From positions 1 through 28,864 of IMG/VR virus record IMGVR_UViG_3300034375_002708: a DNA stretch of 28,864 nucleotides. One strand, written 5' to 3'. A program made the translations under genes and the position numbers. Position 1 is the stretch's first letter. Each line of letters begins with the position of its first letter. The DNA is from a virus. Of the stretch, positions 1 through 28,864 are shown in pieces. Under the pieces are notes generated by a model. The model was given only the letters and a program-made list of their open reading frames with translations, did not search any database and was not told where the DNA came from.

Positions 1-1
1 T

Positions 2-247
2 ACTTATTCGAGTTTTTCAAGAGGTGAAAAAATAAAAATAGCGTTGGCTTACAAAACAAATGATTTTGCTTTGTATGTGAACGGCACACAAGCGGGAACA
101 AATACAAGTGCATCCACAAGCGGTACACTCTCTCAATTTGCATTTAATAGTGGTGCTACATCGCAAAAATATCAAGGCAATGTGTATCAAGCAATCCTAT
201 TCCCTACCCGTTTAACAAATGACCAATTACAAGAATTAACAAAATGA
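2..247 (+). CDS. Tail fibre / receptor-binding protein, C-terminal part (5' end outside window)
   Basis: The frame is open from the first bases of the window to the TGA at 245-247, so the gene begins upstream and only its last 81 codons are visible. The TTG at 44 is probably not the start, because residues before it (KIKIALAYKTNDFALYVNG) align with KIALAYKANDFALYVNG near the end of the next gene. The fragment resembles the last strands of a LamG/concanavalin-like jelly roll and ends with FPTRLTNDQLQEL, again shared with the neighbour (FPTRLTNDELATL). Likely role: distal tail protein contacting the host surface. It overlaps the next gene by ATGA. The family call is inference from the paralogy and tail context. 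Confidence 0.75.
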   Translation, partial: TYSSFSRGEKIKIALAYKTNDFALYVNGTQAGTNTSASTSGTLSQFAFNSGATSQKYQGNVYQAILFPTRLTNDQLQELTK

Positions 248-1968
248 GTTTATTAAATAAAGCGAGTTTAATACAAATACCAAGCGGCTACAAAGATGGC
301 ACGTTATATAGTGCCAAGCCAACTAACGGAGATGGAGATTTCACGTTTAGTCGTGGTTCTAACTTAGCGGCAACAAGAGTTAATAGTGAGGGGTTAATAG
401 AGAAGGGTAGGGAGAATCTGTTGCTTCAATCAAATACGTTTGATACTACTTGGTATAATTCGGGTACTGCTTTGACTTCGGGTCAAGCAGGATATGATGG
501 TACAAACGATGCTTGGTTGGCATCAAGAGGTGGTGGGTATAATTATGTGGCTCAAGACATTTCAACAAGCGGAGTACAATCCTACTCAATATACGCAAAG
601 GTTGGTTCTTTTGATTGGATTTATGTAAGAGTGCAAAACTCTGCATCGGCTTATAGAGGTGCTTATTTTGATTTATCAAGCGGTTCGGTTGGCACAGTTG
701 AGAGTGGTATTATAGACACTAAAATTGAAGCCGCAGGAAACGGATATTACCGATGCACTATTATATTCAACGAGAGTCTTAACAGAGTTTTATTTTACCC
801 AGTGCCAAGCAACAACGGAGTTGGAACAGGTGGTACAGGAACTATCTACATCCAAGACGCTCAGTTAGAACTCGGCTTAGTTAGTACAGACGTAATCACT
901 ACAACCACCACAACTGCACAAGCGGGTATTCTTGAGGATATGCCACGCCTTGACTATTCGGGTGGGGCTACTTGTCCAAGTCTTTTGTTAGAGCCTCAGA
1001 GGAGTAATTTGGCTTTGTATAGTGAGCAGTTTGATAATGCTTATTGGGGAAAGACTGCTGGTACAACAATTACAGCAAATACCACAATTAGTCCAGATGG
1101 GTATACAAATGCCTACACTATTGCCTTTGCCGCTGGTGGGGATAGCGTTAATAAAATCATATCTACTGGTTTAAGCGTAGTAAGCGGAACAACTTACACA
1201 ATCTCTGTATTTACAAAAAGCACTACGCAAGTCATTTTCTTTGGTGGAGCAACGGGCGGAACGGGAACAAATGTTTATAATGGTTCCGTAGATTACGGGA
1301 ACGGATGGTATAGGCAAAGCGTTACCCGCACTTGGAGTGCTTCGGGAACCGTAAACGTTCAAGTTGTTTTATCATTGCCTTCGGCTGGTTCAACAATCGC
1401 CTACGGATTCCAAGCAGAACTCGGAAGTTACCCAACATCCTACATACCTACCTATGGTAGTAGTGTGACGAGGTCGGCTGATTCTTGTAGTAAGACGGGT
1501 ATTAGTTCGTTGATTGGGCAAACGGAGGGTGTGCTTTATGCGGAGGTTGATTTAAATGTCAAGATAGAAAGCGGTTCTCCCGTTTCTGGTATTTTGACTA
1601 CAAACAACAATGTAAGTGACTTGCAAAATTGTATTATTTTAGGAGTTGAAAGAAATGCTTCTGGAACAAATAGCATTTATTGTCTTGTTCAAGTTTCAAA
1701 CGTGACTCAAGCGGCATTGTTTGGGTCAAGTATCACAAGTGGAAACTACAAAATAGCATTGGCGTACAAGGCGAACGATTTTGCACTTTATGTTAATGGG
1801 GTGCAAGTTGCGACCGATACAAGCGGAAGTGTACCAACAACAAGCCAAGTTTTGATAGGCACAAGAAGAAATTCGGACAACTTCACTTTGGCAGATAGAG
1901 TATCCCAAGCAATCGTATTCCCCACACGACTAACCAACGACGAATTAGCCACACTAACAACAATATAA
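244..1968 (+). CDS. Tail fibre / adhesin with tandem carbohydrate-binding-like modules
   Basis: 574 aa. Residues 1-56 carry a segment common in tail proteins of these phages (SLIQIPSGYKDGTLYS, FTFSRGS, ATRVNSEGLIE). Two related beta-rich modules follow, one from about residue 57 (ENLLLQSNTFDTTWYN) and one from about 250 (RSNLALYSEQFDNAYWGK). A final LamG-like domain occupies about 425-574 and is paralogous to the preceding partial gene. The modules are rich in Gly, Ser and Thr, as expected for a secreted or virion beta-sandwich protein. Likely role: receptor or surface-glycan binding at the tail tip. The start ATG overlaps the upstream stop (ATGA). No enzymatic motif was recognised, so depolymerase activity is not claimed. 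Confidence 0.8.
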   Translation: MSLLNKASLIQIPSGYKDGTLYSAKPTNGDGDFTFSRGSNLAATRVNSEGLIEKGRENLLLQSNTFDTTWYNSGTALTSGQAGYDGTNDAWLASRGGGYNYVAQDISTSGVQSYSIYAKVGSFDWIYVRVQNSASAYRGAYFDLSSGSVGTVESGIIDTKIEAAGNGYYRCTIIFNESLNRVLFYPVPSNNGVGTGGTGTIYIQDAQLELGLVSTDVITTTTTTAQAGILEDMPRLDYSGGATCPSLLLEPQRSNLALYSEQFDNAYWGKTAGTTITANTTISPDGYTNAYTIAFAAGGDSVNKIISTGLSVVSGTTYTISVFTKSTTQVIFFGGATGGTGTNVYNGSVDYGNGWYRQSVTRTWSASGTVNVQVVLSLPSAGSTIAYGFQAELGSYPTSYIPTYGSSVTRSADSCSKTGISSLIGQTEGVLYAEVDLNVKIESGSPVSGILTTNNNVSDLQNCIILGVERNASGTNSIYCLVQVSNVTQAALFGSSITSGNYKIALAYKANDFALYVNGVQVATDTSGSVPTTSQVLIGTRRNSDNFTLADRVSQAIVFPTRLTNDELATLTTI

Positions 1969-1969
1969 A

Positions 1970-2332
1970 ATGTTCAGAAAATATTCATTTACAAACGAAA
2001 CAGAAGCCAACACCTACATCGATGGATTAGGAGTTGACGAAGATGGTAACCCAAGCCATCCTCATAGCATCGTGCGATTGGGTAATATAGTCCTTGAAGA
2101 AGGCACATACGATAGCGAAGGCGAAGTAATAACCGAACCCGTTCTTTCAAGTAAATACCACGTTGATGTTTTGTGGAAAGGTGATTCGGTAAGTTCTTGG
2201 GATTCTAAAATAGTATGGTGTCCACCGATGGGCGTTCATACGTTTGGTTCATCAAGGGCAATCGCTGAATGGACTGAAAAGTGTAAAGAACTACATCCTG
2301 AGTATTTCCCCGAACCAAGTGAAGAGATATGA
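1970..2332 (+). CDS. Hypothetical acidic protein of tail-fibre operon
   Basis: 120 aa, no family recognised with certainty. It begins one base after the tail-fibre stop and overlaps the next ATG by 4 bp, so it belongs to the same transcription unit. It is acidic and rich in Trp and aromatic residues (DVLWKGDSVSSWDSKIVW), contains WCPPMGVHTFGSSRA and ends EYFPEPSEEI. It has no signal peptide or membrane segment. Small proteins of this kind between fibre and holin genes are often tail-fibre accessory or chaperone proteins, but that role is only a positional guess here. Confidence 0.7.
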   Translation: MFRKYSFTNETEANTYIDGLGVDEDGNPSHPHSIVRLGNIVLEEGTYDSEGEVITEPVLSSKYHVDVLWKGDSVSSWDSKIVWCPPMGVHTFGSSRAIAEWTEKCKELHPEYFPEPSEEI

Positions 2333-2625
2333 AAACCTTTTTAGACGAAATAGGAATAAATATAATGCAATCAATAGCGGGACTTTTCGGCTCGTTGTTG
2401 CTATTGGGTAAGGGTTCGGCAAAGAATATCAAGCAGACGTTTTTTGCTATCATCACGGGCGTTGCAAGTGCTAACTACATCACACCCGTTGTATGTTCGG
2501 CATTGTCTATATCAGAAACGAACTATCAAAATGGTGTTGCTTTTATTCTTGGGTTCTTAGGACTTAAAGGAGTTGAGGCGGTGGCAAAAAGATTCTTTAA
2601 AGAAAAAATCGATGCAGATAATTAA
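2329..2625 (+). CDS. Small membrane protein, holin candidate
   Basis: 98 aa. Hydrophobic segments lie at about residues 13-27 (MQSIAGLFGSLLLLGKG), 38-58 and 68-80, with a charged C-terminal tail (KRFFKEKIDADN). Size and topology fit a phage holin, which would permeabilise the inner membrane at the time of lysis; the endolysin is about 4.7 kb downstream on the same strand. The start ATG overlaps the previous stop and the end overlaps the next gene by 14 bp. The holin call is inference from topology and neighbours; it could be another small membrane protein. Confidence 0.55.
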   Translation: MKTFLDEIGINIMQSIAGLFGSLLLLGKGSAKNIKQTFFAIITGVASANYITPVVCSALSISETNYQNGVAFILGFLGLKGVEAVAKRFFKEKIDADN

Positions 2626-2896
2626 CGAAATAGCAAACCTTTTAATATGCGTCAATGCGACGTTGTTTTACATCTTCGTTTTTGGGCGTGATGTAAAGGC
2701 ATTGGCTAAACTAAACTTGATCGAACAAGCCATGTTAAGAGTGGGCTTGGCAATCCCAGCATTAGGGGCGTTGTATAACGTTCTAACGGCTCAATACCCA
2801 CCGATTCCCGAAATACTTATAAATATTGGATATGCCTCGTTGTGGACATGGGCTTCGATGTTTCATTATAATACTTTTGTAAAGAATGGAAAATAA
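2612..2896 (+). CDS. Small membrane protein, second holin-like candidate
   Basis: 94 aa from the ATG at 2612. An upstream in-frame TTG at 2573 would add 13 residues lying wholly inside the previous gene and is less likely. Three hydrophobic stretches are visible (about residues 5-25, 41-57 and 68-83), with a short basic C-terminus (TFVKNGK). It is placed directly after another small membrane protein and overlaps the portal start by 11 bp. It may act with the upstream protein as a holin/antiholin pair or be an unrelated membrane protein. No family motif was recognised. Confidence 0.6.
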   Translation: MQIINEIANLLICVNATLFYIFVFGRDVKALAKLNLIEQAMLRVGLAIPALGALYNVLTAQYPPIPEILINIGYASLWTWASMFHYNTFVKNGK

Positions 2897-4667
2897 CTTC
2901 ATACGGATAAACTTTGCGGAAAGCAAAATCCCAATCTTCAAGGAGAACAAATCAAAAGGCTTCTTGACTTATGGTGCGGATAATGCTTATCCTCAAATGT
3001 TGATTGATCTATTTAACAGCTCACCAAAGCACGGAGCAATAGTAACTCAGAAAGCTGACTTCATTGCTGGTGATAAAACCGAAATTGTAGCATACAACAC
3101 AGAGGATGTTGCAAAAGCAAACGAGGCATTAGATTCAATTAACGCCTATGAAGATTTTGACAGCCTCAAATCAAAAATTGCTCAAGACCTTGAGTTGTTT
3201 GATGGGTTTGCTTTAGAAATCATCTGGAACAAAGCAAAAACTAAAATAGCTGAGATTTATCATTTGCCTTTTCAGAATGTCCGTCACTCATTAGATGGTC
3301 ATTATTTATACGCTGAAGATTGGACTGCAAGAAAAGTTGAGCCTGAACATTATTATCCTTGGAATCCCAACACGAGAGAATCTAAGCAAGTGTATTATTT
3401 TAAGATGTACAAAGCAGGATGTGGTGAATATCCAACAGCACCATACCAATCAGCTCTTAAATACATCGAGATAGACACAGAGATTGCCAACTTCCATTTG
3501 AACAGCATCAAGTCAGGCTTTTCTGCTCAGACGCTTTTACAATTGTTTAAGGGCATTCCGTCACCAGAGGAAGCTCGTCAAACAATCAGAAGATTTAAAG
3601 ACAACTTTAGCGGAACAGATAACGCTGGAAGTATTATCATTCAGTTCAACGATCCGAATGAAACTCCTTCAGTAGTTAACAACCTTGCACCATCAGACTT
3701 TGACAAGCAATTCGACATTCTGAACAACACAGTCCAAGAGGAGATTTTGATGAGTCACAGAGTTACTTCTCCAATGCTTTTCGGTATCAAGACAGAGGGG
3801 CAACTTGGAGGGCGTAACGAGTTAATTGAAGCGTTTGAGGCTTTCCAAACTTCCTACATTGAGCCAAGACAGAATCAAATGGATAGAGCCTTGAGTTCTA
3901 TATTTAAATACATTACACCTGTCAAGCTTAAAACTAAAAACAAGCCACCGATTGGACTTGACTACATTGAACTATTTGAGAAAGGCATCATTGACAGAGA
4001 TGAGGCTCGTATTGAGTTAGGAATGTCAGCTACAACAGCAATGTCTGAACAAGTAAAATGTGAGAGCTGTGAGAATCCTTTTGGATGGGATGATGACAAA
4101 GATTTAAAAGTTTTTGCTGAGTTTGGTGAAGATGCTGACAATTTTGAGTCAGTACCCTTGGAGTTCGGAGATGCTCTACAAGCGATGATTTTGCAGTGGC
4201 TGTATAGTAACGAGGGAATCACCTTAGAAACGCTCTCTAACAACATTAAAAAGCCTGTGGAGGAGATAATGCGAGAGGTTGATGATATGGCACAAAGAGG
4301 CTTGATTGAATCTGTTGAGGATGGTTTTAAAATCACACCTGAAGGAACAACCACTCTTGAAAATTCAAATGTAGGAACAGAGATTGTGACTCGTTACACT
4401 TATGAGAAAGCACCGGGAATAAGCGGAGGCGATTTGTTGCCTACATCTCGTGACTTTTGTCAGAGAATGATAAGACTCAACCGAGTTTACACAAGGGAAG
4501 AAATTGACCAAATATCTGTGATTCTTGCAAGGGAATACAATGATCCTGGTTATTCAGCTTGGAAAAGACGAGGTGGATGGATGACAATCAAAGGCACAAC
4601 CACTCACGTTCCATATTGCAGACACATTTGGCAACCACAATTATTAAGAAGAAGAATCAATGGCTAA
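2886..4667 (+). CDS. Portal protein with C-terminal winged-helix and CRHxW extension
   Basis: 593 aa. Residues 1 to about 390 form a portal of the PBSX/HK97-like type seen in Bacteroidetes phages: YGADNAYPQMLIDLF near the N-terminus, DGFALEIIW, and the stretch SHRVTSPMLFGIKTEGQLGG in the second half. The portal dodecamer sits at the capsid vertex, takes up DNA through the terminase and joins the neck. After about residue 395 the protein continues with a CxxC (CESCENPFGWD), a winged-helix-like segment (LETLSNNIKKPVEEIMREV, RGLIESVEDGFKIT) and a C-terminal block with TSRDFCQRMIRLNRVYTREE, RRGGWMT and PYCRHIW. That last block is often found on head protease or head-morphogenesis proteins of related phages. 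It overlaps the next gene by 8 bp. Confidence 0.85.
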   Translation: MENNFIRINFAESKIPIFKENKSKGFLTYGADNAYPQMLIDLFNSSPKHGAIVTQKADFIAGDKTEIVAYNTEDVAKANEALDSINAYEDFDSLKSKIAQDLELFDGFALEIIWNKAKTKIAEIYHLPFQNVRHSLDGHYLYAEDWTARKVEPEHYYPWNPNTRESKQVYYFKMYKAGCGEYPTAPYQSALKYIEIDTEIANFHLNSIKSGFSAQTLLQLFKGIPSPEEARQTIRRFKDNFSGTDNAGSIIIQFNDPNETPSVVNNLAPSDFDKQFDILNNTVQEEILMSHRVTSPMLFGIKTEGQLGGRNELIEAFEAFQTSYIEPRQNQMDRALSSIFKYITPVKLKTKNKPPIGLDYIELFEKGIIDRDEARIELGMSATTAMSEQVKCESCENPFGWDDDKDLKVFAEFGEDADNFESVPLEFGDALQAMILQWLYSNEGITLETLSNNIKKPVEEIMREVDDMAQRGLIESVEDGFKITPEGTTTLENSNVGTEIVTRYTYEKAPGISGGDLLPTSRDFCQRMIRLNRVYTREEIDQISVILAREYNDPGYSAWKRRGGWMTIKGTTTHVPYCRHIWQPQLLRRRING

Positions 4668-5223
4668 CTTTGTTTATTTTATATCGACTCAATACCTACG
4701 AGATAATTCACCTATCAATGAAAATGTTGATCCTAAGCTTTTAAAATCTGCAATCAAGGAAGCTCAAGAGATTTACATTCGTGATGTGATTGGCTCGGGT
4801 ATTTATGATGAGTTGCAAGATCAGGCATATAACGACACTCTGACAAGTGACAACAGAACATTGTTAGATTCATACATTGCACCTTGTTTGAAATACTACT
4901 CACTCACTGAGTCAATGTTGCCAATGACGTTCAAGTTCATGAATAAGTCAGTAGCGACTCGCAACTCTGAGAATGCCACACCGATTACAACAAGTGAATT
5001 GACACAGATAGAGCAGAGATACAGAGATAAGGCGGAGTATTATGCAGAACGATTAAGAGATTATTTAAGAGAGAATCCAACATTATATCCTAAGTTCTTG
5101 AATCCTGGAAGTGGTTTTGATGTAATTCGACCAAAGAATACAGCATTGTTTGGAGGCATTTATATGCCGGGTACAAGTGATGACTGCTTCTACAATTACG
5201 ATTTCCCTAATGACGAAGAATAA
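4660..5223 (+). CDS. Head-tail connector / neck protein (DUF6712-like)
   Basis: 187 aa, mostly helical. It follows the portal with an 8-bp overlap, the usual place for the head-completion adaptor. The N-terminal part (FISTQYLRDNSPI, LKSAIKEAQEIYIRDVIG, LYD/YDEL-type segment) and the later AEYYAERLRDYLRENPTLYP resemble the helical head-tail adaptor proteins of Bacteroidetes phages. These dock under the portal ring and close the capsid after packaging. Family naming is from memory and not searched; the neck assignment is mainly from position and fold-like pattern. Confidence 0.65.
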   Translation: MANFVYFISTQYLRDNSPINENVDPKLLKSAIKEAQEIYIRDVIGSGIYDELQDQAYNDTLTSDNRTLLDSYIAPCLKYYSLTESMLPMTFKFMNKSVATRNSENATPITTSELTQIEQRYRDKAEYYAERLRDYLRENPTLYPKFLNPGSGFDVIRPKNTALFGGIYMPGTSDDCFYNYDFPNDEE

Positions 5224-5258
5224 ATGGAGGCTAAAAAACGAAGCCAAACTGAAAAAGT

Positions 5259-5696
5259 ATGACGCTCAACCAAATCATCGAAAAGATAAAAACCCAAGCG
5301 GAAAGCCACAAGATGGTGGGAAAGTTCGCAGTGGGAGCAGAGTTTGACTTTGCAGTTGATGAAGTTAAATACTATCCTCTTGTGTGGTTAGTTCCAAATG
5401 GCTTCACATTTAACACAGAGCAGAAGGCAGTCAATTATGACTTCTCAATGCTTGTGATGGACAGACAATTTGAAAGCAGTTCTAACACCATTGAGGTTCT
5501 ATCAGACACGGCAGGGATTATTATCGACATTGTAACACTACTTAAAAGAAACGTAACCGATGCAGACTTTGAGATCGTGGTTAGCGGAAACGCTGAACCC
5601 TTTTTTGACTCCCGTACTGACGTTGTTGCTGGGCATGGTATTAGCTTTACTATTAACACGCCCTACCTCGAAAGCTACTGCGACATTCCAACGTGA
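5259..5696 (+). CDS. Neck / tail-terminator-like protein
   Basis: 145 aa. Alternating beta-rich segments (YYPLVWLVPNGFTF, NYDFSMLVMDRQFE) and a helix with ETLSDTAG-like spacing resemble small tail terminator or neck proteins. It directly follows the connector gene with only a 35-bp gap. The gap contains a 12-codon ORF (5224-5262) whose TGA overlaps this ATG. The function is inferred from position and secondary-structure pattern; no catalytic motif is present. The 3' part is overlapped in another frame by a hydrophobic ORF discussed in the findings. Confidence 0.6.
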   Translation: MTLNQIIEKIKTQAESHKMVGKFAVGAEFDFAVDEVKYYPLVWLVPNGFTFNTEQKAVNYDFSMLVMDRQFESSSNTIEVLSDTAGIIIDIVTLLKRNVTDADFEIVVSGNAEPFFDSRTDVVAGHGISFTINTPYLESYCDIPT

Positions 5697-5728
5697 TACG
5701 AGTAGAGTAATAATAATTAGAGAAATCT

Positions 5729-6052
5729 ATGCAGTTGACAAAGAAATTGATTCGCTCCGCAACATTTACTCTGATAGCATTAGCAGTGTTAATACCACAA
5801 AGAGCATTCTCTCAATTCTCAGACTCCACGATAAGAGAGATTAACGAGCGATTGATTGAGTTGCATGAATGCAGAAAGAAGCAAGAACTTTATATCAAGT
5901 TAGCACACAATGACTCGTTAACTATACATCGTCAAGACAGCATTATTCAAGAACTAATAATAGCCACTAATAACGAAAAAGAGGCTAAATATAGATATCA
6001 AAAAATATCAGCCTTATCAAGTGCTTTGCTCTTGTTGGCATTAATACTATGA
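5729..6052 (+). CDS. Envelope-spanning protein: signal peptide, coiled coil, C-terminal TM (spanin-like?)
   Basis: 107 aa. The N-terminus is a good Sec signal (basic MQLTKKLIR, hydrophobic FTLIALAVLI, then AFSQ as a likely SPase I site). A charged helical region with coiled-coil character follows (REINERLIELHECRKKQELY, IIQELIIATNNEKEAKYR). The protein ends in a hydrophobic stretch (ISALSSALLLLALIL), so it should lie in the periplasm anchored at its C-terminus. The topology recalls unimolecular spanins, but there is no lipobox Cys at the cleavage site, so outer-membrane linkage is not shown. It sits between neck genes and the lysis/phosphoesterase genes and overlaps the next ATG by 4 bp. Confidence 0.65.
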   Translation: MQLTKKLIRSATFTLIALAVLIPQRAFSQFSDSTIREINERLIELHECRKKQELYIKLAHNDSLTIHRQDSIIQELIIATNNEKEAKYRYQKISALSSALLLLALIL

Positions 6053-6900
6053 AAACAAATGTACACATCATCAGAAACACATTCGAGCCAAAAAAGGTAT
6101 TACTCATCTCTGACGCACACTGGGACAATCCAAAGTGTGACCGTGACCTACTTAGAAGCCATCTCGAAAAAGCAAAAGAAATCGGGGCGGACATATTGCT
6201 TAATGGCGATACCTTCTGTTTAATGCAGGGGGCTTACGATCCTCGTAAGAACAAGAACGACATCCGACCTGAACACAACAAAGCAAACTATTTAGATGCC
6301 GTTGTAAATGATGCGGTCAAATGGTTTTCTCCTTATGCTCATTTAATCAAGGTAGTCGGTTATGGTAACCACGAAACCAACATCTTAAAACGACAAGAAA
6401 CAGATGTGATTGAACGCTTTGTGTATGGGCTTAACTCAACCAATGACACCAATGTTGAAGTTGGTGGATATGGGGGTTGGATAATTTACAACTTTGCTCG
6501 TGAGAATAGCAATGGCAAAGTCAATTTCAATATCAAGTATTTCCACGGATCAGGTGGAGGCGGACCGGTAACGAAGGGAACAATTCAGTTTAACAGAATG
6601 CAGACTTTTGTTGAGGGTGCTGACCTTATTTGGATGGGGCATGTACACGAAGATCATGAATTAACGTACACAGTTGAACGACTGACTCATAACAACAAGG
6701 TAAGACTTAGAGATATTTTGATGGTTCGTACTGCAACTTATAAAGAGGAATACAACGATGGCAAGGGAGGTTGGCATGTGGAGAGAGGGGCAAGTCCAAA
6801 GCCTTTAGGTGGTAGATGGTTAGAAATGTACCCACAGAGAGTAATCAAAGACGGCAAAGAAGAAGTAAAAGTCAACGCATTTACATACAAGATAAGATGA
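6049..6900 (+). CDS. Calcineurin-like metallophosphoesterase
   Basis: 283 aa with all metallophosphoesterase blocks in order: SDAHWD (D22, H24), NGDTF (G53, D54), GNHE (106-109), a His in YFHGSGGGG (H166) and GHVH (197-200). These residues bind a dinuclear metal centre that hydrolyses phosphodiester or phosphomonoester bonds. The substrate cannot be told from sequence; phage members are variously proposed to act on nucleic acid ends, cyclic nucleotides or nucleotide signals. The DxH is followed by W and the Gly-rich loop after H166 is long. It is cytosolic, with no signal peptide. ATGA overlaps join it to both neighbours. Family call is firm; role is open. Confidence 0.9.
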   Translation: MKTNVHIIRNTFEPKKVLLISDAHWDNPKCDRDLLRSHLEKAKEIGADILLNGDTFCLMQGAYDPRKNKNDIRPEHNKANYLDAVVNDAVKWFSPYAHLIKVVGYGNHETNILKRQETDVIERFVYGLNSTNDTNVEVGGYGGWIIYNFARENSNGKVNFNIKYFHGSGGGGPVTKGTIQFNRMQTFVEGADLIWMGHVHEDHELTYTVERLTHNNKVRLRDILMVRTATYKEEYNDGKGGWHVERGASPKPLGGRWLEMYPQRVIKDGKEEVKVNAFTYKIR

Positions 6901-7136
6901 AGATAGAAGTGAACTACATATTCCGTGAAAACATGATTGATCCTATTTACGAACAGATAGGATTAGAAACAGAAGCACACGAAGTGGAAATAGTTGAACA
7001 GGGCGTTTTAGACTTGACAAAAGTGGTAGGAGCTTCACAATTTTACGAGATGACTCAAGTGTTTTGTGAGGGTTCTCATTCTTTTTATATAGATTTGCCT
7101 TACGAAGAGTTTAGATATATATGGCTGACAACGTGA
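6897..7136 (+). CDS. Hypothetical 79-aa acidic protein
   Basis: The start is placed at the ATG at 6897, which overlaps the phosphoesterase stop (ATGA); an upstream in-frame ATG at 6816 lies inside that gene and is unlikely. The protein is acidic (EIGLETEAHEVEIVEQG-type composition) with no Cys cluster, signal or membrane segment. It overlaps the next gene by 16 bp. I do not recognise a family. It probably is co-expressed with the phosphoesterase. Confidence 0.65.
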   Translation: MKIEVNYIFRENMIDPIYEQIGLETEAHEVEIVEQGVLDLTKVVGASQFYEMTQVFCEGSHSFYIDLPYEEFRYIWLTT

Positions 7137-7339
7137 ACAATCCTACCCACTATGCAGGGGAGATTGAATGTATAGAATGTATTAAAGCACAAATGAGTTA
7201 TGAAGAATTTAAAGGTTATTTACGGGGTAATTCTCTTAAGTATATGTGGCGTTATAATCGTAAAAACGGAATGGAAGACCTGCAAAAAGCAGAGTGGTAT
7301 CTCAAAAGATTACAAAAAGAAATACAAGACCATGGGTAA
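7121..7339 (+). CDS. DUF3310 family protein
   Basis: 72 aa. The N-terminal NNPTHYAGEIECIECI, the central GNSLKYMWRYNRKNG and the C-terminal DLQKAEWYLKRLQKEI are the hallmark blocks of DUF3310 (SaV-like), a small helical family common in tailed phages, sometimes called a nucleotide-kinase-like protein although no kinase motif is present here. Biochemical function is unsettled. It overlaps the genes on both sides. Confidence 0.88.
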   Translation: MADNVNNPTHYAGEIECIECIKAQMSYEEFKGYLRGNSLKYMWRYNRKNGMEDLQKAEWYLKRLQKEIQDHG

Positions 7340-7907
7340 TATAAACAACGCAAACATCGACTACATCCTCAAGTGGGAGGGTGGACTTAGTAAACATTCA
7401 AAAGATTCAGCATCGTCAGACTGTGTGCCTGATGGCTCTGGCGTACATACGAACCGAGGAATCACTTGGAAATCTTGGAAGGCTCAGTTTTCAGATTCTC
7501 CTGAATCAATAAAGAGATTCTATGAGATGAATCACGATGATTGGAAAAAAATCTACAAACTATACTGGGATGGCATCAAGGCAGATGATATTGAATCCGA
7601 TTTAATCGCTGAGTTTTGGGCTGATTTTGCTTGGGGTTCTGGTGTTTACGGAGCAGCCAAGCAGTTGCAGAAATTCATCGTATCAGAGGGTTTTAACATT
7701 GCAGTGGATGGGAAGGTAGGGAAGAACACTTTGAGTGCCTTAAATCGCCTTATAATCATGAAAGGAGAGGACTATATCTACTTAAAGAGTTACGACCATA
7801 GAGTTGACTTCTTGAGAGGGCTTGATTCATTCAAGCATTTTGGTCGTGGATGGATCAGCAGATTAAAGGACTTTCACAACTACGCACTAAGTAAATTGAA
7901 TGGCTGA
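7332..7907 (+). CDS. Endolysin, GH108 lysozyme with peptidoglycan-binding domain
   Basis: 191 aa from the ATG at 7332; longer in-frame starts lie inside the DUF3310 gene. The N-terminal WEGGLS gives the GH108 catalytic Glu (E16), followed by GSGVHTNRGITWKSW, the usual substrate-groove loop. The C-terminal half (AAKQLQKFI, IAVDGKVGKNTLSALNRL, DFLRGLDSFKHFGRGWISRL) matches the family's predicted peptidoglycan-binding domain. The enzyme cuts the glycan strands of the cell wall for lysis. There is no signal peptide, so export depends on a holin. It overlaps the neighbours by 8 bp on each side. The loop contains a Cys (SSDCVPDGSG) and lacks the commoner double Gly before TN. Confidence 0.9.
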   Translation: MGNINNANIDYILKWEGGLSKHSKDSASSDCVPDGSGVHTNRGITWKSWKAQFSDSPESIKRFYEMNHDDWKKIYKLYWDGIKADDIESDLIAEFWADFAWGSGVYGAAKQLQKFIVSEGFNIAVDGKVGKNTLSALNRLIIMKGEDYIYLKSYDHRVDFLRGLDSFKHFGRGWISRLKDFHNYALSKLNG

Positions 7908-8421
7908 TTCTCTTGAAAGCATAGGAAAAGAGTATTCAGATTTTAACCCGTCAGCAGATGATGGGATTTTGCGTATAGTCCAGAATTGGGGCAACGAGCT
8001 TATTGCTCAGATGCAGAACCGGTTGAGGATTAACAACACTAACGCCTCAAGTTCATTATCTCAGTCTATTGAGCCACAAATCAAAGGAACACAAAAAGGA
8101 TATCGTTTGACTGTCCTAATGCAAGAGTATTGGTTTTATGTTGAGAACGGTAGAAAACCAACTAAAGCCGGTGGCAATGGTGAATTGTATCGTAACATTT
8201 ATGAGTGGGTACAAAACAAAAGAGAAATGCAGATGAAGATTTCTCAGTCACCTGATAGAATTGCAGCCACTAAATCACTTGCTCACGCTATTACCAACAA
8301 GATACACAAAGAGGGAACACAATCGCAACCATTCGTGACACCATCTTTAAAACAAGTCACAACTCAAACCCTCGCTCAGAGAATTGGGAGGTACATTGCC
8401 GACACTTTAGGCAGCCCATAA
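7900..8421 (+). CDS. HK97 gp10-like head-tail / tail completion protein
   Basis: 173 aa. The segment YWFYVENGRKPTKAGGN, then IYEWVQNK, AHAITNKIHKEGTQ and QPFVTPSL forms the gp10-like pattern of tail completion (Ne1/Tc1-type) proteins in Bacteroidetes phages. Such proteins join the neck to the tail tube. It overlaps the endolysin stop by 8 bp, an unusual position since the other neck genes lie 2-3 kb upstream. It is the last gene before an intergenic promoter, so it probably ends the upstream transcription unit. No recognisable terminator hairpin follows. Confidence 0.75.
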   Translation: MADSLESIGKEYSDFNPSADDGILRIVQNWGNELIAQMQNRLRINNTNASSSLSQSIEPQIKGTQKGYRLTVLMQEYWFYVENGRKPTKAGGNGELYRNIYEWVQNKREMQMKISQSPDRIAATKSLAHAITNKIHKEGTQSQPFVTPSLKQVTTQTLAQRIGRYIADTLGSP

Positions 8422-8422
8422 A

Positions 8423-8437
8423 GAAAAAAGTTTTTTC
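8423..8437. repeat. Short perfect inverted repeat, possible operator
   Basis: GAAAAAA, one G, then TTTTTTC form 7-bp arms in the -33 region of the promoter ahead of the small HTH gene. It could be an operator for that HTH protein or a weak terminator for the upstream unit (low GC, so a poor terminator). Chance is possible in A/T-rich sequence. Confidence 0.35.
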
Positions 8438-8462
8438 ATTCTGCAAATTATTTTTATATTTG
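8430..8462 (+). promoter_or_regulatory. Bacteroidetes-type promoter for the HTH/recombination operon
   Basis: TATATTTG at 8455-8462 is an exact match to the Bacteroidetes -7 element TAnnTTTG. Only four bases (8463-8466) separate it from the ATG at 8467, so the transcript would be leaderless or nearly so. The -33 region at the expected distance is a T run with no clear TTG, so this element is weaker than the two similar promoters downstream. Confidence 0.65.
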
Positions 8463-8466
8463 TGGC

Positions 8467-8661
8467 ATGGAAATACAAGAAATTGTAAAGCTAATCAAGC
8501 TTAAGAAACGTCACGGCATCATCAAGCGTGTCAGTGAACAAACGGGCGTATCTATGCCCAGCGTCAAGAAGTACATTGAAGGCAACGTTATTTCAGACAA
8601 AGCCCTTTTAGTTTTAAAGGCTGCCCTTGAGGACATTGAAAATGAGGAGGTGCAGCAATGA
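8467..8661 (+). CDS. Small helix-turn-helix DNA-binding protein
   Basis: 64 aa. Residues about 17-40 (GIIKRVSEQTGVSMPSVKKY) read as a helix-turn-helix with the recognition helix SMPSVKKYI. The C-terminus is acidic. It is the first gene after an intergenic promoter, the typical place for an early repressor or regulator; a palindrome lies in the -33 region. It ends with ATGA coupling to the next gene. The role in controlling its own promoter is inference. Confidence 0.75.
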   Translation: MEIQEIVKLIKLKKRHGIIKRVSEQTGVSMPSVKKYIEGNVISDKALLVLKAALEDIENEEVQQ

Positions 8662-8936
8662 TTACTATTTTAGTTGAGGACAAAGATGTTGTTGTTGAGC
8701 AGTGTTTTGTCACGTTAATCTTTGATCGTGAGGAAATCGAGTCAATGATTATGGAGCATTACCGGGATGAGTATTCTGACCATGTGTACAGAACAGTTGA
8801 CGAAGAAGGTGCATCATTCACCACTGACTTTCTTTTGTACAATGACATTGAACGCCACGATGTTATCAATGACTTGATGTACTATCACGACCTAAAACCA
8901 ACCAAAATCAAATTAGTAGAAAATGAAAACAAGTAA
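8658..8936 (+). CDS. Hypothetical 92-aa protein
   Basis: The ATG overlaps the HTH gene stop and is preceded by AGGAGGTG (8645-8652), a full Shine-Dalgarno match 5 nt upstream, which is unusual for Bacteroidetes-type genes. The protein is very acidic with alternating hydrophobic strands (MITILVEDKDVVVEQCFVTL) and a His/Asp-rich second half (YNDIERHDVINDLMYYHD). No family is recognised. It is overlapped by the ERF gene by 14 bp, so it belongs to the recombination operon. Confidence 0.65.
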   Translation: MITILVEDKDVVVEQCFVTLIFDREEIESMIMEHYRDEYSDHVYRTVDEEGASFTTDFLLYNDIERHDVINDLMYYHDLKPTKIKLVENENK

Positions 8937-9459
8937 TGAAACAAGCAACCTTGTAAAAGCTCTGTTTGAGTTCCAAGGCAAAGTCAACGCTGTTAAGAAG
9001 ACAGCCAAGAATGACCATTTCCACTCTTCGTATGCGGATTTGTCCAGTATTCTGACAACCATCAACCCGGTGTGTCAAGAGTTAGGGCTTCTAATTACTC
9101 AGCACCCACACGATGACGTATTGGTCACCAAGATTTATCACGTTGAATCAGGCGAATGGATGCAATCTGAACAGCTCTTAAGAATGCGTGATGCTAACAA
9201 TCCACAGCAGTATGGTTCTGCTTTGACCTATGCTCGTCGTTATGCCCTTGCATCTATCTTTAATTTAAACCAGGCAGACGATGACGGAAATTCTGCAAGT
9301 GGGCATCAAGTTAAAACAGTCAAGGAAACCATAACACCACAACATCCAATGTGGCAGAAAGCATTAAAACACATTCAGAACGGTGGCAACATCCAAGACA
9401 TTAAAGACAAGTTTGTTCTATCTAAAAAGCATGAGGAGGTATTGACAGCAACCAAATGA
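8923..9459 (+). CDS. erf: ERF-family single-strand DNA annealing protein
   Basis: 178 aa. The block from residue 96 (QYGSALTYARRYALASIF) followed by NLNQADDDGN is the signature of the ERF superfamily, recombinases that bind single-stranded DNA and anneal complementary strands. The N-terminal AKNDHFHSSYADLSSI also fits the family. The C-terminal 50 residues are a variable tail. The exonuclease about 0.4 kb downstream supplies 3' overhangs, so the two should work as a Red-like recombination pair. The first codons are almost identical in DNA to those of the next gene. Confidence 0.9.
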   Translation: MKTSNETSNLVKALFEFQGKVNAVKKTAKNDHFHSSYADLSSILTTINPVCQELGLLITQHPHDDVLVTKIYHVESGEWMQSEQLLRMRDANNPQQYGSALTYARRYALASIFNLNQADDDGNSASGHQVKTVKETITPQHPMWQKALKHIQNGGNIQDIKDKFVLSKKHEEVLTATK

Positions 9460-9485
9460 CTAATGACTAAAGGATTTAAACTATT

Positions 9486-9827
9486 ATGAAAACAAGTAAA
9501 GAAACACAACTAAAACGCTATGGAAGTTTTTTACACGATGTGTATGAAACCAAAATAGCAACAATCGAAATGTGCAAAAAGCACAAGATTAATGTCAACA
9601 CTTTGACTTCGATGAGAAGAATGTGCTTGATTGACAGAAAAGGCAACAGCAAGATGCAACACAAGCCAAACATCAGAACTGTGCAATCTGTTATTTCAAA
9701 CAATAAGGAATATCAGAAAAAATACCATCAAGCAAAAAGAGTTGAATCAAAACCAAGAAAGCCCATTGTAAAGACCCATACAAAAGAAATCAATCTATTT
9801 TGGGGTATGATAAAAATAATCAGATGA
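9486..9827 (+). CDS. Hypothetical basic protein with HTH-like segment
   Basis: 113 aa, strongly basic. Residues about 22-50 (TKIATIEMCKKHKINVNTLT) look like a helix-turn-helix. The C-terminus EINLFWGMIKI is a short hydrophobic motif that I have seen as a recurrent ending in Bacteroidetes phage proteins. It lies between ERF and the exonuclease and shares ATGA with the latter. It could be a DNA-binding accessory or regulator of the recombination module. No function is claimed. Confidence 0.6.
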   Translation: MKTSKETQLKRYGSFLHDVYETKIATIEMCKKHKINVNTLTSMRRMCLIDRKGNSKMQHKPNIRTVQSVISNNKEYQKKYHQAKRVESKPRKPIVKTHTKEINLFWGMIKIIR

Positions 9828-10459
9828 TGGAAGTTACAATGACTCAAAGCCAAGAGGAATGGCAGAAAGCAAGAGCCAACAGATTCACAGCCTCTGTGGT
9901 TCACAAGTTAATGGGGAGCAGCCGATCAGGTTCTCCCCTTTCAAAGACGGCAGAAACATTTGTCTATGAACGAGCTGCTGAGATACTGACCGGCAATTCT
10001 AAGCCAATTTACGGAGATGCTCTTGATTGGGGTATAGCACATGAGCAATATGCATTTTTTAATTTCAATCAGCAGAACTTTCAGGAGTGGACATACTACG
10101 GAGGAGAAACCTACGTCTTTATTCCCTATGGGGAGTACAGCGGATATTCCCCAGACGGCTTGAGTTCGGATGCTATACTTGAAATAAAATGCCCTTACAA
10201 TAGTGGCATCCATTTAAAGAACTTCAATATCTATGATGCAGATAGCCTTAAGCAAATACATCCTGAGTATTATTGGCAGATGCAACTCGGAATGTTAGCC
10301 ACTGACCTTGACTATGGTTATTTTGTTTCGTATGATCCACGAATGCCAGAAGAAAAACAGATGCACATAGGAGAGATTGAGAGGCATGAAGTCGAGTTTG
10401 AACTAAATGAGAAATTGACAAATGCTTGGGAATTATTGCAAGAAATTTTGTCAAATTAA
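9824..10459 (+). CDS. YqaJ/lambda-exonuclease-type PD-(D/E)XK recombination nuclease
   Basis: 211 aa from the ATG at 9824 (ATGA overlap); an upstream in-frame start at 9800 would add eight residues within the previous gene. Family blocks: RFTAS (20-24), GDALDWGIAHE (64-74), SPDGLS with the motif Asp (D111), and ILEIKCP with E120 and K122 completing the PD-(D/E)XK site, then YYWQMQLGM. The enzyme degrades double-stranded DNA ends to make single strands that the ERF protein anneals. No membrane or signal features. It ends just before a strong promoter whose -33 element lies inside its last codons. Confidence 0.9.
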   Translation: MMEVTMTQSQEEWQKARANRFTASVVHKLMGSSRSGSPLSKTAETFVYERAAEILTGNSKPIYGDALDWGIAHEQYAFFNFNQQNFQEWTYYGGETYVFIPYGEYSGYSPDGLSSDAILEIKCPYNSGIHLKNFNIYDADSLKQIHPEYYWQMQLGMLATDLDYGYFVSYDPRMPEEKQMHIGEIERHEVEFELNEKLTNAWELLQEILSN

Positions 10460-10477
10460 AAAGAAAGTTTATATTTG
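10448..10477 (+). promoter_or_regulatory. Strong Bacteroidetes promoter, near-leaderless
   Basis: TTG at 10448-10450 (in TTTTG), a 19-bp spacer, and TATATTTG at 10470-10477 match the Bacteroidetes -33/-7 consensus fully. Four bases (AAGT) separate it from the ATG at 10482. It should drive the replication/methylation genes. Confidence 0.8.
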
Positions 10478-10481
10478 AAGT

Positions 10482-10667
10482 ATGGAAGTACCAGTAATTT
10501 TAGTTTTACCAATCGCATTGATCATGGCTATTTGCTATTTAGCTTATGCTAAAATCTGCGATGACATTAGAGAATTTAAGAAGCTTGAGGATGAGCTTGA
10601 GCGTCAAGCCAATGAATCTGAAAAGCCTTATGTTGAACCACTTTACAGAAGGAGATTCAAGAAATGA
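10482..10667 (+). CDS. Small single-pass membrane protein
   Basis: 61 aa. Residues about 4-23 (PVILVLPIALIMAICYLAYA) form one membrane helix, followed by a charged cytosolic tail (EFKKLEDELERQANESEK) and a basic end (YRRRFKK). It is the first gene of a transcription unit, so it may act early, for example on the host membrane or in superinfection exclusion, but there is no direct evidence. It overlaps the next gene by 4 bp. Confidence 0.7.
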   Translation: MEVPVILVLPIALIMAICYLAYAKICDDIREFKKLEDELERQANESEKPYVEPLYRRRFKK

Positions 10668-10981
10668 ACAACATGATTCAGCAAAGGGTTGCTGCCGTTC
10701 TACTAAAGCATCCTGAAACCAAAGATGATGACCGAATGCTTACTGCTTATTATTGGACAATGCAGATGGCAGACGAAGGAATCAGATTAGAAACCTTTGA
10801 TGACTTTAAACGTGAGTACACATTTGGCAAGTTGACCGATGCCCAGACGATCACGAGAATCAGAAGAAAGCTTCAGATGGAACGCCCACAATTTAGAGGC
10901 AAGAAGTATTTGGAGAAGATGGCAAAGCAACAAAAAGTCAAAAGTGATTTGGGTTATACTGATAATTCATTATATTCGTAG
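10664..10981 (+). CDS. Conserved phage protein of early region, function unknown
   Basis: 105 aa. The N-terminal LLKHPETKDDDRMLTAYYW is a pattern frequent in small Bacteroidetes phage proteins next to replication genes. The middle (TDAQTITRIRRKLQ) is helical and basic, suggesting nucleic acid binding. No enzymatic motif. It is followed by the structured leader at 10986-11076. Confidence 0.7.
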   Translation: MNNMIQQRVAAVLLKHPETKDDDRMLTAYYWTMQMADEGIRLETFDDFKREYTFGKLTDAQTITRIRRKLQMERPQFRGKKYLEKMAKQQKVKSDLGYTDNSLYS

Positions 10982-11006
10982 AGCAAACAACAGGGTAGGA
11001 GCTGTT

Positions 11007-11057
11007 ATGTTAAAAGATTTTTGCCTCGGCTGGTTAGATGGACTCCTACACATCTAA
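11007..11057 (+). CDS. Putative leader peptide (16 aa)
   Basis: The ORF encodes MLKDFCLGWLDGLLHI. An AGGAG lies at 10997-11001 with 5-nt spacing to the ATG, and the stop (11055-11057) falls within the 3' strand of the terminator hairpin. The AGGAG is in the loop predicted to pair with CTCCTAC inside this same ORF. A translating ribosome would block the 5' arm of the terminator. It may be a regulatory peptide only; no homologue is known to me. Confidence 0.4.
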   Translation: MLKDFCLGWLDGLLHI

Positions 11058-11076
11058 TCGGTACGGGGCTTTTTTT
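11023..11076 (+). terminator. Intrinsic terminator directly abutting the next start codon
   Basis: GCCTCG (11023-11028) pairs with CGGGGC (11064-11069), GCT with GGT after a bulged A (11063), and GGTTAGATG (11032-11040) with CATCTAATC (11051-11059): about 18 bp including a few G-T pairs. TTTTTTT follows at 11070-11076 and the ATG of the next gene begins at 11077. It is the clearest terminator-like hairpin in the window. Confidence 0.75.
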
Positions 11077-11742
11077 ATGGCACAAAATAAGAAATCATTC
11101 ATATTGTACACCGACCTAATTCATACGGTGCAGCAATTAAACGAAGAACAAGCCGGTAGATTGTTTAAGCATATTCTCGCTTATGTTAATGACCTTGATC
11201 CTGAAACAGACGATGTTATAACCAAGATTGCATTTGAACCTATTAGACAACAATTAAAGCGTGACCTTCAGAAATGGGATAGCTACATTGAAAAGCAAAG
11301 CCTTAATGGGAAAAAGGGTGGCAGACCAAAGAAACCCAAAGAAAGCGAAAAAACCCAAGCCTTTTCTGAAAAACCCAAAAAAGCTGATAGTGTTAATGTA
11401 AGTGTAAGTGATAGTGAAAATGTTAATGTAATAAATAAGAGAGATAAATCTCTCTTGGTGGAAAGGGATGAAATTTTTGATCAGGTTTGGAAGGCTTACA
11501 GCCAAGTTTCAACAAGACAACCTGGAAGTAAGAAGGATGCAGCATCAAAGTTTAAAAAACTAAAACAGACAGATCTTGAAAAGATCAGGCAGCATTTACC
11601 AAAATATCTCAAGAATCACATCGCAGCACAAAAGACAGATTATCTTCCTAACTTTACAACGTATTTAAATCAAAGAAGATACGAGGATGAAAAGCTGCCG
11701 TATGCGGATAGTCAGAACGAATTAGACAACTGGACATTATGA
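11077..11742 (+). CDS. DUF6291-like replication initiation protein
   Basis: 221 aa. The start is the ATG at 11077: MAQNKKSFILYTDLIHTV is the usual N-terminus of the family, and an in-frame ATG at 11038 would lie within the terminator hairpin. The N-terminal domain continues LNEEQAGRLFKHILAYVND and IAFEPIRQQLKRDLQKW. A low-complexity linker (about residues 85-125, rich in Lys, Ser, Val, Asn) leads to a helical C-terminal domain ending in YLPNFTTYLNQRRYEDE, like helicase-loader or DnaD-type proteins. Likely role: binding the origin and recruiting the host helicase. The linker DNA holds repeats described separately. ATGA overlap with the methyltransferase. Confidence 0.75.
   Translation: MAQNKKSFILYTDLIHTVQQLNEEQAGRLFKHILAYVNDLDPETDDVITKIAFEPIRQQLKRDLQKWDSYIEKQSLNGKKGGRPKKPKESEKTQAFSEKPKKADSVNVSVSDSENVNVINKRDKSLLVERDEIFDQVWKAYSQVSTRQPGSKKDAASKFKKLKQTDLEKIRQHLPKYLKNHIAAQKTDYLPNFTTYLNQRRYEDEKLPYADSQNELDNWTL
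11391..11456. repeat. Direct repeats plus palindrome in replication gene linker, candidate origin
   Basis: TGTTAATGTAA occurs twice, at 11391-11401 and 11421-11431, exactly 30 bp apart (about three helical turns). A perfect inverted repeat follows: AAGAGAGA (11437-11444), TAAA, TCTCTCTT (11449-11456). The surroundings are A/T-rich and code for the variable linker of the replication protein. Several phages, such as lambda in gene O, have their origin inside the initiator gene, so an origin is a reasonable hypothesis. Confidence 0.4.
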
Positions 11743-12644
11743 AACACGGATCTTTATTTAGTGGATTAGGTGGCTTTGATTTAGCGGCTGAGTGGATGGG
11801 ATGGGAGAACATCTTTCACTGCGAGTGGATGGAATTTCCTCGTAAAGTTTTAGACTACCACTTTCCAAATGCTGATTCACACATTGATATATGTAAAACT
11901 GATTTTAAAAAATATGCAAACAAAATTGACATTCTCACAGGAGGATTCCCATGCCAACCATTCTCAATGGCAGGGAAAAGAAAAGGCACAGATGATGAAC
12001 GCTATCTTTGGGGCGAAATGCTTCGAGCAATACAAGAAATTAAACCGGCATTCGTCATCGCTGAAAACGTCTTTGGTATCACTAATATTGATGACGGATT
12101 GGTTTTCGAGCAGGTGTGCCTTGACTTGGAAGGTGAAGGGTACGAAGTACAGCCGTTTGTTATTCCAGCTGCAGCCAAAAACGCTCCGCACAGAAGGGAT
12201 AGAGTCTGGTTTGTTGCTCAAAACACCATGCTCAGCAGATGCGTACACGGAGAATTTGAGCAAGAAAGAGCAGAAGTTCGGGAATTCGGGAACACTCGCT
12301 CAAGAGGTTCAGAGCGGTTTTATTTACAAAAGGGGAATGCTGCTGACTCCAAGTGCATCAGACGGACTGAGATCAGGGATGACAATGGAGAGTTTGAAAA
12401 AACACAACAAGATAAATGCCGAAAAAAGCAATTTAGCAGAACAGATAGCACACAAAGTGAATGGAGGCAGTTCCCATCTCAACCCGCGATTTGTGGCGGA
12501 GATGATGGGCTTCCCACCGAACTGGACGGAATTACCTTTTCAAAGTGGAGAGCAGAAAGTATCAAAGGATACGGAAACGCCATAGTGCCACAGATAGCAC
12601 TTGAGATATTTAAGCAATTAGAAAAAATATACTTAGAATTGTAA
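11739..12644 (+). CDS. C5-cytosine DNA methyltransferase
   Basis: 301 aa. Motif I FSGLGGFDLAAE (7-18) binds S-adenosylmethionine, motif IV GGFPCQPFS holds the catalytic C72, motif VI is ENV (109-111), motif VIII is APHRRDRVWFVA (149-160), and motif X is GYGNAIVPQ near 277-285. The enzyme makes 5-methylcytosine in a short target sequence that cannot be read from the gene. The region from about 161 to 235 should be the target recognition domain; it is low in recognisable motifs and its DNA also encodes another conserved-looking frame. The C-terminal ICGGDDGLPTELDGITFSKW is usual for this phage subclass. A dioxygenase and glycosyltransferase downstream suggest that 5mC may be a precursor. Confidence 0.92.
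   Translation: MKHGSLFSGLGGFDLAAEWMGWENIFHCEWMEFPRKVLDYHFPNADSHIDICKTDFKKYANKIDILTGGFPCQPFSMAGKRKGTDDERYLWGEMLRAIQEIKPAFVIAENVFGITNIDDGLVFEQVCLDLEGEGYEVQPFVIPAAAKNAPHRRDRVWFVAQNTMLSRCVHGEFEQERAEVREFGNTRSRGSERFYLQKGNAADSKCIRRTEIRDDNGEFEKTQQDKCRKKQFSRTDSTQSEWRQFPSQPAICGGDDGLPTELDGITFSKWRAESIKGYGNAIVPQIALEIFKQLEKIYLEL
11869..12585 (+). CDS. Overprinted ORF in the methyltransferase gene, with MTase motif-IX-like signature
   Basis: This 238-aa frame lies wholly inside the methyltransferase gene in the +1 frame and is open from 11854. The first ~80 residues are unconvincing, but from about 12090 it reads WFSSRCALTWKVKGTKYSR, RLLFQLQPKTLRTE, LLKTPCSADAY, FGNSGTLAQEVQSGF, LLTPSASDG and LNPRFVAEMMGFPPNWTELP. 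These are blocks I recognise from C-terminal parts of phage C5-methyltransferase-like proteins (TWK, LTP/TP repeats, and MGFPxxW, the motif IX region). The methyltransferase frame in the same DNA keeps its own motifs VIII and X. How it would be started is not visible: internal ATG codons exist at 11869 and later. Real translation is inference; conserved coding potential is the evidence. Confidence 0.55.
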   Translation: MLIHTLIYVKLILKNMQTKLTFSQEDSHANHSQWQGKEKAQMMNAIFGAKCFEQYKKLNRHSSSLKTSLVSLILMTDWFSSRCALTWKVKGTKYSRLLFQLQPKTLRTEGIESGLLLKTPCSADAYTENLSKKEQKFGNSGTLAQEVQSGFIYKRGMLLTPSASDGLRSGMTMESLKKHNKINAEKSNLAEQIAHKVNGGSSHLNPRFVAEMMGFPPNWTELPFQSGEQKVSKDTETP

Positions 12645-12646
12645 TC

Positions 12647-13249
12647 ATGTTTATTCAGGATGTTAATCAGGAGATGATATTGGAGCGATTAAAAAAGCTC
12701 TGTTCATTAGGTGGCATTAAGCCACCACAACAAGGAAAAGAGTTCATCGAGTTTATTCAAGACGGATTTGCAAGATGCGAAATCGAAACGATGGACAAAG
12801 CCTTCAGAGAGTATTTGCTTGGCAAGTACACGATAAGACAACCACTACAGTTAAACGTCAAATTTGTAAGCGACATCATGAACGCTTACATCAAAGACAA
12901 CAGTCACACTTTAAAACTAAAGCCAAGAGAGTATTTGGCAATAGAAGCACCGGTTGATAATAGCCCGAAGATGTCAGCCTTTGATATAGCCAAAAGCAAT
13001 TGGGAGAATGTCAGAACAAAAAGGGCGGTAGTGTTTCCATCTTTTCTATGCAAGGCATGGGAGGAATTAGAAGACAAGCCAAAGATTGATGAAAAGCGAG
13101 TGGCTGAGTTAGTGGAGATGATTAATGACAATCAAAATATATGGTTTTACAAACTCAAAAGAGAGAGAGGTCATAAACAGAAACGCTCACAATTAGACGA
13201 GGAAATTATTTACAAGGCAGCCTGTATGGCGTATTATTTAGAACTATGA
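12647..13249 (+). CDS. Conserved replication-region protein, function unknown
   Basis: 200 aa, helical, without a recognised catalytic motif. It starts 2 bp after the methyltransferase stop and shares ATGA with the next gene. The N-terminal half (KEFIEFIQDGFARCEI, MDKAFREYLLGKY, FVSDIMNAYIKD) has a pattern I associate with small replication-module proteins of Bacteroidetes phages. The C-terminal half is Lys/Glu rich (ENVRTKRAVVFPSF, YKLKRERGHKQKRSQ). A loader or replisome accessory role is possible from position only. Confidence 0.65.
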   Translation: MFIQDVNQEMILERLKKLCSLGGIKPPQQGKEFIEFIQDGFARCEIETMDKAFREYLLGKYTIRQPLQLNVKFVSDIMNAYIKDNSHTLKLKPREYLAIEAPVDNSPKMSAFDIAKSNWENVRTKRAVVFPSFLCKAWEELEDKPKIDEKRVAELVEMINDNQNIWFYKLKRERGHKQKRSQLDEEIIYKAACMAYYLEL

Positions 13250-13710
13250 AAGATTTTTACCCAGAATACATTGCAGCAAAGCAAAAGCTTACACGATTAG
13301 AAAAGCAACATGACAACTACCAAAGAAAGGTCAGAAACCAAATGAGAGAGTATCAAGTGACCATTCACAAGATGAGGCATGAAATACTAAAACTCAAAGG
13401 ACACAATGTTGAAAGATGTCAGGAACTATATGAACGCATTCTCAACGAGTACGGCATTACTGAAGATGAACTCAAGTCACCAATGAGAGATAGATCAATC
13501 GTTAACGTCAGACACGCTTTGTTTTATCATCTAAGACATCGAAAGAATTTCAGCACAATAAAAATAGGTTCAATCTTTAATCGTGACCATTCAAGCGTTA
13601 TCAATGGATGTAAAAGAGTGGAGAATTGGCTGGACATTCCGCAAGTTTACAGAGAGGAGTTAACCATATTAGAGTTAATCAATGGAGCTGACAGTCAGGA
13701 AGGGGCGTGA
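13246..13710 (+). CDS. DnaA domain IV-like DNA-binding protein
   Basis: 154 aa. The N-terminal 60 residues are a charged, probably coiled-coil helix (LTRLEKQHDNYQRKVRNQMR). Residues about 80-128 match the C-terminal DNA-binding domain of DnaA: RDRSIVNVRHALFYHLRH, then IGSIFNRDHSSVINGCKRV, where RDHSSV corresponds to the DnaA signature GRDHTTV that contacts the DnaA box. There is no AAA+ ATPase domain, so it should bind DNA without ATP-driven opening. It may mark a phage origin, act as an adaptor, or compete with host DnaA. It overlaps a 52-aa gene at its 3' end. Confidence 0.8.
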   Translation: MKDFYPEYIAAKQKLTRLEKQHDNYQRKVRNQMREYQVTIHKMRHEILKLKGHNVERCQELYERILNEYGITEDELKSPMRDRSIVNVRHALFYHLRHRKNFSTIKIGSIFNRDHSSVINGCKRVENWLDIPQVYREELTILELINGADSQEGA

Positions 13711-13840
13711 GTACGTTCACATCATACTTGAGAATGATAAGCAAGTCATCTACTATGCAAAAAAATACATCAAACAAGGCTTTGAGGTTTATTCAATATG
13801 CAATGACAAGACTGTGCGTTTATTGTGTAAAACTTCTTAA
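13682..13840 (+). CDS. Small hypothetical protein (52 aa)
   Basis: The ATG at 13682 lies within the end of the DnaA-like gene (29-bp overlap) and the frame runs to the TAA at 13838-13840. It fills the otherwise empty space before the sigma-like gene. The product begins MELTVRKGREYVHIILENDK and shows a beta-helix-beta pattern (VIYYAKKYIKQGFEVYSI), plausible for a small folded domain. No family recognised. Confidence 0.55.
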   Translation: MELTVRKGREYVHIILENDKQVIYYAKKYIKQGFEVYSICNDKTVRLLCKTS

Positions 13841-13861
13841 AAAAGGATAAAAAAGATAAAC

Positions 13862-13869
13862 AAACTTTG
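13862..13869 (+). promoter_or_regulatory. Possible weak promoter -7 element before the sigma-like gene
   Basis: AAACTTTG at 13862-13869 differs from TAnnTTTG in its first base. It lies four bases before an in-frame ATC at 13874, the same spacing as in the three better promoters of the window. No clear -33 TTG is present at the right distance. Confidence 0.3.
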
Positions 13870-13873
13870 ACAT

Positions 13874-14398
13874 ATCAAAAAAGCCGACATCATAAACGAG
13901 CTTACCAAAGCCGAATGGTTGAGGGAAGTTTGTGACAAGATAGGGAAGCACCAAGCCAATGATTTGTATCAGGAGGTGTTTCTCATAATCTGCGAAAAGG
14001 ATGAAGATTGGATATTGGAAAAATACAATAGCGGATATTGGGAGGGCTTGGTCATCCGTATCGTGGTTAACCAGGCTTACGGACAATACACACGATTCAA
14101 CAAGTTATTCAAACAAGAGCCAATGTTGGACAGCTCCAAACTTGAAATACCTGATCATGATGTTGACTACCGAAAAGAAATACTGCATTACTGCATTGAC
14201 ATCGTACTTAGAGATTATGATTGGTATCACACAAAGATTTGGAAGTTGTATTCTGAAGGAGGTCGAAACATTAAACCAAAATCAGCACGATCCATCAGCA
14301 GAGCTACTGGCATCAGTAGACACGAAATAGACAAAGTAATCAACGAGATTAAATACAAAGCAAATAAACAATTCAAAAAATATGAGCCTTACATTTGA
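13874..14398 (+). CDS. Sigma-70-like transcription factor
   Basis: The first conventional start is the TTG at 13919 (159 aa), but it would cut into a natural-looking N-terminus: the frame reads IKKADIINELTKAEWLREVC from an ATC at 13874, just after the in-frame TGA at 13868. I use 13874 as the likely limit. The block DLYQEVFLIICEKDEDW resembles sigma region 2 (core polymerase binding) and the C-terminal part SARSISRATGISRHEIDKVI resembles a region-4-like helix-turn-helix for -35 recognition. The overall size of about 174 aa fits small phage or ECF-like sigma factors. Likely role: redirecting host RNA polymerase to later phage genes. Overlaps the next gene by 17 bp. Confidence 0.7.
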   Translation: MKKADIINELTKAEWLREVCDKIGKHQANDLYQEVFLIICEKDEDWILEKYNSGYWEGLVIRIVVNQAYGQYTRFNKLFKQEPMLDSSKLEIPDHDVDYRKEILHYCIDIVLRDYDWYHTKIWKLYSEGGRNIKPKSARSISRATGISRHEIDKVINEIKYKANKQFKKYEPYI

Positions 14399-14588
14399 GA
14401 TATTAGGACTCGCCTCCGCAGGAGTAATTCTTGTAAGAAACTGGACATATAAGCTAAAGGTTAAGCCATTTACCTGTGAGCTATGTCTTGCGTTTTGGTT
14501 GAGTGTACTGTACTTCCACTCCTTGGAGGGAGTTCTATTCTCATTTGCGGCAGGGATGACAGCAGCGATATTAAACAGATATGTATGA
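14382..14588 (+). CDS. Small membrane protein with CxxC motif
   Basis: 68 aa with two or three hydrophobic segments (about residues 4-18, 33-46, 50-64). KPFTCELCLAFWLSV carries a CxxC next to the second segment, a pattern I recall from other Bacteroidetes phage membrane proteins. The cysteines might bind metal or be redox active. Function unknown. It overlaps neighbours on both sides. Confidence 0.65.
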   Translation: MSLTFEILGLASAGVILVRNWTYKLKVKPFTCELCLAFWLSVLYFHSLEGVLFSFAAGMTAAILNRYV

Positions 14589-14736
14589 ACTAAAAGATCT
14601 AAACGAAGTAATTGACACACTACAAAGACATTTAAAATACCGAAAGGGCTTTGCCATAAGTCAACCAAGACCGAGCGAAGTCAACGAGGCACTAACCAAA
14701 GTAATAAGAATACTAAATGAACAAAGAACAAATTGA
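14581..14736 (+). CDS. Small hypothetical protein (51 aa)
   Basis: The ATG at 14581 lies just before the stop of the membrane protein gene (8-bp overlap), and the frame ends at the TGA at 14734-14736, overlapping the next gene by 20 bp. The product is helical and charged (MYELKDLNEVIDTLQRHLKY, EVNEALTKVIRILNEQ). The tight fit between two genes supports it as real. No family recognised. Confidence 0.55.
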   Translation: MYELKDLNEVIDTLQRHLKYRKGFAISQPRPSEVNEALTKVIRILNEQRTN

Positions 14737-15025
14737 TTTCATCTTAACAGAGATGTTGCCGGTGTTTCAGAAATGGAAAGAAACACAAGTGCTAAAGATG
14801 ACACCTGAGCAGAACGTAGAGTTCAGATCAGTCTATGTACAAGAGATGGGTAAGCCACTTCCAACGTGCGGTAATTGTGTAGTTGAGGGAATGCTCTCAA
14901 TGATTATCAGAGCAGAGGCACAGCAGAAGGAACTGAACACTGATGACGAGCAACCAATTAAAAAAAAGCGAAGAAAACGTGTCGTGCGTAACACAGATAA
15001 TAAAACAGACCTGGGCGAAGGATAA
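14717..15025 (+). CDS. Hypothetical protein with CGNC motif and basic tail
   Basis: 102 aa. The N-terminal half is helical (FILTEMLPVFQKWKETQ), the middle holds PTCGNCVVEGMLSMI, and the C-terminal tail is strongly basic (PIKKKRRKRVVRN). The CxxC could bind a metal or be structural; the basic tail suggests nucleic acid contact. Similar CGNC-containing proteins occur in Bacteroidetes phages, but I know no function for them. It is overlapped for 83 bp by the next gene. Confidence 0.65.
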   Translation: MNKEQIDFILTEMLPVFQKWKETQVLKMTPEQNVEFRSVYVQEMGKPLPTCGNCVVEGMLSMIIRAEAQQKELNTDDEQPIKKKRRKRVVRNTDNKTDLGEG

Positions 15026-15515
15026 GCCTTGGCTTGTTGTTGGAACGGGTGCATCTCTTGAGAGGTGGGATGCTTCTATGATGTTAGACTATAACGTCTG
15101 GACAATTAATGGAGCATTGGAAAAGACACGCTATGCAGATATAGCAGCGTTTCACGATCCTGTGATTTATAACGAACCACAGAAATACATTCACGGAAAA
15201 TACAAAGCACGTTTTATCCTAACCAGAACCTGCAATCAAAAGATTTATGACAACACCATTTTTGTTCAGTTCAAGATTGATCCGAATATAGGGCATTACA
15301 CATTTAGAACATTCAACTCAAGCTCATTTGCATTTGAACTACTGATGAACCGATTCGATCAAGTTTACACGTTAGGCATAGATGGAGGCAGAGCTTTATA
15401 TCAAGGACTGACTGAACACTACATCCAAGCAGAACAAGGCACAGACTTCAATGCTCACAACGCTCACATGCACGAACTACAACAAAGAACCAAATGTCAA
15501 TTAATTAGACTTTGA
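14943..15515 (+). CDS. DUF115/MptE-like Rossmann-fold protein
   Basis: 190 aa. WLVVGTGASLERW (about 30-42) is a glycine-rich Rossmann-like loop, followed by VWTINGALEKTRYADIAAF with a D/P pair (HDPVIY), and later VYTLGIDGG. This pattern is that of the DUF115 / 6-hydroxymethylpterin pyrophosphokinase MptE-like group, also found near sugar-modification genes. It may make or transfer a phosphorylated or glycosyl donor, but substrate is unknown. The start at 14943 overlaps the previous gene by 83 bp; no later ATG precedes the Gly loop. TTGA overlap with the HNH gene. Confidence 0.6.
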   Translation: MTSNQLKKSEENVSCVTQIIKQTWAKDKPWLVVGTGASLERWDASMMLDYNVWTINGALEKTRYADIAAFHDPVIYNEPQKYIHGKYKARFILTRTCNQKIYDNTIFVQFKIDPNIGHYTFRTFNSSSFAFELLMNRFDQVYTLGIDGGRALYQGLTEHYIQAEQGTDFNAHNAHMHELQQRTKCQLIRL

Positions 15516-15766
15516 AAAAGCACACCAAAATATATCTGAAGGAAATGAACTACCATCCTACCGATTGGATAGCGTGTGAACTATGCGGCAACACAGCAGT
15601 TGATATTCATCACATAGAGGCAAGAGGTATGGGTGGAGGAAACCAAGACACGATTGAAAACCTGATGGGATTATGCAGAAATTGTCACATAGAATATGGT
15701 GATAAAAAGCAACACAAAGAGATGTTAAAAGTTGTCCATAAGGTTAAGATGACAGAAAGAAAATGA
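15512..15766 (+). CDS. HNH endonuclease
   Basis: 84 aa from a TTG that overlaps the upstream stop (TTGA); the alternative ATG at 15545 would lose HTKIYLK, which is usual for the family. CELC (22-25) and CRNCH (55-59) form the zinc site, and DIHHI (31-35) with N50 and H59 gives the HNH catalytic core. The enzyme nicks or cuts DNA with a metal ion. In phages, small stand-alone HNH proteins may take part in packaging or DNA processing; the small terminase lies 1.7 kb downstream. It shares ATGA with the ParB-like gene. Confidence 0.85.
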   Translation: MKKHTKIYLKEMNYHPTDWIACELCGNTAVDIHHIEARGMGGGNQDTIENLMGLCRNCHIEYGDKKQHKEMLKVVHKVKMTERK

Positions 15767-16317
15767 ACACACAAGTAGTAAAAATAACAGACATTAAAAG
15801 CAACCCGAACAATCCTCGTGTAATCAAAGACGAGAAGTTTCACAAACTATGTGAATCAATAAAGGCATTCCCTAAGATGCTTGAGCTACGCCCAATCGTT
15901 GTCAATGACGATATGGTTGTACTTGGAGGGAATATGCGATTAAAAGCATTAAGGCATTTAGGATTAAAGGAAGCACCTATCATAAAAGCATCAGACTTAA
16001 CCGATGAACAACAACGTCAGTTCATAATTAAGGACAACGCTGGATTCGGTGAATGGGATTGGGATATGATAGCCAACGAGTGGGATACTGATGAACTTGA
16101 GGAGTGGGGTGTTGATGTTCCTGTGTTTAAAATGTCAAAAGATCAACAAGGAACAGACACAAGCGAATATGATTTTGAAAATTTTGATCAAACGGGATTT
16201 ACAACAATTCGTGTTGTGTTGCCTGATGACCAAGCTCAAGAATTGATTGAACGAATTGACATGATGAAAGGATCAAAAAACACAAGTGAATACATTTATG
16301 AACATTTCTGCAATTAA
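15763..16317 (+). CDS. ParB-like nuclease/DNA-binding domain protein
   Basis: 184 aa. Residues 1-90 are a ParB/Srx-like N-terminal domain: VKITDIKSNPNNPR, MLELRPIVVNDDMVVLGGNMR (GGNMR replaces the common GxxR/GERR box) and KALRHLGLKEAPIIK. The later part contains DNAGFGEWDWDMIANEWD and ELEEWGV, typical of phage ParB proteins that often precede or are fused to DNA methylases; here no methylase domain follows. A C-terminal acidic linker leads to a small domain with FTTIRVVLPDDQAQELIERI. Likely role: DNA binding linked to DNA modification or partition. It overlaps the dioxygenase by 20 bp. Confidence 0.8.
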   Translation: MNTQVVKITDIKSNPNNPRVIKDEKFHKLCESIKAFPKMLELRPIVVNDDMVVLGGNMRLKALRHLGLKEAPIIKASDLTDEQQRQFIIKDNAGFGEWDWDMIANEWDTDELEEWGVDVPVFKMSKDQQGTDTSEYDFENFDQTGFTTIRVVLPDDQAQELIERIDMMKGSKNTSEYIYEHFCN

Positions 16318-17119
16318 CAAAGTCAAGAATTTTGACAACACTTTAAAGGTCGTTCCCAAATTAAAAGAAACATCAAAAAAACTTGAGGCAAACACAATGT
16401 ACACTGATCAATCAGGCAGACCATTGTTGTATTACACGAACATTGCACATTGGGAAGAAACAAAAAATTTAATTGCAGCATCTTTAACAACTGATGCTCA
16501 TTCTTCCACCAGAACAAATGGGGCAAAAACAAAAAGCAGTGTTTTTGGATTTATGCCGAGAAATGCTTTGAGATACAATTATTGTAGAAAAACTGTTTCA
16601 ACAAAAAAAGAGAAAAGAAACTGGAACACACTTGTAGATTTTGCAAAGTCAAAATTAATGCCTTTGTATTTGGAAAACTTTTACATTGACAACGAAATGA
16701 AAATGCAAGAGAGGATTTTGGAAGATTGGAAAATTGATGACACCATTTTTACAACAATCTCTATAAATTTTAATCAGTTGATCAAAACTCATTATGATTC
16801 ATTTAACACAAAAGGTTCTTTGTCCAATGTTTTAATTTTAAAAGAAAATGCACAAGGAGGGGAATTGTATTTGCCAGAATATGACGCCTACATTCCACAA
16901 AATCATGGAGATTTAACAATTTTTAGGGGTGAAGAAATTTTGCACGGTGTTTGCAAATGTGATATATCAAATGGATTTCGAGCGTCTTTGGTTTTTTATC
17001 AATTAGAACAATTACAACACTGTTATCCATATTTAGATGAATTGAAAACAGCTCAAGAATGGTATGAACAAAGTGCAAAAAACAGGTTGTTAAAAAGACA
17101 GAAAATGAAAAAAAATTGA
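16298..17119 (+). CDS. 2OG-Fe(II) dioxygenase, TET/JBP-like (putative 5-methylcytosine hydroxylase)
   Basis: 273 aa from the ATG at 16298; a GTG at 16286 is less likely. The double-stranded beta-helix core is clear: HYD (H165, D167) for iron, GGELYLPEY and GDLTIFRGEE, then LHGV (H216) as third iron ligand, and GFRASLVFY with R228 for 2-oxoglutarate. The order HxD, EGG/GGE-L, GDL, HxV, R-x-S-x-V-x-Y resembles the TET/JBP group of DNA base hydroxylases in phages. The substrate might be the 5mC made by the phage methyltransferase. Prolyl/protein or small-molecule hydroxylation cannot be excluded. The gene is more A/T-rich than its neighbours and is followed by its own promoter, suggesting separate acquisition. 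Confidence 0.75.
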   Translation: MNISAINKVKNFDNTLKVVPKLKETSKKLEANTMYTDQSGRPLLYYTNIAHWEETKNLIAASLTTDAHSSTRTNGAKTKSSVFGFMPRNALRYNYCRKTVSTKKEKRNWNTLVDFAKSKLMPLYLENFYIDNEMKMQERILEDWKIDDTIFTTISINFNQLIKTHYDSFNTKGSLSNVLILKENAQGGELYLPEYDAYIPQNHGDLTIFRGEEILHGVCKCDISNGFRASLVFYQLEQLQHCYPYLDELKTAQEWYEQSAKNRLLKRQKMKKN

Positions 17120-17146
17120 CAAAGTGAAAAAAAAGTTGTTTATTTG
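17116..17146 (+). promoter_or_regulatory. Bacteroidetes-type promoter for terminase/structural genes
   Basis: TTGAC (17116-17120), a 20-bp spacer after TTG and TTTATTTG (17139-17146, one mismatch to TAnnTTTG) form a promoter similar to the one at 10448. Four bases (AAGC) separate it from the ATG at 17151. The -33 element overlaps the dioxygenase stop codon. Confidence 0.7.
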
Positions 17147-17150
17147 AAGC

Positions 17151-17468
17151 ATGAAACAAGAAACATATAACGGATGGAAAAACTATGCTACTTGGTTGAT
17201 AGCACTTCACATTGACAACGATCAAGCTTTGCACGAACACGCCATTGAATTGGTAGGTGATGATGATTGTGAGTGGGGAACTGCAAAAGCAGCAATACAT
17301 TTAAGAGATTGGTTTTATGAATTGATAACTGAACTTGAAGAAATGATTCCAAACAATGCTTTAATTTGTGACATGATAAACTGCACATTGGGGCAAGTTG
17401 ATTGGATAGAGATAGCTGATCACTATATTGAAACTTACAGAGAAGTAACAAAGAAAGAACTTGGCTAA
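17151..17468 (+). CDS. DUF7249-like conserved phage protein
   Basis: 105 aa. The N-terminal YNGWKNYATWLIALHIDND is a very common opening of a small phage and plasmid protein family; GTAKAAIHLRDWFYEL and the C-terminal DWIEIADHYIE complete the pattern. It is acidic and helical. Function is unknown; in other phages the family occurs among early or DNA-metabolism genes. It is the first gene after a near-leaderless promoter. Confidence 0.8.
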   Translation: MKQETYNGWKNYATWLIALHIDNDQALHEHAIELVGDDDCEWGTAKAAIHLRDWFYELITELEEMIPNNALICDMINCTLGQVDWIEIADHYIETYREVTKKELG

Positions 17469-17850
17469 CGAACAGAATCTCATACCGTACAAAAAAGGTC
17501 AATCTGGGAATCCAAATGGTAGACCTAAAAAGATAGAGAACGTCTTAAAAGATGTGTTTCTATCTGAGTACAATGTGAAATTATCCAAGAGTCAAACGGA
17601 AGAAATACTCAAGAACATTTTAAGCAAAAGCAGAAGCGAGTTGATTGAGTTAGCTAAGAATGATGACCTGCCTTTCTGGATTTCGATGATAGCAAAAAAA
17701 GCCACACGAGATTATGAGAGAGGCAGTATTCATTTGTTGGAGTTGTTATTTGATAGAGTCTATGGTAAACCAAAGGAAACTGTTGATCAAAACATTGAAG
17801 CAAAAACAATCAACGTCACACTAAACTTAGAAAACCCAAAAGGAAAATAA
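17461..17850 (+). CDS. terS: Small terminase subunit-like protein (DUF5681-like N-terminus)
   Basis: 129 aa from a TTG overlapping the upstream stop by 8 bp. The N-terminal IPYKKGQSGNPNGRPKKIEN is the GRPKK motif found in DUF5681 and small-terminase-like proteins, which bind DNA at packaging start. The rest is helical with KKATRDYERGSIHLLELLFDR and YGKPKETVDQ, close to the family. It lies 1.2 kb before the large terminase, separated by two other genes. It would recognise the packaging site and load the motor. The call is probable rather than certain. Confidence 0.7.
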   Translation: MANEQNLIPYKKGQSGNPNGRPKKIENVLKDVFLSEYNVKLSKSQTEEILKNILSKSRSELIELAKNDDLPFWISMIAKKATRDYERGSIHLLELLFDRVYGKPKETVDQNIEAKTINVTLNLENPKGK

Positions 17851-17851
17851 T

Positions 17852-18085
17852 ATGGATGAAATTACATTTTTAGGAAACGCCTGGTCAGATGACTACGGCT
17901 TAAACATCACGATTAACGTGGAGAAGTTCAAACAAGCTTTGAATGACGGAAAGCTTGAGATTAACAAGTACGGAGATGTCAGAATCAGAGTGCAGAAACT
18001 CAAGCATCAGAACGACAGGTCAAAGGCAACCCACTATGTGGCAGTGCCAAGACCACCGAAGGAGAAAGACGATCTACCATTTTGA
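17852..18085 (+). CDS. Small protein with SSB-like C-terminal DDLPF tail
   Basis: 77 aa. The body (EITFLGNAWSDDYGLNITIN, DVRIRVQKLKHQND, KATHYVAVPR) is beta-rich, and the last residues PPKEKDDLPF match the acidic C-terminal tip of bacterial SSB proteins, by which SSB recruits repair and replication partners. It is too short for a full OB-fold SSB of usual length (about 110 aa before the tail), so it may be a reduced SSB-like protein or a decoy for SSB partners. It overlaps the glycosyltransferase start. Confidence 0.65.
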   Translation: MDEITFLGNAWSDDYGLNITINVEKFKQALNDGKLEINKYGDVRIRVQKLKHQNDRSKATHYVAVPRPPKEKDDLPF

Positions 18086-19095
18086 GAATCTTACTACTAC
18101 TTGACGGCATGAATGGGGTGTCCTTCCATAGGTTGTACACTCCATACGTCAAAATTCAAATAGACTACGGAATCACAGTTGATGTTTCTGTTGATCAAGG
18201 GGAATGGGCTGACCTACCTTTTGAGAAATATGATTGCGTGGTATTCAACCGATGGCTTGGAAGATTGCAATACAACATCCTTCCGATACTTGCCAAAAAG
18301 AAAATCCCTTTCATAGTTGATATTGATGATTATTGGATTATACCTAAACACAACCCAGCTTATAAGTTTTACAGAGCATTTATCAAGAATGGAATCAAGG
18401 ACAGCCTACACTATGCAGATGCTGTCATGGTTACTACCGAACAACTTCGGGAAAAAGTTCATGAATTTAATCAGAATGTTCACATCGTTCCCAATGCCTT
18501 AGACTTAAATCAAAGCCAATGGAAAGCAGAAACGGAGCATCCTTTCACTATCGGTTGGGTAGGAGGGTTATCTCACACCGAAGACTTAAAGTTGCTCAGC
18601 GACAAAATAAAGCCTATCTGCGAAGAATACGGAGCGAGATTCCTAATGTGTGGATTTCACGAGAATGTTCCCGATTGGGCAACAATGGAAAAAGCAATCA
18701 CAGGAGAGCCAAGACATAAACGCCCTGAGTGGTTTCAGACAAGGGTAGGAACAAAAGCAAATGAGTTTGGCAAGTATTACTCAGAGATAGACATCTGTAT
18801 TGCTCCACTACTTCCGACTAATTTCAACCGATACAAATCAGAGCTGAAGATTCTCGAAGCGGCAGCCTACAAGTTGCCTATCTTTGTGTCATCAGTTGAG
18901 CCATATACAAACCATCGTGACAATCTTGGATGTTTCTTTGTTAAGAATAACGATTGGTCTGAGATTGGAAAGCTGATCAAGTCAGACAAAGTGAAAGAGG
19001 TGGGCATGATTAACTATCACTATTGCCAAGAACACCACAACATTGACATTGTAAACAAAAAGCGTGTAGACCTACTTAGGCAAGTATGCAAATAA
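18082..19095 (+). CDS. GT4-like glycosyltransferase (GT-B fold)
   Basis: 337 aa starting at TTG 18082, coupled by TTGA to the previous stop. The N-terminal domain opens RILLLLDGMNGVSFHRLYTP, with FIVDIDDYW in its second half. The C-terminal nucleotide-sugar domain has HIVPNALDL, FTIGWVGGLSHTEDL and SELKILEAAAYKLPIFVSS, with Glu in the usual GT4 donor-binding helix. It transfers a sugar from a nucleotide donor. In this context the acceptor may be hydroxymethylcytosine in phage DNA, or a host or virion glycan. It has no signal or membrane segment, so it is cytosolic. It overlaps terL by 10 bp. Confidence 0.85.
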   Translation: MRILLLLDGMNGVSFHRLYTPYVKIQIDYGITVDVSVDQGEWADLPFEKYDCVVFNRWLGRLQYNILPILAKKKIPFIVDIDDYWIIPKHNPAYKFYRAFIKNGIKDSLHYADAVMVTTEQLREKVHEFNQNVHIVPNALDLNQSQWKAETEHPFTIGWVGGLSHTEDLKLLSDKIKPICEEYGARFLMCGFHENVPDWATMEKAITGEPRHKRPEWFQTRVGTKANEFGKYYSEIDICIAPLLPTNFNRYKSELKILEAAAYKLPIFVSSVEPYTNHRDNLGCFFVKNNDWSEIGKLIKSDKVKEVGMINYHYCQEHHNIDIVNKKRVDLLRQVCK

Positions 19096-20270
19096 ACTAC
19101 TCAAGACCAAAACTGACGAGTTACCAAAAAGCCATCTTGGATTCAGATGCACGTTACACAATAACGGCTGCATCTACTAAGACAGGTAAAACGGCAAGTC
19201 ATATAATTTGGTTATTTGAGCAGAGTTTAAATCTAAAAGAAAATCAATCAGTGTGGTGGGTTGCTCCTGTGTACCAACAGGCAGAGATAGCATTCAGAAG
19301 GATGAAGGCACAAGTGACAGAGAAAAACTTCTTTGTATCTAACGAAAGCAAGTTGACACTGATAACACCGGTAGGCTCAAGGATTGAGTTTAAATCGGCA
19401 GAGAAGCCTGACAACCTTTATGGTGATGATGTATATGCGGCAGTCTTTGATGAGGCATCAAGAGCAAGAGAGGACTCTTGGTTTGCACTTCGTTCAACAC
19501 TAACGGCAACACAAGGCAAATGTAAACTCATTGGAAACGTCAAGGGCAAAAAGAATTGGTTTTATAAATTAGGAGAGAGGGCAAAGTCAGGTGATCCCAA
19601 TATGGAGTATTTCAAGATCACAGCTTACGATGCGGCAGATGAAGGCATCATTGAACGTGAGGAGATTGAACAAGCTAAACGTGACTTACCTGAGTATGTG
19701 TTTAGGGAGTTGTACTTGGCTGAACCTGCTGACGATAATTCTAACCCGTTCGGACATGAGAACATCAACGCTTGTATTCAACAAAGCACCGGCACACCAA
19801 AGGCATACGGCATTGACCTTGCAAAGTACACAGACTGGACAGTCATCATAGGACTAAACGAAAAGGGCGAGGTCGTTCACTTTGACAGATTCCAAGCTGA
19901 TTGGAGTCAGACGCTTCAAAAGATAACGGCAACCATAGGAAACACACCTGCGTTTGTGGATAGTACAGGAGTCGGTGATCCTATCGTTGAGCAACTACAA
20001 AGGCAGCATCCAAGAATCAAAGGCTTTAAATTCACAAGCCAATCAAAGCAACAACTGATTGAGGGCTTAGTGGTGGCGGTACAGAGTCAAAAGGTAAGAT
20101 TCCCTGAGGGCGTGATTGCCGATGAAATGCGTAACTTTGAATTTGAATACACAAGAACAGGAGTGAGATACACAGCACCACAAGGACTACATGATGACTG
20201 CGTGATGTCTTTAGCTCTTGCCAATGATTGCAAACAACACAATAAACCAGGACTATTCTACTATGCTTAA
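19086..20270 (+). CDS. terL: Terminase large subunit
   Basis: 394 aa. ATPase domain: Walker A STKTGKT (30-36), Walker B VFDEAS with D122/E123, and coupling motif region ALRSTLTATQGKCKLIGN. Nuclease domain (RNase H-like): GIDLAKYTDW with D244, FVDSTGVGD with D292, and HDDCVMSLALA with D370/D371. The protein cuts concatemeric DNA and pumps it through the portal. The length is typical of short terminases lacking extra N-terminal parts. It lies 15 kb from the portal gene, which is unusual. It overlaps the chaperone gene by 8 bp. Confidence 0.95.
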   Translation: MQINYSRPKLTSYQKAILDSDARYTITAASTKTGKTASHIIWLFEQSLNLKENQSVWWVAPVYQQAEIAFRRMKAQVTEKNFFVSNESKLTLITPVGSRIEFKSAEKPDNLYGDDVYAAVFDEASRAREDSWFALRSTLTATQGKCKLIGNVKGKKNWFYKLGERAKSGDPNMEYFKITAYDAADEGIIEREEIEQAKRDLPEYVFRELYLAEPADDNSNPFGHENINACIQQSTGTPKAYGIDLAKYTDWTVIIGLNEKGEVVHFDRFQADWSQTLQKITATIGNTPAFVDSTGVGDPIVEQLQRQHPRIKGFKFTSQSKQQLIEGLVVAVQSQKVRFPEGVIADEMRNFEFEYTRTGVRYTAPQGLHDDCVMSLALANDCKQHNKPGLFYYA

Positions 20271-20823
20271 ATGGAAAGATATTACAATCGGAATGCTTCA
20301 AGAGATTGGGGAGCTTCCTGATGACCTTAACCCTATTGAGAAAACAGCTCACACAATAGCGATAATTAAAGGGCTGACTTATGAGGAGGTTGAGAAGTGG
20401 ACACTAAACGACTTGCGGAAAATTGACTTGTCTTTTTTAGAGCAAGAACCAAAGCACCGATTGAAGTGGACATTCAAACACAAGGGAAGAAGGTTTAAGC
20501 TCGTCAAAAATGCTAAAGCAATGGAGGCTCACCACTTCATTGAGTTGCAAGAGTTAGGTGACAGCGATAAAATAGAGGCGTTACACAAAATCATTGCTTG
20601 TTTATCGTACCGGGTGAACATCTTTGGGAGTAAGATAGAGGATGATTATCAGTGGAAGGTTGACAATTTCAAGGATTTACCTGCACCACAATTTTACAAA
20701 TACTCGCTTTTTTTTTCGGCTCTCTATCCGAAATTATTAAAAACTACCCTAACTTATTTGAAGGGGGAGGTGAAGAAAGCAAAGGAGATGTTTTCGGATG
20801 GCTCGGACTCGTTGACAGATTAG
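20263..20823 (+). CDS. Tail assembly chaperone (short form, gpG-like)
   Basis: 186 aa from the ATG at 20263, which overlaps the terL stop. The N-terminal part (MLKWKDITIGMLQEIGELP) and the central region (YEEVEKWTLNDLRKIDLSFL, HHFIELQELGDSDKIEALHK, IACLSYR) match small chaperones upstream of tail genes in Bacteroidetes phages. A run of nine T at 20708-20716 holds the slippery heptamer TTTTTTT. The zero-frame tail beyond it is KLLKTTLTYLKGEVKKAKEM and stops at 20823. The chaperone would coat the tape measure during tail assembly. Confidence 0.7.
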   Translation: MLKWKDITIGMLQEIGELPDDLNPIEKTAHTIAIIKGLTYEEVEKWTLNDLRKIDLSFLEQEPKHRLKWTFKHKGRRFKLVKNAKAMEAHHFIELQELGDSDKIEALHKIIACLSYRVNIFGSKIEDDYQWKVDNFKDLPAPQFYKYSLFFSALYPKLLKTTLTYLKGEVKKAKEMFSDGSDSLTD

Positions 20824-20996
20824 CAGGTGGCAGAAGGCAGGAATGGGATGCAATACTTGAGATGCCACTCACTGAGTTTCTGAATACTCTTGCATTTCAC
20901 ACCACGATAAGCAAACAGAGGCAGAAGCGATTAGAGAAGGCGGCAGCATCAGGTTTTGAATCGTATGTCTGTGCTTGTTTAAACGAACTGCTTTAA
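20263..20996 (+). CDS. Tail assembly chaperone, -1 frameshift product (gpGT-like)
   Basis: A -1 slip at T-TTT-TTT (20709-20715) moves the reading frame from the short form to an ORF ending at the TAA at 20994-20996. The shifted part reads FGSLSEIIKNYPNLFEGGG, then VFGWLGLVDRLAGG, EWDAILEMPLTEFLNTLAFH and ends YVCACLNELL. The GWLGLVDRLAGG and PLTEFLNTLAF blocks match C-terminal parts of chaperones in related phages, which are encoded in one frame there. This region has no good start of its own. A small TCGG/CCGA stem (20716-20731) follows. The shift is predicted from sequence. Confidence 0.65.
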
Positions 20997-21000
20997 TTCA

Positions 21001-21032
21001 GCCACTTCGCTTGATTTCTTAATTATAAATAG
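21001..21032 (+). promoter_or_regulatory. Upstream element shared with the scaffold gene
   Basis: GCCACTT at 21001-21007 and CTTAATTATAAATAG at 21018-21032 run directly into the ATG at 21033. The same arrangement, 26 of 35 bases identical with equal length, is found before the scaffold gene at 27773-27804. TATAAATA (21024-21031) resembles a T4-type late promoter but lies too close to the ATG to be a normal promoter, so an A/T-rich translation signal is an alternative. Confidence 0.45.
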
Positions 21033-22193
21033 ATGGCACTATCAGCAAGTCACCAAGTCAGTGGAACACATCAACCAGCCTATAACGATAATCTGTGGGT
21101 TGTTCAAGAAACATCCACCGGTATAACAGGCAATTTTAATTTTAAGTTTATCTGCGATGTCAAGAATACATCCGATGACCTACTCACAAGGATAAAAGTA
21201 CCTTTACACTTTGGCTCAAACAATAGAGGCGTGTTCAACATCGCTCGTGTTTTGGAGTCTTACGTCACTCACGATTGGGATTTTACAGATACGGCTTCTC
21301 AATCTTGCTCAAACTCTTTCTTTGATTACAAGCTTGAATTCGGTTACGAGTACAGCACAGGAGCAACGTCACCAATAGAGCAGACATTAGCAGAATTGAC
21401 TGTGACCGGTAACACAGTCTGGAATGCTGCACTATCACCGAGAGAGTTCTTAAACTATGATGAGGGTGATTATCTAATGGAGGCAAGTAGTACAGCTACA
21501 TTTTTAACCAATAACAATGCAAAAAAAATATACCGAGATCAAAAAGATTGGCTCTATGCTCTCCACGATGGTACTCTCGACCATCTACTTGTTACTTTTT
21601 CTGATAGTAGTACTAACACCATATCTGTGGCAGCCGACGATGTGGCTCGTGTCCCGATTGGTTCAAATATTTCGGGAGGCATACCAACGGGTGCAACGTC
21701 TTATACGATTCGCCCAGAGGATAGCTCGAATAATTTGGTCGGATCAGTTTATACGATAACCATAGACGAGCGTTGTTCAAAGTACGATGCGGTTGATGTG
21801 TTCTTTCTTAATCGATTGGGAGCAGTTGAGTCATTCAGATTCAACAAAGTCAGGAGGGATAACTTTAGCATTGACAGAAGGACATTCAAACAAAACCCAT
21901 ATTCATTAGATGGGCAGGATTACGCCTACACAAACCAAGACTTCAATACTTCACAATATTACACGGAGAGCAATCAAAGGATAACGCTAAACAGCGACCT
22001 AATCACAGAGGCGGAATCTGTGTGGTTAAGGGAATTGGTAATGAGTCCAAGAATTTGGTTGTATGATGGGGAGTTGTACCCGATAAACATAACCGATGCG
22101 GAATACGAGCAAAGGTATCACATCAATGACAAGGCGTTTAATTTAACCATTGAAGCAGAATTGAGTTTCCCAGATAAGGCTCAAAGACTATGA
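21033..22193 (+). CDS. Tail / baseplate structural protein
   Basis: 386 aa, beta-rich, no signal. Starts of strands are seen in NFNFKFICDVKN, TRIKVPLHFGSNN and, near the C-terminus, WLRELVMSPRIWLYDGELYP then KAFNLTIEAELSF. That C-terminal pattern (W-L-x-x-L-x-x-S-P, then internal lysine/phenylalanine strand) is found in tail proteins of Bacteroidetes phages next to the large baseplate protein. Likely located in the distal tail. It overlaps the next gene by ATGA and is preceded by the shared upstream element. Confidence 0.65.
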   Translation: MALSASHQVSGTHQPAYNDNLWVVQETSTGITGNFNFKFICDVKNTSDDLLTRIKVPLHFGSNNRGVFNIARVLESYVTHDWDFTDTASQSCSNSFFDYKLEFGYEYSTGATSPIEQTLAELTVTGNTVWNAALSPREFLNYDEGDYLMEASSTATFLTNNNAKKIYRDQKDWLYALHDGTLDHLLVTFSDSSTNTISVAADDVARVPIGSNISGGIPTGATSYTIRPEDSSNNLVGSVYTITIDERCSKYDAVDVFFLNRLGAVESFRFNKVRRDNFSIDRRTFKQNPYSLDGQDYAYTNQDFNTSQYYTESNQRITLNSDLITEAESVWLRELVMSPRIWLYDGELYPINITDAEYEQRYHINDKAFNLTIEAELSFPDKAQRL

Positions 22194-24892
22194 TAGAAAT
22201 TCTAATCAACGGAGAGAAGGTTGAGCTATCCCCTGACTTTGACATTGCCATCACTCGGTCTATTGCAGACATACGCAACCCAGAGCAGAGGAGTTCGGAC
22301 TATTCTAAAACGGTAACGATACCAGCGACTAAAGTAAACAATCAACTACTTGGACATATTTTTGAGGTTGGTAATGAGATAACAGGAAGCGGACAGTTCA
22401 CACCTGATTTTGATCCTACAAAAAAAGCCTCTTGTGTTGTTTTGGTGGACCAGTTCCCACAGATAGAGGGATTCATCAGGCTTACAGAGATTGAAGTCAG
22501 TAACAACAACCTAATTGCATACAAAGCGACCATTCACGGAGAGAGTGCAAACCTTTTCACAGACATTGAAAACGCAAAACTTGCAGACCTTGATTTCTCA
22601 GAATACAATCACACGGTAAACATCACCAACATCACAGACTCATGGGATTCTCAAATATATGTAGACGGAAGCCCTGAGGCTTTTGAGTATGGCGTAGGTT
22701 ATGTATGGAGTCAGTTAAGACCAAAACGAGCCATTGAGGAAGATTGTAGCAAGTGGAGGGTTGACGATCACACACCTTGCTTGTATGCCAAAACCATAGT
22801 TGATAAGATATTTACCACATACGGCTATCAGTATTCTGACGATTCCTTTTTTACAAGTGATGAATTTAAAAGGTTAGTTGTTCCTTATACATTTGGCGGA
22901 TTGTCAGAAACTCCAACAGGTGTAACAGATAGACTTTTCCAAGCTCAAGTAACAGCAACCACTACCCTAAGTGTGGGAGATGTTTTACCAGCCGCAAACG
23001 ATAGCACAGGAGGAAACTTTGACAATGGTGGGAACTACGATAATACAACCTATCAGTATACTGTGCCAGATTCGGGAAATTATGTTTGGTATGTTCAGTT
23101 GCAACTACAAGCAGCACCGGTCAACCCTGAAGAAGTACAAATGGGGCTTTACAGCGATACAGGTTCAGGCTTTCAACTTAGAGAATTATTATCGTTTGAG
23201 TTCAACTCTCTGTCAAGGCAAGAATTAGTCAAAATTGAAAGGAGTGCAGTATCTGGAGAAGTTTTTGAGGTTAGGTATGAGCAATATATAGACAGCTCAG
23301 GGATTGCTTCCAACATAGACATTGATATTGATGTATCATCATATTTTTACAATGGCTCAACGGCTTTCTCAATCGCCTACAATAAAACGGTTGACTTTGG
23401 TCAGTTCTTTACAGGTGACTACACACAGAAGGAATTTCTGTTGAACCTGGTTAAGATGTTCAATCTATACATTGAGCAAACCGATACAAAGACTCTGAGG
23501 ATAGAAACAAGAGATGAATTTTATAACGGTGACAATGTTGACTGGAGCAAGAAACTTGACTACTCACAGCCGCATCAGTTGCTACCGATGGGAGAACTGC
23601 AAAATAACCCATATAAATTCAGCTACAAAGACGGAGGCGATAATCTAAACAAGCAATACAAAGAAACGTATTCCCGTGTTTATGGTGATCGTGTGATTGC
23701 CATTGATAACGATTTTATCAAGCAAGAGAAAAAGATAGAGGTCACTTTTGAGCCTACAATTATGGCACAGGATAATATTTCAGGAAGGTATTATTCCCAC
23801 GTCAATATGAACGACTCAAATCTTCGCATTTTATACTATGGAGGAGCAAAACTAACTTCACCTTATTACACCTTTGATCAGAATCCTGCATCATCTCCAA
23901 ATCAAGAATACTACCCATTGACATTGCACATTGATGACACGGATGCAATGAGCTTTGATCTTAACTTTGGGATGGTTCAGAGGGCTTATGTTCCTGTAGG
24001 GTTTGCATATTCAAACGACAACCTGGTCAATAAATACTATTACAAGTACATCTCAGAGATAAGCGACAAGAACAGCAAAATCTTTAGAGGTTATTTCAGA
24101 ATAACGCCAAACGATTGGGCTAACATTTCATTTGCTGACTCTTATTTCTTTGAGGGGCAGTATTGGAAACTGAACAAAATCTCAGACTATCAACCACTGA
24201 AAGACGGGGTTTATTTGTGCGAGTTCTTGCTTTCTACATATTATACACCTTACATCAGCGACAATCAGAAAGTTGGTACAGGTGGATTTGATGGAGAAGG
24301 AGAAGCGACAAAAGACAGATTCCCGGTCGATGGTTCAGATGGTGAGCCTCTATTCAGCTACAAAGGCGGCTTAAACGTAGGCGATAATACTGGAAGTGAT
24401 GACACAATCACACACGGTAAAAACAATCAAGCGGATTCTGTTTTTGTTACGGTTGTAGGCAGTGAAGGAACAAAGGTTGGAAAGAATATGGAGTTCACCA
24501 CTGCTTTGAATTGCACAGACTTTGTAGTTCCTGAAGGTGGTAGAGTATATGTTGAAAATTACCCTGTCGTTGGTGCTTGGTTAGGTTCTGGCAAAGTGGT
24601 GAATATAGACGATACAGATTCTCCTTACTCAGCAACCTATGACGATTATCTCATTTTGTGCGATACTACAAACGGAAACATAACAGTTACCTTGCCTACC
24701 CCAAGCGATGCAAACAAGGGTAAGATGTATGTAATTAAAAAAACACAATCATCACACAACGTGACAATAAACGCAGGAGATGGCTCAATATTAATAGACG
24801 ATGCAACATCTCACACAGACAACGCCAAAAACGGATATGATCAAGTCATGTCTGACGGCTCACAATACTGGATAATAACTCACGGACACTAA
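22190..24892 (+). CDS. Large baseplate / tail-tip protein
   Basis: 900 aa. The N-terminus (MIEILINGEKVELSPDFDIA, SSDYSKTVTIPATKVNNQLL) is a conserved opening of large tail proteins in Bacteroidetes phages, with later blocks PCLYAKTIVDKIFTTYGYQY and EFLLNLVKMFNLYIE typical of the group. The last ~90 residues (YLILCDTTNGNITVTLPTPS, NVTINAGDGSILIDD, QVMSDGSQYWIITHGH) form a small beta domain commonly found at the C-terminus of fibre and tip proteins. Role: tail tip or host contact. Overlaps the next start by one base (TAATGG). Confidence 0.75.
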   Translation: MIEILINGEKVELSPDFDIAITRSIADIRNPEQRSSDYSKTVTIPATKVNNQLLGHIFEVGNEITGSGQFTPDFDPTKKASCVVLVDQFPQIEGFIRLTEIEVSNNNLIAYKATIHGESANLFTDIENAKLADLDFSEYNHTVNITNITDSWDSQIYVDGSPEAFEYGVGYVWSQLRPKRAIEEDCSKWRVDDHTPCLYAKTIVDKIFTTYGYQYSDDSFFTSDEFKRLVVPYTFGGLSETPTGVTDRLFQAQVTATTTLSVGDVLPAANDSTGGNFDNGGNYDNTTYQYTVPDSGNYVWYVQLQLQAAPVNPEEVQMGLYSDTGSGFQLRELLSFEFNSLSRQELVKIERSAVSGEVFEVRYEQYIDSSGIASNIDIDIDVSSYFYNGSTAFSIAYNKTVDFGQFFTGDYTQKEFLLNLVKMFNLYIEQTDTKTLRIETRDEFYNGDNVDWSKKLDYSQPHQLLPMGELQNNPYKFSYKDGGDNLNKQYKETYSRVYGDRVIAIDNDFIKQEKKIEVTFEPTIMAQDNISGRYYSHVNMNDSNLRILYYGGAKLTSPYYTFDQNPASSPNQEYYPLTLHIDDTDAMSFDLNFGMVQRAYVPVGFAYSNDNLVNKYYYKYISEISDKNSKIFRGYFRITPNDWANISFADSYFFEGQYWKLNKISDYQPLKDGVYLCEFLLSTYYTPYISDNQKVGTGGFDGEGEATKDRFPVDGSDGEPLFSYKGGLNVGDNTGSDDTITHGKNNQADSVFVTVVGSEGTKVGKNMEFTTALNCTDFVVPEGGRVYVENYPVVGAWLGSGKVVNIDDTDSPYSATYDDYLILCDTTNGNITVTLPTPSDANKGKMYVIKKTQSSHNVTINAGDGSILIDDATSHTDNAKNGYDQVMSDGSQYWIITHGH

Positions 24893-26514
24893 TGGCAATA
24901 AACGAAGCAGTAAATATAGATATTGACGTAAACGGAGTCAATACGGTAAAACAAGCGGCAGACGCTTATGAGGATTTAGGCGATGCAGTATCGCAAACGC
25001 AACTTGAAGCTGAGAAACTCGCTCAGCAATTTGGAATCAATGACAAGCGTACACAAGAAGCCATCAAGGTTGCTGGTAGATATAAGCAAGAGATGGAGCA
25101 GCTTGACTTCGCAATTGATGCGGCTCGTGGAGGTTCTGACCAATTATTTCGTGCAGCTCAAGGTGTGACGGCTGGTTTTGAAGTAGCGGCTGGTGCTGTT
25201 GCTTTATTCGGTGGGGAATCTGAGGAGCTTGAAAAAGTGATGCTCAAGGTTCAGGGTGCAATGGTGTTTTCTCAAGGTCTAAAAGACTTGCAAGAGTTTG
25301 GACCAGCACTTGTAAACCTTGCGGCAACTGTTAGAAGTAAAGTTGTAACAGCATTCACTACGTTAAGAGGGGCATTAATTGCAACGGGTATCGGTGCGGC
25401 TGCTGTTGCAGTTGGAGCATTACTTGCAAACTGGGATAAATTCACGTCTTATTTAACAAAGACCTTTCCAATACTTGAAAAATTAGGTAGTTTAATTGGT
25501 TCAGTATTTCAGCAAATGACAGATGCAGCAGGTATAACTTCAGAGGCTGCAAGACAACAAGAGCGATTTAATGAAGCAATCCAAGACAACATAGATGAAA
25601 CGGAAAGGCAAATAAAGATTGCACAAGCAAGAGGCGATCAAGCCAAAGTTTTAGCACTTCAGGAAAGCAAGTTATTAGATGAACTGACACTTGCTCAACA
25701 GGCATACACAGAAGATGAGAGTGCTGAAAATGAAAAACGCCTTAAGGATATTGAGTTAAACTTAGAACTCACAAGAATCGCTCAAGAAAACCATCAAAGA
25801 AAATTAAAAGAAATAAGAGATAAGGCAAGAGCAGAAGAAGCCAAAGAAAGAGCAGAGAGAGAAGCAGAACGACAAAAAGAAATCCGTCTTGAAAATGAGC
25901 GACAGAATGAAACTCAAGGAGCTGTTTTAAAAACAACGGAAACCAAACTTGAAAGCGATAAGATTGTTTTTGATTCTGAATCATTCTTAAATAAAGCAGA
26001 GGATAAATACACTAAAGATAAAATTGCAAGATTAGAAGCTGAGGCAATGGCACAAGAAGAACTGTATTATCTTTCACAAGATTTAGGAAATGCAGTTGTT
26101 TCTTTATTAGGAGAGCAGACAGCAGCAGGGAAAGCGGTTGCACTTGCTCAAATTGCAGCAGATACAGCAAGAGCATTATCTGGGGCTTTGGCTAATTCTA
26201 ACAGCCCAACACCTGAAAACGTAGCCACTGGAGGATTAGCAGGTATTGCTAAATACATAGCACTTGCAACTACTATTGTTACCAACGCCAAGAGAGCCAT
26301 TGATATTGTAAAAAGTGAAAATGTAACAGGGGCAGCATCAGGTAGTGCATCTTTACCAAGTCAAGCAGGAGCAACAGGTTTTCAAGCTCCATCCGTAAGG
26401 CTTCCAAGAACAGAGCAATTCACAGGGCAACAGAGAATCTACGTGACTGAATACGACATCAGCAACACCCAAGAAAAGGTCAGAGTCACAGAGGATGTGT
26501 CAATCGTAAAGTAA
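24892..26514 (+). CDS. Tail tape measure protein
   Basis: 540 aa. A repeated Ala-rich helical N-terminal region (VNTVKQAADAYEDLGDAVSQ), a hydrophobic stretch at about residues 160-180 (LIATGIGAAAVAVGALLANW) and a long charged coiled coil at about 220-350 (ARAEEAKERAEREAERQKE) are the usual pattern of tape measures, which set tail length. At roughly 1.5 A per residue, 540 aa would give a short siphovirus tail of about 80 nm. The C-terminal part is Ala/Gly/Ser-rich. It lies downstream of the tip protein, the reverse of the usual order. Confidence 0.75.
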   Translation: MAINEAVNIDIDVNGVNTVKQAADAYEDLGDAVSQTQLEAEKLAQQFGINDKRTQEAIKVAGRYKQEMEQLDFAIDAARGGSDQLFRAAQGVTAGFEVAAGAVALFGGESEELEKVMLKVQGAMVFSQGLKDLQEFGPALVNLAATVRSKVVTAFTTLRGALIATGIGAAAVAVGALLANWDKFTSYLTKTFPILEKLGSLIGSVFQQMTDAAGITSEAARQQERFNEAIQDNIDETERQIKIAQARGDQAKVLALQESKLLDELTLAQQAYTEDESAENEKRLKDIELNLELTRIAQENHQRKLKEIRDKARAEEAKERAEREAERQKEIRLENERQNETQGAVLKTTETKLESDKIVFDSESFLNKAEDKYTKDKIARLEAEAMAQEELYYLSQDLGNAVVSLLGEQTAAGKAVALAQIAADTARALSGALANSNSPTPENVATGGLAGIAKYIALATTIVTNAKRAIDIVKSENVTGAASGSASLPSQAGATGFQAPSVRLPRTEQFTGQQRIYVTEYDISNTQEKVRVTEDVSIVK

Positions 26515-26545
26515 ACCAATAAACTCAAATAATTAATTATATAAA

Positions 26546-27772
26546 ATGGACAAACTACCAGTATACAAGTTAGTCATCAATGACGAGGATGAAACAGGGG
26601 TGAACTTTGTTAGCCTTGTAACCAATCCAGCCATTGAGAGAGATTTTCAATACTTCAACCAAGACTTTGTGAATCCACGAGGCGGAGAGTCTGAGAATGA
26701 TTTTATCAGTCGATGTGTCAAAGTGGTAACCGGTGAAGGATATGATCAAGACCAGGCGGTTGCTATCTGCTACAATTATTGGAAAGGTGAAAAGTTCTTT
26801 GATGATTACCCAAAGGCAGCAAGTCAAAACGCTCAGAGAGGAATCAACCTAAACGAAAAGCTTGGAAACGATTGTGCGACATTAGTAGGCAAGAACAGAG
26901 CAAGGCAGTTGGTAGGTCGTGAAAACCTTTCCCTTGAAACAATAAAACGCACTTACTCTTATTTGTCAAGAGCAAAAGAATACTACAATCCAAGCGATAC
27001 AGAAGCGTGTGGTACTATTTCCTACTTGTTATGGGGAGGCGATGAAATGCTTAGATACACAGAGCGAAAGCTTGAAGAATTGGAATTGAGCAAAGCACGG
27101 AAGTTTGATGTTGACGTTTCAACTTTACCCGGTTACATCACTGAGGACTTGCCACTATTTAACACAAAAGAGGAGGCGGAAGCATACGCTGATAAGATAG
27201 GTTGCACAGGATCACATCAAATGGGTGAGAAGTGGATGCCATGTTCAGCAGAAGAAGCACACACTGATATTGAAACTCCGTTAAAAGCTCACAGCCATCA
27301 GATTGGTTTTGCTATTCAAGACGAGGAGAAAAGAATCATCACCGGTATGGCAATGGAGGCAGAAAAAAGGATTTACAGATACGATGCAGCAAGAGGTGAA
27401 TACTATGTTTACTTTGACGCTGACACCATCTTCCAGATTGCCAAGAAGTGGGCAAAGTCTGACCTGTATGATTCCGTAAACATCCACCACGAGAAAGAAA
27501 CAAAAGGGCTTTCATTGTTTGAGTCTTACATCGTTGATCGTGAGCGTGGCAAATACCCACCAAAGGGATATGACGAGGTTGCAGATGGTTCTTGGTTCTT
27601 GAGTTACATTGTTAACGATGATGACATTTGGGCAAGGGTAAAAGACGGAGAGTTCAAAGGATTCTCAGTTGAGGGCTTTTTTGACTTTGATGTTAACGAA
27701 GAAGAACGCCAATTGAACGCAATTTACAACGCTGTAAAGAAGGCAGTAGAGAAATGGGATGGTAAAAACTGA
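26546..27772 (+). CDS. XkdF-like head maturation protease with extra N-terminal domains
   Basis: 408 aa. Residues 1-35 open with VYKLVINDEDETGVNFVSLV as in XkdF-like proteins. Three insertions follow: about 40-85 (NDFISRCVKVVTGEGYDQDQ, VAICYNYW), about 92-170 (NRARQLVGRENLSLETIKRT, YLSRAKEYY, YLLWGG) and about 205-240 (GCTGSHQMGEKWMPC). The XkdF domain (about 248-395) contains HSHQIGFAIQDEEKRIITGM, NIHHE and GEFKGFSVEGFF. It probably cleaves scaffold and capsid during maturation. The extra domains are known singly in many phages, but I cannot tell their functions. Confidence 0.8.
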   Translation: MDKLPVYKLVINDEDETGVNFVSLVTNPAIERDFQYFNQDFVNPRGGESENDFISRCVKVVTGEGYDQDQAVAICYNYWKGEKFFDDYPKAASQNAQRGINLNEKLGNDCATLVGKNRARQLVGRENLSLETIKRTYSYLSRAKEYYNPSDTEACGTISYLLWGGDEMLRYTERKLEELELSKARKFDVDVSTLPGYITEDLPLFNTKEEAEAYADKIGCTGSHQMGEKWMPCSAEEAHTDIETPLKAHSHQIGFAIQDEEKRIITGMAMEAEKRIYRYDAARGEYYVYFDADTIFQIAKKWAKSDLYDSVNIHHEKETKGLSLFESYIVDRERGKYPPKGYDEVADGSWFLSYIVNDDDIWARVKDGEFKGFSVEGFFDFDVNEEERQLNAIYNAVKKAVEKWDGKN

Positions 27773-27804
27773 GCCACTTTATTTTAAACCTTAAATATAT
27801 ATAG
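27773..27804 (+). promoter_or_regulatory. Upstream element shared with the tail-protein gene
   Basis: GCCACTT at 27773-27779 and CCTTAAATATATATAG run directly into the ATG at 27805, matching in length and 26 of 35 bases the region before 21033. It lies in the 32-bp gap after the protease gene. It could be a late promoter or a translation signal. Confidence 0.45.
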
Positions 27805-28365
27805 ATGAATTCAAAAGAAGTATTGACCGAAATTCGCTCACTTCTATTTGGTGAAGAAGAAAAGAAAGAAGTTGAAATGGCAACTGCAACCCTTGTTGAC
27901 GGAACTATCGTTGAATGGGAAGGTGAGTTGGCTGTTGGAACTGAAATCTTTGTGCAAACAGGAGAAGGCTTAGTTGCTGCTCCTGATGCTGTTCACGAAG
28001 TAGAGGGCGGAATGCTCGTGACCACTGAGGGCGGTGTTGTCACTGAGATTGTAGAACCAGCCGAAGAAGTTGAAGAAGTAGCTGCTGAAGAAGCACCTGC
28101 TGAGTTCGCTTCACTTGAGGCTTTCAATTCTTTAGTTACTCGCTTTGAAGATGCCGTTGAAAAGCTCAACGCATTGGAGGAGAAACTAAACACAAACGAG
28201 AGTGCCTTTAACTCTATGAAAGAGGCATTCGGTAAAACTGTTGACTTGGTAGAAAAGGTTGCTGACCTTCCAAGTGAAGAACCAACTAAAGCTCCAGCAA
28301 AGTTGTCAAAGAAAGAGGAGCAATTCGCAAACATTGTAAAAATCGCAAAAACACTAAAAAAATAA
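27805..28365 (+). CDS. Capsid scaffolding protein
   Basis: 186 aa. The first part has short Gly/Thr strand repeats (ATLVDGTIVEWEGELAVGTE, APDAVHEVEGGMLVTTEGG) as found in scaffold proteins of Bacteroidetes phages. An acidic Glu-rich stretch (EPAEEVEEVAAEEAPAE) follows, then a coiled-coil helical C-terminus (FEDAVEKLNALEEKLN, KKEEQFANIVKIAKTLKK) suited to bind capsid subunits. The scaffold guides procapsid assembly and is removed by the upstream protease. It sits between protease and capsid genes, the standard order. Confidence 0.8.
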   Translation: MNSKEVLTEIRSLLFGEEEKKEVEMATATLVDGTIVEWEGELAVGTEIFVQTGEGLVAAPDAVHEVEGGMLVTTEGGVVTEIVEPAEEVEEVAAEEAPAEFASLEAFNSLVTRFEDAVEKLNALEEKLNTNESAFNSMKEAFGKTVDLVEKVADLPSEEPTKAPAKLSKKEEQFANIVKIAKTLKK

Positions 28366-28372
28366 AATAATC

Positions 28373-28864
28373 ATGGCATTTAATGTAACTGGTTTGACCG
28401 ACTATACCAACGAGCAAAGCACCGAGTTGGTAGTAAAGAGTTTATTTGGCTCAAAGACTGCTGCTGTACTACAAGCGGCTGGTCAGGTGCAAGTAGGTGT
28501 AAAGTCTGCTGAGGCTTTGAACATCTTAACTTCTGACGTATTTTTCCAAGCTGATGGCTGTGGGTACAACGCTTCAGGAAACACAACTTTCTCTCAGCGT
28601 GACATCACAGTAGGAAAGATTAAGGTAGAGGAAACTCTTTGCCCTAAGACTTTAGAGGCTAAGTGGATGCAGACTCAAATCGCTCCAGGTTCTCCTGAGG
28701 CTGTTCCATTTGAGGAGCAAATCGGTAACGAGAAAGCATCTCGTATCGCTAAGTTGTTAGAAGTAGCAATGTGGCAAGGTAACACTGCAACAAGTAACAC
28801 TAACCCTAACACAAATCGTTTTGATGGTTTCAACAAGATCATTGATGCGGCTTCTGCTTCTACT
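28373..28864 (+). CDS. Major capsid protein (3' end outside window)
   Basis: The frame from the ATG at 28373 is open to the last base, giving 164 codons. The start MAFNVTGLTDYTNEQSTELV and the blocks VGVKSAEALNILTSDVFFQ, TFSQRDITVGKIKVEETLCP and CPKTLEAKWMQTQIAPGSPE match the N-terminal part of the major capsid protein common in Bacteroidetes phages (HK97-like fold inferred). It begins 7 bp after the scaffold gene. The missing part would carry the rest of the P and A domains. Confidence 0.85.
   Translation, partial: MAFNVTGLTDYTNEQSTELVVKSLFGSKTAAVLQAAGQVQVGVKSAEALNILTSDVFFQADGCGYNASGNTTFSQRDITVGKIKVEETLCPKTLEAKWMQTQIAPGSPEAVPFEEQIGNEKASRIAKLLEVAMWQGNTATSNTNPNTNRFDGFNKIIDAASAST

Follow-up and report, generated by a model that had tools for sequence, protein, structure and literature searches.

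Naturally two-polypeptide C5-cytosine DNA methyltransferases (C5-MTases) include M.AquI, with motifs IX and X together in its small subunit, M.EaeI, and M.EcoHK31I, the small polypeptide of which is reportedly encoded within the gene for the large polypeptide, in a different frame. M.EcoHK31I has been termed 'naturally split' (PMC3439449); its larger subunit carries motifs I-VIII and X and its smaller subunit motif IX, while the predicted target-recognition domain (TRD) has been assigned to the large subunit (PMC3404938). In phages, overlapping frames within a methylase are known from the ShiLan domain HNH insertion, where the second frame codes for a homing endonuclease and not for a subunit (PMC11855218). 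The overlapping coding sequences TADHANA_54/55 of Paenibacillus phage Tadhana and those of its relatives, the second of each pair in +1, are both annotated as DNA-cytosine methyltransferase. A phage protein family, PHROG_1008, is named DNA methyltransferase, and its entry is silent on any overlap, on a subunit role and on the mechanism.

The window analysed here is the whole stretch of 28,864 nucleotides of IMG/VR virus record IMGVR_UViG_3300034375_002708, a 28.9 kb record with Erf-type annealing, endolysin, terminase, tail and portal genes. With a probability of about 0.83, we consider that one of its loci codes for a two-polypeptide C5-cytosine DNA methyltransferase like M.EcoHK31I, consisting of independently translated, overprinted alpha and beta subunits. 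Compared by motif layout as described, the likeness to M.EcoHK31I lies in an alpha with motifs I-VIII and X but no motif IX, in a beta with motif IX, and in a small open reading frame nested within the large one in a different frame, which is observed here and is reportedly also the case for M.EcoHK31I. The two differ in that M.EcoHK31I is a restriction-modification enzyme with target YGGCCR, whereas here we have an orphan phage gene, no restriction enzyme gene being recognised beside it when the neighbours were profile-scanned, and in that recognition would here reside in beta instead of the large subunit. A split of the M.AquI type was not found, as motif X is in alpha. Beta belongs to the PHROG_1008 family and is about 31% identical to that of the Tadhana-type pairs.

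The M.EcoHK31I arrangement (rarely described), the PHROG family and the GenBank pairs of overlapping coding sequences in Paenibacillus phages were thus already known. What is new is evidence that nearly all members of the alpha family have the overlap, across phyla and with both frames selected, and that beta is often missed by annotation; none of the papers searched was found to describe the alpha/beta overlap in phages.

The catalytic subunit and the second frame

The features of the locus, all on the + strand, are as follows.

11739..12644, +: alpha, C5-cytosine methyltransferase, catalytic subunit of 301 aa with motifs I-VIII and X (PF00145, AlphaFold2 model)
11751..11780, +: alpha motif I (SLFSGLGGFD), AdoMet binding (translation; F7, G9, G11 and G12 invariant, n=51 alphas)
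11940..11966, +: alpha motif IV (GGFPCQPFS) with catalytic Cys72 (P71, C72, Q73 and P74 invariant)
12063..12071, +: alpha motif VI (ENV; E109, N110 and V111 invariant)
12192..12209, +: alpha motif VIII (RRDRVW; R153 and R155 invariant)
12240..12503, +: alpha residues 168-255, predicted disordered linker at the site expected for TRD and motif IX (pLDDT)
12567..12593, +: alpha motif X (GYGNAIVPQ; G279, N280 and P284 invariant)
11854..11913, +: open +1-frame stretch 5' of the conserved beta ATG, including an ATG at 11869, probably outside beta
11914..12585, +: beta, predicted overprinted +1-frame subunit of 223 aa (MQTKLTF...TETP), PHROG_1008 family (PHROG_1008, tblastn, shuffles)
12115..12180, +: beta block CALTWKVKGTKYSRLLFQLQPK, beta residues 68-89 (L70 and W72 invariant, n=71 betas; confident model strands)
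12475..12534, +: beta motif IX (HLNPRFVAEMMGFPPNWTEL; P191, V194, M198, G199, F200, P201, W204 and T205 invariant)

A sequence-only reading of this DNA had described methyltransferase motifs I, IV, VI, VIII and X and, inside the same gene, a +1 frame open for more than 700 bases with several conserved-looking blocks. All of these motifs were found in alpha, all of the quoted blocks are present in the +1 translation, and the +1 frame has no stops across 11854-12585. Over its full length alpha matches PF00145 (3.7e-44), TIGR00675 and PHROG_363. Its AlphaFold2 model shows a confident large domain like that of M.HhaI, with which it shares the fold at 32% identity, and a C-terminal helix. In the normal monomer, the residues equivalent to alpha 168-255 form the TRD and motif IX. 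Here this stretch has a pLDDT below 50 almost throughout, residues 166-245 show an identity of only 0.17 to homologues, and alpha alone covers just positions 1-233 of PF00145. TRD and motif IX were accordingly not found in the alpha polypeptide, a C5-MTase core that lacks the latter motif.

Beta matches PHROG_1008 (4.5e-23), as do 71 of 71 aligned beta homologues, so that the search of the +1-frame protein against protein databases, which had been proposed as a check, placed it in an existing phage family. Beta alone matched no Pfam model, and neither a PDB profile search with beta nor phmmer with its motif IX peptide gave any match; an NCBIfam hit to a monooxygenase subunit (E 0.045) was discarded as chance. 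The model of beta alone is weak (pLDDT 60, pTM 0.27) and is not used further, its VIA-align comparison yielding only Z values below 3 and no credible fold match. The most likely start of beta is the ATG at 11914, which would give 223 aa: of 153 non-redundant homologues, 122 share this ATG, and several homologues have stops immediately 5' of it, just upstream of residue 16 as counted from the ATG at 11869. Given these stops and the conserved Met, translation probably does not begin at 11869.

The sequence LNPRFVAEMMGFPPNWTEL occurs in the +1 frame only, at the end of the stretch of alpha predicted to be disordered, and had been noted as a block resembling motif IX out of frame. Three results identify it, at the level of sequence comparison, as motif IX of C5-MTases. 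First, when beta was spliced in silico between motifs VIII and X of alpha, the PF00145 match grew from 1-233 to 1-323, with scores of 166.1 bits with beta, 149.0 without beta and 151.9 for alpha alone. Second, the beta motif IX peptide placed before motif X of alpha scored 18.9 bits versus 13.4 with a scrambled peptide, a modest gain, while the upstream sequence of alpha itself in front of motif X gave no PF00145 score. Third, and most telling, a plasmid of Candidatus Megaera polyxenophila (L316:813-1835) codes for a PF00145-complete methyltransferase that has its motif IX within the alpha frame itself, where the beta profile matches it at 32.7 bits. The +1 frame of the plasmid gene retains other beta-like sequence; it is either a natural single-frame relative or an intermediate.

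Selection on both frames and spread of the overlap

The +1 frame could be open and look conserved merely through the conservation of alpha and a codon usage that avoids stops, and the alphas of the phages in this viral group are indeed about 76-92% identical to this one in the catalytic half. We permuted synonymous codons in such a way that the alpha protein and its codon counts were unchanged (alpha-keeping shuffles). Among 20,000 of these, the 223-codon +1 frame was open in a fraction of 5e-5, with a mean of 6.3 stops versus 0 in the real gene, while the third frame of alpha contained 21 stops against 21.2 expected. The same was found in every homologue: the 152 non-redundant betas have 0 stops, with 6.0 expected per locus, and 152/152 score above the maximum of 30 alpha-keeping shuffles each. 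In the opposite direction, when codons were shuffled with beta kept, the alpha frame in this gene was expected to contain 9.4 stops and 0 were observed.

Synonymous sites are also constrained. In 88 viral alphas, the third-base identity of fourfold codons was 0.53 before beta and 0.53 after it, versus 0.71-0.79 in the overlap, which is the raised conservation that had been suggested as a check (Mann-Whitney P = 1e-4; 4e-5 for twofold codons, both P values being indicative only because related sequences are not independent). Shuffle tests are unaffected by this non-independence. Along the DNA the lead in conservation switches, alpha being ahead over the catalytic motifs and motif X and beta over motif IX (0.93 versus 0.70 for alpha), while between these motif regions both are variable; the MGFP of beta is coded over DGLP of alpha. 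The variable (TP)n segments of beta are coded within 12240..12503, opposite the alpha linker. The shuffles in both directions and the fourfold-site identity rule out a chance open frame or conservation of alpha alone, an explanation to which, also given the lead of beta over motif IX, we attach practically no weight. The proposed overprinted pair is thereby borne out: the alpha and beta frames are both conserved and selected at the protein level.

With regard to its spread, tblastn retrieved 69 phage records when beta was the query and 96 records when a proteobacterial beta was used, and a scan of IMG/VR found 523 related stretches of viral contigs. Beta lies in +1 of alpha in the best 80 of these 523 stretches and likewise in annotated records of phages and plasmids. 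The same relation is present in phages of Klebsiella, Salmonella, Escherichia, Xanthomonas, Komagataeibacter and Synechococcus, in an Enterobacter plasmid, and in phage or plasmid records of Paenibacillus, Lacticaseibacillus, Bacteroides and Porphyromonas. In bacterial genomes it was found in 80/80 loci, which had been selected by beta, from Bacteroidota, Bacillota, Pseudomonadota, Desulfobacterota, Parcubacteria, Acidobacteria and others. The pair is conserved across phyla, and the +1-frame blocks do occur elsewhere, as had been supposed.

Homologues with an intact methyltransferase and a broken +1 frame had been named as what would speak against an overprinted pair. So that beta itself did not decide the selection, loci were also collected by alpha residues 1-63, a segment that beta overlaps only at its very end. 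Among the complete viral alphas obtained in this way, 69 of 70 have an open beta frame with the MGFP motif; the sole exception (L113, 2501-3600) has one stop in an otherwise intact, conserved beta frame.

Some individual loci deserve mention. Two (L018 and L291) are apparently broken by indels or an N gap, and an apparent in-frame alpha/beta fusion (L233) was rejected as an assembly artefact, a gap of N accompanied by repeated sequence. In a plasmid of Bacteroides finegoldii (L005:2338-2520), alpha contains TGA stops, one of them where homologues have Trp (AAE*MGW), and alpha of B. xylanisolvens XB1A (L281:2867-2990) also has in-frame stops; decay and recoding are both candidate readings for these two.

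Stop codons within motif IV of relatives

Some alphas contain a 6-nt insertion in motif IV with a stop codon, GGN TTY CCN [stop] YYN TGY CAR CC, that is GGFP*(L/P/S)CQP; the alpha of 11739-12644 has no such insertion. These alleles were found in 48 distinct IMG/VR loci, all of them IMG/VR contigs and mostly metagenomic (Dcm-like loci L168-L194, L196-L199, L202-L204, L209-L217, L219-L222, L224-L225, L317, L318 and L321-L327). The stop is TAA in 29, TGA in 12 and TAG in 7. The codon 3' of it is CTN in 23, CCN in 18 and TCN in 7, and the codon 5' of it is CCG in 24, CCT in 15, CCA in 9 and CCC in none, CCC being the commonest codon for that Pro in the collected uninserted genes. No alpha-frame stops were present in the beta span of 35 of 37 stop-bearing loci, and in total their alpha frame has 14 stops versus 324 expected if only beta were constrained. 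The alpha frame downstream of the motif IV stop is, then, still under selection.

In a pattern scan, the sense-codon version of the insertion (VAA CTN) was not found in any methyltransferase, and freeing the Cys codon added just one match, which was unrelated. The pattern matched twice in 395 Bacteroidota genomes, both times by chance, and a search for tRNA genes revealed no suppressor tRNA for these stops. The codon after the stop can always pair with the anticodon of tRNA-Pro, by standard or G-U pairs at the first two positions. A hop of peptidyl-tRNA-Pro from CCN across the stop to CTN, CCN or TCN would restore GGFPCQP exactly, whereas readthrough would add two residues to the active site and a +1 shift would enter beta and lose the catalytic part. 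A review of recoding from 2016 describes stop-hops in synthetic constructs, with no natural case known (PMC5009743). With a stop inside motif IV and a downstream frame still under selection, the 48 loci are candidates for natural ribosomal stop-hopping. The wider picture, of an old, very widespread and obligate overlap with one branch translating alpha across the stop between the active-site Pro and Cys by an in-frame stop-hop, is one that we put forward tentatively and regard as somewhat less probable than its opposite.

In 9 of the 48 loci, a stretch resembling an HNH endonuclease (IQAHH...CQKCHHxWH) stands in alpha just before the motif IV stop, at which it ends; it is in the alpha frame in L196, L204, L210, L211, L213, L219, L221 and L321 and in the beta frame in L178. 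This insert resembles the ShiLan insertions (PMC11855218), and the combination of HNH and stop recalls T4 gene 60, with its association of a homing endonuclease and a bypass (PMC5009743).

The proposed two-polypeptide enzyme

In the enzyme that we propose, alpha would supply AdoMet binding, the catalytic Cys for the flipped cytosine, and motif X, its frame across the TRD region being mostly an unstructured linker. Beta would be translated independently in the +1 frame, with initiation probably at ATG 11914, and would complete the small domain with motif IX. Since the alpha stretch is predicted to be disordered and is hardly conserved, the target-recognition surface is placed most probably in beta, with less confidence than the rest because the predicted TRD of M.EcoHK31I is assigned to its large subunit and because the beta model is of low confidence and has no credible fold match. 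Alpha and beta would assemble into one active heteromeric enzyme, and the best reading of the analysis as a whole is that both polypeptides would be required, as an obligate pair of the M.EcoHK31I type. Among the three roles previously suggested for the second protein, that of a methyltransferase partner fits best, motif IX being in beta and absent from alpha. An orphan methyltransferase is usually read as protecting phage DNA, and this one probably shields it from host restriction.

Another of the suggested roles, a variant made by frameshifting, need not be invoked, since the start ATG of beta is conserved and in several homologues the frame is closed by stops just upstream of it. If beta were made only through programmed frameshifting, as a fusion of the N-terminal part of alpha with an alternative C-terminal part, the shift could take place anywhere in the overlap, and the beta frame is open slightly 5' of its ATG (11854-11913). 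Besides the conserved start and the upstream stops, however, a fusion before motif IV would be without the catalytic Cys, and no shared slippery site was seen in the window, so that we judge this explanation very improbable. It is also quite unlikely, given that beta carries the C5-MTase motif IX absent from alpha and that the two co-occur in a constant frame relation, that beta is an independent regulator, anti-restriction or DNA-binding protein which stands outside the enzyme and overlaps alpha for historical reasons, although the lack of a Pfam or fold match for beta alone would agree with this.

In bacteria and phages, long same-strand overprinting in which selection acts on both proteins has, to our knowledge, rarely been documented. 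Here, with 523 viral stretches and many phyla, it seems to be a constant trait of a common enzyme. The second open reading frame is often unannotated or 'hypothetical' in other records, and because annotation misses or misnames beta in many of them, such enzymes are entered as monomers that lack motif IX. Should activity depend on the pair, the targets of hundreds of phage methyltransferases could be found by expressing both frames. The constraint that the two frames share, as where MGFP lies on DGLP, is open to study, and natural stop-hopping would be open to direct test if the stop-codon alleles are confirmed.
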